NCBI GenBank assembly: GCA_016931855.1
Contig: JAFGDZ010000042.1
Location: 1 to 64,000 of the forward strand
Length of the DNA: 64,000 nt
Origin: Bacteroidales bacterium
Lineage (GTDB): Bacteria > Bacteroidota > Bacteroidia > Bacteroidales > Tenuifilaceae
Reading direction: 5' to 3'
Part shown: positions 1-64,000 of the stretch, one piece after another
Position numbering within the stretch: position 1 is the first letter of the stretch
Layout: every line of letters begins with the position of its first letter
Made by a program: the position numbers and the translations under genes
Notes under the pieces: generated by a model
Told to the model about the DNA's origin: nothing
The model's input: only the letters and a program-made list of their open reading frames with translations
Databases searched by the model: none

Positions 1-72
1 ATTGGCATTAAAGGGAAACGCAAGATTATCGGGTGGAATAACGACTATGTTTTTAAGGTTTTAAAAAATTAG
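1..72 (+). CDS. C-terminal end of a truncated protein, function unknown
   Basis: Frame 1 is open from the left edge to a TAG stop at 70-72 and encodes 23 residues ending in NNDYVFKVLKN. The short basic and aromatic tail shows no recognisable motif, so no function can be given. It lies on the same strand as the tRNA-hydroxylation gene that follows, but 367 bases of noncoding sequence and a separate promoter-like box lie between them. It could be spurious, since only 72 bases are visible. Confidence 0.45.
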   Translation: MGIKGKRKIIGWNNDYVFKVLKN

Positions 73-439
73 ATGCGTTTGCCCTGGCTGCCGCACGAAC
101 CGAGCGTACTGTGCGAGCTCGGCGAAGCCAATCCCCTCGTGTGGCTTTGCGACAGCAAAACATTATCTAGCCCCAATAGCGCTTATGGCTACTTTGCAAA
201 CTAACCAAAACCTTTGCTTGGTTACCACGCGTGAGGATAGGCGCAGTAGCGTAGCCGACCACCAAAAGCGTAAATACCGGGCTTTGGAGCCTCAACCCCC
301 GAAATTTCAGCGCATTACCAACCACACCCACCACTAAAACATCAATCACCTAAACAAACTTTCTATTTCAAATGTTGGTTAGTACCTTTGCGCAGTTTTC
401 CTTGTGAATTCTGCAAGGGAATAGTGTAAATACAACAAT
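73..439. other. Intergenic region, GC-richer than its surroundings
   Basis: No convincing gene is present here. A 60-codon minus-strand reading frame at 167-349 has no family features and is probably accidental. The left two thirds is richer in G and C than nearby intergenic DNA and contains the palindrome CGAGCTCG at 114-121. Its texture resembles a repeat remnant, but no second copy is visible in this window. The last 60 bases carry the promoter-like element of the downstream gene. Confidence 0.5.
360..390 (+). promoter_or_regulatory. Bacteroidota-type promoter for trhP
   Basis: TACCTTTG at 383-390 matches the Bacteroidota -7 consensus TAnnTTTG. TTTC at 360-363 lies 19 bases upstream, where the -33 TTTG element is expected, with one mismatch. 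The start codon follows about 50 bases downstream. Confidence 0.5.
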
Positions 440-1693
440 ATGCCAATTTCAAGGAAAGATATTGAGATTATGGCTCCTGCAGGGAATTTTGAAGCCCTAA
501 TGGCTGCCATACAGGGTGGAGCAAACTCGGTGTACTTTGGTGTGGGACACCTAAACATGCGCGCCAAATCAACGGTTAACTTTACGGTTAACGATTTGGC
601 CGAAATTGTTAGGGTTTGCAAGGAGCATGGCGTAAAATCGTACCTAACGGTGAATACCGTACTGTACGATCACGACCTAGAACCCATGCACCGCACCATT
701 GATGAAGCGGCAAAAGCGGGTATCTCCGCAGTTATTGCCTCCGACCAAGCGGCCATTTTCTACGCTCGCGAAAAGGGCGTGGAGGTTCACCTTTCCACTC
801 AGCTAAACATTAGTAATACCCAATCGCTTAAGTTCTACTCGCAGTGGGCCGATGTTGCCGTACTTGCCCGCGAGCTAACGCTAGATCAGGTTTCGGTTAT
901 TTACAACAACATTGAGCAGCAAAACATTGTTGGTCCCGCTGGCGAAAAGATTAAGCTGGAGATGTTTGCTCACGGTGCGCTGTGCATGGCCGTATCGGGT
1001 AAGTGCTACATGAGTTTGCACGAGGCCAACTCATCGGCAAACCGTGGCGCATGCCTACAAATATGCCGCAGAAGCTACACCGTAACCGATAACGAAACTG
1101 GTGATCAACTTGAGATAGATAATGAGTACATAATGTCGCCCAAAGACTTATGCACCATTGGTTTTCTAAACAAGATGATTGATGCAGGGGTTCGCGTGCT
1201 CAAACTTGAGGGACGAGCCCGCAGCCCGGAGTACGTTAAAACGGTTACCCAGTGCTACAGCGAAGCGGTACAGGCTATTGAGGATGGCACCTATGGTGAG
1301 GAGAAGATTAACGGATGGATGGAACGCCTATCAACCGTGTTCAACCGCGGTTTCTGGAATGGCTACTACCTTGGTCAGCGCCTAGGCGAGTGGAGCCACC
1401 ACTACGGTAGCGTTGCCACCGAGCGTAAGGTCTATTGCGGAAAAATAACCAACTACTTTACCAAGATTGGTGTTGCCGAAATTCTTGTTGAAGCAACCGA
1501 GCTACACAAGGGCGACAAGCTGCTAATAACAGGCCCAACCACGGGCGTGGTAGAGTACACAGTTGATGATGTGCGTGTAGATGACCAATCGGTTGACACT
1601 GTAAACAAGGGCATTCGCTGCTCCATAGCCTCAGAAACATTGCTTCGCAGGAGCGATAAGGTGTATCGCATTATTAAGGCTAAAGCAGAGTAA
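440..1693 (+). CDS. trhP: U32-family tRNA hydroxylation protein TrhP (YegQ-like)
   Basis: This 417-residue protein belongs to the former 'collagenase-like' peptidase U32 group. Known members of the YegQ/TrhP branch hydroxylate uridine 34 of tRNA to 5-hydroxyuridine, using a prephenate-derived pathway and an iron-sulfur cluster. The N-terminus has the family APAG motif (residues 12-15). The U32 signature EMFAHGALC...SGKC lies at 174-189. Cysteines 182, 189, 205 and 209 are candidate cluster ligands. The length is close to E. coli TrhP. The ATG start sits about 50 bases after a promoter-like box, and the gene ends at a strong hairpin shared with the convergent gene. Orthology to TrhP rather than to a sister U32 branch is inferred; the U32 family itself is secure. 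Confidence 0.88.
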   Translation: MPISRKDIEIMAPAGNFEALMAAIQGGANSVYFGVGHLNMRAKSTVNFTVNDLAEIVRVCKEHGVKSYLTVNTVLYDHDLEPMHRTIDEAAKAGISAVIASDQAAIFYAREKGVEVHLSTQLNISNTQSLKFYSQWADVAVLARELTLDQVSVIYNNIEQQNIVGPAGEKIKLEMFAHGALCMAVSGKCYMSLHEANSSANRGACLQICRRSYTVTDNETGDQLEIDNEYIMSPKDLCTIGFLNKMIDAGVRVLKLEGRARSPEYVKTVTQCYSEAVQAIEDGTYGEEKINGWMERLSTVFNRGFWNGYYLGQRLGEWSHHYGSVATERKVYCGKITNYFTKIGVAEILVEATELHKGDKLLITGPTTGVVEYTVDDVRVDDQSVDTVNKGIRCSIASETLLRRSDKVYRIIKAKAE

Positions 1694-1730
1694 AAGTGAT
1701 ATCGGTTTACTAAAAATATTATAAAAGCCA

Positions 1731-1771
1731 ACCTCTTACAGGATTTAAAACCCTGTAAGAGGTATTTTTAT
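1731..1771. terminator. Bidirectional terminator between trhP and the GT51 gene
   Basis: A perfect 12-bp stem (ACCTCTTACAGG at 1731-1742, complement at 1752-1763) has a 9-base loop, with ATTTTTA to the right and an A-rich stretch to the left. It lies between two converging genes and can serve both. Confidence 0.8.
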
Positions 1772-1776
1772 ATCAC

Positions 1777-3717
1777 CTAATTAAAAGTTATAGTAGAATC
1801 CATACTCACCGAATCAACCGCAACCCGTTTTAGGTAGTTTAAGGCTTCGCCTGTAAGGAAAACATTGGTGTTTACAGAGTCTAGCTCCTGCTGATTAATT
1901 AAACCGCGAGTAAATAGGGTATTTGAAACAAAATGGAAAAAATCGCTGGCAACGTCGTTTCGCAAAACACCCAGGGAATCGAAACGGAACCTATAGCTCA
2001 ACGGGCTTGGCACAATGCTAGCAAGGTAAAGCGACTGATTTAGCGATAGGTCTTTGGGCTCCACATCAAAGTAAAACTGGGATGCCTCCCTAACGCCATA
2101 AACATTGGGTCCCCACTCAATAATATTAAAGTACACCTGGAGCATACGCTCCTTACTTACCAACTGGTTATTCTCAATTAGCCAAACAATAAGAGCCTCC
2201 TCGGCTTTGCGCATTAAGTTCTTTTTTTGGTTTAGGTAAATATTCTTAACCAACTGTTGGCTAATGGTACTACCTCCACGTGCAAATCGTTTCTGCTTTA
2301 TGTTTTTTGCTAGCGCATACCTAAACCCTTCGGCATCGAAACCCTTGTGCGACCAGTAACCACCATCCTCCGATGCAACAACTGCGCTTACCAAGTACGA
2401 TGATATGCTGCTAATGGGAACAAAACTGGGACTATGCAGCTGTCTAACCAAGCTCCCATTTACATACACACTATGCGTAAACGTATCGCTTAGTGCGGTA
2501 AAGTCCGTTGCGCCCTGATGTACCAATCGGAAATTGCGGGGTTCCAAACTACTAAAGAACTTAAGGCTATCGGGGTTTAGAAAATCGATATCGGTTTGCA
2601 ACATGTAGCGCAGCTCCCCACTCACACCTATTCCCTCCAGTGTTGTGAATAGTCCTTGGGGCAACGAGCCAAAAAGATCGGCAGCCTTAACAAATCCTGT
2701 ATTTGCAGCAACCTTAAGCTTTACGCTACTTCGTGTATCAACATTAACATAAAAAGGAACGGTAAGGCTATTCATCCTTATAAAGCTGGTGGAATCTATG
2801 GTTATCTTTTGTGATGACAAGGCGATATCAAAATGGGCATCGCCACTTTGGAGCATTACCTGCCTATCGGAAACCAACGCGTGGTAAAATAACAGGTTAC
2901 TAACGTTAGCCCCAACAGAAACCATTATGCTATCGGATTGCAACAAGGTGCCATCCAGGGAAATGTTTAAAGATGAAAAGCTGGCCTGTGCTCCCAGCAG
3001 CCTGTTAATAAAGGGTATCTCAACAATCTCGCCATTGGCGCCATAAAAACCAAATCTAATTGTCCTGTTATGCTTGCTCGTTTGGCCAGTGGCAACAACA
3101 ACGCCCTTCATGCTATTCTCGGAGTAGCTAATTGTTGAGCTAAACTTGCCATCAAGGCTAGATATGCTTGGAGCTTGCAAGTAGAATTGGGTTGCTGAGT
3201 CGGCATACTGAAACGAGAAGTTTGTGATATTAATATCGGAAGTAGATATTCCAATAACCAATCGTAATAGCCTATTTATATTGCGTGTATCGAATCTAAT
3301 ATCATGTTGAGTAGTATCAACGGAAAAGGTCTCAGCGCTCAATGCAGCAGCTTCCGATGGAGCCAAACTCAACCCCCTTAACATAACATTTAACGAATCG
3401 GCATTCACCTGTAGCGGGTTAACCTTTCCTCTAATAAGCTCCTTAAAGGCCAATAGAACTTTTGCTTTAGAAAGAGAGACAAGCGTATTGCGGTGGGCGT
3501 CATAAACAAAAAAATCGGCTATACGAATAGTTCTTAATCCATTCCATGTAATGGTGCGGTACTGCACATCAATACCATATCGCGCCTCAACGGCAGCAAT
3601 TTTTGCATTAACCACACCTCGTAGAATGTAGTTTCGGCAGGAAAAAAGGATTAGCAGAACAAACAAAACAATGGATGTTACCCCAACAATTCGGTTCCGC
3701 CTAAATATCTGTAACAT
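1777..3717 (-). CDS. Peptidoglycan glycosyltransferase (GT51) with an AsmA-like N-terminal region
   Basis: This 646-residue membrane-anchored protein polymerises lipid II into glycan strands, as inferred from the GT51 family. One transmembrane helix lies at about 11-27. Residues 35-420 are beta-rich and resemble the AsmA/TamB N-terminus (conserved type of start GVVNAKIAAVEARYGIDV, then repeating strands). The GT51 domain occupies about 430-610, with the catalytic motif E450-D451-GGYWSHKGF and the second motif GGSTISQQLVKN at 481-492. No transpeptidase domain follows, so it is a monofunctional polymerase like MtgA but about 400 residues longer. A TAnnTTTG box lies just upstream on this strand. 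It is a single-gene unit ending at the shared terminator. The AsmA assignment is by pattern only. Confidence 0.85.
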   Translation of the reverse strand: MLQIFRRNRIVGVTSIVLFVLLILFSCRNYILRGVVNAKIAAVEARYGIDVQYRTITWNGLRTIRIADFFVYDAHRNTLVSLSKAKVLLAFKELIRGKVNPLQVNADSLNVMLRGLSLAPSEAAALSAETFSVDTTQHDIRFDTRNINRLLRLVIGISTSDINITNFSFQYADSATQFYLQAPSISSLDGKFSSTISYSENSMKGVVVATGQTSKHNRTIRFGFYGANGEIVEIPFINRLLGAQASFSSLNISLDGTLLQSDSIMVSVGANVSNLLFYHALVSDRQVMLQSGDAHFDIALSSQKITIDSTSFIRMNSLTVPFYVNVDTRSSVKLKVAANTGFVKAADLFGSLPQGLFTTLEGIGVSGELRYMLQTDIDFLNPDSLKFFSSLEPRNFRLVHQGATDFTALSDTFTHSVYVNGSLVRQLHSPSFVPISSISSYLVSAVVASEDGGYWSHKGFDAEGFRYALAKNIKQKRFARGGSTISQQLVKNIYLNQKKNLMRKAEEALIVWLIENNQLVSKERMLQVYFNIIEWGPNVYGVREASQFYFDVEPKDLSLNQSLYLASIVPSPLSYRFRFDSLGVLRNDVASDFFHFVSNTLFTRGLINQQELDSVNTNVFLTGEALNYLKRVAVDSVSMDSTITFN

Positions 3718-3735
3718 AGTAATTTTTTAAAGGGA

Positions 3736-3743
3736 CAAAATTA
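3736..3743 (-). promoter_or_regulatory. -7 promoter box for the GT51 gene
   Basis: On the minus strand this reads TAATTTTG, matching TAnnTTTG, 19 bases before the start codon. No clear -33 element is seen. Confidence 0.4.
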
Positions 3744-3918
3744 GAGCAAAATGTTTGTACAGCAGCAGCTATATAGCCCTTTGTTTGGTGATTGATGTCA
3801 GTGTTACAACCGCTAAAAGTTGGAAATTTGGCAAATGGTTAATCTACGTTACACAACACGTTCTTTCCTAGAGTAAAAAAACTTTACCATATTTGCGTGA
3901 AATCAAATTCAGAGTATC

Positions 3919-4524
3919 ATGACGTTCAGCCAACTTTGCAACAAAATTTTCTGGGACTGCACCCTGCACTACCATACTATGGATAACGTTGATGCAACCC
4001 CAACCATTCCGTTTACTCCAGGAACCATTGAGCACTCACTGTTCACCAAGAACTGGATTGATGCTGTACAATGGCACCTAGAAGATATTATTAGGGATCC
4101 GCAAATTGATCCTGTTAAAGCGCTAGAGATAAAAAGACGTATCGATAGTTCAAATCAGGATCGTACCGATCTTGTTGAGATGATCGACAGCTACTTCCTA
4201 GAGAAGTACAGCAGCGTAAAACCTGCCGCCGACGCAACCATTAATACAGAGAGCCCCGCGTGGGCTGTGGACCGCCTTTCCATCCTTGCCCTTAAGATTT
4301 ACCACATGGAGCAAGAGGTAAAGCGCACCGATGCAACTCCAGAGCACATTGCCAAATGCGACGTTAAGTACAAAACGCTTCTTGAGCAAAGGGTTGACCT
4401 CTCTTCGGCAATCGATCAGCTGCTTAGCGATGTAGAAAAGGGACATAAGTACATGAAGGTGTACAAGCAAATGAAGATGTACAACGATCCATCGCTAAAC
4501 CCAGTTCTATACTCTGGTAAATAA
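3919..4524 (+). CDS. DUF4254 family protein
   Basis: This 201-residue soluble protein resembles the Bacteroidota DUF4254 family. It has the conserved segments FSQLCNKIFWDC near the N-terminus, the central GTIEHSLFTKNWIDAVQWHLED at about 35-56 and RRIDSSNQDRTDLVEMID at about 74-91. It appears all-helical and has no signal peptide. The biochemical role is unknown. Members are commonly next to a GT9 heptosyltransferase, as here (next gene 108 bases downstream), which suggests a role in surface glycan synthesis; that is inference from context. The ATG at 3919 is chosen because the conserved N-terminal block begins there; a Met 20 codons later would cut into it. A terminator hairpin separates the two genes. 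Confidence 0.8.
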   Translation: MTFSQLCNKIFWDCTLHYHTMDNVDATPTIPFTPGTIEHSLFTKNWIDAVQWHLEDIIRDPQIDPVKALEIKRRIDSSNQDRTDLVEMIDSYFLEKYSSVKPAADATINTESPAWAVDRLSILALKIYHMEQEVKRTDATPEHIAKCDVKYKTLLEQRVDLSSAIDQLLSDVEKGHKYMKVYKQMKMYNDPSLNPVLYSGK

Positions 4525-4546
4525 TTGGTAAAGTGATATATATAAC

Positions 4547-4590
4547 TTTTAAAAAGGTTACCGAACAATTGCCGGTAGCCTTTTTAAAAA
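4547..4590 (+). terminator. Hairpin terminator after the DUF4254 gene
   Basis: The arms AAAAAGGTTACCG and CGGTAGCCTTTTT form a 13-bp stem with one G-U pair, followed by a T-rich then A-rich tail. It may only attenuate transcription into the GT9 gene. Confidence 0.65.
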
Positions 4591-4632
4591 TAAAAACCAC
4601 CGTAAGCTATAAACTCACAAACTCCAGGTTAC

Positions 4633-5676
4633 ATGCCAAATAAAAAGCGAATTCTTGTTACGCGATTCAGCGCTCTGGGTGATGTTGCCATGACCATCCC
4701 TGTTCTTTGGTCCATTGTAAAGCAGAACCCCGATTATGAAATTGTTTTTGTATCGCAGGGATTCGCCGCACCAATGGTTTCGGGCATTACAGGAATAACC
4801 TTTGTTAAGGCCGATTTAAAGGGCAAGCACAAAGGCTTTTGGGGTATGTATAAACTTGCCAAGGAGCTTAAGCAAACTGGCGAGTTCTGTTGCTATGCCG
4901 ATTTACACAATGTGCTTAGAACCAAAACACTTAGACTGCTTCTTTCTGCTTCTATTCCTCAAATTGCAGTAATTGACAAGGGGCGTAAGGAAAAAAGAGC
5001 GCTTACCCGCAAAAACAATAAAGTTTTTGCACAGCTTGGCCACAGCGTGGTTAGGTATGCCAATGTGTTTAAAGCCCTAGGTTTAAACAACACCATCTCG
5101 TTTGGAGGTTTAATGTCAAAACCCTGTAAGCTACAAGGCGCAGAGGAGACACTCCTGGGCAATAAGGATTGCACTTGGATTGGCATAGCCCCATTTGCAA
5201 AGCACAAGGGCAAAATATATCCACTTAACAAAATGGAGGAGGTTATTAAGCTCCTATCAGCAAGGGAAAACACAAAGCTGTTCCTTTTTGGCGGAGGGCC
5301 ACAGGAAACGGAAACACTACAATCGTGGGAATCAAAGTTCTCCAACACAATATCGCTTGCTGGTAAGCTAAAGCTCGACGGGGAGCTAAGGGTAATGTCG
5401 AACCTAGATGTTATGCTCTCCATGGACTCGGCCAACATGCACCTTGCCTCGTTAGTACAAACACCAGTAGTTAGCATTTGGGGCGCTACGCATCCTTTTG
5501 CTGGGTTTTACGGTTGGGAGCAATCGCAGGAGCTAGCCGTACAAGTAGATCTAAGCTGCAGACCATGTTCCGTTTTTGGCGACAAGCCATGTTTTAGAAA
5601 AGATTACGCATGCATGAACAATATTACCCCCCAAATGGTTGTGGAGAGGATTGAGAATGCAATTCAAACATTATAA
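4633..5676 (+). CDS. Glycosyltransferase family 9 (heptosyltransferase-like)
   Basis: This 347-residue GT-B enzyme of family GT9 transfers heptose or a similar sugar from an ADP-activated donor to lipopolysaccharide core or another surface glycan. The N-terminus has the family pattern LVTRFSALGDVAMTIPV (residues 8-24). The C-terminal donor domain carries LFGGGPQETE and then MSMDSANMHLAS..TPVVSIWG (about 260-285), with the conserved D-S-x-x-M-H-L-A loop. Length is typical. It follows the DUF4254 gene, a recurrent Bacteroidota pairing, and is followed 5 bases later by a ferredoxin gene, so those two are probably co-transcribed. The sugar specificity cannot be read from sequence. Confidence 0.88.
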   Translation: MPNKKRILVTRFSALGDVAMTIPVLWSIVKQNPDYEIVFVSQGFAAPMVSGITGITFVKADLKGKHKGFWGMYKLAKELKQTGEFCCYADLHNVLRTKTLRLLLSASIPQIAVIDKGRKEKRALTRKNNKVFAQLGHSVVRYANVFKALGLNNTISFGGLMSKPCKLQGAEETLLGNKDCTWIGIAPFAKHKGKIYPLNKMEEVIKLLSARENTKLFLFGGGPQETETLQSWESKFSNTISLAGKLKLDGELRVMSNLDVMLSMDSANMHLASLVQTPVVSIWGATHPFAGFYGWEQSQELAVQVDLSCRPCSVFGDKPCFRKDYACMNNITPQMVVERIENAIQTL

Positions 5677-5681
5677 AAGTG

Positions 5682-5903
5682 ATGAAAGTTAAGCTACTCC
5701 GGTACAAGTGCATAGGCTGCAGGTTTTGCGTCTCAGCGGCACCCGAACTATGGCAAATATCGCGTGCCGATGGTAAAGTTGAACCCACCGATTCGCCATG
5801 TGAACCAGATCAAAATATCTGTACTGTTGATATAGATGAGGTTTACACATCTCATGTAAATGAATCTGTTGAGGTTTGTCCAGTAAGTGCAATTAGAGAT
5901 TAG
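5682..5903 (+). CDS. Small single-cluster ferredoxin
   Basis: This 73-residue acidic protein has CIGCRFC near the N-terminus (a C-x2-C-x2-C cluster motif) and a C-terminal EVCPVSAI. This is the arrangement of one-cluster [4Fe-4S] ferredoxins; the fourth ligand is probably the C-terminal CP cysteine. Further cysteines in the middle (SPC, NIC) could form a disulfide. It should act as an electron carrier; its partner is unknown. A GTG at 5679 and the ATG at 5682 are both possible starts; the ATG is preferred. It lies 5 bases downstream of the GT9 gene, so it is probably co-transcribed, although no functional link is evident. Confidence 0.8.
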   Translation: MKVKLLRYKCIGCRFCVSAAPELWQISRADGKVEPTDSPCEPDQNICTVDIDEVYTSHVNESVEVCPVSAIRD

Positions 5904-5962
5904 CTGCACCCTTGCACTCTTTTCGCGTTAAGGTTAGTATCAACAACTATAATTTACATCCT

Positions 5963-6874
5963 ATGTGGAGCAAATCAAAAGAAAAACCATTTAGCAAGCA
6001 ATGGTTCAAGTCCTATGGACTTATAACACTCGGCTCATTTATACTTGCCGCAGGCTTTGTACTTTTTGTCGATCCACATCGCATTGCGCCTGGAGGTGTT
6101 TACGGTATTGGCATTATTGTGCATTACCTTACCAAAGGTGTTTTTGCCGCATTCCCCGATGGGTTACCCATTGGCGCTGTAGGGCTAGTGCTTAACATAC
6201 CGCTAACAATAATCGGAATAAAGGTGTTGGGCCCACGCTTCGGGGTAAAAACCATTGTAGGGTTTGTGCTAACCTCTGTTTTTATTGATGCTCAGCACTA
6301 CGTTTTTGGCTACGAACCATTGGTAAACAATCCTCTTTTGTCGTCCATTTACGGAGGTGTACTAATTGGTTTTGGGTTGGGACTGATATTTAAAACCCGT
6401 GCAACAAGCGGCGGTTCCGATATCATTGCCATGATTATTGCCAAATATACCAGGCTGCCACTAGGGCAGCTAATGATTTACGTTGACTCGGCCATTGTAC
6501 TTATAGCCCTTGTTGCCTTTGGCGACTGGGAAATTCCGCTTTACTCATGGATTGTTATTTACATCACGGGTAAGGTTATAGACATGACCATATCGGGCGC
6601 CAACTTCGATAAAGCTTTACTTATTATCTCCGATAAGTACGAGGAGATTAGGCACAAGCTAATGTTCGACCTTGAACGGGGTGGTACCCTTATTAACGGA
6701 GTGGGAATGTGGGAAGGACAAGAGCGCAAAATAATTTACACCACCCTTAGCCGTAGGGAAGTACACATGATTAAGGATTTTATTATAGAGATTGATCCCA
6801 ACGCTTTTGTAACGGTTATAGATGCCAACGAAATTCTGGGGTACGGCTTTAAACCGCTAGAAAAAGTGGATTAA
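5963..6874 (+). CDS. YitT family membrane protein
   Basis: This polytopic membrane protein of about 303 residues has the YitT (DUF161) core of five to six helices followed by a cytosolic DUF2179 domain at the C-terminus (GMWEGQERKIIYTTLSRRE and after). The family's physiological role is unclear; a transporter or permease function is often suggested. The motif RATSGGSDIIA in the membrane part is typical. I place the start at ATG 5963 (MWSKSKEK); an upstream TTG at 5912 would add 17 residues that do not fit the family. It ends at a strong terminator. It lies 59 bases after the ferredoxin gene and may be read with it. Confidence 0.85.
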   Translation: MWSKSKEKPFSKQWFKSYGLITLGSFILAAGFVLFVDPHRIAPGGVYGIGIIVHYLTKGVFAAFPDGLPIGAVGLVLNIPLTIIGIKVLGPRFGVKTIVGFVLTSVFIDAQHYVFGYEPLVNNPLLSSIYGGVLIGFGLGLIFKTRATSGGSDIIAMIIAKYTRLPLGQLMIYVDSAIVLIALVAFGDWEIPLYSWIVIYITGKVIDMTISGANFDKALLIISDKYEEIRHKLMFDLERGGTLINGVGMWEGQERKIIYTTLSRREVHMIKDFIIEIDPNAFVTVIDANEILGYGFKPLEKVD

Positions 6875-6885
6875 CGTTTTACCCA

Positions 6886-6925
6886 TAAAAACAAAAGGCC
6901 CTCTTCAAGAGGGCTTTTGTTTTTA
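6886..6925 (+). terminator. Terminator after the YitT gene
   Basis: A long stem pairs CAAAAGGCCCTCTT with AAGAGGGCTTTTG, with one bulged G, and is followed by TTTTTAT. It is flanked by an A-run on the left. Confidence 0.85.
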
Positions 6926-7014
6926 TAACTGTAGGCGTTAGCTCCATTAAAATGTACTAAACCCATTCGGGATTAGGTAAAGAATACATATTTTTACACC
7001 ATAACGAGTAAAAG

Positions 7015-7944
7015 ATGAAGAAGGGTTTAGTCTTAAAATCAACTGGTAGCTGGTACACCGTGGAAGACGAGGATGGGAATACGTACAGCTGCAAAATTAG
7101 GGGGAAGCTCCGCCTTAAGGGAACAAAAACAACCAATCCGGTAACGGTTGGCGACTGGGTTGATTTTACCCTAGAAAGTGATGAGGAGGCAGGCTCTATT
7201 GAACGCGTACACGATCGCCAGAACTATATTATTCGCCGCTCCATTAACCTATCGCGCGAAGCGCATATTATTGCCGCCAACATAGATCAAGCCGTGCTGG
7301 TTATCACCATAGATTTCCCAACAACCCAGCTAGAGTTTATAGACAGATACCTTGCCACCGCCGAAGCATACAGAATACCTGCCACGTTGGTTTTTAACAA
7401 GGTTGACCTTTTTCAGGATGAGCTAAAAGATAAGCTAAGTTACATTGTTAACCTATACAGAAACATTAATTACAACTGCGTAGAAGTCTCTGCAAAAACA
7501 GGTTATAATATTGATGTTTTAAAAGAGCTGCTTGTTGGTAAAGTAAGCCTTATTTCGGGAAACTCGGGCGTAGGTAAATCAACCCTTGTAAACCTAATAG
7601 AACCAGGGCTTAACCTTAAAACAGGAGAAATATCGGGTTACCACCTTAAGGGTAAGCACACTACAACATTTAGCGAGATGTTTAAGCTTAAACAGGGTGG
7701 TTACATAATTGACACTCCTGGTATAAAAGGCTTTGGCGTTGTGGACATGGAACAGAATGAAATCTCGCACTTCTTCCCCGATATCTTTAAATATGCTAAG
7801 GACTGCAAGTTTTACAATTGCACACACATACACGAGCCTGGTTGTGCCGTACTTAAAGCCGTGGACGAGAATCTTATATATCCCTCAAGGTATTTAAGTT
7901 ACATGAGCCTATTTAACGATGAGGATGAAAAGTATAGAACCTAA
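7015..7944 (+). CDS. rsgA: Ribosome small-subunit-dependent GTPase A
   Basis: This 309-residue circularly permuted GTPase assists late 30S subunit maturation. It has an N-terminal OB fold (about 1-70) and then a GTPase domain with motifs in permuted order: NKVD at about 128, GNSGVGKST (P-loop) at about 182, and DTPGIKGFG (G3) after it. The C-terminal zinc motif CKFYNCTHIHEPGC supplies Cys-Cys-His-Cys ligands. Length is normal. No clear promoter box was found, although the sequence TATTTTTA lies near position 6990. It is followed 12 bases later by the AIM24-like gene, so the two probably form an operon. Confidence 0.97.
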   Translation: MKKGLVLKSTGSWYTVEDEDGNTYSCKIRGKLRLKGTKTTNPVTVGDWVDFTLESDEEAGSIERVHDRQNYIIRRSINLSREAHIIAANIDQAVLVITIDFPTTQLEFIDRYLATAEAYRIPATLVFNKVDLFQDELKDKLSYIVNLYRNINYNCVEVSAKTGYNIDVLKELLVGKVSLISGNSGVGKSTLVNLIEPGLNLKTGEISGYHLKGKHTTTFSEMFKLKQGGYIIDTPGIKGFGVVDMEQNEISHFFPDIFKYAKDCKFYNCTHIHEPGCAVLKAVDENLIYPSRYLSYMSLFNDEDEKYRT

Positions 7945-7956
7945 AACCGTTAAGCA

Positions 7957-8724
7957 ATGAGATCGCACGAGATTGATTACAAAATTATGGGTGAGTCCAT
8001 TCAACTTGTTGAAGTCGAACTCAATCCACAGGAAACAGTAATTGCCGAAGCTGGCGCAATGGTTTACATGGAGGATGGTATTGCATTTGAAACTCGCTTA
8101 GGCGACGGGTCGCAGCCTAACCAGAATCTTTTGGGTAAGCTATTCTCGGCAGGAGCCAGAGCACTAACGGGCGAATCAATCTTCATGACCCATTTCACCA
8201 ACAGAGGGTTTGGTAAAAAGCACGTGGCCTTTGCAGCCCCATATCCTGGCACAATCATCCCCATCGATTTGCAAAAATCGGGCAACAGGCTTATTGTTCA
8301 AAAGGACGGTTTCCTTTGCGCTGCAATGGGAACCCAAGTAAGCATGCAGTTTAACCGCAAACTTGGTGCTGGTTTAGTTGGTGGCGAGGGTTTCATACTC
8401 CAACGGTTAGAGGGCGATGGGATGGCTTTTGTTCACGCTGGAGGCACTGTTATTGAGAAACAGCTAAATAACGAGGTTCTCCGAGTTGATACAGGATGCA
8501 TTGTTGCGTTTGAATCGCAAATTGATTTTGATGTTGAAACTTCGGGAAGCCTAAAAAGCATGGTGTTTGGCGGCGAAGGTCTTTTTCTTGCCACACTTAG
8601 AGGAACAGGAAGGGTGTGGTTACAGTCTATGCCTATTAGTAAGCTCATTAGAGCCATATCGCCATACGGAAATAACACAGGCAAAGAATCTCGCTCTATT
8701 TTAGGTGGGTTGCTGGAAGGATAG
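7957..8724 (+). CDS. TIGR00266 / AIM24 family protein
   Basis: This 255-residue protein is made of repeated short beta segments rich in Gly, the single-domain architecture of the AIM24/TIGR00266 family (a beta-prism-like trimer in solved members). The N-terminal block [19 protein letters not shown] and the C-terminal [16 protein letters not shown]-like block are characteristic. No enzymatic motif is present and the function is unknown; the mitochondrial homologue affects cristae architecture. It starts 12 bases after rsgA. A strong terminator lies 100 bases downstream. Confidence 0.88.
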
Positions 8725-8823
8725 TACATTAACACTTCCTTGCAAAGCCGCAATGTATTTGATGCTTACGCAAACATACTAGGAACTTGGCTTTCTCGCG
8801 AAGGCCCAAAGCCGCAAAGAAAC

Positions 8824-8860
8824 AACCCCTAACAGGGTTTAAAACCCTGTCAGGGGTTTT
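8824..8860 (+). terminator. Terminator after the AIM24-like gene
   Basis: AACCCCT and AACAGGGTTT pair with AAACCCTGT and AGGGGTT, interrupted by one A/C mismatch, and the hairpin ends in TTTTGTTATTT. Its core resembles the hairpin at 1731-1763. Confidence 0.75.
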
Positions 8861-8945
8861 GTTATTTATTGCTGCTATAATTCGCCAAATGATTATATGG
8901 CGCTTCATGTGTAGGAGAATTATATTAGGTTTCTGATAGTTGATG

Positions 8946-8972
8946 AATCGCCACAGCGTGCTGTGGCGCTAC
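8946..8972. repeat. REP-like palindromic element, copy 1
   Basis: The 27 bases from 8946 to 8972 are identical to 52543-52569. They centre on a 9-bp perfect inverted repeat, CGCCACAGC / GCTGTGGCG, with a 2-base spacer. The element lies between genes and is followed by a pyrimidine-rich tract, as at the other copy. Confidence 0.7.
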
Positions 8973-8980
8973 TACATCTC

Positions 8981-9075
8981 AATACCATAGCCTTCCTTTC
9001 AATACATCAACCTTCTTCTCACTACCTCAACCTTCCTTTCACTACCTCAACCTTCCTCCCACTACCTCTCTTTCA
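8981..9075. repeat. 20-bp tandem repeat, about 4.7 copies
   Basis: Units begin at 8981, 9001, 9021, 9041 and 9061 (last one partial). The cleanest units read ACTACCTCAACCTTCCTTTC. Outer units have diverged at several positions. The array is pure intergenic sequence between the AIM24-like gene and selU, with pyrimidines dominating one strand. Confidence 0.85.
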
Positions 9076-9090
9076 ATAATCATAAAATAC

Positions 9091-9098
9091 TAACTTTG
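9091..9098 (+). promoter_or_regulatory. -7 promoter box for selU
   Basis: TAACTTTG matches TAnnTTTG and lies 19 bases before the ATG of selU. The tandem repeat ends 15 bases upstream, so repeat number could alter the upstream promoter region. Confidence 0.5.
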
Positions 9099-9117
9099 CT
9101 GCCAAATGAAATAACGC

Positions 9118-10170
9118 ATGCCAGCAAAGAACAAAGCAATTGACATTGAGACTTTTCTTAGCAAAAGCCAGCACACCCCAATAATTGATGTACGATCGCC
9201 TTCGGAGTTTAAGCGTGGGCATATCCCTGGTGCAATTAACATTCCCATATTTAACGATGATGAAAGAGCCGCCGTTGGAACCACGTACGTTCAGAAAGGG
9301 CGCGATTTAGCCGTTGAGCAAGGCCTGGGGTACGTAGGGCCCAATCTTGTTCGGTTCGTTAAAATGGCAAAGGAAAAAGCCCCAAACAACGAACTTCTGG
9401 TTCACTGCTGGAGGGGCGGAATGCGTAGCGCTAGTATGGCTTGGCTATTTAACACTGCCGATATATCAACATACACTTTAGTTGGTGGTTACAAATCATA
9501 TAGGAATTACGTACTTAAGAGTTTTGATGCTGATTTTAAATTTGTGATTCTAGGTGGCATGACAGGTAGCGGAAAAACAGCCATACTTAAAGAGATTGAG
9601 AATCAAGGCCAACAGGTAATAGACTTGGAGGGAATTGCAAACCACAAAGGATCTGCTTTTGGTGCGTTGGGGCAGCAGCCACAACCCACAACAGAGCACT
9701 TCGAAAACATTTTATACACCCAGCTAAGCAAGCTTGATACCTCAAAGCACATTTGGCTCGAAGATGAGAGCAAGGCAATTGGTGGCGTGTTTATTCCCGA
9801 CGCTTTTTTTGCTCAAATGCGCCAAAGCCTTGTTATGGCAATTGAGCGCCCTAAGGAGGTACGCGTTAGACGCCTAGTAGAGGAGTACGCCTTTTTTAAT
9901 CCAGAGGAGCTATCTGCCGCCGTAAATAGAATATCTAAACGCTTAGGAGGCGACAACACAAAAGAATGCCTTGAGAGTATAGAATCAGGAAACATTGCCC
10001 GTGCTATAGAGATAAGCCTTAGCTACTATGATAAAACATATACTTATGGACTTAGCAACCGCACACAAAAACCTTATCAGATTGAGCTAGGAGACGATAA
10101 TCCATCGCACGATGCTGCGACTATAATTGGCAAGGCTTGGGATATATTGGAGGGAAAGGAAAAAAGTTAA
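9118..10170 (+). CDS. selU: tRNA 2-selenouridine synthase
   Basis: This 350-residue SelU (also MnmH, YbbB) replaces sulfur of 2-thiouridine at tRNA wobble position 34 with selenium, via a geranylated intermediate. The N-terminal rhodanese domain carries the catalytic Cys97 in HCWRGGMRS (96-104). The C-terminal P-loop NTPase domain has GGMTGSGKT at 146-154. Length matches the family. The partner selenophosphate synthase gene (selD) is not in this window. Starts at ATG 9118 behind a -7 box; ends before a shared terminator. It is a monocistronic unit. Confidence 0.95.
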   Translation: MPAKNKAIDIETFLSKSQHTPIIDVRSPSEFKRGHIPGAINIPIFNDDERAAVGTTYVQKGRDLAVEQGLGYVGPNLVRFVKMAKEKAPNNELLVHCWRGGMRSASMAWLFNTADISTYTLVGGYKSYRNYVLKSFDADFKFVILGGMTGSGKTAILKEIENQGQQVIDLEGIANHKGSAFGALGQQPQPTTEHFENILYTQLSKLDTSKHIWLEDESKAIGGVFIPDAFFAQMRQSLVMAIERPKEVRVRRLVEEYAFFNPEELSAAVNRISKRLGGDNTKECLESIESGNIARAIEISLSYYDKTYTYGLSNRTQKPYQIELGDDNPSHDAATIIGKAWDILEGKEKS

Positions 10171-10244
10171 CGGTTTAAAGATTAGAATTCAAAGAGAGGA
10201 TAATAACGTTAGACAGCTATGCGCTGCAGATAAATGACGATAAA

Positions 10245-10279
10245 AGAGAAGAAGCCACCAAATTGGTGGCTTCTTCTCT
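10245..10279. terminator. Bidirectional terminator between selU and the Usp gene
   Basis: A perfect 17-bp inverted repeat (AGAGAAGAAGCCACCAA at 10245-10261, complement at 10263-10279) has a one-base centre and lies between two converging genes. Confidence 0.85.
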
Positions 10280-10295
10280 ATATGAACAAAATCAT

Positions 10296-11129
10296 TTAAA
10301 CCATTGACGGATTTATACACATAACAGGAATCCGTGCATTATTAGCAATAACGTACTGCTCTTGTGCACCAAACATATAGTCGGTAAAGTCGAGGTTACG
10401 AGTGGTCATTATCAGTATTAAATCGGCCTCTATATCAACAGCTAGTTTAATAATCTCGTCGGGGAAGCTGTTTGTTTTGCCTGCGCTATGTATCTCGTAT
10501 GAGATATTATAGCTCTCAAGATGTTTTTTGGCAAAAGCAAGGTTGTAGTTTACCTTCTTCTGTACGCCAGAGTCAAACGCCGCAGGTAAAATGATATGGA
10601 TTTTTGAACCGTACTGAATAGAAACCTTAATAGCCCACTGAAGTTTCTCCTTCTCATCAAACCTAAAATCCAAAGGCATTACAACGTTTTCAAAAACTTT
10701 GCTCTCCTTAAAAGGCTGATCCTGTACAACTATAAAAGGAATATTTGAACCAGCAATAACCTTTAGAGCCCAGCTACCAGTAAGCTTTTGCACGCCACGA
10801 ATACCATGGGTTCCCATAATAACCAGGTTTGCCTCAACCTCCGAAGCATAATCGGAGATGGTATTAAAGATGCTACCCTCAAGTGCAAGCATTTTAACCT
10901 CAACACCGTACTGCTCTTTAATTCTAAGCTGATCGGCTTTTAGCTTATCGGCAATTTCCTTGTCGGTAGCCTTATTCTTTGAGAACATGCCACCAGACTC
11001 AATTACATGAACTAGCTCAATAATACAGGCAGAACCTAAAGACCCAATTTTTATGGCGTACTTCAAAGCATTCTCGGCAACAGGAGAAAAATCCCAAGGT
11101 ATTATTAGACGTTGACAATTTGTTTCCAT
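10296..11129 (-). CDS. Universal stress protein with two Usp domains
   Basis: This 277-residue protein consists of two tandem UspA-like alpha/beta domains (about 5-145 and 150-277). The first domain starts with RLIIPWDFSPVAENAL and has the nucleotide-binding type motif GTHGIRG...GS (about 120-133). The second domain lacks the complete G-2x-G-9x-G-S/T pattern. Usp proteins bind ATP or AMP and are induced in starvation or stress; the precise role is unknown. It is separate from its neighbours (104 bases from the polyprenyl synthase gene). Confidence 0.9.
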   Translation of the reverse strand: METNCQRLIIPWDFSPVAENALKYAIKIGSLGSACIIELVHVIESGGMFSKNKATDKEIADKLKADQLRIKEQYGVEVKMLALEGSIFNTISDYASEVEANLVIMGTHGIRGVQKLTGSWALKVIAGSNIPFIVVQDQPFKESKVFENVVMPLDFRFDEKEKLQWAIKVSIQYGSKIHIILPAAFDSGVQKKVNYNLAFAKKHLESYNISYEIHSAGKTNSFPDEIIKLAVDIEADLILIMTTRNLDFTDYMFGAQEQYVIANNARIPVMCINPSMV

Positions 11130-11233
11130 CGCTATTCAATTTAGGGTAACATATATTCTGCTATAAATTTAGCACAGATTATTAATCCTAGCCCAATATT
11201 TTATTAAAAAAAGTATTAACGCACAATAAAATA

Positions 11234-12208
11234 CTAGTTTTTACGTGTCATCAACCTCTCGGTAAGTTCTTCCAGAATTACCTTTTGGGCTGGAGCCACA
11301 CTTATTTTACCGAGATGAGATAGCGCCTTTTTATGGTAGCTCTCAATAAGCTCCTCAACATAATCCTTAACTTTTAGGCTATTGTACAAGGCAACTACAG
11401 CGTCCACTTTCATTGCTGGATCCATATTCGGCAGTTTATAATAGCTGTTAAGCAGCTCTAAGTCGCTCCCCTTGGCGTGGCTCAGGGCCATAACAGTAAG
11501 AATGGTTTTCTTGTTTGCAACAATGTCGCCGCCAATTTTTTTCCCAAATACGTGCACATCGCCATAAGTATCGAGCAAATCGTCTTGTAGCTGGAATGCA
11601 ATCCCCATATTACGGCCAAACTCGCCAATATTCAAAACATCAGAGTTGCTAGCGCCTCCAATTATAGCCCCCATTTTAAGCGCACCTTCAAGCAGAACAG
11701 AGGTTTTAAGTTCAATCATTCTAATGTACTCCTCCTGTGCAACAAAACTTTTGGATTCAAAATCCATGTCCATTTGTTGCCCTTCGCAAATGCCCATAGC
11801 AAATGTGTTGAACACGTTTAAAACACTGGGCAAAATGGTAGGCTTAACTTTTTGTAATAGCTGGTACGCGTAAATACTCATTGCATCGCCAGAAAGGATG
11901 GCTACATTATTATCCCACTTAACATGCACCGTTTGCTTGTTGCGGCGCATGTAGGCGTTATCCATAATATCGTCGTGAATAAGCGTAAAGTTGTGAAAAA
12001 CCTCTACAGCAAGTGCCGGATAAATAGCATCATCAATGGTATTGCTAAAAACATTACAGGCAGCAAGGGTTAAAACGGGTCTTATTCTCTTCCCTCCTGT
12101 TGAGAGGATATACTTAATTGGCTCGTAGAGCCGCTCGGGTTGCTGCGGCAAGTTGGTCTGGTTTATCGATTTCTCAACAATATCAGATAGTTCTTGAATA
12201 CTATACAT
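11234..12208 (-). CDS. Polyprenyl (isoprenyl) diphosphate synthase
   Basis: This 324-residue trans-isoprenyl diphosphate synthase condenses isopentenyl diphosphate with allylic primers. Both aspartate-rich motifs are present: DDIMD at 79-83 (with RR at 88-89) and DDLLD at 209-213. The GGKRIRP motif lies at 38-44. The chain-length determinant before the first motif (FHNFTLIHDD) has aromatic residues, which in this family often restrict product length, but the product cannot be fixed (geranylgeranyl, octaprenyl or similar for quinones). It lies 63 bases downstream of the RND-like gene and may share its transcript. Confidence 0.93.
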   Translation of the reverse strand: MYSIQELSDIVEKSINQTNLPQQPERLYEPIKYILSTGGKRIRPVLTLAACNVFSNTIDDAIYPALAVEVFHNFTLIHDDIMDNAYMRRNKQTVHVKWDNNVAILSGDAMSIYAYQLLQKVKPTILPSVLNVFNTFAMGICEGQQMDMDFESKSFVAQEEYIRMIELKTSVLLEGALKMGAIIGGASNSDVLNIGEFGRNMGIAFQLQDDLLDTYGDVHVFGKKIGGDIVANKKTILTVMALSHAKGSDLELLNSYYKLPNMDPAMKVDAVVALYNSLKVKDYVEELIESYHKKALSHLGKISVAPAQKVILEELTERLMTRKN

Positions 12209-12271
12209 AACAGTACTATTAGGTTGTTTTCGGTTGCAGGGGAAATGGCCTTAATGCTATAGCCTCCTAGT

Positions 12272-14692
12272 TTATTCTACAGAATTTGCTGAAACTGCTG
12301 CCAGATCCTGCTCATCGGTACTATTCTCCAGATCAACGTCATCATCGTCAAAACCGCCAGTAAACTCAAGAGCTGGTTCATACACGGGCTCTTGGGGCGA
12401 TTTCCTATCGGCCGATAGCAAAATTGAAGGCAGAATAAACAAGTTGCTAAAAAGCGCAAAGAGTAAAGTTAATGAAACTAAGATACCTAATGAAACGGTT
12501 CCGCCAAAACGAGATGCGGCAAAAATGCCAAAGCCAAAGAAAAGTACAATAGATGTGTAAATTAGGCTTATTCCCGTTTCGCGAATAGCATAAATAACAG
12601 AGGCCTTAATATTACCACTATTACGAACAAGCTCCTGCCTATACTTTGCCAAGAAGTGAATTGAATTATCAATTGAAATACCAAAGGCTATACTAAACAC
12701 AATCACAGTACTAGGTTTAAGGCTAATATCCAAAAAGCCCATGGCAGCAGCAGTAAGTAAAAGGGGTAACAAATTTGGCAGAATGGAGAACATAACCATT
12801 TTAAACTTACGGAACATCCAGGCCATAAATAGCGCTATTAAAAATATGGCGAGCAAAAGGCTGGAGAAAAGGCTATGTACAAGGTACTGATTGCCCTTTG
12901 TTGCCACAACGCTAGAGCCAAGCACCTTAACTTGTGATGCCATATCGCCATACACATCGTTAACAATGGTATTAACCTTGTTGAGCATTTGGGACATCTT
13001 AATGGTCCCGATATCGGCCACGTTGTACATAATACGAGCGTAGCGGCTGGTTGAATCTACAAAGCGGTTAAGAATACTACCACTACCCTGATTGCCCTTG
13101 GGCAGGTACGAAAGCACAAAGGCCCTATCTATTGATGTTGGAAGCGAGTAGTAAGCGGGGTTACCGTTATAGTATGCCTGGCGCGCAAACTTTGCGGCCT
13201 CAACAATTGACAATGGGTGAGATAGCTCAGGAAAAGAATCCAGCCTACTTTGCAGCCTATTAATTCTAGCAAGTTCTCCTGCACCAAGCGCGCCCTTTGG
13301 TCTCTGAGTATCAATAAGAATATCGAAGGGCATTACCCCTGCAAAGTTCTTTTCAAAGTACTTTAAATCAACAAAAACGGTGTTCTTATGAGGGATATCG
13401 TCAACCATATAGCCATTACTCCTAACCAACGATAAGCCAACAAAACCAACCGCAACAAACAGAACTGTTAACGCGTACACAAAGCGCCTCTTATACAGAG
13501 TGGTTTGCACAACCCTACAAATTGCAGAGCGAAAGCCCGCATTATCTAAATGTTTAAGGTTTTTTGTATTGGGGGATGCCAGAAAGCTGAAAACCGCGGG
13601 TATTAGAATTAATGAAAGACAAAACACTATCATTATGTCAATTGAGGCAACGATACCAAACTCAACAAGAATTTTTGTATTAGTAACTATAAATGTTCCA
13701 AAACCAGCTGCTGTAGTTAAATTAGTTAGTAAAGTAGCACTTCCAATTTTCTGTATTACACGCTGTAGCGCCTTAATTTTATTCCCATGGTAGCTATACT
13801 CATGATGATACTTATTAAGCAGATGTATTGAGTTTGGAACTCCAATAACTATAACCAGGGTTGGAATAACTGCGGTTAGCAAGGTTATTTCGAAACCAAG
13901 AATTCCCATTGTGCCAATAGCCCAAATAACGGATATGGCTACAACCAGTAAGCTAAACAGGACAATTTTAAAGGAGCGGAAGAGTAAAAACAGGATTAGG
14001 GCTGTAACTAAAACCGCTAGGAATATGAACATGAACATCTCGACCTTAACCATCTCGCCAATTGTAACGCGAATGTAGGGCAAGCCAGAATAGTGCAAAT
14101 CATTGCCCGACTGCTCCTCATAAGCACTACACGTAGAAACGATTTTCTCCATAAAAGGAATCCGCTCCTTTGTTGTAATAATACTCCCATCGAGAACAGC
14201 AACCATAAGGTATGTTTGGGTAGTATTGTTAAACAGGAGCCCATTGTAGAACTTAAGCTCCAAGGTTCGTGCGGCAAGCGAATCTATTTGCTGCTGGGCA
14301 GCAAGCGTATCAGGAAAAACCTTAGCAAACTCAAACTGCTTTGCTGCGGCATTCTTTCTCAAGTCAAAAATATCTGTAACAGAAAAAACCTGCTCAACAC
14401 CCGATATCGAAAGAAGATTGCGCTTTAAAGTAGCCCAATGCTCCAAGTGCTGCTTAGAGAAGAAAGAGGAATCGGTAACACCAATTACCATAATATTCTC
14501 CCCCTTACCAAACTGGTTGGCAAAGCGCTTTTGCTCCAGAAGCAAAGAATCGCTTTGAGGCAAAAGAGGAGCCGGAGAGTAAGAGAACTTAACGGTACTT
14601 GCAAAATAACCCATTACAAGAGTTAAAAGGCCTATTACAACAAGGAGCCCAACTCTATTTCGCAAAATAAAACGCGCAATTAACTGAAACAT
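12272..14692 (-). CDS. RND superfamily transporter (MMPL/HAE3 type)
   Basis: This 806-residue membrane protein shows the RND layout of one N-terminal helix (about 14-30), a large periplasmic loop, five helices, then a repeat of the same plan. It belongs to the MMPL/HAE3 branch that exports lipids and hydrophobic molecules, including hopanoids. The GxxxDY-like proton relay of the second half reads SIAFGISIDNSIHF. The C-terminal tail is long and acidic (FDDDDVDLEN). The adjacent polyprenyl synthase gene suggests, without proving, a lipid or isoprenoid substrate. A well-formed promoter lies upstream. Confidence 0.9.
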   Translation of the reverse strand: MFQLIARFILRNRVGLLVVIGLLTLVMGYFASTVKFSYSPAPLLPQSDSLLLEQKRFANQFGKGENIMVIGVTDSSFFSKQHLEHWATLKRNLLSISGVEQVFSVTDIFDLRKNAAAKQFEFAKVFPDTLAAQQQIDSLAARTLELKFYNGLLFNNTTQTYLMVAVLDGSIITTKERIPFMEKIVSTCSAYEEQSGNDLHYSGLPYIRVTIGEMVKVEMFMFIFLAVLVTALILFLLFRSFKIVLFSLLVVAISVIWAIGTMGILGFEITLLTAVIPTLVIVIGVPNSIHLLNKYHHEYSYHGNKIKALQRVIQKIGSATLLTNLTTAAGFGTFIVTNTKILVEFGIVASIDIMIVFCLSLILIPAVFSFLASPNTKNLKHLDNAGFRSAICRVVQTTLYKRRFVYALTVLFVAVGFVGLSLVRSNGYMVDDIPHKNTVFVDLKYFEKNFAGVMPFDILIDTQRPKGALGAGELARINRLQSRLDSFPELSHPLSIVEAAKFARQAYYNGNPAYYSLPTSIDRAFVLSYLPKGNQGSGSILNRFVDSTSRYARIMYNVADIGTIKMSQMLNKVNTIVNDVYGDMASQVKVLGSSVVATKGNQYLVHSLFSSLLLAIFLIALFMAWMFRKFKMVMFSILPNLLPLLLTAAAMGFLDISLKPSTVIVFSIAFGISIDNSIHFLAKYRQELVRNSGNIKASVIYAIRETGISLIYTSIVLFFGFGIFAASRFGGTVSLGILVSLTLLFALFSNLFILPSILLSADRKSPQEPVYEPALEFTGGFDDDDVDLENSTDEQDLAAVSANSVE

Positions 14693-14747
14693 CTAAAGAG
14701 TTTTATTGAGAAGAAAGATGATAAACTTTGGGAAAATCAACAGCCGC

Positions 14748-14778
14748 CAAATTTAAAGAATTCTTAGTCGATTACAAA
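14748..14778 (-). promoter_or_regulatory. Promoter of the RND-like gene
   Basis: On the minus strand a TTTG at 14778-14775 is followed after 19 bases by TAAATTTG at 14755-14748, a complete match to both halves of the Bacteroidota promoter consensus. The start codon lies 55 bases downstream. Confidence 0.65.
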
Positions 14779-14890
14779 TTTTGCACAGGACACAAGCCTT
14801 TTTATTACTGATTTTAAGAGCCTTGTATATATCTCTTCAAAAACTAGCCGTTTTTTGATAGCGTATTTTAGTTTAACCCATTGAATTCTT

Positions 14891-14898
14891 TATTTTTG
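14891..14898 (+). promoter_or_regulatory. -7 promoter box for the Na/Pi symporter gene
   Basis: TATTTTTG matches TAnnTTTG, 32 bases before the ATG. A weak TTTA lies at the -33 position. Confidence 0.5.
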
Positions 14899-14930
14899 CA
14901 CGAACTTCGGAAATTAGCAACTTTACATAG

Positions 14931-16652
14931 ATGAATTACGGAATACTGGACTTTTTGACAATGGTAGGTTCTCTAGGTCTTTTCCTTTTTGGAATGAAGA
15001 TGCTTAGTGAATCGCTCCAGAAGGTTGCCGGCGATAAGATGAGGAATATCTTAGCGGCAATGACATCTAACCGCCTAAAAGGCATTCTAACGGGAATGCT
15101 AGTTACAATGGTAGTGCAATCATCCTCGGCAACAACGGTAATGGTTGTTAGCTTTGTTAATGCCGGATTGCTAAACCTTGTACAGTCAATAGGGGTAATA
15201 ATGGGAGCCAACATTGGAACAACATTTACCGCTTGGCTTATCTCTCTGCTTGGATTCAAATTTCAAATAAGTGCGCTGGCATTGCCGCTTATTGGCCTTA
15301 GCTTCCCCTTGCTCTTTTCCAAGAACAACAAGCGACAATCGTGGGGAGAACTTATTATTGGCTTCTCGTTGCTATTTATGGGTCTCGACTTTCTTAAGAG
15401 CTCGGTGCCCAACATTGGCGAAAACCCAGAGATCCTCTCTTTCCTATCAAACTACACCAACCTAGGAATGGGCTCTGTTGCCATTTTTATTGCCATTGGA
15501 ACTATACTTACCGTTGTTATTCAATCGTCTAGTGCAACCATGGCGCTAACCCTAGTTATGTGTAACCAGGGTTGGATTAGCTATGAGCTTGCAGCAGCCA
15601 TGGTTCTGGGCGAAAACATAGGTACTACAATAACTGCAAACATTGCCGCAGCTGTGGCCAACGTCTCGGCGAAACGGGCAGCAAGGGCGCACCTTATTTT
15701 CAACCTTTTCGGCGTGTTCTGGATGTTTCTCATCTTTAAATGGTTTATTGGAACAATATCCGATCATCTAATTAATATGGGTGCAGTAAATCCGTTTGAG
15801 AATCCAGAGGGAGTTCCCATTGCGCTTAGCGTATTCCATAGCTCATTTAACCTAATCAATACCTTTGTGCTGGTTTGGTTTACCCCTCTTATTGTAAAGC
15901 TGGTTACAAAGCTAATTCCTATTAAGGATGCAGAGGAAGAGGAGTTTAGGCTTAAGCATATTGGCATTGGTATTATGTCAACCGCAGAGCTTTCCCTGTT
16001 GCAAACCAAGAAGGAGATTATTATATACTCAAAGCGAACCACAAAGATGTTCGGTTTTGTTAGGGAACTGTTTAAGGAAACTAACGATAAAAATTTCCAA
16101 CAGATTTTTGAACGAATTGCCAAATATGAGGATATAAGCGATAGGGTTGAAGTTGAGATTGCCACCTACCTGAACAAAGTATCTGGACACGACCTTAGCG
16201 AGGAGAGCTCCAAGCGATTACAGGCTATGTTTAAGATTATTAGCGATATTGAATCGATATCTGACTGCAACTACAACCTAGCTCGTACGCTTAGGCGCAA
16301 AAAAGAGGCAAACATTTGGTTTAACCAAGAGGTACGCGATAACCTAAACAAGATGTTCGACCTTGTAGAGGAGTCGCTCCAAATAATGAACGCTAACCTA
16401 GAAGTAGGCTATACTGGCATAAACCTTGGCCCCGCATACGAAATTGAGGAGCGTATTAACCAGTATAGGAATGGCTTAAAGGAAGAGCACATTAAAAACG
16501 TTGAAGGCAACAAGTACAAGTACCAAGCTGGCGTTATTTACAACGATTTGTTCTCTGAGGCAGAAAAGTTAGCCGATTACGCTATTAACGTTTCCGAAGA
16601 TGTTGCTGAGATTAACAACCTGCTTGTTAAGCCAACTTCGCAGGGCAAATAA
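14931..16652 (+). CDS. Na+/phosphate cotransporter (NptA/PNaS family) with PhoU-like tail
   Basis: This 573-residue protein has a membrane part (about 1-330) with the duplicated QSSSAT motif (63-69 and 198-203) that marks the two inverted repeats of the Na/Pi symporter fold. The C-terminal region (about 350-560) is helical and PhoU-like, probably regulating transport in response to phosphate. It should import inorganic phosphate with sodium. Length is normal for the family. The gene stands alone between divergent promoters and a strong terminator. Confidence 0.93.
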   Translation: MNYGILDFLTMVGSLGLFLFGMKMLSESLQKVAGDKMRNILAAMTSNRLKGILTGMLVTMVVQSSSATTVMVVSFVNAGLLNLVQSIGVIMGANIGTTFTAWLISLLGFKFQISALALPLIGLSFPLLFSKNNKRQSWGELIIGFSLLFMGLDFLKSSVPNIGENPEILSFLSNYTNLGMGSVAIFIAIGTILTVVIQSSSATMALTLVMCNQGWISYELAAAMVLGENIGTTITANIAAAVANVSAKRAARAHLIFNLFGVFWMFLIFKWFIGTISDHLINMGAVNPFENPEGVPIALSVFHSSFNLINTFVLVWFTPLIVKLVTKLIPIKDAEEEEFRLKHIGIGIMSTAELSLLQTKKEIIIYSKRTTKMFGFVRELFKETNDKNFQQIFERIAKYEDISDRVEVEIATYLNKVSGHDLSEESSKRLQAMFKIISDIESISDCNYNLARTLRRKKEANIWFNQEVRDNLNKMFDLVEESLQIMNANLEVGYTGINLGPAYEIEERINQYRNGLKEEHIKNVEGNKYKYQAGVIYNDLFSEAEKLADYAINVSEDVAEINNLLVKPTSQGK

Positions 16653-16672
16653 CTTAGTATGTAAGCATTAAA

Positions 16673-16711
16673 AAAGAGAGCGGTAGCAAAATTTGCTACC
16701 GCTCTCTTTCT
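16673..16711. terminator. Bidirectional terminator between the Na/Pi symporter and bactofilin genes
   Basis: A perfect 18-bp inverted repeat (AAAGAGAGCGGTAGCAAA at 16673-16690, complement at 16692-16709) has a one-base centre and lies between converging genes. Confidence 0.85.
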
Positions 16712-16756
16712 TTAGAGAGTAGGACATTACCCTACTCAACAATATACTTTACAGAG

Positions 16757-17161
16757 TTACGCTTTTGTTTCCTTATCGGTTGACGCAAAAGGCTTACTCT
16801 CCACTTTAGTGGGCTCTCCGGCCATATCGCAATAACCAGTAAAACGAGAACCTGGCTCAATGGCAAGCTTAGAGGTAACAATATCGCCATTAATTCTTGC
16901 AGTAGATTTTAGCGCAAGCAGCTCACCAACAATAACCTTTCCATCGATAGTACCAGAAATATCGGAGTTTTTACAAGCCACCTCGCCTTTAATTCTACCC
17001 GTTTCGCCAACAACAACCTTACCTTTTGCTTGGATGTTTCCAACAAGAGTTCCATCTATTCTTAAATCGCCATTACAGGTTATGTCACCATTTATTTCTG
17101 TGCCAAAACCTATAAGGTTAATGTTATTAGAAACCTGTTCTGCTTCGTTATACTTTGCCAT
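16757..17161 (-). CDS. Bactofilin family cytoskeletal protein
   Basis: This 134-residue protein is a DUF583/bactofilin: a short N-terminus followed by a right-handed beta-helix of short repeats (GDITCNGDLRIDGTLVGNIQ, then KVVVGETGRIKGEVACK and similar). Bactofilins polymerise without nucleotide into membrane-associated filaments that shape the cell or place wall enzymes. The C-terminal tail is short and polar. It has its own -7 box and follows a rhomboid-containing cluster but need not belong to it. Family assignment is secure; the specific role is not. Confidence 0.92.
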   Translation of the reverse strand: MAKYNEAEQVSNNINLIGFGTEINGDITCNGDLRIDGTLVGNIQAKGKVVVGETGRIKGEVACKNSDISGTIDGKVIVGELLALKSTARINGDIVTSKLAIEPGSRFTGYCDMAGEPTKVESKPFASTDKETKA

Positions 17162-17210
17162 TGTATTATTATTTAAGTAATTAACCCATTTGATAAAATG
17201 TACAAGCCAA

Positions 17211-17218
17211 CAAATATA
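17211..17218 (-). promoter_or_regulatory. -7 promoter box for bactofilin
   Basis: Minus strand reads TATATTTG (TAnnTTTG), 49 bases before the ATG. No clear -33 element. Confidence 0.4.
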
Positions 17219-17269
17219 AAAAAATAGCGTTTGCTTTAAAATTTATTGGCCTTATGCTTTGACAAATTT

Positions 17270-17959
17270 TTATTGTTTAGGATCAGTTTCGTTACTTTTC
17301 AGAGAGCTATCATCTGCCCAGTAAGGGTTATCCCCATCGTCATCGTCCTCATCCTCCTCATCGGCAAAGCTATTAACCCAAAAGTTATGCCTGGTAATAG
17401 GCCCTTGATTGCGAAAGCAGATAGCGGTAACAAGCCCCCAGAATCCTCCAAAAAAATGGGATTCCCACGATACTCCTGTAGAAAAAGGGAATATTCCCCA
17501 AACTAACCCACCGTAAAGAAAAACCACAATTAACGACAAGGCTGCCAGATGTATATTACCCCTAATTACCCCGCTAAAAAAGAGAAAAGAGGCTACTCCG
17601 TAAATAATTCCACTTGCGCCAACGTGGTAGCTCTCGCGGCCAAAAATCCAAACCAGAACTCCTGTGAGCAACCACACCAGAATTAGAATTTTATAGGCTA
17701 ACGCTCTATAGAAGTAATTTATTGCTGTACCTAGAATAAGTATTGGGAGCGTATTGGCAAATAGGTGCTTAAAACCTGAATGGAGAAGCGGAGCCAAAAC
17801 AATACCCATTAGGCCTGTAGCCCTACGCGGATAAACACCTCCCCTATAAAACTCCAACTCGGCAACGCTATCCACCAAAGCAATAAGCCAAAGAAAAAGC
17901 ACTAGTAGCAATGGAATTGCTAAACTTAACTTAAACTTTTTCTTTTCAAAACTATCCAT
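17270..17959 (-). CDS. Rhomboid family intramembrane serine protease
   Basis: This 229-residue protein has about six transmembrane helices. Residues expected for a rhomboid active site are present: the HxxxN element HLFAN at 65-69, the catalytic serine in GASG (Ser116) and the catalytic His168 in WESHFF. The tail is very acidic (EEDEDDDDGD) and cytosolic. It cleaves within transmembrane segments; substrates are unknown. The ATG at 17959 lies one base after the stop of the upstream gene and has a GGGA-like sequence before it; an ATG at 17980 would add seven residues and overlap that gene. Translation is therefore probably coupled to the CotH-like gene. Confidence 0.9.
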   Translation of the reverse strand: MDSFEKKKFKLSLAIPLLLVLFLWLIALVDSVAELEFYRGGVYPRRATGLMGIVLAPLLHSGFKHLFANTLPILILGTAINYFYRALAYKILILVWLLTGVLVWIFGRESYHVGASGIIYGVASFLFFSGVIRGNIHLAALSLIVVFLYGGLVWGIFPFSTGVSWESHFFGGFWGLVTAICFRNQGPITRHNFWVNSFADEEDEDDDDGDNPYWADDSSLKSNETDPKQ

Positions 17960-17960
17960 A

Positions 17961-18998
17961 CTAATCCCTTCTACAACCATTTATAAACTCCGACTTTATC
18001 TCTCGCTCATCATTAATAGTCTCAAAGAATTCCTCAAGGTAAAGCACCGTTCGCTTTTTTTGATAAGGGGTTAACAGCGTACTTGCTTTGTATAGATAAG
18101 TAATTGAATCTTGCAGCTGCCTAAACGTTTCTAAGTTTGGCTCCAACTGCTCCCTTGTTCTACAGTAGCCACGAAACAGGCGCTGCTTTACAGACTTAAT
18201 TGGCAAATGTGCGGGCGGCTTAGCATAGGGAACGTTCAAAAGGCCGCTAAAATCAAAATCGTAAGGAACAGGAACTGCTGCTCTACCAGGACTAACAAGT
18301 AGTAACTCAATGTTGTGCAGGTTTGGTACCGACCAATCCGTGTTCCCTATGAGATACTGAAAAAGAACCAGCTGGTTCATTATTGCATAATCAACGGTTT
18401 CCTGATGCAATCCTTTTGTGTCAACAACCGTTGCCCCAAGCCTTTGGGCCAAATGATCGAGATGCTCAAGAAAGAAGGCGTACTTAGAAAAAGGTTGCGT
18501 CTTTCCATTAAGATCGATGTAGTTAATTTTAACCAGCCTAACGTTAAAACTAAAGTTGGTAAAAAGGTTGTACAGCTTATAAATTAGGTATTCCTCTATT
18601 AAAAACTGCTCAAACTTCTCATTGTTTGTTCGGCAATGCGTTACAAGTTTCAGCTTATCCTGCCCTTCGAAAACGGTGCCAACAACCTGCTTCTTCTTAA
18701 AGTTGATGCGTAATGGAGGGAAAGTACAATTATCGCGCTGCTTACGAAAGTGCCCCCTAGTTTTTACTTTAACATCAAGTGCAATTGATAGCCCACTACT
18801 ATCTGTGTAAGTTAGAATTGCAGGATGGTAGGTTGCCCTAACATTATCAATATCGCGTATAACTGTTTTCAAATCGAAAACCAATGACAGCTCCATAATA
18901 CTATCACTCGCAAAAAGTGGCTTTAGCGCTCCATTCTGGCCGTAGGCTGCAATTACTCCAAAAACGAGAGCAAAGAATAGCACAATCCGTTTCAGCAT
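17961..18998 (-). CDS. Secreted protein with CotH-kinase-like sequence pattern
   Basis: This 345-residue protein has an N-terminal signal peptide (cleavage near AYG-Q, residue 20). The body resembles the CotH family, an atypical protein kinase fold. It has a strand pair with KVKTRG (77-82), the segment GQDKLKLVTHC with a candidate nucleotide-binding lysine (115 or 117), EYLIYKLYNLF, a putative catalytic loop LIGNTDWSVPNLHNI with Asp221 and Asn230-type residues, and a putative metal motif PYDFDFSG with Asp247/Asp249. CotH phosphorylates spore coat proteins in Bacillus; related proteins exist outside spore formers. It lies 2 bases from the phosphatase gene and is coupled to the rhomboid gene. 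The assignment is by visual motif only and needs profile or structural confirmation. Confidence 0.6.
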   Translation of the reverse strand: MLKRIVLFFALVFGVIAAYGQNGALKPLFASDSIMELSLVFDLKTVIRDIDNVRATYHPAILTYTDSSGLSIALDVKVKTRGHFRKQRDNCTFPPLRINFKKKQVVGTVFEGQDKLKLVTHCRTNNEKFEQFLIEEYLIYKLYNLFTNFSFNVRLVKINYIDLNGKTQPFSKYAFFLEHLDHLAQRLGATVVDTKGLHQETVDYAIMNQLVLFQYLIGNTDWSVPNLHNIELLLVSPGRAAVPVPYDFDFSGLLNVPYAKPPAHLPIKSVKQRLFRGYCRTREQLEPNLETFRQLQDSITYLYKASTLLTPYQKKRTVLYLEEFFETINDEREIKSEFINGCRRD

Positions 18999-19000
18999 GT

Positions 19001-20632
19001 CTATAGTTTTTCGCAGTTACCGTATATGTTACATTTATAGTAGCCATTGGCTTTAATAAGAAGTCCCATTGGCTTTATTCCAGGCTTTGCAAAGGGAACA
19101 TTAATTGGAAAAACTTTGCCATTATACTGTGGGAGAATATCCTTTACCTCGGTATGGCCAACTACCATAGCGCTTGCTGAGCAGTAACCAAGAACAGCGT
19201 TGAGTTCCGTTTGGGTCATTCGAGCAACAAGGTGGCTCTCGGCCATTAACCCGCGGTACCAAAATGGGCCGTACTCTTCGGAAATAAAACGAAGCCTATC
19301 CAGTTCAGCAGGATCTATAATTGGTACACCCATTAACGCATTATAAACAATGCTATTTAATAGTCCAATCGACATATTTTGTTGAATCATCCTAGTGGAA
19401 TATCCGCCATGAACAAACAAGTTCCCGTTTAGCACAACGGCAGTGTTTCGGGAACGAATCCATGCACCCAGAGCTGTGCTAGTTGAAAAAGGCGAATCGT
19501 AGTCCAAGTAAAGGCTGCTATAAAGATACTTATAACGTGGTTCAACAAACCTGAAATCCTTTGTTAGAATCATTAGCTCGTGATTCCCCAAAATAAGATG
19601 CACATAGCCCCCGTGCTTGCTTGCCTGCAAGTACAACTTGTAAACGAGCCAAAGGGTTTGGGTAACCTCGGTTCCCCTATCAAATAAATCGCCAATAAAA
19701 ACAACATGGCCATTTCCCCATATCCAGTTATTGCTTGAGTCCATAATTCCATTAGCACGTAGTAGCTTAACCAGACTTGTGTACTCACCATGAACATCGC
19801 CAATGGCAAATATTTTGGGGACATCGGTAAAGCTATGAGGCTCTGGCCTTAAATACTTTTTATTAACCGCAAGGTACGAGAGCGTATCGTTGTAAAAGCC
19901 GCTAAACCGTAGGGTGTCATTCTTTGTACGAAAGGTTTGCTTTACACTAAAGGATTTTTTTTGGAATGAATCGCGAATAAAGTAAACCGCTTGTGCCCGC
20001 TTGTTAAATCCCCAGAAAACATGTGGCCCATCGGAGAAATGAAGATTGCTCTTATTTACGTAAGCTACCATATAGCCCTTTAGAAATTCTGCAACTTCTA
20101 CTTTATTAAACCTAATAGAATAATCTAATGGAGACTGATTTGTGAAATTTTCGAAAAAAGGATTCGCGTTATACTTGCTCAGCACCCTAGCAACCTCTAG
20201 GTGTCCATAACGTGCTGCCATAATAAGTGGAGTATTACGGTGCTTATTGTACTTATCTACCTTGGCACGATTAAGAAGCAAATAGTTTGCAATACGATCC
20301 CTGTTATAAGTTGCACAAATCATTAATGGAGTTAAATCATTATTTATTAAATCTATATCGGCTGCTTTATTAACAATATATTCAACTGCACTAATATTAT
20401 CTATTATAACGCTATACGACAAAAGGGTGTGCTCCCCGTTGTGGAACGTTGCGTCGGGGCCATAAAGAGCAATAATAGTATCGATATAGCTATAGTCCGA
20501 TAAACTAAGAGCCGTTACTATAACAGAATCGGGGTACAACTTACTATCAACAACTTGTGAACTAGCCATTTGTACTACCAGCAATAATGGCAGAAACACA
20601 GAGAAAAAGAATATGTGTCGTAAGTGGATCAT
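19001..20632 (-). CDS. Exported ankyrin-repeat / PPP-type metallophosphatase fusion
   Basis: This 543-residue protein begins with a signal peptide (about 1-25), followed by ankyrin-like repeats (about 62-190; e.g. HRNTPLIMAARYGHLEVARV). After a linker comes a calcineurin-like phosphoesterase domain with GDVHG (278-282), GDLFDRG (314-320), GNHE (349-352), VHGGY and VVGHTEV, the metal ligands of PPP phosphatases. The layout resembles bacterial Shewanella-like phosphatases, which dephosphorylate phosphotyrosine or phosphoserine. Export to the periplasm is inferred. It is in a tight operon (9 bases after the propeller gene, 2 before the CotH-like gene), so it probably opposes that kinase. The ankyrin fusion is unusual to me. 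Confidence 0.82.
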   Translation of the reverse strand: MIHLRHIFFFSVFLPLLLVVQMASSQVVDSKLYPDSVIVTALSLSDYSYIDTIIALYGPDATFHNGEHTLLSYSVIIDNISAVEYIVNKAADIDLINNDLTPLMICATYNRDRIANYLLLNRAKVDKYNKHRNTPLIMAARYGHLEVARVLSKYNANPFFENFTNQSPLDYSIRFNKVEVAEFLKGYMVAYVNKSNLHFSDGPHVFWGFNKRAQAVYFIRDSFQKKSFSVKQTFRTKNDTLRFSGFYNDTLSYLAVNKKYLRPEPHSFTDVPKIFAIGDVHGEYTSLVKLLRANGIMDSSNNWIWGNGHVVFIGDLFDRGTEVTQTLWLVYKLYLQASKHGGYVHLILGNHELMILTKDFRFVEPRYKYLYSSLYLDYDSPFSTSTALGAWIRSRNTAVVLNGNLFVHGGYSTRMIQQNMSIGLLNSIVYNALMGVPIIDPAELDRLRFISEEYGPFWYRGLMAESHLVARMTQTELNAVLGYCSASAMVVGHTEVKDILPQYNGKVFPINVPFAKPGIKPMGLLIKANGYYKCNIYGNCEKL

Positions 20633-20641
20633 GGCTAAACC

Positions 20642-21793
20642 TTAGTAACGCTTCTGTTTGTAATAATTCAGAATATCATCGGCCTTAACACAGTAAAAAC
20701 CCTCCTTTGCGGAGATACACAATCGGTTAGAAAACAGGAACATATGAACAACCTGATTTACGGGAAAGTAGCTGTCGTTTCCTACATCGAACCATTCACC
20801 CGAAGCAAAAACGGACAATCCGCCACCATTCCGAATATCGAGAGGGCCAGAAAACCATATGTTACCATTAGAGTCTTCAACAATCTTATCGAGACAAGGT
20901 TTAGCCAAGCTCTTAGGATGCGTATAGGAGACCCACTCCTTTCCGTTGAACATTGATACTCCGCCTTTTTGCTGGCTAAAGCAGCTGGTAACCCACAATC
21001 GGCTTTTGGAATCGGAATACATGCTTGATGCAGAGTTGTCAACCAAGCCATCGCTGCCCGAGAAGGTTTGCCACAGCTCTCCATTAAAAACGCTTACCCC
21101 TTCGCCGGCAAGGCTACTCCCAGCCCACAGGTAGCCTATTCTATCCTGATAAAGAATATCGGCATTGGTTATAACCTGTCCCGAGGGCTGCAGCAGCCTA
21201 TTACTATCAAACGCCACAATTCCTGTGGATGTGGCAACCCAAATTAATCCTCTAAAATCTTTTATAGATGCATTTACAAAGGAGCTAGGCAACCCGTCGC
21301 CCGTTCCGATGTATCGCCAGCCATCAACAGAAGAGTTAACAAGCAACCCCTTTGATGTTGAAACCCAAATATCGTTATCGCCTGTTACGGTAATATGATT
21401 TACTGCTAACGATGCGCTTTTTATGGGTAACGGTAGAATCTCTAGGCTATCGGTTGCTGTTTTAACTATGCACGGAAAGCCATCGGAAGTAACCAGGTTC
21501 CCTGCCAGCAAAACGCTTCCCTCCTGCTCTCTAACCGCTACGGAAACAGACCCGGAAATACCAAGGCTGCTAAGGGGCACCTCTGTTAGCTCATAGCTAC
21601 TGTTGATGTAAGCTACAGAACCTCTGGTTAACCCATCGCCCAATCCCAGCCACATGCGTCCCTCTGTATCGGGGGCATTACAAAAAACCAGTAAACCTTT
21701 GGGGAGCTCAACTTTATGTATAGGACTCAAAATCTGACTATGGACTCCAGAATGGCAAAGTACAAAAGCGAATAGCAAAGCAAAATATCTCAT
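20642..21793 (-). CDS. Secreted beta-propeller protein (Reg_prop repeats)
   Basis: This 383-residue protein has a signal peptide (about 1-19) and a series of two-component-regulator-propeller repeats. They carry the pattern GLxxxxVxxixxDxxGxxWxGTxxGl (e.g. GDGLPSSFVNASIKDFRGLIW at about 158-178 and again near 240). These usually form the periplasmic sensor of hybrid histidine kinases or SpoIIE proteins; here the propeller stands alone with no kinase or transmembrane domain. The SpoIIE gene directly upstream could be its signalling partner. It probably binds a ligand or protein in the periplasm. Confidence 0.8.
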   Translation of the reverse strand: MRYFALLFAFVLCHSGVHSQILSPIHKVELPKGLLVFCNAPDTEGRMWLGLGDGLTRGSVAYINSSYELTEVPLSSLGISGSVSVAVREQEGSVLLAGNLVTSDGFPCIVKTATDSLEILPLPIKSASLAVNHITVTGDNDIWVSTSKGLLVNSSVDGWRYIGTGDGLPSSFVNASIKDFRGLIWVATSTGIVAFDSNRLLQPSGQVITNADILYQDRIGYLWAGSSLAGEGVSVFNGELWQTFSGSDGLVDNSASSMYSDSKSRLWVTSCFSQQKGGVSMFNGKEWVSYTHPKSLAKPCLDKIVEDSNGNIWFSGPLDIRNGGGLSVFASGEWFDVGNDSYFPVNQVVHMFLFSNRLCISAKEGFYCVKADDILNYYKQKRY

Positions 21794-21848
21794 AAGAATT
21801 AGAATTTAGCATAAAGCCTGTAAATCAGCAAAAAGGAGTCCAAAACAG

Positions 21849-24071
21849 TTATACTTTTAACCCAAGAAACAAAACATCGTCAATCTGTTCGTTCTCGCGC
21901 TTCCACGAGAAGAACTCGCTTTTAAACTCGCTGTACTGCTGGTTTGCGGGCAAATGGTTAAACCGTGCAAAATTTTGAACCAACCGAGATCGCATATACT
22001 TCTTCTTGTCAAGGCCACCAAATTGATCGGTAAAACCGTCGGTAGAAATATAAATCCAATCATCGGGAGACAGTGTTAACCGCTGCGTTTTAAACTCCCC
22101 GTTAAATATTCTTTTGCCTGCACCAATAGAAGTATAATCGGGCTTTAGAGTGGTAACCACTCCCCCTTGCACAACAAAAACGGGAATAAGCGCACCAGAG
22201 TAAGTAAACTCCCGTGTAGCACGATTGAAGGAGCACAGGGCAATATCCATGCTATCCTTTAGAACAAGTTCGTCGTTCTCCTTTTTGCGAAGCTTTACCC
22301 TGAGCTCCTCATTAATAAAGTGCAACAGCTCATCGGTTTTAGCCAGTCCAAATTGGTTAATGCCTTGGTTTAGCAAATCCATACCAATAATACTCATAAA
22401 AGCACCAGGAACACCATGCCCAGTACAATCGGCAACAGCAAAGTAGCAGGTGTCATCCTTAGACGCAAACCAGTAAAAATCGCCGCTAACAATATCCTTT
22501 GGACTTGCAAAAATGAAGCTCTCGGCAAAAAAATTGTTGTACAGCGACAGCGGGCTCAGAAGCGCTTGCTGAATACGCTCGGCATACTTAATGCTATCGG
22601 TAATCTTCCCTATATAATCCTCAATAATGAGATACGCGTCTTCTAGGTGCTTATTCTTTTGCTCGATGTTGTGATTCTGCTGCTCAATTTTCTCTTTTTG
22701 GGTTTCAATCTCCTCCTTTTGCTCCCTAAGAGCAAAGTTAGCCTTCTCTATCTCAGCCTTTTGCTGAGCAAGAATTCTATTGGCCCTTTTCTTGTTGTTG
22801 AAAGCAAAAATGGCCATTGATAAAAGGAGGAACGAGAGAGTTAGGCCACCCAAAAGATAGTTGCGCATTTTGTTCTGGGTGTCAATCTCCTTTTGGTCAA
22901 GCTCCTGACGCTGTCGCAAAATTTGAATCTCCTTTTCCTTTTTCTCGCTTTCAAAAAGGATTCGCATGGATGCAATATGCCTATCGTTCTTCTCGTTAAT
23001 AATACTATCCTTGTAAACAACAGCCTTTTTAAAGTAGTCGAAGGCTTTTGCGATGCTGCGCCTTTTAAGCTCCAGGTTACTTAGCTCCTCGTATGCCACC
23101 TGAAAATGGTACAGGCTATTAATCTCGGAGGCAACGTGAATAGCTCTACCTAGTGTAAGCTCCGCCTCATCGTACATACCCAAGGCCACTTGCGACTTGC
23201 CCAAGTTGGTATAGCTGTCGGCAATAAATTTTCTGTCGCCCAACCGTTTATCAATTGCTAGAGCCTGATTAAATAGCGAGTATGCCAATTTTGGTTGGTT
23301 GTAGTACAGATGAATTTTACCTAAAGCATTTAGGCTAATTGCAATACCTTTATCGCTGTTAATTTGCCGATTATAGTCCAGCGATTTTTGGTAGTAAACC
23401 TGAGCCTTCTCCATATTGCCAGAAAACTCATAAACCTCGCCAATGTTATTGTTATTTATGGCTAGTCCCAGCACATTCTTTTGCGCCGCTGAGAGCTCAA
23501 GCGCACGCTCAAAATACTGTATAGCGTCCTTGTACTGGCCATTAAGCGAATATATATTCCCTAAGCTATTAAGGGCAACCGATGTGCTAAAGGTATCCTT
23601 TATCTCCTCGGATAACGTTAGAGCCGCCAAATGGTACTCCGTAGCTCTTGCGTGGTTGTCCAGCCTACGGTAAACAACACCAATATTATTGTTTACCTTT
23701 GCTTGGTATAGCTTGCTATCAAAAGTGTTAGCAAGATCCAGTGCTTGAAAATGAAGCTCCAGCGCTCGGGAGTACGATGAGCGATTACGATAGAAAACGC
23801 CAAACATATCAAGGCACTCTATCGTTAAAGAAGTATCGTGAAGAGAGTTGGCTAGGGAAAGTGCCTCATTATAATACTTTTCGGCAAGGCTATTGTCCCT
23901 AATCTCGCTAGAGTAAACCTTTGCAATAGACTGGAAAAGCAGAACTTTTTCCGTCCCGCTTTTTGCAGCTTGCAACTTAATAAACAGGCTATCTACATTC
24001 TCCTGCCCATAAAGGGTAAAAAAAGTAGTAAGTAGGAAAAAACCAATGCATCCAATAGCTCTTTTTAACAT
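21849..24071 (-). CDS. TPR protein with SpoIIE-type (PP2C) phosphatase domain
   Basis: This protein of about 740 residues has a signal peptide or anchor, about eight TPR repeats (about 35-380, periplasmic), a transmembrane helix (LLGGLTLSFLLLSMAIFAF), a coiled coil (AEIEKANFALREQKEE and after) and a C-terminal SpoIIE/PP2C domain. The phosphatase domain has SGDFYWF and DCTGHGVPGAFMS for metal binding, and ends in DDWIYISTDGFTDQFGG. It dephosphorylates Ser/Thr-phosphorylated proteins, typically anti-anti-sigma factors, in response to a periplasmic signal. I start at ATG 24071 (MLKRAIGC); a longer start at 24104 would add 11 residues before the signal sequence. An RsbW-type ATPase gene lies at 38455. 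No STAS protein is visible. Confidence 0.88.
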   Translation of the reverse strand: MLKRAIGCIGFFLLTTFFTLYGQENVDSLFIKLQAAKSGTEKVLLFQSIAKVYSSEIRDNSLAEKYYNEALSLANSLHDTSLTIECLDMFGVFYRNRSSYSRALELHFQALDLANTFDSKLYQAKVNNNIGVVYRRLDNHARATEYHLAALTLSEEIKDTFSTSVALNSLGNIYSLNGQYKDAIQYFERALELSAAQKNVLGLAINNNNIGEVYEFSGNMEKAQVYYQKSLDYNRQINSDKGIAISLNALGKIHLYYNQPKLAYSLFNQALAIDKRLGDRKFIADSYTNLGKSQVALGMYDEAELTLGRAIHVASEINSLYHFQVAYEELSNLELKRRSIAKAFDYFKKAVVYKDSIINEKNDRHIASMRILFESEKKEKEIQILRQRQELDQKEIDTQNKMRNYLLGGLTLSFLLLSMAIFAFNNKKRANRILAQQKAEIEKANFALREQKEEIETQKEKIEQQNHNIEQKNKHLEDAYLIIEDYIGKITDSIKYAERIQQALLSPLSLYNNFFAESFIFASPKDIVSGDFYWFASKDDTCYFAVADCTGHGVPGAFMSIIGMDLLNQGINQFGLAKTDELLHFINEELRVKLRKKENDELVLKDSMDIALCSFNRATREFTYSGALIPVFVVQGGVVTTLKPDYTSIGAGKRIFNGEFKTQRLTLSPDDWIYISTDGFTDQFGGLDKKKYMRSRLVQNFARFNHLPANQQYSEFKSEFFSWKRENEQIDDVLFLGLKV

Positions 24072-24125
24072 CTTTGCAATGTATGTAATTTGGTAAAAAT
24101 ACAAAAAATGAATTTACATCTACTT

Positions 24126-24133
24126 TACTTTTG
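24126..24133 (+). promoter_or_regulatory. -7 promoter box for the AsmA gene
   Basis: TACTTTTG matches TAnnTTTG and lies 14 bases before the ATG at 24148. No clear -33 element. Confidence 0.4.
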
Positions 24134-24147
24134 CCATATTCAAACTC

Positions 24148-26670
24148 ATGTTAAGCGCCATGATCAGAAACACTGTTAAAGTATTTATCTACACCGTATC
24201 GGTTATAGTAGTAGTAACAGGTATTGCCTTTATTACAGGCATTGTTTTTAACGATGCCATTGTTAAGCGCTTTACCAGCTACTTTAATTCTACCCAAAAC
24301 TTCAAGGTTAAAAGTAGTAACGTGAAGTTTTCGCTGCTATCGCGATTTCCCAAAGCATCAATCCAATTCTCTGATGTTACGCTTTACCTAGAAGAAAGCG
24401 CGTTAACCGATACGCTAATACAGTGTAACCAGCTGTTTTTTGAGCTTGATGTTTGGAAGCTCCTAGATGGCGATATAGAGGTACAAAGCCTAGTTGCACA
24501 CAAAGGTGTTGTAAATGTAGATTTGGCCAAGATTAGAAACGCAGCCGAGATTAAAACCAACGACCCGTCCAATCAGAATATCTCCCTAAACAAAATTATT
24601 CTGGAGCAGGTAGAGGTTAACTGGATAGATACCAAATCGGGCAACAACGTTAGCGCACTTGCTAAAAAGCTATCGCTTACTGTTACTATGGTTAACCAAA
24701 ACATATCGGTTAATGCCTTAGGAAACGTAATGCTTAGGTACATATCTACCCCAAGCTGGAAATACGATAAGCGAATTGATGCCAAAATTGAGACCAAGCT
24801 GCTAATTACCAACAACGACCTTACCCTGGAGCAAACCCTTTTACAGGTATCAAACCAATCCATACTAGTATCGGGTAAGGTTAACCTTTACGCCAATAAC
24901 GCCTACACAATAAACATTGCAACACACAAGCTGGCGCTAAATTCGCTATCGGATTATTTCGATTTCAACAACACGCTTAAAAGCATACAGAAGGGTAACC
25001 TTACCCTTAAGGCAAGTTTAAGCGGCGACATAACCCACATATCATCGCCAGCGCTAAGTGCAAGCTTTATAGCTTCAGATATTCGCCTTAATCACGCTAA
25101 CCTCAGTGCCATTTCCATTTTAACAGCAAAAGGAGCAATAAACAAACGGCAAAATACCAAATGGGACAGAATAGTGCTAAAGCTGGACCATATCAACATT
25201 AGTACAGGTAAATCTAAGGCCATTGGAACGGTTACCATATCAAACCTAAAAAAACCTAGTGTTACCGTTGATAGCGATTTCCACTTAGACCTTAGCACCC
25301 TTTTTAGCGACAATGAAATTGTTGGCGAGGTAAACGGTACTATTAAATCATCATTCCAGTTACACAGTTTAGATAGCATTATTGCCAAGGATTTATACAT
25401 TACGCAAATTGATACCCGCATTGGTTTTAAGGGAATTACCTACAAAAATTACAATGATATTGATAAGGCTACAGGAGATGTAGAGTGGAAAAACAACCAG
25501 CTGGCAATAGCAATAAACCACGGAACATTTAAAAACACGCCATTTAGCGCAAATATAAGGGTAACAGATGCGCTAAGCTTTTTTGGGGGGAAGCTCCAAA
25601 AGCCTATTGAGTTTTCCCTAAGCGCAAACAAGTTTATTTTTAATGATTTATTTAAGTCGGATAATCCATCGGGCTCTAATACAGATAATAGATCAGTAGA
25701 TATATGGAAGTACATACCCTCACTAAAAGGCGATTTAGATGTTAGGGAAATTGAGTTTGCCACGTGGAACGCCACAAGCATAGCAGGCAGCTATGAGCTA
25801 GACTCGACAGATCTGGTGGTAAGCAACGCAACCCTTAGCGCCTTTAACGGAAAAATTAAGGGCAACGTATCGCTGCACAATGTAACTAGCAATAACCGGC
25901 GTCTTGTTTCAAACGTACTGGTAAAAAGTGTTGACGTTAACCAGTTCTTTAAAGCGTTTAACAGCTTTGACCAAACGGCTATTACCGACAAGAATGTTTA
26001 TGGCGACCTATCGGGCGAAATAGAGCTAAAGGTGAGCTGGGAACAGAATAAGATTGATTACTCAAGCATTGAAAGCATGGCTAAAATAAGCCTACATAAC
26101 GGCAGGCTGGCCAACATGTCGCAGTTTAAAGAGCTCTCTAAATTTTTAAAGTACAAGGATATTGAAACCGTTAGCTTTAGCAAGCTGGAGAACGAGGTGC
26201 TAATCCTTAATAATCAGGTTCTAATCCCATCAATGCTAATTAAATCCAATGCCTTAGACTTAACGCTTAGCGGGAATCACCGCTTTGACGGAAGGTATAG
26301 CTACAAGCTAAAATTTGAACTGGGGAACCTGCTATCAAACAAATGGAAAAACAGTAAGGACTATGAATACGAAGAAGATACCGATGGTAGCCTAAACGTA
26401 TTTATTAAACTAAACGGATCGCCAGCAGGAGTATCGGTTAGCTACGACTCAAAAAGTGCTCGCGAGAATTTCCGCCAAAACCTAAGCAAGGAGGGACAAA
26501 CCCTAAAAACAATTTTTAAGGAGGAGTTTGGGTTGGGTAAGCAAAAAAGCGGTGACAGCCTGCAAAACGCACGGTATAAAAAAAATAAACCCACCGATAC
26601 AATTGCAAAGCCAAAGCCCCGTTTCAAGATAGAATGGGACGAGCTGGACGATACAACGCACACCAAATAG
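24148..26670 (+). CDS. AsmA family protein
   Basis: This 840-residue protein has an N-terminal signal anchor (about 12-34) followed by the AsmA-type start FTSYFNSTQNFKVKSSNVKF, with many repeating beta strands and a C-terminal AsmA_2-like region (about 600-780). Proteins of this superfamily are large beta-groove bridges that help lipid or protein transfer to the outer membrane. The tail is positively charged. Which lipid or barrel it serves is unknown. It starts at ATG 24148 (a second Met lies 4 codons in). A histidine kinase gene follows after 55 bases. Confidence 0.85.
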   Translation: MLSAMIRNTVKVFIYTVSVIVVVTGIAFITGIVFNDAIVKRFTSYFNSTQNFKVKSSNVKFSLLSRFPKASIQFSDVTLYLEESALTDTLIQCNQLFFELDVWKLLDGDIEVQSLVAHKGVVNVDLAKIRNAAEIKTNDPSNQNISLNKIILEQVEVNWIDTKSGNNVSALAKKLSLTVTMVNQNISVNALGNVMLRYISTPSWKYDKRIDAKIETKLLITNNDLTLEQTLLQVSNQSILVSGKVNLYANNAYTINIATHKLALNSLSDYFDFNNTLKSIQKGNLTLKASLSGDITHISSPALSASFIASDIRLNHANLSAISILTAKGAINKRQNTKWDRIVLKLDHINISTGKSKAIGTVTISNLKKPSVTVDSDFHLDLSTLFSDNEIVGEVNGTIKSSFQLHSLDSIIAKDLYITQIDTRIGFKGITYKNYNDIDKATGDVEWKNNQLAIAINHGTFKNTPFSANIRVTDALSFFGGKLQKPIEFSLSANKFIFNDLFKSDNPSGSNTDNRSVDIWKYIPSLKGDLDVREIEFATWNATSIAGSYELDSTDLVVSNATLSAFNGKIKGNVSLHNVTSNNRRLVSNVLVKSVDVNQFFKAFNSFDQTAITDKNVYGDLSGEIELKVSWEQNKIDYSSIESMAKISLHNGRLANMSQFKELSKFLKYKDIETVSFSKLENEVLILNNQVLIPSMLIKSNALDLTLSGNHRFDGRYSYKLKFELGNLLSNKWKNSKDYEYEEDTDGSLNVFIKLNGSPAGVSVSYDSKSARENFRQNLSKEGQTLKTIFKEEFGLGKQKSGDSLQNARYKKNKPTDTIAKPKPRFKIEWDELDDTTHTK

Positions 26671-26725
26671 GCTATACCTGCTAACAGCGTTAACCCGTTT
26701 ATTACTGTAACTAATAGTTAAAGCA

Positions 26726-27880
26726 TTGGAAATTTATACTCAAAAAACGAAGTGGAAGCTACTCCTTTTTCTAGTTGCCGTGGTTATTGGCATTGCTTCA
26801 CTTTTTGTTACCAACGAATTGGTTAACGACCTCTCCGTTGAAGAGCGAAAGAAGATAGAGCTTTGGGCCGAAGGAATTAGACAGCTCTCCGACCTAGAGC
26901 GGAACGACCTTGACTACTCCTTTATCCTTAAGGTAATGGAGGATAACACAACAGTGCCCGTTATACAAACCGACGAGAACAACACCGTTTTGTACACGCT
27001 GAATATTCCCAGCAAAAAAGTTGACACCCCCGAGAAGCAAGAGAAGATGCTTGCTAAAATGAAAAAATCCAAGGAGCCAATTGACGTAACCTTCCTTGAT
27101 GGGAACAAGAACTACGTTTACTATCAGGATAGTACAACCCTACTAAGGCTTACATACTATCCATACATCCAGCTATCGGTAATAATGCTCTTTATAGGCA
27201 TTGCCTACTTTGCTTTTAGCCAATCGCGAAAAGCGGAACAGGACAGGGTGTGGGCCGGAATGGCTAAGGAAACCGCACATCAGCTGGGCACACCAACATC
27301 GTCACTGCTTGCTTGTGTTGATATTTTGAAAGAGGGTAATGCCAGACCCGATATTACCCTTGAAATAGAGAAAGATGTACTCCGACTGGAAAAAATTGCA
27401 ACCCGTTTCTCGAAAATTGGATCGGAACCTAAGCTCATTCCACAAAATGTAATTTCGGTATTAAACAGCTCCATAGAATACCTACAAACCAGAATATCAA
27501 CCAAAATAGCAATTACCATTGGCTACGATAAAAGCGATAGTATAATTGCTAAGCTTAACGCAACTCTATTTGAATGGGTTATAGAGAATGTTGTTAAAAA
27601 TGCAGCCGACGCCATTCAGGGAAGCGGAGAGATTCATTTTAAAATTACCGATAACGTTCAAGTTGTGTATATAGATATTACCGACACAGGCAGAGGTATC
27701 CCAAAATCGAAACAGAAAACCATTTTCCAGCCAGGCTACACCACCAAGCAACGCGGATGGGGATTAGGGCTAACCCTCTCTAAAAGAATTATTGAGGATT
27801 ACCACGGAGGAAAAATATTTGTAAACTACTCCGAAGTTAATAAGGGCTCATCGTTTAGAGTTGTTATACCCAAAAGGTAG
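26726..27880 (+). CDS. Sensor histidine kinase
   Basis: This 384-residue membrane kinase has one N-terminal helix (about 11-29), a periplasmic sensor of about 110 residues, a second helix (about 148-166) and then a DHp domain with the phospho-accepting His185 in KETAHQLGTP. An HATPase domain follows with the N-box NAADAIQG, G1 DTGRGIP and G2 GWGLGLTLS. An in-frame TAA stop 18 bases upstream means it must start at TTG 26726 or nearby. No response regulator is adjacent, so it is an orphan kinase. Length and domain order are typical. Confidence 0.92.
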   Translation: MEIYTQKTKWKLLLFLVAVVIGIASLFVTNELVNDLSVEERKKIELWAEGIRQLSDLERNDLDYSFILKVMEDNTTVPVIQTDENNTVLYTLNIPSKKVDTPEKQEKMLAKMKKSKEPIDVTFLDGNKNYVYYQDSTTLLRLTYYPYIQLSVIMLFIGIAYFAFSQSRKAEQDRVWAGMAKETAHQLGTPTSSLLACVDILKEGNARPDITLEIEKDVLRLEKIATRFSKIGSEPKLIPQNVISVLNSSIEYLQTRISTKIAITIGYDKSDSIIAKLNATLFEWVIENVVKNAADAIQGSGEIHFKITDNVQVVYIDITDTGRGIPKSKQKTIFQPGYTTKQRGWGLGLTLSKRIIEDYHGGKIFVNYSEVNKGSSFRVVIPKR

Positions 27881-28081
27881 TACAAAAGGCTAAAAGTACT
27901 TTGGGGGATTAGGACAATCACTCTCAACCATGTTGCTGATTCTGAAAAGATAGAGGCCAAAATTGGTTCGCGCTAAAAATAGCTAAACAAATTATTAGCC
28001 AACATACGCATTACCATAGTTTGCAGAAAACGTGATCATTACAATGAGGTTAGAGCTATAATCTAACCACATACCCAAACT

Positions 28082-28122
28082 AAAATCCCCTGAGTGGCGC
28101 AGTACCAGTCAGGGGATTTTGT
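28082..28122. terminator. Terminator between the histidine kinase and S41 protease genes
   Basis: A perfect 12-bp stem (AAAATCCCCTGA at 28082-28093, TCAGGGGATTTT at 28109-28120) has a 15-base loop and tail TTTGTT. The S41 gene comes from the opposite direction, so it may serve both. A second small hairpin (GGTTAGA/TCTAACC, 28048-28068) precedes it. Confidence 0.7.
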
Positions 28123-28155
28123 TATGGCGCTATAGATAATTACTAAATCGTTAGC

Positions 28156-29814
28156 CTATGGTTTAAGTATGCCATTTAGCTTTGCCCTATTGGAAACAAT
28201 GCTAATGGTTTCCTGAAGTACAGGATCCGATTTTAGCCTTACCATTAGCTTTCCGCGCTGATAGTAGTAACGAGAGACTATCTCCTCCTCGATAAGATTG
28301 ATAATTTCAACCCTATTCTTCTCAATCTCATTCTTGCTTTTATCTGCAAGGGACTGCTCCATTTTAACAATCTCGGCATTTATGTACTCTAGCGTATTAT
28401 CGTCCTTAGCAATTTTCCGAAGCTCCTCAATGGCCAAATAGGTGTCGTTTCTGTACTCATAATGGCGCTCATTTAAAAAGGCCAAAAACTGCTTGTAATT
28501 AGCCTCGGAGAAGGTGTAGCTATCGGGTTGGGCAATTGCCTCATTTTTTGACCTAAAATCGGTAGCAAAATCGAAAATATGGTTGTTCACGTAGAGGTCA
28601 ATGGCAATACGGCTAAACACGGAGTCGGGAAGAGCAATATCAGGGGTTATTCCACCACCATCCCTAACCAAACGCCCGCCGCGCGTTTTGAAGTCTGCTA
28701 TAAGCGAATCGGGAATGTGAGCAACGCTACCATCCTCGTTACGCTTAGCGTAGTTAACTGCCTGAATGCATCGGCCGCTGGGAATGTAGTACTTTGATGT
28801 GGTTATTTTTAGCTGCGCGTTGTATCCTAGGTTACGGGTTGTTTGCACAAGACCTTTACCAAAGGTTCTCTCCCCTATCACAACCGCCCGATCTAGATCC
28901 TGCAATGCACCCGCAACAATTTCCGATGCCGACGCCGATCCTCTGTTAACCATCACCGCAATGGGAATATTTACATCTAATGGTTGCGACTGGGTTTTGT
29001 AGGTTGCATCTAAATCCTTAACCTTTCCACGTGTAAACACAACAACCTCATTTTTGGGAACAAACAGATTAACAATTTTTACGGCTTCAATAAGCAAACC
29101 GCCAGGATTCCCTCTTAGGTCTATTATTAGCCCCGTTGCCCCCTGCTGCTTTAAGTTTTTAAATGCCTTTTCAAACTCGCTGGAGCAATCTACCGTAAAG
29201 CTATTAAGCCTAATATAGCCCACTCCGCTCTGAAGTATTCCGGCAAAGGGTACACTGGGAACATGTATGCGCTCGCGCTTAAAGGAAACGCTAAGCGTAT
29301 CGGGGGAACCTATTCTTAAAAAACGGATGGTAATGCTAGTCCCTGCTGTGCCCTGTAGCATAGAGCTAACCTTATCAACCCTTAATCCCTTAACCTGCTT
29401 GCCATCAACTGACACAATTTTATCGCCAGCGCGTAAACCAGCCTTAAACGATGGCGTTCCCTCATATACCTCGGCAATTAGTGGGTACTCTACTGATGCG
29501 CGAATAACAGAGCCAATACCAGCGTAATCGCCGGTGGTCATAAAGTTAAAATCTTCTTTATTCTCCTCGGGAATAAACTCCGTGTAGGGATCCAGATCGG
29601 AGAGCATGGCGTTAATGCCGGTGTTAACCATCTTCTCGGGGTTGGCATCATCAACATAAAAAAGCTGAACCTCGCGAAATAGATTAAAAAATATCTCGAG
29701 CTGCTTGGCAACGCCAGCTGTTTTATTGGAAAAGCTGTAGCCTACAAATGCTAGCGAAGCTAATAGCAGAATCGCAATAAAAGCTTTGGGAAATCTTTTT
29801 AGGGCATTCATCAT
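28156..29814 (-). CDS. S41 family C-terminal processing peptidase
   Basis: This protein of about 552 residues resembles CtpA/Prc: a signal anchor, a helical region, a PDZ domain (about 80-160, with GIGSV and GLRAGDKIVSVDG) and an S41 catalytic core. The nucleophile serine lies in NRGSASASEIVAGAL and the catalytic lysine in GERTFGKGLVQT. It probably trims C-termini of periplasmic or secreted proteins. The start is ATG 29814 (an MM start), because a longer frame from 29853 lacks a plausible membrane anchor. A -7 box is visible upstream. It ends near the shared terminator. Confidence 0.92.
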   Translation of the reverse strand: MMNALKRFPKAFIAILLLASLAFVGYSFSNKTAGVAKQLEIFFNLFREVQLFYVDDANPEKMVNTGINAMLSDLDPYTEFIPEENKEDFNFMTTGDYAGIGSVIRASVEYPLIAEVYEGTPSFKAGLRAGDKIVSVDGKQVKGLRVDKVSSMLQGTAGTSITIRFLRIGSPDTLSVSFKRERIHVPSVPFAGILQSGVGYIRLNSFTVDCSSEFEKAFKNLKQQGATGLIIDLRGNPGGLLIEAVKIVNLFVPKNEVVVFTRGKVKDLDATYKTQSQPLDVNIPIAVMVNRGSASASEIVAGALQDLDRAVVIGERTFGKGLVQTTRNLGYNAQLKITTSKYYIPSGRCIQAVNYAKRNEDGSVAHIPDSLIADFKTRGGRLVRDGGGITPDIALPDSVFSRIAIDLYVNNHIFDFATDFRSKNEAIAQPDSYTFSEANYKQFLAFLNERHYEYRNDTYLAIEELRKIAKDDNTLEYINAEIVKMEQSLADKSKNEIEKNRVEIINLIEEEIVSRYYYQRGKLMVRLKSDPVLQETISIVSNRAKLNGILKP

Positions 29815-29834
29815 TTTAAAATCGGTTAAGTAAG

Positions 29835-29842
29835 CAAATATA
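29835..29842 (-). promoter_or_regulatory. -7 promoter box for the S41 protease gene
   Basis: The minus strand reads TATATTTG (TAnnTTTG), 20 bases before the ATG. No clear -33 element. Confidence 0.4.
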
Positions 29843-29922
29843 GCTATAGCCACGAATAAATATAAGGGTTATGGAACGATATCGATTTTAAACACCAGAA
29901 CCCACAGCGCCAACAGGTGCTG

Positions 29923-30165
29923 TTAAGGAACAGGGTCGTAGCCGTGGCCGCCCCACGGATGGCAACGAGATATGCGCTTTACTGATAGCCAGAGTCCCTT
30001 AAAAAACCCATGTTTCCTAAGCGCCTCAAGCGAGTAGTGTGAACAGGTTGGTGTGTAGCGGCAGCTGCTAGGGAAGTAGGGCGATATGGCGTACTGGTAA
30101 ATTTTAACTAGTATGATGGGCAGTAGCGCTAATATTTTGGATACGAACTTTACAACGCTTCTCAT
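29923..30165 (-). CDS. yidD: Membrane protein insertion efficiency factor YidD
   Basis: This 80-residue protein is the YidD family, recognised by [19 protein letters not shown] and [18 protein letters not shown]. It assists YidC-dependent insertion of membrane proteins and is membrane-attached via its N-terminus. The ATG at 30165 is preferred over a TTG at 30183. It sits next to rnpA, the usual neighbour, although yidC and rpmH, normally in the same cluster, are absent here. Confidence 0.93.
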
Positions 30166-30230
30166 TATATCGTTTTTTAGCAAAATGCGACTGAAGAGAT
30201 TCTATGCTTATTAGTGGGCTTTACAATGAA

Positions 30231-30617
30231 TTACTGCTTATTGGGTGCTGTAGCAGCACCCAATCGTTTTAAAAGAGTAACCATAGAGTCGGCAATGCGC
30301 TTATACGATTCCTCCTCCTTTGCCACGTAAATAAGCACAAGATTATAGCTCATTTCTGTTTCACGTGAAACGTCATCGAGTGCATGTTTGTTCAAACGAT
30401 ACGCCTCACGCATGCGGCGCTTAAGGGTATTCCGCTTATTGGCCCGTTTAAAGTTGCGCTTGGGCACGGAGAAAAGGGCTTGGTTTACTGATGAATCGGT
30501 GTTGGGGGTGTACAGTAGCTTAATGGGGTAACAAAACAAACTATTCCCTGCAGCAAATGTTGAGTCAATTGCTTTTAGTGAAACCAGTTTCTGGGATTTA
30601 GGGAAAGTGTATCGCAT
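30231..30617 (-). CDS. rnpA: Ribonuclease P protein component
   Basis: This 128-residue basic protein is the RNase P protein subunit that helps the catalytic RNA cut the 5' leader of tRNA precursors. The RNR motif region reads ANKRNTLKRRMREAYRLN (about 59-76). It lies downstream of hemD behind a terminator and 65 bases before yidD. A perfect parS core is embedded in codons for Val-Ser-Arg-Glu-Thr (GTTTCACGTGAAAC), so it carries a second signal in its coding sequence. Confidence 0.95.
   Translation of the reverse strand: MRYTFPKSQKLVSLKAIDSTFAAGNSLFCYPIKLLYTPNTDSSVNQALFSVPKRNFKRANKRNTLKRRMREAYRLNKHALDDVSRETEMSYNLVLIYVAKEEESYKRIADSMVTLLKRLGAATAPNKQ
30358..30371. promoter_or_regulatory. parS site (ParB binding) inside rnpA
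   Basis: GTTTCACGTGAAAC is a perfect 14-base palindrome matching the parS core. Extended by the flanking T it matches 15 of 16 bases of the Bacillus consensus TGTTTCACGTGAAACA. It is in frame with rnpA and codes V-S-R-E-T. Confidence 0.85.
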
Positions 30618-30646
30618 AAAAAATAAAAGGGGATTGCTCCCCTTTG
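30616..30646 (-). terminator. Terminator after hemD
   Basis: On the minus strand AAAGGGG and CCCCTTTT pair around the loop AGCAAT and are followed by ATTTTTTATG. This sits in the 29 bases between hemD and rnpA. Confidence 0.75.
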
Positions 30647-31393
30647 TTACTTATTGTTTTTCTTTAAGAATTCGTCGAGCGCTTGGGTCATGCTAGTACA
30701 CGTTGGAGTGGGCGCATTAACATCAAGCCTAATTCCTGCATCCTTAGCAGCCTTGGCGGTAGTTGGCCCAAAGGTACCAATCTTCATTTCGCCCTGCTCA
30801 AAGTCCTTGAAGTTATCGAACAAAGATTTTACGCCGGTAGGACTATAGAACACAACCATATCGTACTGATCCTTAAGGTCAACATCGGACAAATTGCTGC
30901 TAACCGTTTTGTACATAATAACCTTTGTGTACTTAATCTTGGCCTTATCAAGCGTTTTAGGAATTTCGGGTTTATGAGGATCGGAAAGTGGAACTAAGAA
31001 CTTCTCTTCCTTATGCTTAAGGATAACCTCCATTAAATCCTGAAAGGTGTTTGTACCAAAAAAGATTTTGCGCTTACGGTAAACAATGTACTTCTGAAGA
31101 TATAAAGCAATTGTCTCAGTAATGCAGAAGTATTTCATTGCTTCAGGAACCGTAACACGGGTTTCCTCACAAATACGGAAATAGTTATCGATTGCCGTTT
31201 TACTGGTGAAAATTACAGCGGTATGTGCCAAAATATCAACACGCTGCTGCCTAAATTCCTTTGTTGTTACTCCTTCGACATGGATAAATGGTCGAAACTC
31301 AATTTTTACGTTATGCTTCTGCGCAAGCTCTAAGTAAGGAGATTTTTCGCTTTGCGGTTCCGGCTGGGAAACCAGTATTCGTCTGATTTTCAA
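30647..31393 (-). CDS. hemD: Uroporphyrinogen-III synthase
   Basis: This 248-residue protein has the HemD fold of two domains. It closes hydroxymethylbilane to uroporphyrinogen III in haem and corrinoid synthesis. The pattern VVFYSPTGVKSLFDNF (about 175-190), the ITETIALYLQ segment and the C-terminal PTPTCTSMTQALDEFL are typical of Bacteroidota HemD, whose sequence is otherwise variable. No other haem gene is adjacent. The pairing with a DUF4271 gene 27 bases upstream is common in this phylum. Confidence 0.88.
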   Translation of the reverse strand: MKIRRILVSQPEPQSEKSPYLELAQKHNVKIEFRPFIHVEGVTTKEFRQQRVDILAHTAVIFTSKTAIDNYFRICEETRVTVPEAMKYFCITETIALYLQKYIVYRKRKIFFGTNTFQDLMEVILKHKEEKFLVPLSDPHKPEIPKTLDKAKIKYTKVIMYKTVSSNLSDVDLKDQYDMVVFYSPTGVKSLFDNFKDFEQGEMKIGTFGPTTAKAAKDAGIRLDVNAPTPTCTSMTQALDEFLKKNNK

Positions 31394-31420
31394 TGCCTTA
31401 AAAGTTTAATTCAACACCCT

Positions 31421-32506
31421 CTATTGTTTCCCGAATAGTTCCTTCCAAAGTATAAGCACGGGAGGAATTTCGAGGGCACAAAGGTACAAAAGGAAATAGA
31501 ATAACGAAAATCCTTTTTTAAGGAACACGTAGGCAAACCTAAACAAACGCAATAGTAGCAATAATGCTACTGTTACAGCGTAGGTATAAAAAAGGATGCG
31601 AGCCACGGCTGGTTCACTGTAAGCAATAAAAAATGCGAGCGGAACCGATATTACCGCAAGCCCACGGGGATATAAAACGCCATGGTGGTATATTTCTAAA
31701 AAGAACGAGCGGCTATCGGTAACAAAGGCAAGTGTGCGGTGAGCAAAAAATCTTATTAAACGAAAAAGGAGCAGAATTCCTAAAATTGCACCAAAAAGCA
31801 AAAAGCTGTAGCTATCAGCAAAAACATCAACAGAAATGCTCTTTAGGTATAGGTAAACAATAACTGATGTTGAGCCAAAGAAAAGAACGTCGAGAATTGA
31901 TGAAACGCGTAAGAAAGGAATGTTTCTATCCCTAAATAGCTTTTCGCCAGCATAACCGTAAATTATTCCTTCAAATATTTCGGCAACGTACTTCCAGTAC
32001 TTAATGCGCACCAAAGCAAATATCACAAGAAAAGCAATGGCAACGCCAAAAATCCAATTTGGCAAAACGGATTGGGTAAACGCTTTTACCGATAGCTCCG
32101 TTGATCCAACTTCGCCTGATTCCACGGTTTCTACTAAAACGCCCTCCGACTTTTGAGAAACTCCCTGCGCCGATTCCGCGCTACAAATAAAAATGCTATC
32201 GGATAGCACGCGGGGAATGTAGCTATCAGGGAAAAAAAATGAAGCTGAAGCCTTTGCCTCTAGCGAAAGATGCACAGGGGGCAGTGAATCGTACACTACT
32301 GGCTCTGGTTTCTTTTCAACAACCCGTTGAACGGAACGAATAGCAATACTCTTTTTAACCGAATCAACTTGCCTGCGTTTAACCTCGGCCGCATGAAAAA
32401 GAGAATCCATGCTAGATAGTGTAACCGTACTTACTGGTTTCACGGTATCCTGAAAGGCCTGAGCTGGTTGGCTGGTAACTAGTGGCTTTATAAACGCTGC
32501 ATTCAT
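31421..32506 (-). CDS. DUF4271 membrane protein
   Basis: This 361-residue protein has a soluble low-complexity N-terminal half (about 1-140; proline- and serine-containing) and about six to seven transmembrane helices after residue 150, the DUF4271 domain. The function is unknown. The gene is next to hemD in many Bacteroidota, so a role in tetrapyrrole metabolism or transport is possible but unproven. The N-terminal region may be extended relative to relatives. Starts at ATG 32506. Confidence 0.8.
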   Translation of the reverse strand: MNAAFIKPLVTSQPAQAFQDTVKPVSTVTLSSMDSLFHAAEVKRRQVDSVKKSIAIRSVQRVVEKKPEPVVYDSLPPVHLSLEAKASASFFFPDSYIPRVLSDSIFICSAESAQGVSQKSEGVLVETVESGEVGSTELSVKAFTQSVLPNWIFGVAIAFLVIFALVRIKYWKYVAEIFEGIIYGYAGEKLFRDRNIPFLRVSSILDVLFFGSTSVIVYLYLKSISVDVFADSYSFLLFGAILGILLLFRLIRFFAHRTLAFVTDSRSFFLEIYHHGVLYPRGLAVISVPLAFFIAYSEPAVARILFYTYAVTVALLLLLRLFRFAYVFLKKGFSLFYFLLYLCALEIPPVLILWKELFGKQ

Positions 32507-32601
32507 GGTAAAAGAGTAAAACAGTTATGAAAGGTTACAATTTGTGTTGCCCAGCAAATTTAATACGATAAAGCTGTGATACGACAAAAAATGGAACATG
32601 T

Positions 32602-34434
32602 TTAGAACTTATCGTCGCTATTGCTCTTTGCTGATGCCCTAAAGTGGTTAAAAATTCGCTCGGCGCGCGACTTCCCAACCAGCGGTGTTAGCTCATCAAC
32701 GGTGGCCGATTTTATTCTGCTCATAGACTTAAAATGCTTAAACACTACCTCAAGTGTTTTATCGCCTACCCCAGCAATACTGGTTAGCTCAGATACTAAG
32801 CTAGACTTGCTCCTACGCTTGCGGTGATGGGTAATACCAAACCTATGAGCTTCATTCCTTATGTGCTGTATTACTTTAAGTGACTCAGAGTTTTTATCTA
32901 AGTATAAGGGTACTGTGTCGCCAGGGAAAAATATTTCCTCTAACCGTTTGGCAATACCAACAATTTGAACCTTATGCTGAATACCAAGTTCCACTAGGCT
33001 TAAATATGCAGCAGAAAGCTGACCTTTGCCACCATCAATTACAATTAGCTGAGGTAGCGATTCCCCCTGGTCCACCAACCGGCTGTACCTACGGTAAACT
33101 ACCTCCTGCATTGTGGCAAAGTCGTTAGCACCTTCAACTGTTTTAACGATAAAGTGCCTATAGTCGCGCTTTGATGGCACACCATTTTTAAATACCACAC
33201 ACGATGACACAGGATTTGTGCCTTGCAGGTTAGAGTTATCGAAACACTCTATGTGCACAGGAAGTTCGGCCGTTGCAAAATCTTTCTGAATGCGCGTAAG
33301 AATCCTATTGGTTCGCTCGGCTGGATTCTTCTTCTCCTCCTTCAGCAGCTTTTCCTGGGCAAAGGAGTAGCAGTTGCGCAGGCTTAAATCGAGTAGTTTC
33401 TTTCTGTCGCCACGTTCGGGAACGCTATACTTAACACCCTCAATAGTAAAATCTGGCATATGCGAAACCAGTATCTCGTGAGCATTACTTTGAACCCTGT
33501 TTCTAATTTCAACAATGGCTGTACCCAGAACCTCATCCTCGGGTTCATCGAGACCCTTTTTTACCTCTATAGTATAACTTTGTAACAACGATCCATTAAT
33601 AATTTTCAGGTAGTTAACAAAGCATAGTTTACCAATTTCTTTAATGCTAAAAACATCCACATTTTTAATAGATGCGTTAACTATTAACGTTTTGGATTGG
33701 TAACGATTCAGAATATCGAGCTTCTCTTTGTAAAACTGAGCCACCTCAAATTTAAACTGATTTGATGCATCCTCCATTTTATCTTTAAGAAAATCGGAAA
33801 CAACCGATAGGTTTCCCTTTAAAATAGCAATAACGCCTTTAATATTATCATCGTACTCGGCTTGCAACTGCAATCCCTCACAGGGAGCCAAACAGTTTCC
33901 AATTTGGTATTCCAAACAGGCCTTATACTTTCCGGCTGCAATAATTGTTGGATCAAGGTTAAGGCTGCACGTTCTAATTGGGTAAAGCTGCCTAATTAGC
34001 TCCAACAGCGTGCGAACAACAGTAACAGAAGTAAAGGGGCCAAAATAGCTACTCCCATCATTTGTATATCTGCGGGTTGAGAATACTCGAGGAAAATACT
34101 CATGCTTTACGCAAATCCACGGGTAAGTTTTATCGTCCTTAAGCAATACATTGTAGCGTGGCTGTATGGTTTTAATTAGATTATTCTCCAGCAAAAGTGC
34201 ATCCGACTCCGTTTCCACAACGATATGGTGCATGTCGGAAATTTTTGAAACCAGAACGCGCAGCTTTGCACTATCGTAGTTTACCTTATTAAAGTACGAC
34301 GATACACGTTTGCGCAAATCCTTTGCCTTGCCTACATAAATAATTTCTCCAGCGCTATTAAAAAACTGATATACGCCAGGTTTATGGGGCAATAACTCAA
34401 CCTTCTCTTTTACTAAAGCACTAATAGCAGCCAT
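32602..34434 (-). CDS. uvrC: Excinuclease ABC subunit C
   Basis: This 610-residue UvrC makes both incisions around DNA lesions in nucleotide excision repair. The GIY-YIG nuclease domain (about 16-100, GVYQFFNSAGEIIYVGKAKDL) is followed by a cysteine-rich segment, a UVR-like region, the RNase H-like nuclease (ECFDNSNLQGTNPVSSCVVF, with the catalytic Asp) and C-terminal helix-hairpin-helix motifs (SIAGVGDKTLEVVFKH). Its start codon overlaps the stop of ade by one base, so translation is coupled. Length is standard. Confidence 0.97.
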   Translation of the reverse strand: MAAISALVKEKVELLPHKPGVYQFFNSAGEIIYVGKAKDLRKRVSSYFNKVNYDSAKLRVLVSKISDMHHIVVETESDALLLENNLIKTIQPRYNVLLKDDKTYPWICVKHEYFPRVFSTRRYTNDGSSYFGPFTSVTVVRTLLELIRQLYPIRTCSLNLDPTIIAAGKYKACLEYQIGNCLAPCEGLQLQAEYDDNIKGVIAILKGNLSVVSDFLKDKMEDASNQFKFEVAQFYKEKLDILNRYQSKTLIVNASIKNVDVFSIKEIGKLCFVNYLKIINGSLLQSYTIEVKKGLDEPEDEVLGTAIVEIRNRVQSNAHEILVSHMPDFTIEGVKYSVPERGDRKKLLDLSLRNCYSFAQEKLLKEEKKNPAERTNRILTRIQKDFATAELPVHIECFDNSNLQGTNPVSSCVVFKNGVPSKRDYRHFIVKTVEGANDFATMQEVVYRRYSRLVDQGESLPQLIVIDGGKGQLSAAYLSLVELGIQHKVQIVGIAKRLEEIFFPGDTVPLYLDKNSESLKVIQHIRNEAHRFGITHHRKRRSKSSLVSELTSIAGVGDKTLEVVFKHFKSMSRIKSATVDELTPLVGKSRAERIFNHFRASAKSNSDDKF

Positions 34435-36068
34435 TACTCAACAAAAATATTGGTTACTGAGAATGTATCAACATCAAATAAACCCAGATGATTAATTTTT
34501 AACGAAGGTATAACAGAAAGAGCCATAAAGGAAAGGGTCATAAATGGTGCATGAAGTGTTGAACCCATGCTGTGCACTGCGCTATTAACTGCCTTATACT
34601 CGGCAGCAATATCTTCGGCAAACTTATTGGACATTAACCCAAATAGCGGAAGCGTTGCCCCAACCAAATCCCCCTTACTGCAAGCGCAAATACCACCCCT
34701 GTTTTCCACAATAAACTGTAAGCACGCACGAATATCGCTGTCATTAGTTCCTGCTACAATAACATGATGGCTATCATGTGCCACACTTAAACCAAAGGCT
34801 CCATGCTGAATACCTAGCCCCTTAATAAAACCAACAGAAGGTGGTTCCTCGCTATACCTATTAAGGAGTACAATTTTTACAATGTCGGTCGATGTATCGG
34901 CCTCAATAAAAGTACCGCTACCCCACGGCTTAAACTGTAGCGACTCTGTGATAAGTTCTCCGGGAATTACACCAATAACGCGAACCATTTTGGGTTCACG
35001 TTTTACTTTTAAATCGAAATCCCATGTAGTTCTAAAGTTATACAAGGGCACTTTGGGTTTGCTAGCGCTAAATAAAACACTACCCTCACTGTACACTTTT
35101 TCGCCTTTAATATAAACAGCACTAACAGTAAAGTTAGCCAAATTATCTACTACAATAAAATCGGCCGAATCGTTCTGCTGAAGCAAGCCAACAGGTAAAT
35201 TATAATGCTTAACAGGATTTACGCAGGCAATACGCAGGATATCAAAAACCGAATACCCCTCCTTTACTGCACGCTTTACGGATTTATTAATGTGTCCTAA
35301 AAGCAAATCATCGGGATGGCAATCATCGGTACAAAACATTACCATATCTGGATTCTCACTAACCAAAGGAATTAGCGCCTCAAAATTCTTTGCAGCACTA
35401 CCCTCCCGTATTAATATTTTTGCTCCCTGCGCTATCTTTTTACGAGCCTCGCCAATTTCAAAACACTCATGATCGGTTGAGATACCTGCTGCAAAGTAGT
35501 CCACCATTTGCTGTCCCACCAAACCTGGGGCATGACCATCAACCGGTTTTCCCTGTTTTAATGCCGATTCAATTTTACTCAACACATCGGGATCGCCATT
35601 AACTACGCCAGGGAAGTTCATCATTTCTCCTAAAAAGAACATATCGTTGCGCTGTATCAACGCATCCACAATATCGGCATTCAGCGCAGCATGGCATACA
35701 TCCATTGGCGACGCAGGCACACACGACGGAACCCCAAAAAAGAAGTGAAAGGGTACCCGCTTTGCGCTCTCTACCATATAATCAATACCGGCAACCGCAG
35801 CAACGTTTGCAATTTCATGCGGATCGGCAACAACAGCAATAGTTCCATGCTTTACCGCAGCCCTAGCAAAAGCCTCGGGAGAAAGCATTGAACTCTCTAC
35901 GTGAACATGAGAATCAACAAAACCAGGCAACAAAAAAGGGCCATCAACAGAAGAGTCCTCCACTATTGAATCAACCTTACCGTTAACAACAAACACCTCT
36001 CCTGGAATTAACTTTTCGTGAACCAAATCAACTACAACACCCCGTACAGAAAAAAATTCAGCGCTCAT
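34434..36068 (-). CDS. ade: Adenine deaminase
   Basis: This 544-residue amidohydrolase hydrolyses adenine to hypoxanthine for purine salvage. Metal-binding motifs are present: GFVDSHVHVESSML (about 50-63), VADPHEIANV (about 82-91), and DDCHPDDLL around 245. The C-terminal adenine deaminase domain (SVAHDSHHVIVAGTND) is complete. It lies upstream of uvrC with a one-base overlap and downstream of mnmG across a short gap that holds two parS sites. No purine-salvage gene is nearby. Confidence 0.95.
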   Translation of the reverse strand: MSAEFFSVRGVVVDLVHEKLIPGEVFVVNGKVDSIVEDSSVDGPFLLPGFVDSHVHVESSMLSPEAFARAAVKHGTIAVVADPHEIANVAAVAGIDYMVESAKRVPFHFFFGVPSCVPASPMDVCHAALNADIVDALIQRNDMFFLGEMMNFPGVVNGDPDVLSKIESALKQGKPVDGHAPGLVGQQMVDYFAAGISTDHECFEIGEARKKIAQGAKILIREGSAAKNFEALIPLVSENPDMVMFCTDDCHPDDLLLGHINKSVKRAVKEGYSVFDILRIACVNPVKHYNLPVGLLQQNDSADFIVVDNLANFTVSAVYIKGEKVYSEGSVLFSASKPKVPLYNFRTTWDFDLKVKREPKMVRVIGVIPGELITESLQFKPWGSGTFIEADTSTDIVKIVLLNRYSEEPPSVGFIKGLGIQHGAFGLSVAHDSHHVIVAGTNDSDIRACLQFIVENRGGICACSKGDLVGATLPLFGLMSNKFAEDIAAEYKAVNSAVHSMGSTLHAPFMTLSFMALSVIPSLKINHLGLFDVDTFSVTNIFVE

Positions 36069-36101
36069 AAACTTAAAGTTTTAATTCAACTTAAAGTAAC
36101 T

Positions 36102-36115
36102 GTTCCACGTGGAAC
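36102..36115. promoter_or_regulatory. parS site (ParB binding), ade side
   Basis: GTTCCACGTGGAAC is a perfect palindrome matching the core GTTNCACGTGNAAC. It lies in the 84-base gap between ade and mnmG and pairs with a second site centred 37 bases away. Confidence 0.8.
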
Positions 36116-36138
36116 GAATATACTTTATAAAACAATAG

Positions 36139-36152
36139 GTTCCACGTGGAAC
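36139..36152. promoter_or_regulatory. parS site (ParB binding), mnmG side
   Basis: A second GTTCCACGTGGAAC directly abuts the stop codon of mnmG. The two sites are in the same intergenic gap and identical in core sequence. Confidence 0.8.
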
Positions 36153-38027
36153 CTACCTGCCAAAGTAAACTAAAAGAACATTAATATCGCTTGGCGATAC
36201 GCCCGGAATTTGCCGGGCTTGCCCAATTGTTTGTGGTTTAATTCTACTTAACTTTTGCCGAGCCTCTGTACTAAGGGACTCTAGTGCCGAGTAATTGAAA
36301 TCTGGGTTAATGCGAATATGATCCAGTCGATTTAACTTATCGGCAATAACCTTTTCCCTCTCAATATAGCCCCCGTACTTAATTCGGATTTCTGCTATTT
36401 GTAGTAAATCCTGTTTTAAAGGATAATTATCGGGAATTAAACTGTAAATCTCAGGGTAAACTTGTATTAGCTGTTTAATAGAAATTTCTGGCCGCAAAAG
36501 AACGTCTATCATCTTCCTTTTTTGCGATAGCGGTGCACTACCTAAACTGGCTAAAAAAGGATTTATAACAGCGGGGTCAATGCTTGTTTTGCGAATATAC
36601 TGCTCTATAGAGTCAACAATTTGATACTTCTGAACAAATTTTTGGTAGCGCTCCTGAGAAATTAAACCCAAAGTGTATCCCATTTTGGTTAATCGCTCAT
36701 CGGCATTATCCTGCCGTAGAAGGATTCTAAACTCGGCTCTACTAGTAAACATTCTGTAGGGCTCATCAACGCCCTTGGTAACTAAATCGTCAATTAGTAC
36801 CCCTATGTACGCTTGATCCCTGTTTAGAACAAAAGGCGCACTACTATTAACAGCTAAATGGGCGTTAATTCCGGCAATAAATCCCTGTGCAGCGGCTTCC
36901 TCGTACCCAGTAGTTCCATTAATTTGCCCTGCAAAAAACAACCCTTTAACAAGTTTTGTTTCCAATGAATGAAATAGCTGCGTAGGCTGGAAATAATCGT
37001 ACTCAATTGCATAACCCGGACGAAGGATTTTAACGCTCTCAAAACCAGAAATCATTTGCAAAGAATCCATTTGCACATTCCAAGGTAACGATGAGCTAAA
37101 GCCGTTCAGATACATCTCATAAGTTTTTTCGCCCTCGGGCTCAAGAAAGAGCTGATGGCTATCCTTTGTTGAGAAGGTACGAATTTTATCCTCTATACTT
37201 GGACAGTACCTTGGCCCTACACCCTGAATAATTCCAGTAAAAAGGGGGCTATCAGAAAAACCAATCCTAAGGGAATCGTGTACAGCTTGCGATGTATGCA
37301 CAGTATAGCAACTACGCTTACTAAGCGGATTATCTAACTCCGTAGTAAAAGAAAAAAAGGATGTATCCTCATCGCCAGGCTGCTCTACCAGTTTAGAGTA
37401 ATCAACGGTTCTACCATCAATACGTACGGGCGTACCAGTTTTCATTCTACCCACCTCGAACCCAGCATTACGCAAGGTAGCCGATATACCATAGGAAGCG
37501 GCCTCGCCTATTCTACCCCCTGCAAAGTTGGTTTTACCTATATGAATTTTCCCATCAAGGAAAGTACCATTAGTAAGAATAACGGTTTTGGCATAAAAAT
37601 CTACACCAATTTGGGTTTTTACTCCTTTTATGGCATGCTCTTCAATAATAAGGTCAACCACGCTATCCTGCCATAAGAACAAATTAGGAATTGACTCAAG
37701 GTAATCTCGCCACTCTGCAGAGAAAAGCATGCGGTCGCATTGCGCTCTAGGACTCCACATAGCAGGTCCCTTTGAGCGGTTAAGCATTCTAAACTGAATG
37801 GAAGTTTTATCGGTAACAATAGCAGAATAACCGCCAAGCGCATCAATCTCACGAAGAATTTGCCCCTTTCCAATGCCACCCATTGCAGGATTACAGCTCA
37901 TTTGGGCAAATTTTGATAAATCCATGCTCACAAGCAAAACCTTAGAGCCCAAATTAGCAGCAGCAGCAGCAGCTTCGCATCCGGCATGGCCACCCCCAAC
38001 AACAATAACATCAAACGATTGGTCCAT
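36153..38027 (-). CDS. mnmG: tRNA uridine-5-carboxymethylaminomethyl modification enzyme, FAD subunit
   Basis: This protein of about 624 residues (GidA) works with MnmE to add the carboxymethylaminomethyl group to uridine 34 of certain tRNAs. The FAD-binding motif VIVVGGGHAGCEAA lies at 6-20. The segments NPAMGGIGKGQILREIDALGG and KTGTPVRIDGRTVDY are hallmark. The C-terminal helical tRNA-binding region is complete. The ATG at 38027 is preferred; one at 38039 would add four residues. Both overlap the end of ybeY. MnmE is not in this window. In many bacteria this gene lies near the origin. Confidence 0.97.
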   Translation of the reverse strand: MDQSFDVIVVGGGHAGCEAAAAAANLGSKVLLVSMDLSKFAQMSCNPAMGGIGKGQILREIDALGGYSAIVTDKTSIQFRMLNRSKGPAMWSPRAQCDRMLFSAEWRDYLESIPNLFLWQDSVVDLIIEEHAIKGVKTQIGVDFYAKTVILTNGTFLDGKIHIGKTNFAGGRIGEAASYGISATLRNAGFEVGRMKTGTPVRIDGRTVDYSKLVEQPGDEDTSFFSFTTELDNPLSKRSCYTVHTSQAVHDSLRIGFSDSPLFTGIIQGVGPRYCPSIEDKIRTFSTKDSHQLFLEPEGEKTYEMYLNGFSSSLPWNVQMDSLQMISGFESVKILRPGYAIEYDYFQPTQLFHSLETKLVKGLFFAGQINGTTGYEEAAAQGFIAGINAHLAVNSSAPFVLNRDQAYIGVLIDDLVTKGVDEPYRMFTSRAEFRILLRQDNADERLTKMGYTLGLISQERYQKFVQKYQIVDSIEQYIRKTSIDPAVINPFLASLGSAPLSQKRKMIDVLLRPEISIKQLIQVYPEIYSLIPDNYPLKQDLLQIAEIRIKYGGYIEREKVIADKLNRLDHIRINPDFNYSALESLSTEARQKLSRIKPQTIGQARQIPGVSPSDINVLLVYFGR

Positions 38028-38448
38028 ACTTCTCCTCAAACATCATTAATGCGGAATCCTCCATCTGGTGCATGTTGGCGCGCTCAGCATCGGAATAATC
38101 ATTAAAGCCAATCAAATGGAGAATTCCATGTGATATAACTCGCATAACCTCATTAGAAAAATTAACTTCAAACTGCAAAGCATTTGACTTTACAGTATCG
38201 ATACTAATAAAAATATCACCACCAACCATAGGAAAATCTTCGTATGGAAAGGTAATAATATCAGTAAAGTAATCGTGATTTAGGTACTGTCGATTAATCT
38301 GTAGTAAATAGTCATCGTTACAAAAAACAATGGTAATACTTTTAGGTTTGCCGCTATGCTTAGCAACTATATCCTTTACCCACGTTTTAACTTTAGTAAC
38401 TTGCTTTAACTTAAAATCGACATCTTCATAAAAAATGTTTACTGCCAC
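38011..38448 (-). CDS. ybeY: Endoribonuclease YbeY
   Basis: This 145-residue UPF0054 protein takes part in rRNA maturation and quality control. The metal-binding motif reads HGILHLIGFND (107-117): His107 and His111 match the family, while the third ligand, His in most bacteria, is Asp117. The GTG at 38448 is the start. It overlaps mnmG at its end and follows the ATPase gene after 6 bases, an operon arrangement. Confidence 0.93.
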   Translation of the reverse strand: MAVNIFYEDVDFKLKQVTKVKTWVKDIVAKHSGKPKSITIVFCNDDYLLQINRQYLNHDYFTDIITFPYEDFPMVGGDIFISIDTVKSNALQFEVNFSNEVMRVISHGILHLIGFNDYSDAERANMHQMEDSALMMFEEKYGPIV

Positions 38449-38454
38449 TTCTAT

Positions 38455-38850
38455 TTATAGGTTAAAAATTAGCTCAATCTGTGAACCATTTCCGTAAAAA
38501 ACAATGCTGTCTGCTAAATGTTTCATTAAAAAAACACCGCGCCCAGAAATGTTCTCAATGTTCTCTGGTGTGGTTGGATCTGGTACATTATCGTAATCAA
38601 ACCCTACCCCCTCATCCTTCACAAAGATATGCAATTTTGAACCCTGAAGTAAAATAGAAATTATAACCTCTTTCTCAGCAATAAATTTATTGCCATGAAC
38701 AATAGAATTATTTACGGCTTCAACGGTAGCAACTAAAACTTTACCATAAATATCGGAATTCAAGTTACACTTCTCCGATACTTCATCAATTAGCCTCTCA
38801 ACCTTACAAAGGTTCTCAAGATTACTACTAATAATAATTTCCTTTTTCAT
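38455..38850 (-). CDS. RsbW/SpoIIAB-type ATP-binding protein (HATPase)
   Basis: This 131-residue stand-alone histidine-kinase-like ATPase has the N-box EAVNNSIVHGN, the G1 box DEGVGFD and the G2 box GRGVFLMKH. The type resembles anti-sigma factor kinases that phosphorylate STAS proteins. No sigma factor or STAS protein lies nearby. A SpoIIE phosphatase gene sits about 15 kb away in the window and could be an antagonist. Being between ybeY and an envelope gene hints at envelope stress control, which is only inference. Confidence 0.85.
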   Translation of the reverse strand: MKKEIIISSNLENLCKVERLIDEVSEKCNLNSDIYGKVLVATVEAVNNSIVHGNKFIAEKEVIISILLQGSKLHIFVKDEGVGFDYDNVPDPTTPENIENISGRGVFLMKHLADSIVFYGNGSQIELIFNL

Positions 38851-38920
38851 TGTGTGGCAATAAACTAAACTTCTTATACTGACTATGAGTAATTTTTGTT
38901 ACGTCAAATTTGTACGTAAA

Positions 38921-40108
38921 TTACTTAATAATAATCCACTGGGCGGGATTCTGTAACTTACTTTCCTCCCAAAGTTCAAAATGCAAAACCGAGTTATCTT
39001 TTTTACCAAATCCAATTGTACCAATTTCCTGATAGGTTTTAACAGTATCGCCAACCTTAACATCAACGTGACTTAGGTTTGAATATACGGTTAGGTAATT
39101 CCCGTGACGAATAATAACGGCGTATGCCGAACCGGGAACAGTAAATACTTTTTTAACCTCTCCTTCGAAAACTGAATATACGGTACTCTTCTCATTAACG
39201 GTAATATCAACACCATTATTTTTTACCTTAACGCCCTTTAAAACCGGATGCCAATGCTCACCAAACTCTCCCGAAAGAACTCCACTCTTAACTGGAGAAG
39301 GAAGCTTTCCCCTATTATCGGAAAACTTTTTGGCCAGTGCAAGGGATATTGTTTTGTCTTTTGCTTTCATGGAAGCAGCCTTTCGAGCCTCCTCGGCAAT
39401 AAGCTCCTTAATCTCCGAAGCCAATTTCTGCTTAATCCTATTCTGACGCTGTAGCTCTTCGCGCAGCTCTTTTTCCTTTGATTGCAAATTAGAAACAAAT
39501 CGCTTTAAATTACCCTCCTCCCGTGAGAGAATTACAAATTCATCTTCGCGTTCTTTTCTTGTTTGCTCAATCTCCTTAATCCTATTCTGAATTTCGTTGA
39601 GCTCACTCCCAATCAAATTTTGGTAATGAACAATCTCATCTGCTTTATGCTTACGATAGGCAAGTAGCTGCTGATAAAAACGCATCCTTTTATAGGCCTG
39701 ATTAAAATCCTCGCTCGATAAGATAAACATAATTAATTGCTCGTAGCTCCGATTTTTCCAAGCGTACTGTATCAGTCTAGCGTATTCCTTTTTAATGGAT
39801 TCCATATCGGCGTTAAGCCCTTGAATAATAAGATGTTTCTCGTCAATAGATTTTTCCAAAAGAGAGATCTCATACACCAATTGCTCCAAACGTTGCTTAC
39901 GAAGATCCATTCTCCGCTTTAAAAGAGAAATTTGATTTGTTGATAGCTCCTTCTCCTTTTGAGTTGATTCAATTAGAAGGGTAATATTTTTAATCTGCTC
40001 CTCGGTATCGCCTTTCTTCTTGTTTAGCTCCTGCAAAGATTGGGCAGAAGCACCACCAAAAAAAAGGAGGGCAAAAAGGAGCAAATATGTAAATCGAAAC
40101 TTAGCCAT
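38921..40108 (-). CDS. EnvC-like murein hydrolase activator with degenerate M23 domain
   Basis: This 395-residue secreted protein has a signal peptide (about 1-22), a long coiled coil (about 25-265) and a C-terminal LytM/M23 domain. The zinc ligands of active M23 enzymes are missing: the HxGxD motif reads NNGVD (about residue 297), and the HxH motif reads VLH (about 374). It should therefore activate amidases at the division site rather than cut peptidoglycan, as EnvC and NlpD do. The ATG at 40108 is preferred over a TTG one codon upstream. It lies 4 bases after the TPR lipoprotein gene. Confidence 0.9.
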   Translation of the reverse strand: MAKFRFTYLLLFALLFFGGASAQSLQELNKKKGDTEEQIKNITLLIESTQKEKELSTNQISLLKRRMDLRKQRLEQLVYEISLLEKSIDEKHLIIQGLNADMESIKKEYARLIQYAWKNRSYEQLIMFILSSEDFNQAYKRMRFYQQLLAYRKHKADEIVHYQNLIGSELNEIQNRIKEIEQTRKEREDEFVILSREEGNLKRFVSNLQSKEKELREELQRQNRIKQKLASEIKELIAEEARKAASMKAKDKTISLALAKKFSDNRGKLPSPVKSGVLSGEFGEHWHPVLKGVKVKNNGVDITVNEKSTVYSVFEGEVKKVFTVPGSAYAVIIRHGNYLTVYSNLSHVDVKVGDTVKTYQEIGTIGFGKKDNSVLHFELWEESKLQNPAQWIIIK

Positions 40109-40112
40109 CAAC

Positions 40113-41855
40113 TTAAATAGGATTAACAGATTTTTGGTTAACCTTTTTTTGTAATCTCACATTCTCAGGATTTGCCTTCAACGCTTTTTCCCAGTAAATA
40201 ATTGCCGTATCAACAGCTCCTGTCATAAAAAGTACATCGCCATAGTGCTCAAGAATATCAGGATCGGAACCACCACCTTTTGATATTGCCTCCATTAAGT
40301 AGCGCTTGCTGTTTGAATAGTCGCCCAACAGGTAGAGTATCCATCCATAAGTATCCAAATAGCTAGCATTATCGGGCTGTAAAAGAACTGCGCGCTCCGA
40401 CATAACTTTAGCCCTACCCAAATCACCACCATGAATTGATAGGTAGTAACTGTAATTATTAAGAACGTTATGGTTCTCGGGATTGTACCTTAAGGCCACT
40501 TTATACTGCTTATAGGCCTGCTTTAACGTTCCACGTGAAAAGTAGCTATCGCCAAGTAACCCCAGGTAAAGGCTTGTGAAAATAGAATCTCGCTTAGTAT
40601 CCAGAGACTTAGTGCCACGCTCAAAGGCATCTATTGCCAGCTGATGATTCCCCTTAAACTGATATGCAACGCCAGATAGAAAGTAAACCCTTGCCTGTTC
40701 GGTACCTTTAAGAGCATCGGGCTGATAGCTTATAATAGAATCGGGCATTCCAAAGCTCAAGTGCAGCTCCAAAAACTGTAACCATTGAAGGGAATCGAGG
40801 GCATTAATTGCTTTGCGAGCGCGCAAAGTCTCAAGTAGCTGTGGTGCGGCACCAATTATAGTATAAAATCGGTATCGCAAATCGGTTATAACTAATTTTT
40901 CAACACCGCTAACCTCCATTAAATCAATAAGAGAGGCTATATCCTGCCGATTATCAGTAGTAAACTTCCCATTATAAAAAAACTGATTTAAAAGGAACTG
41001 CAAATCGTTGCTCGATACTCTACTCTGGATATAATACGTTTTAAGCCAATTAAAACCAACTCTAGCCTCACCATTAGTACTAAGAGCATTAAGCACCCTA
41101 ACAATGGATTGCAAGGAATAGCTACTAGCCTCAATATAACTAGATAACCTACTAATTGCCAATGAGTCGTTACCAGATTGAAAATGGTAGTTCCCAGCAA
41201 AAAAATGATGCTCAGGAATAGAAGAGTGCAAGGGTAGCTCCTCGGTTACAATGGAACGTGCAAGGGAATCGCGACCCAAACGAATTAGCGCATCAATTTT
41301 AAGCTGAAATACATCGAAGTTCTTTCCAAACAACCGCTCTATTTTACTGCAATTCTGAAGTGTACTATCGTACATCTCGCGTTGCTGGTAAATTAACGAA
41401 TTAAGAAAAAGCAATTCGTAGGTAGCAGGATTAATACTTAAAAGGGACTTACTAATGAACAGAGCAGAGTCTAGCTCCCCAGTGTTATACAAAAGGGATA
41501 TATAGTCCTTAGTAATATCGATATTAACAGGGCATTCGTTGTAGGCCTTACGCAAACTAGCAACGGCCAAATCGTAATTATTAACAGCCAAACCAACCTT
41601 ATACAACTCGTGGTTTAACTCACATGAATTGTAATACTTTTGCGCCTCGGTATAGTACTTAAGCGCCAGGGTATTATCGCCAAAAAGGCGGCTCTTTAAC
41701 CCTTCGTAGAAAAGGTATTTGGAATAAATAGTATCGCTAAAGCGCACACGCCCCTCAGGTGCAACACGTTTAGTACAAGAACCCAAAGCTGCACCAACAA
41801 CTACTACAACAACCAGAAAATTCCAGAAGTACTTATTTTGTCCCCGTATGGCCAA
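40113..41855 (-). CDS. TPR-repeat lipoprotein
   Basis: This protein of about 580 residues is predicted to be a lipoprotein: a hydrophobic segment [13 protein letters not shown] gives a lipobox with Cys at about residue 27 when started at TTG 41855, which has GGAGG five bases before it. The frame extends to 41894 with no better signal. TPR repeats occur across the C-terminal half (e.g. [20 protein letters not shown] and [18 protein letters not shown]). It probably acts as an outer-membrane or periplasmic scaffold. It overlaps dut by 23 bases upstream and abuts the envC-like gene, so this is an operon. Confidence 0.83.
40528..40541. promoter_or_regulatory. parS-like near match inside the TPR lipoprotein gene
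   Basis: GTTCCACGTGAAAA matches 13 of the 14 bases of GTTNCACGTGNAAC. Only the last base differs. It is 4.4 kb from the perfect pair. Weak support by itself. Confidence 0.35.
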
Positions 41856-42267
41856 ATCCACCTCCTCCCCTATGGGTTTCAGATAAAACATCAACCTGAG
41901 TAAAAGTTACAGTTTCATGCTGAGCAATTACCATTTGACATATTCGTTCACCTGGCTCAATTACAACATCATCGGCGCTTAAGTTAATAAGAATAACACC
42001 AATCTCTCCTCTATAATCGGCATCAATAGTACCAGGTGAATTCAAAACGGTTATCCCTTTCATTAAAGCCAAACCACTTCTAGGGCGAATTTGTGCCTCA
42101 AATCCAATTGGTAACTCAACATACAACCCTGTTGGTACCAACACACGGTGCAACGGTTTTAAAGTAATTGGCTTATCAAGGTAAGCGCGAATATCAGCCC
42201 CTGCACTATGGTTTGTAGCATACTCAGGAGATGGATTATCGGATTTATTGATGATTTTTACTTCCAT
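41833..42267 (-). CDS. dut: dUTP diphosphatase
   Basis: This 144-residue trimeric dUTPase hydrolyses dUTP to dUMP to keep uracil out of DNA and supply thymidylate synthesis. Motifs 1-5 are present, including [29 protein letters not shown] and the C-terminal P-loop-like [10 protein letters not shown]. It overlaps both neighbours by 23 bases, so translation is probably coupled. Confidence 0.97.
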
Positions 42268-43729
42268 GAACTAATGATAAAAGCTGATTGAACAATTTTT
42301 CGTTATAAATAACGAATATAAGGAAAAGAATTATTCCAATGAGACCAAAAACTGTTTGTAGAACAAAAGACGTAACAGGGATAAAGAATATGACTAAAAA
42401 TATGGCTATTGCAACAAAAAAATACAACCCAATTGTTCTAAGCTCATAAGGAATTCCGTAATACTTGTAAGCGCCGTATAGGCATGCTAAGGTCATTACA
42501 AAATAACAAACTAGCCTAGCCAAAGCAGCCCCATAAGCGCCAATAATTGGAATTAAGGCAAAGTTTATTGCAATGGTTATAACAGCACCTGTAAAGGTGT
42601 AAATAATACCATAATGCGTTTTGTTGGTTAACTTATACCAAACACTTATGTTAAAATAAACGCCATAAAGTAAATTGGCCATAAGAAGTATTGGCACAAT
42701 AGATAGCCCAACTCTAAACTGCGCACCCACTAAAAACTTAAATAGGTGCAAATTTAGGGAAACACCAAGGAATATAAGCAAACAGAATATAACAAAGTAC
42801 TTAAGTAACTTAGCATACATCTGCTTTGAGTCGGCCTGCTTGCTATATGAGAAGAAAAATGGCTCGGCAGCAAAGCGGTACATTTGAATAAACAGAACCA
42901 TAAGCACAGCAAGCTTAACATTTGAACCGTAAATACCCAGTTCGTATAAAGCATCAACATTACTAGGAAGCAAATACTTTAGGAAAATTCTATCGAAACT
43001 CTCGTTTGTAGTACCACCTAACCCAGCAATTAGCAAAGGCAAAGAGTATGCAAGTAATCGTTTTATAAGCTTACCATCAAAGTCAAACTTAGGAACTCCC
43101 ATAAAAACGAGAAGTCCAATAAATGTAACGCCACTACCAATTAAGTTGGCCAAAAAAACGTAGCCAACATAGTAACGTTCGCTAAACAGAACGTACTGCC
43201 ATTGCGGAAAATACTTAGGGATAATATAAAGAAAAACGACATTAAAAAAGAGGTTAATAGCAACACTGCCAATTTTAAAAAGGCTAAACACAATTGGCCT
43301 ATCCATTAACCTGAGCTTAGCAAACGGAAGTGCCGATGCCGAATCGAAGAAAATAACAAGAACCAAAAAGTAGATGTAATAACTATGATAATCGGCACCC
43401 AAGGTAACAATAATAGGCTTGGTAAAAAGGAAGAGAAGTAATACAAAGATTAACCCTGTAAACAAAAGGAAGTAAAAGGAGTTTGAGTAAACTTTGGACT
43501 TACTCTCACCTGCGTTGGTAGCAAAGCGGAAATAACCTGTTTCTAATCCAAAAGTTAGCAGAATAAGTAAAAAAGCCAAGTAGGCATACAACTCTGTATG
43601 CACACCATAGGTACTTGGATTAAAAAAACGAGTATAAATAGGAAACAGTAAATAGTTCAAAAATCGCGGAACTACACTACTCAAACCATAAAGAACAGTT
43701 TGCCCGGCCAACTTCTTAAGCACACCCAT
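42245..43729 (-). CDS. Lipid-linked oligosaccharide flippase (MOP/Wzx-like)
   Basis: This 494-residue protein with about 14 transmembrane helices belongs to the polysaccharide flippase family of the MOP superfamily. Typical features are the N-terminal [22 protein letters not shown] and [13 protein letters not shown]. It likely flips a lipid-linked glycan or lipid II across the inner membrane. It may serve O-antigen or peptidoglycan; which cannot be said. The gene is next to envelope genes and 3 bases from the patatin-like gene. Confidence 0.9.
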
Positions 43730-43732
43730 AAC

Positions 43733-46024
43733 CTAAAATTCTATTCCCCTTCGGTTAAAAATTAAATAGCCAAAATTAAAGGTTATATAGTAGTTAGAGC
43801 TCTCTTTGTCATAATAATTCAGAAAAATACTAACAGGCCCAAAAGGAGTTTGATGAACAAAACCCAAATTGAATGAAAACTTTGGATCAAACTTAAAATC
43901 AGTAACAAGCAAAGACTTATCGGGAGCCTCCAAAAGTTGGTTCTCTGCCTGAAAAGCGTAAACACCACTCTGAATAAAAGTGCGACGCCCCAATATTAGC
44001 GTAGGCTCTAACCCGATAGCAGCATAACTATTAGCTCTATAACTGGGCAAAAACACAGTCTCACTATGAACCGAAGGTGAAAAATGGGGTGCCACAACCA
44101 ACGATGCTTTATAGTTACGGAAAGCATCAATATCGGTGTAAACAGCATCAAACAACAATCCCATCCAAAAGTACTTACCAACAATACGATGGAAACTTCT
44201 ATTGTACACACGCATACTCAGAAAGGAATGGTAGTGGGTAGCATCATCAAGAATAAGAGATGTGGTTCCAGGGGCGTGAATCTCGCGGCTATAAGTGTAT
44301 CCAAAACGGATAAACTGCTGACGACCCTTTGATGGGTACTGCTTAAAATTTAGGGAATTCTTTTCAATACTTAAATGTGTATGAAAGTATGAAAGTCTTG
44401 TATTATCGGGTCTATCGGCCTTCTTAAAATTATCAACCTGATAGTAATCATACCAAGTATTCCCAACCGTAAAATTGGTACGCAACCTGGAGTTATTTGC
44501 AATAGGAAAACCCAAATCGAGCTTAGTATGCCCATCTGTTTTAATCAGGTAGGAAGGAACCACATCAATAAAAAAGGGATCGTTGCTGGTATTGTAATAG
44601 TCGTAACGCGATACACTACCCTGCAACGTAACATACATAGGTATTTGAGTGGGATAATCCTGCCGGAAAGCAACATTAAAACCAGTAAATAACCTACCAA
44701 AATTGGTTTTAAACTGAAGCGTACTTGCAGCACGTCTAAAATATCGGTACGAAAAACCAATAAAACCCTGATTATGTGATGTTGAAGAAATATTACCGCC
44801 AATTTGCAAATTATACTTGGGCCGCAAATCAACATTCAAATTCAAGTTGTACAACTTGTTCTCAGGGTTATACTTGGCTGTAGGGTAAATCCTTTCAATG
44901 TGCTCATCGGCAATAAGCCTAAAGTACTCCTGCTTAAAGCGCTCCATTGAGATAACCGAGGAACGCTTTCGGATATTGCGAGAAATATAGGCCTTTTGGG
45001 TGTTCTTAACGCCACTAATATCAATACTGGAAAAGCGTAAAGGAGGAACACTACTACGAAACTTTTGGCGCCTAGCAGCTAGCATAACAGTATCGGAGCA
45101 AATGGTAATACTGCTCTTAATCTCGCTAATTTTACGCAGCGTATTGTGATAACCCTCAGCAATAATGGCCTCTACCTTATCAAAATCAAGTGTACCAACA
45201 TCAAAGAACTTTGAATTTACAATAATACCTAGGGTATCGGGCATATCGTAATTTGTGGGAAACACAATCATGCTTTCAATTTGCCCAATCAAATCATCAT
45301 CATCGGGAGGTAAACTATTGCCGCTAACATTGCTGCCAATAATAAAATCGGGCTTAAAATCATCGTACAACACCTTCCAAGGGAAATTATCGTAAATACC
45401 CCCATCAAAAAGCAAATTACCATTAACTTTAATTGGTTTAAAATATAGTGGAAAGGTCATTGAAGTTCTAATGGCAGTGCCAATATCGCCACTACGAAAG
45501 GTTACAGCTTTTTTATTAAAAATATCGGAAGCAACGCATCTAAAAGGAACAACTAGCTTATCAAAGTCATAGTTACATGCTGCCGAGCTACCGCTAAAAA
45601 GTTCAACAAAAACTACATCCATTTGGTGAGTAGGAATAAGATTGGTTGGTAGCTTTGGGCTAGGAATTGAATCCTTTATACGAATAGGGATGGTAAACAA
45701 AGAGGCATCATCATCAAGTTTTTTGTAGTAAAAAGTGTACTCATCGGGTATAATGCCGTTTGACCACTGATAAAACTCCTGAGACTGAAATATCTCAATC
45801 ATCTCATCGGTTGTATAGCCCATAGCATATAAACCGCCAATAATTGCACCCATTGATGTACCTGCAATATAATCAATAGGAATATTGTTCTCTTCAAGCG
45901 CTTTAATTACGCCAATATGTGCCAATCCTTTGGCACCTCCACCGCTAAGAACCAATCCAACCTTTTGCGAATAAGAATTGGCAAAAACGCACACCATCAA
46001 TATGGTTAAAAGATTCCGCAACAT
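43733..46024 (-). CDS. Patatin-like phospholipase with BamA-like outer-membrane barrel
   Basis: This 763-residue protein starts with a signal peptide, then a patatin domain with GGGAKG (28-33), GTSMG (nucleophile Ser57, 55-59) and FDGGIYDN (active Asp). The second half (about 360-763) has POTRA-like and BamA-like barrel sequence, many alternating strands and an aromatic C-terminus. It resembles the PlpD type: secreted phospholipase fused to an outer-membrane barrel. I use ATG 46024 (MLRNLLT); a longer frame to 46276 crosses the divergent cyclophilin gene and is not credible. A TAnnTTTG box is 15 bases upstream on this strand. Confidence 0.92.
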   Translation of the reverse strand: MLRNLLTILMVCVFANSYSQKVGLVLSGGGAKGLAHIGVIKALEENNIPIDYIAGTSMGAIIGGLYAMGYTTDEMIEIFQSQEFYQWSNGIIPDEYTFYYKKLDDDASLFTIPIRIKDSIPSPKLPTNLIPTHQMDVVFVELFSGSSAACNYDFDKLVVPFRCVASDIFNKKAVTFRSGDIGTAIRTSMTFPLYFKPIKVNGNLLFDGGIYDNFPWKVLYDDFKPDFIIGSNVSGNSLPPDDDDLIGQIESMIVFPTNYDMPDTLGIIVNSKFFDVGTLDFDKVEAIIAEGYHNTLRKISEIKSSITICSDTVMLAARRQKFRSSVPPLRFSSIDISGVKNTQKAYISRNIRKRSSVISMERFKQEYFRLIADEHIERIYPTAKYNPENKLYNLNLNVDLRPKYNLQIGGNISSTSHNQGFIGFSYRYFRRAASTLQFKTNFGRLFTGFNVAFRQDYPTQIPMYVTLQGSVSRYDYYNTSNDPFFIDVVPSYLIKTDGHTKLDLGFPIANNSRLRTNFTVGNTWYDYYQVDNFKKADRPDNTRLSYFHTHLSIEKNSLNFKQYPSKGRQQFIRFGYTYSREIHAPGTTSLILDDATHYHSFLSMRVYNRSFHRIVGKYFWMGLLFDAVYTDIDAFRNYKASLVVAPHFSPSVHSETVFLPSYRANSYAAIGLEPTLILGRRTFIQSGVYAFQAENQLLEAPDKSLLVTDFKFDPKFSFNLGFVHQTPFGPVSIFLNYYDKESSNYYITFNFGYLIFNRRGIEF

Positions 46025-46038
46025 ATTACTTTTTATTA

Positions 46039-46046
46039 CAAACTTA
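46039..46046 (-). promoter_or_regulatory. -7 promoter box for the patatin-like gene
   Basis: Minus strand reads TAAGTTTG (TAnnTTTG), 14 bases before the ATG at 46024. It may be the main promoter of the long minus-strand gene run. Confidence 0.45.
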
Positions 46047-46100
46047 ATACCTTTACCACCTGAATAAATAATAGCAACTAAGTTAGGTAAAACGTGTACT

Positions 46101-46931
46101 ATGAAAAAAATATTTGGGCTATTATCATTTGTAACAGCGGCTGTTTTAACACTATCTAGCTGTTCAACACAAAATGATGGGGCAATTGTAAAAATTAGCA
46201 CAACCAAAGGCGATATTGTTGTGCGCTTGTACAACCAAACCCCACAGCACACCCATAACTTTCTTAAACTTGCCAACCAAAACTATTTTGATGGTACCAT
46301 TTTTCATAGGGTAATTAAGGAATTTATGATTCAGGGTGGAGATCCTGATTCTAAAAACCCTGTTGCCCAAAAAATGTATGGAAATGGTGGCCCAGAATAT
46401 ACCATAGCAGCAGAATTTATTGACACAATTTACCATAAAAAGGGTGTGATTGCAATGGCTAGGGAATCTGATGATGTTAATCCAGACAAAAAATCATCGG
46501 GTTCACAGTTTTACATTGTAGTTGGAAAAGTATTTACCAACGAGGAGCTAGATTTACTGGAAAACAGGAAAAATGCTAATACCTTTAGCCAATTGCAAGG
46601 GGAGCTTATTACAAACGAAACCGAAAGATTACTAGATTTAGGAGCTAATGTTGACTACTCCAAAATTAGCTTAAGCGTTCAGGATTCCCTGAAAAAGCGA
46701 TGGGAAACATACCCAAAGTTTAAATTTAGCGCTAAACAGCGCAATATTTACACAACAATTGGCGGAACACCACATTTAGATGGTAGCTACACCGTTTTTG
46801 GTGAGGTACTTGAAGGACTTGAAATAGTTGAAGAAATTTCGAAGGTTGAAACCGATTCATTCGACAGACCAGTTAAGGATATTATAATGAAAGTTAAAAT
46901 TGTGAACAAAGGGAACTATGATTTACAATAA
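46101..46931 (+). CDS. Cyclophilin-type peptidylprolyl isomerase lipoprotein
   Basis: This 276-residue protein has a lipoprotein signal (lipobox LSSC, Cys at about residue 21) and a cyclophilin domain with TTKGDIVVRLYNQTPQH, FDGTIFHRVIKEFMIQGGDP, and GSQFYIVV. It folds proline bonds in envelope proteins, inferred to be in the periplasm. There is an insertion of about 60 residues relative to small cyclophilins between about 145 and 215. Its last 14 bases overlap the start of pheS, so pheS may be translationally coupled to it. Confidence 0.93.
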   Translation: MKKIFGLLSFVTAAVLTLSSCSTQNDGAIVKISTTKGDIVVRLYNQTPQHTHNFLKLANQNYFDGTIFHRVIKEFMIQGGDPDSKNPVAQKMYGNGGPEYTIAAEFIDTIYHKKGVIAMARESDDVNPDKKSSGSQFYIVVGKVFTNEELDLLENRKNANTFSQLQGELITNETERLLDLGANVDYSKISLSVQDSLKKRWETYPKFKFSAKQRNIYTTIGGTPHLDGSYTVFGEVLEGLEIVEEISKVETDSFDRPVKDIIMKVKIVNKGNYDLQ

Positions 46932-47940
46932 AATAGCAAGCATTAAGGAGCAAATTGCTACAATTAAAGCAGAGAGCTTAAAAGATGTTGAAGACCTACG
47001 AATTAAGTTTCTAGGTAAAAAAGGTTTAGTTACCGAACTATTCAACGACTTTAGGGAAGTGCCAAATGAGATGAAACGCGAAGTTGGTGCACTTGTTAAT
47101 GACCTTAAAAACCAAGTTCAAGAGTTTATTAACGCAGAAAAGGAGCGCCTAGGTAACGTAAAAGTTGCGGCTAATAAACCCGACCTAACGCTACAAAGCG
47201 AACCCATTGAAATAGGTTCACGCCACCCAATCTCCTTAATAAAAAACGAGCTGTACTCCATATTCCAAGCAATTGGATACAAAGTGGTTGAAGGGCCAGA
47301 GATTGAGGATGATTGGCACGTTTTCTCATCGCTAAACTTTCCGCCCGAACACCCAGCAAGGGATATGCAGGATACTTTTTTTATTGAGAAGAATCCCGAT
47401 ATTTTGCTACGCACCCACACATCATCGGTGCAGGTAAGGGCTATGGAAACATCAAAACCTCCTATTAGGGTAATTTGTCCAGGTAGGGTTTTTAGGAATG
47501 AAGCTATATCGGCACGTGCTCACTGCATTTTCCATCAGGTGGAGGGCTTGTATATTGATAAAAACGTATCGTTTGCCGATTTAAAGCAAACCTTACTTTA
47601 CCTTGCCAGAGAGCTATTTGGTGCAGATACTAAAATTAGGCTTCGCCCATCGTTCTTCCCTTTTACTGAGCCATCGGCCGAGGTTGATGTTAGCTGTAAG
47701 CTATGCGGCGGTAAAGGTTGCGGGGTTTGTAAATACACAGGCTGGCTAGAAGTACTAGGCTGCGGTATGGTTGATCCTAACGTGCTTAGGTATAACAATA
47801 TAGATCCCGAAGTTTACTCTGGGTTTGCTTTTGGTGTTGGAGTTGAACGTCTTGCAATGCTAAAATACCAAGTAAAAGACTTACGTTTATATTTTGAAAA
47901 CGATGTTAGGTTCCTTGAACAGTTCCACGGAGTAATTTAA
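46918..47940 (+). CDS. pheS: Phenylalanyl-tRNA synthetase alpha subunit
   Basis: This 340-residue catalytic subunit charges tRNA-Phe. An N-terminal coiled coil (about 1-85) precedes the class II core, with motif 2 FHQVEGLYIDKNVSF and motif 3 GFAFGVGVERLAMLKY. The region CGGKGCGVCKYTGWLEVLGCG between them is characteristic of PheS. pheT is not in this window. It overlaps the cyclophilin gene start-to-end by 14 bases and ends at a strong hairpin. Confidence 0.97.
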   Translation: MIYNKIASIKEQIATIKAESLKDVEDLRIKFLGKKGLVTELFNDFREVPNEMKREVGALVNDLKNQVQEFINAEKERLGNVKVAANKPDLTLQSEPIEIGSRHPISLIKNELYSIFQAIGYKVVEGPEIEDDWHVFSSLNFPPEHPARDMQDTFFIEKNPDILLRTHTSSVQVRAMETSKPPIRVICPGRVFRNEAISARAHCIFHQVEGLYIDKNVSFADLKQTLLYLARELFGADTKIRLRPSFFPFTEPSAEVDVSCKLCGGKGCGVCKYTGWLEVLGCGMVDPNVLRYNNIDPEVYSGFAFGVGVERLAMLKYQVKDLRLYFENDVRFLEQFHGVI

Positions 47941-47960
47941 CTGTAAACGTTTTAACTGAA

Positions 47961-48000
47961 ATAACAATCTATCAGTTTACATAAGCTGATAGATTGTTAT
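47961..48000 (+). terminator. Terminator after pheS
   Basis: A perfect 15-bp stem (ATAACAATCTATCAG at 47961-47975, complement at 47986-48000) has a 10-base loop. The T-tract is weak (TAAACAAAAG), so it may act mostly through the stem. Confidence 0.65.
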
Positions 48001-48054
48001 TAAACAAAAGAGCAAACCTAATCCAGTTCTAATCACTTTCAAAGTCAACGCACC

Positions 48055-48753
48055 ATGGATGAGCTAAATCCAACATGTTTAGGGTGTAAATCAACCTCAA
48101 ATAACCTTTTTAGATCGCTAAATGAGGCTGAGACAGACTATTTAGAAAAGTCGAAGAGCTGCAATAAGTACAAAAGAGGCGAGATACTTTACCGCGAGGG
48201 TACCCGCATTACAGGTTGCTACTGCGTAATGTCTGGTATTCTAAAAATTTACAAAACTGGCGGTATTGGTAAAGAGCAAATTATAGCCTTTGCAAAATCA
48301 GGCGATATAACAGGATACCGCTCTGTAATTAGCAATGAGCAGGCCTGTACAACCGCCGAAATAATTGAGGAAGCGGTAATATGTTACATCCCAGCCCAAG
48401 TTATTTTCGATTTGGTTAAACGCAATTCCGATTTTTCGCTATCGCTAATGCAGCTATCGTGTAAAGAGCTAAATCAGGCCAATAGCTACATAAAGGATAT
48501 TGCACAAAAAACAGTAAGAGAAAGATTAGCCGAGGTTTTACTTATGCTTGATAAAACCTTTGGTACCGAACCTGATGGAACGCTAAAGGTTACACTTACA
48601 CGAGAAGAGCTTGCAAATATTGTAGGCACAGCAACAGAATCGGTAATTAGGTTACTGTCCGACTTTAAATCGGAAAAGCTCATTGGGCTAACAGGCAAGA
48701 AAATTCAGCTGCTCAACAAAGCCCTTCTTAACAAAATATCAAACTTTAACTAA
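48055..48753 (+). CDS. Crp/Fnr family transcriptional regulator
   Basis: This 232-residue regulator has an N-terminal cyclic-nucleotide-binding-type domain (about 20-140) and a C-terminal winged helix-turn-helix, [22 protein letters not shown] (about 184-205). It has a CxxC pair at residues 8 and 11 and a third Cys at about 39 in the N-terminal region, so an iron-sulfur FNR-like cluster is possible but unproved. Its ligand and target promoters are unknown. Its end overlaps the convergent ruvB end by 4 bases. Confidence 0.93.
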
Positions 48754-49769
48754 AAAAGACTTCCCTGCTTGGAAGGTCTTTCAATTCTAAGGTGCTCATA
48801 AGCCAAATGGGTAACCTCACGTCCGCGTGGAGTTCGCTTAATAAATCCCTCCTTTATTAGGAAAGGCTCATAAACCTCTTCAATGGTACCCGCATCCTCA
48901 CCAACCGCAGTAGCAATTGTATTTATACCAACAGGGCCTCCATTAAATTTATAGATTATAGTATTCAAAATTCGATTATCCATCTCATCAAGACCCCTCG
49001 AGTCTATCTGAAGGTTATCGAGCGAATATTTGGCTATTTTAAGGTCTATATAGCCTTCTCCCTTAACCTGGGCAAAGTCTCTAACCCGCCTTAGCAAAGC
49101 ATTTGCAATACGGGGTGTTCCCCTACTCCTTCTAGCAATTTCGTAGGATGCATCCTCATCTATCTCAATATCAAGTATTGATGCAGATCGTTTAAGAATG
49201 GATTGAATAACGTTGGTATCGTAGTACTCAAGCAAGCACTTTATACCAAATCGTGCCCGCAGCGGACTTGTAAGTAATCCGCTACGAGTAGTTGCTCCAA
49301 CAAGAGTAAAGGGGTTAAGCTCTATTTGAATACTCCTGGCGCTTGGCCCCTTATCAATCATTATATCAATTACATAATCTTCCATTGCAGAGTACAAGTA
49401 CTCCTCTACAATAGGGCTTAAGCGGTGAATCTCATCAATAAAAAGAATATCGCCCTTACTAAGATTTGTTAGCAAACCAGCTAAGTCGCCAGGCTTTTCC
49501 AAAACAGGTCCCGATGTAGTTTTAAGAGCCACACCCAGCTCATTGGATATAATATTAGCCAGCGTTGTTTTTCCTAACCCTGGAGGGCCATGTAGAAGAA
49601 CATGATCTAACGAATCGCCGCGCATTTTAGCCGCAGCAATAAAAACCTTAAGGTTATCAACAATTCTGCCCTGACCAGAGAACTCAGTAAACTCCGCAGG
49701 CCTAATTTTAAGCTCAATATCCTTTTCCGACTCGTTCATTTTACCGTTACGAAGAACGTTATCGCTCAT
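48750..49769 (-). CDS. ruvB: Holliday junction branch migration ATPase
   Basis: This 339-residue AAA+ motor drives Holliday junction migration with RuvA. Walker [14 protein letters not shown] (about 60-72) and Walker [11 protein letters not shown] (about 114-123) are followed by sensor 1 and the RuvB winged helix, with [11 protein letters not shown]. RuvA and RuvC are not present here. It lies 6 bases after nadA and is probably in one transcript with it. Confidence 0.97.
48753..48782. terminator. Hairpin at the junction of the crp-like and ruvB ends
   Basis: AAAGACTTCC pairs with GGAAGGTCTTT around the loop CTGCTT, with one bulged base, and A/T tracts on both sides. Part of it lies within the ruvB coding end. 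Bidirectional use is possible. Confidence 0.45.
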
Positions 49770-49775
49770 TTTTAA

Positions 49776-50765
49776 CTATTTGGAAAGGTCTAACATTCGC
49801 TGAATAGGTTTTACCGCTTTTGCAATGATATCGGCATCAACATTAACCTCAGGCCACTCGTAAAGCAGGGTATTATAAATCTTCTTAAGCGTAATTAAGC
49901 GCATAAATGAGCACTCATTGCATCCACAAGTACTATCCTTGGGTGGAGCAGGAATAAAGGTCTTATTAGGGCTCTCCTTTTGCATTTGGTGAAGAATACC
50001 AAATTCTGTTGCCACAATAAATTTTTGACTCTCATTTGTGGTTGTAAACTTAAGCAATGCTGCAGTTGAACCAACAAAATCGGATATCAACAAAACAGGC
50101 TTTTTGCACTCGGGATGCGCAATAACCAAAGCATCGGGATTTTCCTTCTTGAGTGCCAATATACCCTCAAGCGAAAACTCTTCGTGCACATGGCAAGCAC
50201 CATCCCAAATAAGCATATTACTACGCCCGCTAACCCTTTGTAAGTAGTTACCTAAATTCCTATCGGGAGCAAAAATAATTGGCTTATCGGCCGGAATGCT
50301 ATTAATAACATCAACAGCATTGGTAGATGTGCAAGTAATATCGCTTAATGCCTTAATTGCTGCCGATGTGTTAACGTAGGTAACAACAACATGATCGGGA
50401 TGAGCTTCCACAAATTCCTTAAACGCATCGGGCGGACAGGAATTGGCAAGGCTGCAACCAGCATTCAAATCGGGAATGAGCACCTTTTTATGGGGGCTAA
50501 GAATTTTTGCCGATTCGGCCATAAAATGAACACCTGCAAAAACAATTATGTCGGCATCGTTCTTTTGTGCAACTTGCGAAAGAGCCAAACTATCGCCCAA
50601 AAAATCGGCAATATCCTGAACCTCATTTTCTTGGTAGTAGTGAGCCAAAATAATAGCATTCTTTTCTTTCTTAAGCCGTGCTATCTCTTTAACCAAATCA
50701 ATATCGCTCGCCACAGGAAGGTCTATAAAACCTTTATCAACAAATCTATTATTAATATCATTCAT
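49776..50765 (-). CDS. nadA: Quinolinate synthase
   Basis: This 329-residue [4Fe-4S] enzyme condenses iminoaspartate with dihydroxyacetone phosphate to make quinolinate in NAD synthesis. The three cluster cysteines are in AGCSLANSC, DITCTSTNAV and CGCNECSFM. The triplicate repeats typical of NadA are present, e.g. ILAHYYQENEVQDIADFLGDS near residue 40. nadB and nadC are not adjacent. It is followed 6 bases later by ruvB. Confidence 0.97.
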   Translation of the reverse strand: MNDINNRFVDKGFIDLPVASDIDLVKEIARLKKEKNAIILAHYYQENEVQDIADFLGDSLALSQVAQKNDADIIVFAGVHFMAESAKILSPHKKVLIPDLNAGCSLANSCPPDAFKEFVEAHPDHVVVTYVNTSAAIKALSDITCTSTNAVDVINSIPADKPIIFAPDRNLGNYLQRVSGRSNMLIWDGACHVHEEFSLEGILALKKENPDALVIAHPECKKPVLLISDFVGSTAALLKFTTTNESQKFIVATEFGILHQMQKESPNKTFIPAPPKDSTCGCNECSFMRLITLKKIYNTLLYEWPEVNVDADIIAKAVKPIQRMLDLSK

Positions 50766-50958
50766 TTTTTTAAAATTTAAAAAACCTTATGATAATGTTA
50801 GGCTGTTAGCTTGGTTCAAAAAAAAAACTGGGTTGGGTTGCAAAATTGGATATTAAAATGATGATAACAAATTTTTAACAGCCACTAAATTATATTAGCG
50901 CTGAAATACAACTGTTTTCTAATGTTATTAACAACTTGTTAGCTTCAATTGTTTTGAT

Positions 50959-51024
50959 AAAAAGTGAGATTTCAACAGCTGTTAGTAGAGTTAAATACCT
51001 GTTAAAATCTCATCACTACTTTTT
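50959..51024 (+). other. Candidate structured RNA or terminator-like hairpin
   Basis: TGAGATTTCAACAG (50965-50978) pairs with CTGTTAAAATCTCA (50999-51012), 13 of 14 positions, around a 20-base loop. Outer AAAAAG/CTTTTT arms extend it, and a T-tract follows. No gene ends nearby on this strand, so it could terminate a small RNA. No upstream promoter box was found. Confidence 0.35.
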
Positions 51025-51330
51025 GCTGAATGCTATTTGATATATGGCAATTATTTATAATTGGGTATAGGGCCTAATAATGCAAAAAAAGTTTAGAGAT
51101 TTTCACCACCTAAAAGCTAACAATTAGCTAACGGGTTATTAGCTAATATATGCAGTAGATTTTTTTTGATGATTTACATTTATAGTGCAATTTTATAATA
51201 TAATGATAATGAGTATTTAGACAGTAATTTTGCCTGTTGATAACTGCTTTTGGTTGCCGTTGTATGGTGTAAAAAGGGTACCGTTGTGTTATGTGCTGTT
51301 TTAGCCAAGTAAAGCATAGTACTTTATTTG

Positions 51331-51360
51331 TTGGTTATTAAATTAGTGTGGCTAATTTTG
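51331..51360 (+). promoter_or_regulatory. Promoter of the BamA-like barrel gene
   Basis: TTG at 51331-51333 and TAATTTTG at 51353-51360 are 19 bases apart, a good match to the Bacteroidota promoter. The ATG follows 20 bases later. Confidence 0.65.
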
Positions 51361-51379
51361 TGGTACATACTTTATATAT

Positions 51380-52486
51380 ATGCGCTTAGTACAGTATAGG
51401 GTTGCATGCTTACTGGCTATATCGTTAATTGGTGTAGCCCGGCCAAAGGCTCAAACGCTTGATTCGTTGCTTGCCAACGGTGGTAAAAAGATTGGTGATA
51501 ATAGCTATGTGGCAATACCTATCCTATTTTATGGAGAGGAAACCCGCTGGGGCTTTGGAGCATCGGCAGGATACTACAGAATAAAAGAGGGTGTTAATAA
51601 AGCATCGAATATCCAGGGAACGGCTATTTACACCCAGCGTAAGCAGTTCCAGTTTGGGCTGTACCCCAAGCTATATACGCAGAATAGAAATTTTTACTAC
51701 TCGGGCCATATTAAGTATAGCTACTACCCCGATACGTTTTGGGGCATAGGCAACACCACAAGCGATACCCTTGAGGAGAACTTTACCCCGCGAATGTTTT
51801 CGGTTCTTTTTCAGCGGCAAAGGGTGATGTTTGGAACTATAATGGCAGGAATACAGTACCAGTTTGCTTACTCCGATATTGCTAAGTTTGATAGCGAAGG
51901 CAATCTTGAAAATAGCGGCTTATATGGCACCAAGGCATTTAGAACTTCCGGACTGGGCTTTTTGCTAACCTGGGATAACCGCGATAATAACTTTTACCCT
52001 CTTAATGGCGAGTTCTATAAGCTGTCGTTACTGGTTAACAGCAAAATTTTTGGGAGTAGCCTTAACTATAGCCGCTTAACACTTGATTTGCGAAATTTTT
52101 ACCCTCTAGTAGGCGAGCATACCTTGGCTTTACAGGTTTACACCGATTTTACTTGGGGCGATACGCCTTTTCAGCAGCTACCATCGTTGGGCGGGAATGA
52201 GATACTGCGGGGCTACTACCAGGGACGCTATAGGGATATGCTAATGCTAACAGGGCAGCTGGAGTACCGTTTTCCAATTTATAAGCGGCTAAAGGGTGCT
52301 ATGTTTGGCGCCATGGGGCAGGTATCTGACGATTTATCGAACCTTACGTTTCATGGTTTTAGGTACTCCGCTGGTGGTGGATTGCGCTTTAAGGTTAGCC
52401 CAGCAAAAGTGCATCTCCGATTTGATGTTGGTATAACCGAAAAGGGAAAGGCAGCGCTGTACTTCACGGCATCGGAGGCTTTTTAG
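51380..52486 (+). CDS. BamA/TamA family outer-membrane barrel protein (surface antigen D15-like)
   Basis: This 368-residue protein has a signal peptide and a barrel of alternating beta strands (e.g. WGFGASAGYYRIKEG and QFQFGLYPKLYTQNRNFYYSG). It contains the BamA-like loop segment GGNEILRGYYQGRYRD and ends in LYFTASEAF, an aromatic C-terminal signature for barrel insertion. The size suggests a 16-strand barrel without POTRA domains. Family resemblance is to the Omp85 superfamily; a role as a translocon or simple channel is undecided. It has its own promoter. Confidence 0.83.
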   Translation: MRLVQYRVACLLAISLIGVARPKAQTLDSLLANGGKKIGDNSYVAIPILFYGEETRWGFGASAGYYRIKEGVNKASNIQGTAIYTQRKQFQFGLYPKLYTQNRNFYYSGHIKYSYYPDTFWGIGNTTSDTLEENFTPRMFSVLFQRQRVMFGTIMAGIQYQFAYSDIAKFDSEGNLENSGLYGTKAFRTSGLGFLLTWDNRDNNFYPLNGEFYKLSLLVNSKIFGSSLNYSRLTLDLRNFYPLVGEHTLALQVYTDFTWGDTPFQQLPSLGGNEILRGYYQGRYRDMLMLTGQLEYRFPIYKRLKGAMFGAMGQVSDDLSNLTFHGFRYSAGGGLRFKVSPAKVHLRFDVGITEKGKAALYFTASEAF

Positions 52487-52542
52487 TATATTTTCTCGTA
52501 AAGAGTTTAGAATTTGATTTCTTATTATTTTTTGCTGCCATA

Positions 52543-52569
52543 AATCGCCACAGCGTGCTGTGGCGCTAC
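52543..52569. repeat. REP-like palindromic element, copy 2
   Basis: This is identical over 27 bases to 8946-8972. It is also followed by a pyrimidine-rich tract (about 52576-52620), suggesting that the element and tract travel together. Confidence 0.7.
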
Positions 52570-52624
52570 GTTACCACTTCTTAATTCTTCCTCTTCCTCA
52601 CATTCCTCCACTTCCTTCCCTATA

Positions 52625-52651
52625 ATAAAAAAAGGCGGTAAAAACCGCCTT
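52625..52651 (-). terminator. Terminator after aminopeptidase P
   Basis: On the minus strand AAGGCGGT and ACCGCCTT pair around a 4-base loop and are followed by TTTTTATTAT. The stop codon of the aminopeptidase gene is 24 bases upstream. Confidence 0.8.
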
Positions 52652-52674
52652 CTGTATTGTGTGTTATGGTGGGA

Positions 52675-54066
52675 CTAGCCACGCATGGTTTCTTCAACCT
52701 CATCAACGGTAATGGGAACGCGCTTAGAGCCAAGTATGCGAGAGCCATTATTGGTGATTAGAATATCATCCTCAAGGCGAATGCCTCCAAAGGTTTTGTA
52801 ATCCTCAAGCTTATCAAAGTTAATGAACGAGGTGTTAATCTTTTCGCTTTTCCACTTCTCAATAAGCGCAGGAATAAAGTAGATACCGGGTTCAACGGTA
52901 AGCACAAATCCCTTTTGTAAGCGGCGACCTAAGCGAAGGTTGGCTGTTCCAAACTGGTTAGAACGAGATATCTCGTCGTCGTAACCAACATGGTTCTCAC
53001 CCAGATCCTCCATATCGTGAACATCCATACCCATCATATGACCCAAACCGTGGGGCATAAATAGCGCGTGAGCTCCGTTAGCAACAGCTTCGTCAACATC
53101 GCCCTTCATAATACCAAGCCCTTTAAGACCTTCGGCAATAGCTCTTGCAGCGGCTAAATGGAGACTAAGGTTGGTTACATCGGGTTTGGCTAGGCCAATA
53201 GCAGTGTTGTTTGCGTTAAGAACGATATTGTATATCTCGCGCTGTTTTTGTGTGAATACGCCTCCAACTGGCGATGTTCTGGTAAAGTCCGAGGCGTAGT
53301 GAGTAACGGTTTCGGCACCAGCGTCGGTAAGCATTAGCCTACCCTCCTTAAGCATTTGGGAGTGGTCGTGGTTATGCAGCGTTTCGCCATTTTGCGAAAG
53401 GATGATAGGGAACGAAGGCATATGGCCGTACGATAGCGCTATACCCTCAATTGCACCCGCAATTTGAAGCTCGGTAGCACCAACCTTGGCCATTTTCATG
53501 GCGGTTGTGTGCATTAGGTAGCCAATATCGCAAGCCTTATCTATCTCAACAATTTCAACGTCTTCCTTAACCGAACGTAGAGCAACAACGGCCTTGATTA
53601 GCTCAACCGAGGCGTACTTTTTAACCATTTGGGTGCTAATTCCCAAAAGCTGCTCAAGCATCACAACATTCTCGGCACGATATGGGGGTAGGAAGTGGAT
53701 TTTTCGGCCATTTTTAATGGCGCGCTGTAGCGTAGAGGCAAGTTCTTTCATAGGGTGTGTGCAAAGCACGCCAACCTGAGCCGCTTGTTCGCTAACGGTG
53801 GGTTGTGGACCCATCCAGATAATATCGTCAATATCTACGTCGTTGCCGTAAATACAATCCTTACCATCCTCAATATCAATAACTCCAGCCATATTGGGCT
53901 GATCGATACCAAAGAAGTACAAGAAGTTACTATCCTGCCTAAACCTGTAGGTGTTGTTTGGATAGTTCATGGGAGATTCTGTGTTTCCTGGGATCAGGAT
54001 TAAACCAGAGCGAATTTTCTTTCTTAGCTTAAGCCTGCGCTCAGTATAGACTGTTTTATCGAACAT
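52675..54066 (-). CDS. pepP: Xaa-Pro aminopeptidase (aminopeptidase P)
   Basis: This 463-residue M24 metallopeptidase has the N-terminal AMP_N domain (about 1-145) and the pita-bread catalytic domain. The dimetal ligands are visible: Asp in LMLTDAGAETV, Asp in YASDFTRTSP, His in HGLGHMMGMDVHD, Glu in VEPGIYF and Glu in IRLEDDILIT. It releases N-terminal residues from Xaa-Pro peptides. The gene stands alone and a terminator follows it. Confidence 0.93.
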   Translation of the reverse strand: MFDKTVYTERRLKLRKKIRSGLILIPGNTESPMNYPNNTYRFRQDSNFLYFFGIDQPNMAGVIDIEDGKDCIYGNDVDIDDIIWMGPQPTVSEQAAQVGVLCTHPMKELASTLQRAIKNGRKIHFLPPYRAENVVMLEQLLGISTQMVKKYASVELIKAVVALRSVKEDVEIVEIDKACDIGYLMHTTAMKMAKVGATELQIAGAIEGIALSYGHMPSFPIILSQNGETLHNHDHSQMLKEGRLMLTDAGAETVTHYASDFTRTSPVGGVFTQKQREIYNIVLNANNTAIGLAKPDVTNLSLHLAAARAIAEGLKGLGIMKGDVDEAVANGAHALFMPHGLGHMMGMDVHDMEDLGENHVGYDDEISRSNQFGTANLRLGRRLQKGFVLTVEPGIYFIPALIEKWKSEKINTSFINFDKLEDYKTFGGIRLEDDILITNNGSRILGSKRVPITVDEVEETMRG

Positions 54067-54404
54067 GATCTCTCTTTTTTAGAGTTTATACAGGAGCCCA
54101 ATTTACTAGCTATTTGCCATAGTTCAAAGAGTAATTGGGAAAACAGCTGGGAGCCATCGGATGTTGTTGGGAGTAGTTGAAAGATTAGGAATATGAAGAC
54201 TGTGAGGAAGATGAGGAAGGACGGAAGCACAGAGGTATAGAGGAAAGACGGAGTACACGGAGTTTTTTGAGGAGAGGTTAAAAATTTAAAGTAAAAAGCT
54301 GAACTTCAAATCCCTATCTAACGTCTAACATCTATTCTTACAAAGATTTCTCCCTCTAGGACAGTGTATTAACTCATGAACGCAGAATTCCAAACACTAA
54401 ACAC
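54067..54404. other. Intergenic region with purine-rich low-complexity tract
   Basis: No gene is evident. Positions about 54170-54275 on the plus strand are strikingly rich in GA (e.g. GAGGAAGATGAGGAAGGACGG), the reverse of pyrimidine-rich tracts seen after the REP-like elements. The remainder is ordinary. No terminator is obvious downstream of ispD. Confidence 0.6.
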
Positions 54405-55067
54405 TTATACTTTAATTGCGCTGGCAAAAGCCATATCCATGGGAGTAGTTATTTTGATGTTTTCTCTATTCCCTTCAACAAGATTTATGGTAATGCCATT
54501 GTGCTCGGCTACAGAGGCATCATCGGTAAAGAGAGGACTAAATGGGGTTTGGTAACAGCGCTTAATTAGCTCCGTACTAAATACTTGTGGGGTTTGTACC
54601 AGCCAAACATGGTCGCGATTAATGCTTTGGCTCTGGTTGTTATCTGTTTGTAACCTAACCGATTCAACAGGTTTTATTACAGGAATTGCATTTCCCTTTT
54701 GGGCTGCTGCAGTAAAGCAGCGGGAAATGGTTTCTAGGGAAACAAGGGGTCTAACGCCATCGTGTATGGCCACTAAGCCGCTGCCGCTAATGGAATCCAG
54801 TCCATTTTTTACAGAGAAGAAACGGGCGTCGCCACCTGCTACCGTGGTGTGTTTTATTTTAAAACAATGCTCTTCGCATAGCGATTCCCAATTTGAGAAC
54901 TGATTTTTGGGAAGCACTAAAACAATGGATATTTGCTGATTGTAAGCGTAAAACTGCTCAATGGTATGCATCAGAATTGGCTTACCGTTAAGCAGAAGGA
55001 ACTGCTTGGGAGTACTTGCGCCCATTCGGGTTCCGGAACCCCCAGCAACAATAATTACGCTTTCCAT
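54405..55067 (-). CDS. ispD: 2-C-methyl-D-erythritol 4-phosphate cytidylyltransferase
   Basis: This 220-residue enzyme transfers CMP onto methylerythritol phosphate in the MEP pathway of isoprenoid synthesis. The N-terminal signature IIVAGGSGTRMGASTPKQF (about 4-22) holds the CTP-binding loop. The motif VAIHDGVRPLVS and C-terminal NIKITTPMDMAFA complete the family. IspF is not adjacent. It lies 9 bases after rlpA. Confidence 0.96.
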   Translation of the reverse strand: MESVIIVAGGSGTRMGASTPKQFLLLNGKPILMHTIEQFYAYNQQISIVLVLPKNQFSNWESLCEEHCFKIKHTTVAGGDARFFSVKNGLDSISGSGLVAIHDGVRPLVSLETISRCFTAAAQKGNAIPVIKPVESVRLQTDNNQSQSINRDHVWLVQTPQVFSTELIKRCYQTPFSPLFTDDASVAEHNGITINLVEGNRENIKITTPMDMAFASAIKV

Positions 55068-55076
55068 GCTATGGGC

Positions 55077-55898
55077 CTACTTTAGTTCAGTAACAAAGCA
55101 ATCGGGGTAAATGCTAGTGGCTTTAGCCTTAAACTTATCGGCATCGGCTCTGGAGCTAAAGCTCCCAACCAATAGGCGGTAAACCTTATCGTTGCCAATG
55201 GTAACCACTTGTACGCGCACCTCCTTTTTAAGCGACTCCTTAAGGTCGTTTGCAATGCGAAGTAGGTTTACCAGCTCCTTATAGCTCCCTATTTGTAGCG
55301 CAAATCCGTTGGGTTCCTGTCGATCTATGGAGATGGAGTATAGTTCTGTTGGGCTAACCTCGGGCTGCTGCAGCTCTTGCGGAAGTACTGGTTTTTTTGT
55401 TTCTGGTTGTGGTGCTGGTTTAGGCTCCTCTTGCTTTGGTTTTGGGGTATCCACTGGTTTTTCTGTGGGTGGTGTTTCTTTGGGTTGCTCAACTTTAGAA
55501 TCAACAGTAACAGGAATTTTTGTAGTAGGATTTCCGTACTCGTCCAGAACCTCAATGCGCACATCGGCAAGGCCTTTGCCAACAAAGTCCAGCTTTTCGG
55601 CAGCTGAGCGGCTAAGGTCAATAATCCTATCGGGAGCAAAGGGACCCCTATCGTTTACTCTAACAACAACGTATTTACCATTATCAACATTTGTAACCTT
55701 TACAAGGGTACCAAAGGGAAGGTTAAGGTGGGCACAGGTTGCTTTCTGGTGGCTGTACTTTTCGCCCGAAGCGGTTGTGCGGCCGTCAAATTTATCGGCA
55801 TAAAACGATGCTTTGCCTTCCTGTTTAAAACCACTCTGACCAAAGGAAAGTGTTGATATGCTTATGGTTAAAAATATATATAGCAGAAATTTTTTCAT
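55077..55898 (-). CDS. rlpA: RlpA-like septal lipoprotein or lytic transglycosylase with SPOR domain
   Basis: This 273-residue protein has a signal peptide (about 1-20), a double-psi beta-barrel RlpA domain (about 25-125, GKASFYADKFDGRTTASGE, with the catalytic-type Asp and His in CAHLNLPFG and NDRGP), a proline-rich linker (about 130-190) and a C-terminal SPOR domain (about 195-273) that binds denuded septal glycan. In other bacteria RlpA cleaves glycan strands lacking stem peptides. It has no clear lipobox. Two small envelope genes lie upstream. Confidence 0.92.
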   Translation of the reverse strand: MKKFLLYIFLTISISTLSFGQSGFKQEGKASFYADKFDGRTTASGEKYSHQKATCAHLNLPFGTLVKVTNVDNGKYVVVRVNDRGPFAPDRIIDLSRSAAEKLDFVGKGLADVRIEVLDEYGNPTTKIPVTVDSKVEQPKETPPTEKPVDTPKPKQEEPKPAPQPETKKPVLPQELQQPEVSPTELYSISIDRQEPNGFALQIGSYKELVNLLRIANDLKESLKKEVRVQVVTIGNDKVYRLLVGSFSSRADADKFKAKATSIYPDCFVTELK

Positions 55899-55930
55899 GA
55901 GTTTAGTAATTTTGAGGGTTTTAAAATTGC

Positions 55931-56653
55931 TTAGCTATCTGTTTCTACCTCATTGGTTACAACGGGTATTACCTCCTTGGGCTTTTTATTTTTACGTTTT
56001 AGCTTATCAACAGGAAAAAGGTACGATACGTTTACGCTTTGCACAAAGGCACGCGAGTGGTTAGGCATCCCCTCCCAGCTGCTTTTAAAAAGATCGGCTA
56101 GTCCATAGTTAACGCGGTACTCGGCTTGTATAACCCCAAAGCTAAACTCGTACGCTAAGCCAGCCCCACCGGCTAAGCCAAAATCGAAACGTTTATCGTA
56201 CAAAGAGTTAAACTTATAATTGGTCATTACAAATTCGCCCGTAGTGTTGTAACCCTCTTGTGCACTTAAAAGAAATGCGCCGTAACAGCCAGCGTTAGCA
56301 AAAATATCGAGCTGTTTAATGGGGAGCTGTAGCTGGAAAAAGACGGGCACCTCAAGGTAGGTGTTTACCCGTTTGTAGTTTTCCCAATCACGGTACGGAG
56401 TGCGATATCCGCGCTGAATTATATTAATTTCGCCCTGAAAACCAACGTACTTATTCTGGTATGTTTTTAGGACAAAGCCAAGGTCTATGCCTCCACCAAA
56501 AAGGGTTTTTTGGTATTGTGTTGGGCTAAAAAATATTGTTGACATGCTATAACCGCCTCTAAGCCCTATGTAGGTTTGGCTTTTTACTATGAAAGGAGAG
56601 GCTAAAAGGGCTGCTAAAAGCAGTAGCAGAAGCGGTTTTTTTGGTAGTAACAT
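55931..56653 (-). CDS. PorT-like outer-membrane beta-barrel protein
   Basis: This 240-residue protein has a signal peptide (about 1-26) and alternating aromatic strands such as YIGLRGGYSMSTIFF, VGFQGEINIIQRGY and LEVPVFFQLQLP, as in small outer-membrane barrels of the PorT/OmpA-like (OMP_b-brl_2) family. The C-terminal tail is charged and unlike a closing strand, so the barrel may end earlier. It is 32 bases upstream of rlpA. Its role is unknown; PorT relatives take part in type IX secretion. Confidence 0.75.
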   Translation of the reverse strand: MLLPKKPLLLLLLAALLASPFIVKSQTYIGLRGGYSMSTIFFSPTQYQKTLFGGGIDLGFVLKTYQNKYVGFQGEINIIQRGYRTPYRDWENYKRVNTYLEVPVFFQLQLPIKQLDIFANAGCYGAFLLSAQEGYNTTGEFVMTNYKFNSLYDKRFDFGLAGGAGLAYEFSFGVIQAEYRVNYGLADLFKSSWEGMPNHSRAFVQSVNVSYLFPVDKLKRKNKKPKEVIPVVTNEVETDS

Positions 56654-56664
56654 AAGTAATGCGT

Positions 56665-56976
56665 TTAGAACTCTTTTTTTGTGAGCTTATCTTCAACCGA
56701 TTGAATTTTGCTCTCGATGCGGTTGCTCTTATTTTTCTGAATATCAATATTAACGGTTAGGTAAACCCTATCGCAATCTGACTCAAGTAGCGCATAGGAT
56801 TCCTCAATAACAGCTAGTGCTTGGGGCAACGTATCGGTTTCAACAATGGTTCCCATGGAGCTAAGCTGGCTTTTGTAGCCTTTAGAGCGAATAAGGGCCG
56901 TAATTTTGCTAACATAGGGGCTCACGCTACTACCCTTATCGGTAGGGAACATGGCAAAGTTCATTAAAACAGACAT
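56665..56976 (-). CDS. MTH1187/YkoF-like thiamine-binding protein
   Basis: This 103-residue protein matches the MTH1187 family (DUF77), with the N-terminal MSVLMNFAMFPTDKG and the GTIVETDTLPQALAVIEESY region. The fold is ferredoxin-like and dimers bind thiamine or similar small molecules; the physiological role is uncertain. It lies 11 bases before the barrel gene and 7 after the Ig-like gene, so it is in an operon. No thiamine riboswitch is visible. Confidence 0.88.
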   Translation of the reverse strand: MSVLMNFAMFPTDKGSSVSPYVSKITALIRSKGYKSQLSSMGTIVETDTLPQALAVIEESYALLESDCDRVYLTVNIDIQKNKSNRIESKIQSVEDKLTKKEF

Positions 56977-56983
56977 CGCTTGG

Positions 56984-58753
56984 CTATTTAAAGGTTACGC
57001 TAATTTCGTTTTCCCAGTTGGCTCTAATGTTAATTTCGCCTTTGGTTTTGGGGTCGGTAAAGAACACAACTCGCTCTGGTTGAATACCTTTAATGTACCA
57101 TCCTGTATCCCAAAGTCCATTGCTGTTGGTATCCTCAATAACTTTTATCCTATATTTTCCTGGGCTTAGGTAGGTAAAGGTTATTTTTTCGTTGGCTACG
57201 CCCTTTTGCTCGGCTACAAGCTTCTTACTGGAGTCGTAAAGCTGCGCAATAACAGGCTTGTTGGTTCCAGTAACTGTTAAAAAGATAATGCCGTAATTCT
57301 CGGGGTTAGCACCCTTAAATCCAAAGGAAATGGTGTCGTTTTCCAGCCCATCAAGGCCAATAAATGCTCCAGGAAGCATCTCTATGCTGTACCTTTTATC
57401 GGTTTCCCAATTATGGTTAAGGTGGTAAAGCCTTGGATTTAGCGAATCCATTAGAAGGGTGTAGTTCTCGATGTTGGTGCTATCGCTAATATCCTTTAGG
57501 GTAATAAAATCCTTATTGATATTGGCAAGCGGTATGTTGAAATCGATGTCGAAAGGTTTTTCAATAATTGCATCGCCATTCTTTTTAACGCTAGTTGTAA
57601 TTTTAAGCGTTTCCTTCTTTATAACCTCTTCTTCATCAGAACCTAAGCCAAATAGGCCTTTTTTGCCCTCGTTTGCGCTTTTTGATTTTGGGGTGAACCT
57701 AAGCTTAAGGGTATCGGTTTGTCCTCTTAGCACACCTAGGCTATCGGTTTTTAGGTAGGATAGTTGCACAGAAATGGTATCAAATTTAGATATGGCAGCG
57801 TCGGTTATCCAATAGTCTATGGTATCCTTTCCTGCCGTAACATACTCTTTAATAAACCAGCTATTATTGTGCTTTATGTACAGTGGTTTTAGAATAATGT
57901 TCCCCTCCACTGTTTTGTTAAACGATAGGCGGAACTTGTGCGTTGATTCCCTTTTATAGTCGGCTAACACCTGTTTTTGGCTCTTCTCGTTAAAGGCGTT
58001 AAGGGTTATGGAGAAGGTCATTTTTGTTTTCACGGTATCGTTAAGCGTAACAGGGGTTAGGCTACTCGATTTTACTATAGAATCGGAGAAGGCAATGGTT
58101 TCCGATTCCTGATCGAACAGGTAGTTTGAGTTATCATCCTTAAGGGCAAAAATTTTGTAATCCTTTGCTGCTATGTTATAAAAGGTAAACTCCCCATTCT
58201 TGTTGGTTCGGGCAATTTGCGATGGCCTTGATTTAAACGGGATAGAGTCGGAGTGGTTAGCGTACAAATGAACCATTATACCCTCAATTGGCTCAAGCGA
58301 AAGCGCGTTAATAACGGTTCCGGCAAAAGCCATTGTATCCAGCTTACTTCCTGTTGAGAATGGGTAAACAAATCGTTTAAGGGGGTTACCCTCATTATTA
58401 TCAACAATGGAGTTACCAAAATACACGGAGTATGTGGTGTTCTCAAGCAGGGTATCCTTTAGCGTAATTTCAACCGACTTGCCCTTAATCCTTGTTTCTG
58501 GATTGTTTTTAAGCGGAGGAGAAACCAAAAATTCCTTTTGCTGATCCTTTAGCTTAACATACTCGTTAAAGGTGAGCACAATTTTTTCTGCTTTAAAATT
58601 GGTGGAGTATATAGCAGGGTTGCTTTTAAGCATAACGGGAGCAAGCGTGTCCTTAGGTCCACCTGTTGGCGAAACTACTTTTGCGCATTGGGAAAGAGAC
58701 ATAATTACAGCCGATGCTGCAAGCAGTACAAGTACAGTTCTTTTCAAGTTCAT
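56984..58753 (-). CDS. Ig-like domain lipoprotein
   Basis: This 589-residue protein is a predicted lipoprotein (LSQCAK, Cys at residue 23) with an N-terminal SbsA-type Ig-like domain (about 35-130, TLAPVMLKSNPAIYS... followed by LTFNEYV) and further Ig-like and carboxypeptidase-regulatory-like regions. Bacteroidota often have such a protein of unknown role. It starts the operon of small envelope genes. A -7 box is found upstream on this strand. Confidence 0.82.
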   Translation of the reverse strand: MNLKRTVLVLLAASAVIMSLSQCAKVVSPTGGPKDTLAPVMLKSNPAIYSTNFKAEKIVLTFNEYVKLKDQQKEFLVSPPLKNNPETRIKGKSVEITLKDTLLENTTYSVYFGNSIVDNNEGNPLKRFVYPFSTGSKLDTMAFAGTVINALSLEPIEGIMVHLYANHSDSIPFKSRPSQIARTNKNGEFTFYNIAAKDYKIFALKDDNSNYLFDQESETIAFSDSIVKSSSLTPVTLNDTVKTKMTFSITLNAFNEKSQKQVLADYKRESTHKFRLSFNKTVEGNIILKPLYIKHNNSWFIKEYVTAGKDTIDYWITDAAISKFDTISVQLSYLKTDSLGVLRGQTDTLKLRFTPKSKSANEGKKGLFGLGSDEEEVIKKETLKITTSVKKNGDAIIEKPFDIDFNIPLANINKDFITLKDISDSTNIENYTLLMDSLNPRLYHLNHNWETDKRYSIEMLPGAFIGLDGLENDTISFGFKGANPENYGIIFLTVTGTNKPVIAQLYDSSKKLVAEQKGVANEKITFTYLSPGKYRIKVIEDTNSNGLWDTGWYIKGIQPERVVFFTDPKTKGEINIRANWENEISVTFK

Positions 58754-58770
58754 ATAGGTTAAAATCTTGA

Positions 58771-58778
58771 CAAAGGTA
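58771..58778 (-). promoter_or_regulatory. -7 promoter box for the Ig-like lipoprotein operon
   Basis: The minus strand reads TACCTTTG (TAnnTTTG), 17 bases before the ATG. No clear -33 element was found. Confidence 0.5.
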
Positions 58779-58998
58779 ACAATCTTTCAACGCTTTACGG
58801 ACACAAAAATTGTTAATAGCAAAGCGTAAACGTAATGCATACCCGTTAAACACCTCAAAATCTTGATGCTTTTTGCTCTATAATTTTAAACGGCGTTTAA
58901 ATGGTACATTGCACATTATTGTGCGTGCTAATAGAACTTGTAAATGTATAAGCTTTGCTTGTAAAGTTTGACGATGTGGGCAAAGAGAAAGAAAAATT

Positions 58999-59029
58999 TT
59001 TCGCAAACAGATAATTGCCATTACCTTTG
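58999..59029 (+). promoter_or_regulatory. Promoter of the DUF1874 gene
   Basis: TTTC at 58999-59002 is followed after 19 bases by TACCTTTG at 59022-59029. The same TTTC-19-TACCTTTG arrangement precedes trhP (360-390). Confidence 0.55.
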
Positions 59030-59046
59030 AGTTAAAATTTACGGTT

Positions 59047-59382
59047 ATGGAGCAGCGTGCACTTCCCATTGGACTTTTTAACGGAACGGTTGCAACCACA
59101 AACGGGCTTTACCGTATTTCGGATATTAGCTTTGATAGCGCCAGTGAGCTTGTGCGCCAGCATGGCTTTGTTTCGGCAGTTGGGCACGATGCTGCTGCAG
59201 AGCTCATGTCCAGCAGGCTTGGTGTGCCTGTTCCCATGAACAGGATTCAGTTTAAGCAGCAAGTGGGCCAGCTGGCCATTGCGCTAAAGCTTAACCAGCG
59301 ACCCAACGAGGGGGCTATACTAACCTGCGAGCAAATGGAAAGCATTGGCTATACTTTTAAACTTGTTGAACGAATAGAGTGA
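59047..59382 (+). CDS. DUF1874 protein, related to YddF and AcrIII-1/Crn2 ring nucleases
   Basis: This 111-residue protein has the DUF1874 pattern: a beta-strand start (LPIGLFNGTVATTNGLYRI), SAVGHDAAAELMSSRLG, VPMNRIQFKQQVGQLAI, KLNQRPNEGAIL and GYTFKLVER. The family includes phage and archaeal virus anti-CRISPR AcrIII-1 and bacterial Crn2, which degrade cyclic tetra-adenylate, and YddF of the mobile element ICEBs1. His47, Arg85 and Glu88 sit at the positions I recall as catalytic in SIRV1 gp29. Catalysis here is an inference. It has a promoter; its stop codon overlaps the ribosome binding site of the antiporter gene (GAGGAG), so they are probably co-translated. No CRISPR gene is in the window. 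Confidence 0.82.
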   Translation: MEQRALPIGLFNGTVATTNGLYRISDISFDSASELVRQHGFVSAVGHDAAAELMSSRLGVPVPMNRIQFKQQVGQLAIALKLNQRPNEGAILTCEQMESIGYTFKLVERIE

Positions 59383-59389
59383 GGAGATT

Positions 59390-60355
59390 ATGCTTATTGA
59401 TGTTTTGTACCTAGTTATAGGTTTAGTGGCTTTGGTTTTTGGTGCAACTTGGCTGGTTGATGGTGCCTCGAGTCTGGCCAAAAAGGCAGGAATTTCTACC
59501 CTAACCATTGGGTTAACTGTTGTGGCGTTTGGTACCTCAATGCCCGAGATGGTGGTTAACCTTCTAGCATCGGCATCGGGAAGTACGGAGCTGGCCATTG
59601 GTAATGTGGTAGGTAGCAACACCCTTAACATCTTCCTAATTGTGGGTATCGCCGCAATTATTAAACCTATTAATGTGCAGCGCAAATCGGTACTGGTTGA
59701 GATTCCCTTTAGCCTTTTGGCTGCGGTGGTGCTTTTCTTTATGGCCAACGATTTGCTTATTGATGGTGCTTCGCAGTCTGTAATATCCCGTTCCGATGGG
59801 TTGGTGCTCTTTTCGTTCTTTGCTATCTTCTTGTACTATAACTTTCTAACGGCAAAGAGTGGTGGTGCACCAGAGGAGGATATCACCATAAAGCACATTA
59901 AGCCCTGGCTAGCAGTAGCTATGGTTTTTGTGGGAATATTCTTACTATTTATTGGTGGAAAATTTATTGTTGATGGCGGCTCGTCGCTTGCACGTACGCT
60001 TGGTGTTAGCGAGTCGCTAATTGGCTTAACGGTTGTGGCTATAGGCACATCGCTACCAGAACTGGCAACATCGGCAATGGCGGCCTATAGGGGGAACTCC
60101 GATATTGCCATTGGTAACGTTGTGGGCTCTAATATCTTCAACATCTTTCTAATACTGGGAACATCATCGTTAGTAAGGCCTTTGCCATTCTACAGTAACT
60201 CCAATGTTGATATTCTGGTTACCTGTTTGGCTAGTATCCTGCTATTCTCGTTTGTGCTTATTGGCCCAGGTAGGCGTATTGATAGGCGCGAGGGTGTGCT
60301 TTTTGTTTCTCTTTACCTTATTTATACCACATACCTTGTTGTTTACGTTGGCTAA
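59390..60355 (+). CDS. Ca2+/Na+ antiporter (YrbG-like, CaCA family)
   Basis: This 321-residue inner-membrane exchanger has ten helices in two inverted repeats, each with the alpha-repeat: GTSMPEMVVNLLASASGSTE (about 45-65) and GTSLPELATSAMAAYRGNSD (about 218-238), then GNVVGSN. It exports calcium in exchange for sodium or protons. Length is standard. A clear Shine-Dalgarno GAGGAG overlaps the stop of the DUF1874 gene. Confidence 0.95.
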   Translation: MLIDVLYLVIGLVALVFGATWLVDGASSLAKKAGISTLTIGLTVVAFGTSMPEMVVNLLASASGSTELAIGNVVGSNTLNIFLIVGIAAIIKPINVQRKSVLVEIPFSLLAAVVLFFMANDLLIDGASQSVISRSDGLVLFSFFAIFLYYNFLTAKSGGAPEEDITIKHIKPWLAVAMVFVGIFLLFIGGKFIVDGGSSLARTLGVSESLIGLTVVAIGTSLPELATSAMAAYRGNSDIAIGNVVGSNIFNIFLILGTSSLVRPLPFYSNSNVDILVTCLASILLFSFVLIGPGRRIDRREGVLFVSLYLIYTTYLVVYVG

Positions 60356-60397
60356 ATATCAACAAGTTGTATTTTAATGAATTAATTGTATTTTAAC

Positions 60398-60898
60398 ATG
60401 GACAGTCAACACGAAAAGTTTTATAATAGCCTCTCCTACTACTGGGTTAAAAACTTGGTGGGATCGGGTGCTACTTTTTCTATAAACATGGTTCTTACCA
60501 TTACCTTTGGAATAGCCTACTCGTTTAAGCTACTTCCATCGGTTTACATACTACTTGTGCTGGGTGTTGTTACCCCTTTGCTATTCACCTTTTTGGTTTA
60601 CAGCCTTATGCGCGAGAGCAACGGAACCATACTTGGCCAAGCTATGCCAAAGGTTTTTGCATCGCGCAACAGCAACTGGCTTTTTATGGTGCTAGATCTT
60701 GGTATTGTGCTGCTGCTTGCGGCGCTTATCTACTTCAATATTCTTAACTACTGGCTTTTCCGCTTTTTGCAAACCCTATTTTTCCCGTTAATGATGCTCT
60801 TCTTCTTAAGGCTGTTATACATCAATAGCGAGATTAACAGAATTGGTGGTAAGATTGAAGAGAAGCTAAAGAACGACGAAACCGAGCAAAACCAGTAA
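60398..60898 (+). CDS. Four-helix membrane protein, function unknown
   Basis: This 166-residue protein has four predicted transmembrane helices (approximately residues 20-42, 47-68, 95-115 and 118-137) and a charged C-terminal tail. No family motif is recognised. The ATG at 60398 is preferred over a TTG four codons upstream at 60386. It lies 42 bases after the antiporter gene and 58 before the AsmA gene, so it may be in a transcript with either. It could be a partner of one of them. Confidence 0.75.
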   Translation: MDSQHEKFYNSLSYYWVKNLVGSGATFSINMVLTITFGIAYSFKLLPSVYILLVLGVVTPLLFTFLVYSLMRESNGTILGQAMPKVFASRNSNWLFMVLDLGIVLLLAALIYFNILNYWLFRFLQTLFFPLMMLFFLRLLYINSEINRIGGKIEEKLKNDETEQNQ

Positions 60899-60956
60899 GC
60901 TGCTAGTTTATTATCAACATAAAGTAATTGAACTTGTTAGACTAACCAATACGCCC

Positions 60957-63743
60957 ATGAAAAAGATTGTTAAGAGATTACTGCTGGTACTAGCCATTTT
61001 GCTGGTACTTGTTATTGCTGCGGCAATAATTATCCCCATAGTGTTTAAGCCACAGCTTATGGAGCTGGCTAAAACAGAGATTAATAAGAGCGTAAAAGCT
61101 AAGGTAGAGTTTACCGATTTTCAGGTATCGCTATTCAAGGGCTTCCCCGACCTTTACATTGGCCTTAAGGGCTTAAAGGTTACTGGTGTTGATGCCTTTG
61201 AGGGTGAAACCCTTGTTGCTTTTGATGAGTTCAGCGTTAAGGTTGACCTCATGAGCGTTTTGGGGATGAAGAACATCCAGATTAAATCTATCCTACTGGA
61301 TAACCCTGTAATGAACGCCCGCATTAACGAGCTGGGACAGGCCAACTGGGATATCGCTTACCCATCGGAGGAGGTTGAGGAAGAGGAGGTTGATACCACT
61401 GCTACCGACCTATCCATGCGCGTTGCGCTTAAAAAGTTCCAGATTATTAACGCTCAGCTTGCCTATACCGACGACTCCTCTAAAATGGGCGCTACCATTA
61501 AGGGGCTTAACTTTTTCCTTGCTGGCGATATGGGGCTCGATTATACTGAGCTGGAGGTAAAAACGGGAATCGATGCGCTATCCTTTACCATGGATGGTAT
61601 GCGCTATGTAAAGGATGCCAAGCTTGGCTTCAACGCTAAGGTTGGTGCCGATTTGGCCAACGGCGTTTACACCCTTAACAATAACGAGTTTACCCTTAAC
61701 GATATTCTCCTAGCTTTTAGCGGTGTAATTAAAATGCCAAAGGATGATATTGATATCGATTTAACCTTTGCCACTGGCAAAACCGACTTTAAGTCGTTAC
61801 TATCAATGGTTCCAGCCATTTACATGACCGATTTTAAGGAGCTGCAAACAGCAGGTAAGCTTAAGCTTGATGGTTACGTTAAGGGGGTAGTATCGGAAAC
61901 CACGCTGCCCAACGTTGGGCTCGACTTGGTGGTTGAGAACGCCATGTTCCGCTACCCTGCCCTACCCAAATCGGTTGACAATATCAACATCGATACAAAG
62001 GTGCTGTTTGATGGAACCAATCAGGATAACACCACTGTTGATGTAAACCGCTTTGCGCTTAACCTTGGTGGAAACCCCTTTGCTGCAGAGGTTCATGTTA
62101 AAACCCCAATGAGCGACATGGAGGTTAACGGTTTTGTTAATGGCAAAATCGACTTTAACACCCTGGCCGATGTGGTGCCAATGGATAGCATCACCTTAAA
62201 GGGTATTCTTGATGCCAACCTTAAGTTTGGCGGCCGCTTATCATACATTGAGAGTGAGCAGTACGAGAAGTTCCTTGCCGATGGTAAGCTTGCCCTAGCT
62301 GGCTTTGTGTTTAACAGCCCCGATTTGCCAAAGGAGCTGCAAATATCGGAAACCCAGCTGGTTTTTAGCCCTAAGTTTGTGGAGCTATCAACCTTTAAGG
62401 CAAGCATGGGTAAAACCGATTTCAGCATGGCTGGGCGGTTAGAGAACTTTATTCCCTTTGCCCTAAGCGATGGAATTCTTAGGGGTAACCTAACCCTTGC
62501 ATCTAACCTTATTGATGCCAACGAGATTATGTCTGGCGTTCCAACCGATACCACCACTGTGGTTGAGGAAGATACAACGGCAATGTCGCTAATTGAGGTG
62601 CCAAATAATATTGATTTCAACCTAAAGGTTGACCTTAAAAAGGTTTACTACGATAAGCTTGATATTGCCAACATTGCTGGTAAGGTGCGCGTTGCCGAGG
62701 GGCGTGTAATAATGGATAAGCTGGGCATGGAGCTGCTACAGGGCTCAATGGTAATGACCGGAGAGTACAGCACAGCTGATATCAAAGAGCCAAAGGCCGC
62801 CTTCAATTTAGATATCACCGATTTTGATATACCAACAACCTTCGGCTCATTCTCGTCAATTGAGAAGATGGCGCCAGCCGCTAAAAACCTCTCTGGCAAA
62901 ATATCAACCAAGTTCGATTTAACCACACTTATTGATACCACCATGAGCCCCGTGCTTAGCTCCATTAACGCACAGGGACGATTCCAGTCCAAAACCATTG
63001 CCATAAACGACTCTCCTACCTTTGGTAAAATTGCCGACGCCCTTAAAAACGATAAGCTGCGCAATCCATCGCTAAAGGATGTGAACACAACGTTTAGCAT
63101 AAGGGATGGCAGAATTTATATCGACCCATTCGATACTGATATTGCTGGAATCAAAACCAACTTTGGCGGCGATATGGGCATGGACCAAACCCTTAACTAC
63201 GATGTTAAAATGGCTGTACCCACCGCCATGCTTGGCAAGGGTGCCGATTTAATATCGGGGCTAGCTGCGTTGGCATCGTCAAAGGGTGTTAAGGTTGAGG
63301 AGCCCAAGCAAATTAACGTTAAGCTTAAGGTTGTGGGAACCGTTACTAAGCCTGAGGTTAAGATGGATTTTGGCGATTCTAAGCAGAGCGCAAAGGAATC
63401 GACCAAAGAGGTTGTAAAAGAGCAGGCAAAGGATGAGGCCAAGAAAAAGGCTAGCGAGCAGGCTCAGAAGCTTATTGCCGATGCCGAGGTTGAGGCGGAA
63501 AAGGTGAGAGCCGAAGCGGCAGTACTTGCCGATAAAATCCGTAAGGAGGCCGAGGCTAATGCGACTAAGCTTGAGAACGAGGCTAAAAACCAGAATCCGC
63601 TGGCCAAAGCAGCGGCCAAAAAAGCAGCCGATAAGCTGCGCAAGGAGGGTGAAGCCTCTGCGCAAAAGGTTATTAAAGAGGCCGATGTAAAGGCGCAAGC
63701 CATTATTGACAAGGCAAAGGCCGAAGCTGCTAAGCTAGAGTAG
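60957..63743 (+). CDS. Large AsmA family protein with helical repeat tail
   Basis: This 928-residue protein has an N-terminal signal anchor (about 7-30), an AsmA N-terminal domain (about 35-160, including KAKVEFTDFQVSLFKGFPD), a long series of beta-strand repeats and an AsmA_2-like C-terminal region (about 540-790). After residue 800 the sequence becomes a Lys/Glu/Ala-rich helix that repeats EAEKVRAEAAVLADKIRKEA-like heptads and Lys-Ala-Glu blocks. That tail resembles coiled-coil stator proteins such as ATP synthase b and would extend far from the membrane. It likely forms an envelope bridge. It ends at a terminator. Confidence 0.85.
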   Translation: MKKIVKRLLLVLAILLVLVIAAAIIIPIVFKPQLMELAKTEINKSVKAKVEFTDFQVSLFKGFPDLYIGLKGLKVTGVDAFEGETLVAFDEFSVKVDLMSVLGMKNIQIKSILLDNPVMNARINELGQANWDIAYPSEEVEEEEVDTTATDLSMRVALKKFQIINAQLAYTDDSSKMGATIKGLNFFLAGDMGLDYTELEVKTGIDALSFTMDGMRYVKDAKLGFNAKVGADLANGVYTLNNNEFTLNDILLAFSGVIKMPKDDIDIDLTFATGKTDFKSLLSMVPAIYMTDFKELQTAGKLKLDGYVKGVVSETTLPNVGLDLVVENAMFRYPALPKSVDNINIDTKVLFDGTNQDNTTVDVNRFALNLGGNPFAAEVHVKTPMSDMEVNGFVNGKIDFNTLADVVPMDSITLKGILDANLKFGGRLSYIESEQYEKFLADGKLALAGFVFNSPDLPKELQISETQLVFSPKFVELSTFKASMGKTDFSMAGRLENFIPFALSDGILRGNLTLASNLIDANEIMSGVPTDTTTVVEEDTTAMSLIEVPNNIDFNLKVDLKKVYYDKLDIANIAGKVRVAEGRVIMDKLGMELLQGSMVMTGEYSTADIKEPKAAFNLDITDFDIPTTFGSFSSIEKMAPAAKNLSGKISTKFDLTTLIDTTMSPVLSSINAQGRFQSKTIAINDSPTFGKIADALKNDKLRNPSLKDVNTTFSIRDGRIYIDPFDTDIAGIKTNFGGDMGMDQTLNYDVKMAVPTAMLGKGADLISGLAALASSKGVKVEEPKQINVKLKVVGTVTKPEVKMDFGDSKQSAKESTKEVVKEQAKDEAKKKASEQAQKLIADAEVEAEKVRAEAAVLADKIRKEAEANATKLENEAKNQNPLAKAAAKKAADKLRKEGEASAQKVIKEADVKAQAIIDKAKAEAAKLE

Positions 63744-63762
63744 CTTCTGGTAGTACACATAT

Positions 63763-63801
63763 AAAACGGGCTGTCCTTATGTGGGGCAGCCCGTTTGTTT
63801 T
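63763..63801 (+). terminator. Terminator after the large AsmA gene
   Basis: AAACGGGCTG pairs with CAGCCCGTTT around a short inner CC/GG stem and loop, and TTTGTTTTAT follows. Confidence 0.8.
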
Positions 63802-63830
63802 ATGTGAGTGTTTTATGTGAGTGTTTTGTG
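63796..63830. repeat. 13-bp tandem repeat, about 2.7 copies
   Basis: TGTTTTATGTGAG at 63796-63808 repeats at 63809-63821, with a partial TGTTTTGTG copy at 63822-63830. It overlaps the end of the terminator hairpin. Confidence 0.75.
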
Positions 63831-63857
63831 TCTAGTTTTTAGTGTTTAGTCTTGGGA

Positions 63858-64000
63858 GGTCAAGGTTCGAGATTCAAGATTCGAGGTTCGAGATTCAAGG
63901 TTTAAGATTCAAGGTTCGAGGTTCAAGATTCAAGGTTCGAGGTTCAAGATTCAAGATTCAAGATTCAAGGTTCAAGGTTCAAGATTCGAGGTTCAATATT
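63858..64000. repeat. Heptamer tandem repeat array RTTCRAG
   Basis: From 63865 to 63997 there are 19 consecutive 7-base units of the form [A/G]TTC[A/G]AG, in register with few exceptions (GTTTAAG once, GTTCAAT last). An imperfect unit GGTCAAG lies at 63858-63864, and the array may continue past the window edge. Positions 1 and 5 vary only between purines. Confidence 0.9.

Follow-up and report, generated by a model that had tools for sequence, protein, structure and literature searches.

The 64,000-nucleotide stretch of Bacteroidales DNA analysed here (the window) contains, at 59047-59382 on the forward strand, an open reading frame running from ATG to TGA that encodes a 111-residue DUF1874 protein. 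The reading that best accounts for the data, to which we assign a probability of roughly 0.55, is that this is a stand-alone, inherited chromosomal gene with an intact catalytic set, whose product is a putative ring nuclease guarding the cell against incoming or intermittent cyclic tetra-adenylate (cA4). Ring nucleases are generally seen either as switching type III CRISPR signalling off or, when virus-encoded, as blocking it. That a genome without a type III system should keep an intact, inherited copy would suggest either a standing guard against visiting CRISPR signals or the presence of cA4-like molecules from an unnamed source.

Membership of the DUF1874 family and the intact catalytic set are well supported by profile searches and alignment. 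The Pfam model PF08960 (STIV_B116-like, DUF1874) matches the window protein far beyond chance (E value of 8.5e-30, 103.3 bits against a cut-off of 26), and PHROG 5063 also matches it. The PADLOC model ‘Csx16’ matches the protein as well (3e-18), and automatic defence annotation could thus mislabel DUF1874 genes as Csx16; Csx16 and Crn2 are separate families in the literature. A phmmer comparison with solved DUF1874 structures retrieved AFV3-109 (8.7e-18), Csx1-Crn2, STIV B116, SIRV1 gp29 (2x4i) and 6scf. In the alignment with SIRV1 ORF114/gp29 (2x4i) residues 34-99 of the viral protein pair with residues 34-99 of the window protein with zero gaps, and hence His47, Arg85 and Glu88 are identical residues bearing identical numbers in the two proteins, as a sequence-only reading of this DNA had proposed. 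The His/Arg/Glu set also aligns with Crn2, the second protein that this reading named for alignment, and is present in every stand-alone homologue, the catalytic His, equivalent to His47 of gp29, being located in a GH motif. An AlphaFold2 model built from four sequences (pLDDT 74, pTM 0.66, residues 1-11 poor) gave as its top Foldseek matches 2j6b (AFV3-109), 2j85, 6scf (AcrIII-1) and 8y7g (Csx1-Crn2 H495A with cA4), all at a probability of 1.00, and the window protein is predicted to have the AcrIII-1 fold.

The pocket of the AFV3-109 dimer is lined or flanked by His45, Glu86 (from the other subunit), Arg64, Arg83, Asn6 and Thr48 (PMC1796864), which correspond in the alignment to His47, Glu88, Arg66, Arg85, Asn12 and position 50, respectively, of the window protein. 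The first five residues are kept, and the pocket Thr is replaced by Ala50. The H47A mutation makes SIRV1 gp29 inactive (PMC7213978), His47 of that protein is described as the likely general acid (PMC12830947), and H495A makes Crn2 inactive (PMC7293037). Judging from the characterised relatives, a DUF1874 dimer would cradle cA4, a ribose 2'-OH would attack the phosphodiester in a metal-free cut, and His47 would serve as the general acid, with A2>P and A2-P as the products. It is in this way that we infer the activity, substrate and biological use of the window protein, for which the clearing of cyclic oligoadenylate is plausible. The likeliest use would be defensive: the protein would shield the cell from cA4 produced by type III systems that plasmids or phages bring in, or that are gained and lost within the species. 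Position 50 is Thr (in one instance Ser) in 18 of the 21 proteins compared, while Ala occurs only in the window protein and two Bacteroidales homologues; Thr at this position is common in the family without being essential or truly defining. The Crn2 domain of M. piezophila has Val at the equivalent position in the alignment, and this enzyme is active, displaying fast cleavage of cA4 (PMC7293037). Ala50 therefore need not abolish activity, which weakens the substitution as a candidate cause of activity loss.

The two Bacteroidales homologues (G105 and G208, both from family f80) are 61-63% identical to the window protein, and the nearest other relatives are encoded in four Clostridia chromosomes (Defluviitalea phaphyphila and three more; 56-59% identity). 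Any DUF1874 match was found in just 6 of 391 Clostridia genomes sampled. The Clostridia copies lie between host genes that are different in every genome, a common neighbour being sought and not found, and one copy adjoins a transposase gene. In D. phaphyphila (L004:2434-3434) the DUF1874 gene comes after the gene of a CZB (chemoreceptor-zinc-binding) protein, and a thioredoxin-reductase-like gene faces it. Chromosomal homologues in C. beijerinckii and A. metalliredigens were already noted in 2007 (PMC1796864); within the open literature that names the family, as distinct from subscription papers, no discussion of the chromosomal group was found. Phage and plasmid DUF1874 proteins are at most 53% identical to the window protein. 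In a tree that left two long rows out, the seven chromosomal proteins appear to group on one side of a branch, apart from the phage copies, although the support is not strong (75/93, 76% of bootstrap trees). All seven have Asn-Gly at positions 12-13; the other proteins compared have Asn-Ser or Asn-Thr, position 13 being Ser or Thr in the proteins sampled from phages and viruses and in those linked to CRISPR. A scan of IMG/VR with the window protein itself returned no match, and a profile scan returned three, with 42-49% identity across the best-matching segment; a recent phage source was rejected on these results.

Individual phage and plasmid copies display features of their own. One DUF1874 gene, located in a phage-like stretch of a different Bacteroidota genome (G782; L006:1447-1794 and L091:7284-7631, both on the minus strand), encodes, as read by eye, IGYPDV at the catalytic GH motif and Lys near the Arg85 position, and its product is possibly a non-cutting binder. 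In Vibrio phage Rostov 7 (L044:602-928) the annotated DUF1874 coding sequence (761-928) takes in just the latter half of the open frame; the match extends from 608, and the annotated start looks too late. A YddF/Crn2 gene (L110:4016-4333) is also present on the Vibrio aerogenes plasmid pLMG19650, as part of a type III-B CRISPR locus; its product has Leu in place of Glu at the Glu88 column, where the alignment is uncertain. Hoikkala et al. recorded Crn2 in just seven type III loci and AcrIII-1 in 36 phage genomes, and inferred a viral origin (PMC12409355). It is conceivable, if doubtful, that the chromosomal Asn-Gly branch of Bacteroidales and Clostridia comprises domesticated viral ring nucleases with a non-CRISPR cellular role on cyclic or 3'-terminal oligoadenylate.

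The window genome (G000; 4.08 Mb, 82 contigs, 98.1% complete) contains a single DUF1874 gene. Profile searches of this genome revealed no match to RAMP (PF03787) or to the Cas10 palm (PF22335, a model that also matches in E. coli, so that positives need care), and the CD-NTase search, made with the SMODS cyclase family (PF18144) alone, was likewise negative. Among the other genes of the window, a PADLOC scan returned just generic TPR, phospholipase-like and weak matches. The chromosomal setting with no visible CRISPR locus, previously noted for the window, is thus supported genome-wide for RAMP, Cas10-palm and SMODS. RAMP gave no match in six of the seven genomes of the stand-alone chromosomal group, the window genome included; the exception, D. 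phaphyphila, has type III genes on three contigs other than the one carrying DUF1874. These searches also count against a guard against cA4, as no source of the molecule was found in the window genome by the RAMP, Cas10-palm and SMODS models, and, of the six further genomes in the group, five lack RAMP. Ala50 in the three Bacteroidales proteins, Gly13 throughout the chromosomal group and the absence of the gene from 26 genomes of the window family (f1) weigh in the same direction.

The main rival explanation proposes that the same His/Arg/Glu site acts on a changed substrate, either a linear molecule (3'-terminal oligoadenylate or the end of an RNA) or a non-CRISPR cyclic nucleotide. Even without cA4, the Crn2 domain of M. 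piezophila shortens RNA from the 3' end by means of the same His (PMC7293037), which, together with the lack of type III genes in most of the branch as judged by RAMP, the Asn-Gly pair shared across it and Ala50 in the pocket of its Bacteroidales members, is consistent with such a shift. The retention of the full catalytic set, however, argues against a changed substrate, as does the fast cA4 cleavage that Val at the Thr50 position still permits in M. piezophila Crn2, and the grouping of the branch reaches just 75/93. A changed substrate is thus a possible but tentative account, and a ring nuclease acting on cA4 is the reading preferred here.

The distribution of the gene in Bacteroidales is patchy. 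A close DUF1874 match turned up in one of the 60 nearest genomes, the 26 family-f1 genomes besides that of the window all lacking it, and in three of 393 genomes of the order, where the other two are G105 and G208; the PF08960 model matched in 2 of 395 genomes sampled in the phylum. The absence from the 26 relatives shows that the gene is dispensable. An RpoB tree joins f80 to f1 as its sister family (100/99), a split with which the DUF1874 tree agrees (Bacteroidales clade 97/92, f80 pair 99/93). In the window the DUF1874 gene is followed on the same strand by genes for a 321-residue calcium/sodium antiporter (PF01699, TIGR00367; 59390-60355), an orphan multi-pass membrane protein of 166 residues without a Pfam or NCBIfam match (60398-60898), and a 928-residue AsmA-family protein (60957-63743) at the end of a gene block conserved in f1. 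It is preceded by a divergent gene on the minus strand (56984-58753) for a 589-residue Ig-like (Big_5/DUF2141) protein.

Synteny was compared in ten family-f1 genomes that lack DUF1874 and in the two f80 genomes that have it. Five of the f1 loci (G004, G006, G007, G013 and G017) contain the antiporter gene followed by that of the membrane protein, and the other five (G002, G003, G010, G016 and G019) have the membrane-protein gene without the antiporter. The divergent gene is directly upstream in nine of these ten loci (in G007 it does not appear in the stretch read), facing the antiporter or membrane-protein gene with no DUF1874 between. Each f80 genome has, next after DUF1874, a homologue of the membrane-protein gene (37% and 32% identity to that of the window). 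A location upstream of this gene is therefore common to the sister families, for which one gain and several losses is a simpler history than two independent insertions; gene number suggests odds of roughly one in a thousand that a second insertion would by coincidence land beside this gene. The orphan membrane protein itself is encoded in f80 and, within family f1, in 23 of 27 genomes, and in none of 72 other genomes sampled in the order. An obligate partnership with DUF1874 was rejected for it, as it is kept in 22 of the 26 other f1 genomes, which lack DUF1874.

The window genes encode core functions (GidA, NadA, a PheS-like tRNA synthetase, RuvB, UvrC and IspD among them), with no conspicuous phage or transfer gene in the list of families matched by the neighbours. 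The GC3 of the DUF1874 gene (0.505) is inside the range of its neighbours (0.445-0.533). A dN/dS of ∼0.07-0.15 between the homologues, with dS saturated, indicates that non-synonymous substitutions are much less frequent than synonymous ones. The shared membrane-protein neighbour, the congruent tree, the ordinary composition and the setting among core genes favour long inheritance of a chromosomal gene over a recent mobile remnant. The sequence-only reading had considered a remnant of a mobile element, as with YddF in ICEBs1, which would here be carried without function; the prevalence of the family in phages, its presence on plasmids and conjugative elements, its patchiness in the order and the transposase beside one Clostridia copy would all fit such an origin. 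This explanation is nevertheless improbable, given that every key residue is intact, the position is one shared with the sister family amid core genes, the composition is ordinary and dN/dS low, and the IMG/VR scan with the window protein itself gave no match.

The antiporter ATG, at 59390, is exactly 7 bases past the DUF1874 stop, as had been described previously, and the two genes are perhaps co-transcribed. The octamer TACCTTTG at 59022-59029 on the forward strand, 17 nt before the DUF1874 ATG, fits TAnnTTTG, the Bacteroidota promoter -7 consensus. A similar motif is found 20 nt before the DUF1874 homologue in G208; the match in the window is by itself no proof of function. The spacer GGAGATT (59383-59389, forward strand) contains a Shine-Dalgarno-like GGAG that can serve the antiporter start only, whereas ACGGTT precedes the start of DUF1874, and the proposal of a shared ribosome-binding region is therefore not borne out. 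A functional pair, in which DUF1874 controls calcium/sodium exchange or is controlled with it, would account for the short gap and probable co-transcription. The pairing is, however, seen in the window genome only: the antiporter occupies the same place without DUF1874 in five f1 loci and is missing from five more, none is present within the 12-17 kb read around DUF1874 in either f80 genome, and none is directly beside the Clostridia copies. A functional pair is thus very improbable, the neighbour common to f1 and f80 being the membrane-protein gene, and the antiporter, judged to lie outside any ring-nuclease function, is best viewed as a bystander. The earlier sequence-only interpretation is therefore supported for the family, the residue set and the chromosomal, non-CRISPR setting, but not for the antiporter coupling or the mobile remnant.

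The putative ring nuclease can be compared with the characterised members of its family. It resembles AcrIII-1 (SIRV1 gp29, AFV3-109, phage THSA-485A) in its PF08960 fold, the gp29 numbering of His47, Arg85 and Glu88, the pocket Asn and Arg66. It differs in being encoded at an inherited site in a cellular chromosome, and not by a virus or provirus, and in having Gly13 and Ala50 where AcrIII-1 has Ser or Thr; its ring-nuclease activity is putative. With Crn2, as in M. piezophila Csx1-Crn2, it shares the family, the catalytic residues and the Foldseek match to 8y7g, but a type III CRISPR locus is part of the definition of Crn2, and the window genome yielded no type III gene. The names AcrIII-1, which is viral, and Crn2, which belongs to a CRISPR locus, both fail for the window protein on context. 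The YddF family (B. subtilis ICEBs1) is likewise related and has a bacterial host; in contrast, identity to the B. velezensis plasmid homologue is only ∼31%, and no conjugation or integration genes were seen around the window gene. A parallel in setting is provided by the chromosomal DUF1874 proteins of Clostridia, which share the N-G motif and stand alone among host genes, although these copies retain Thr50 and have different neighbours in every genome.
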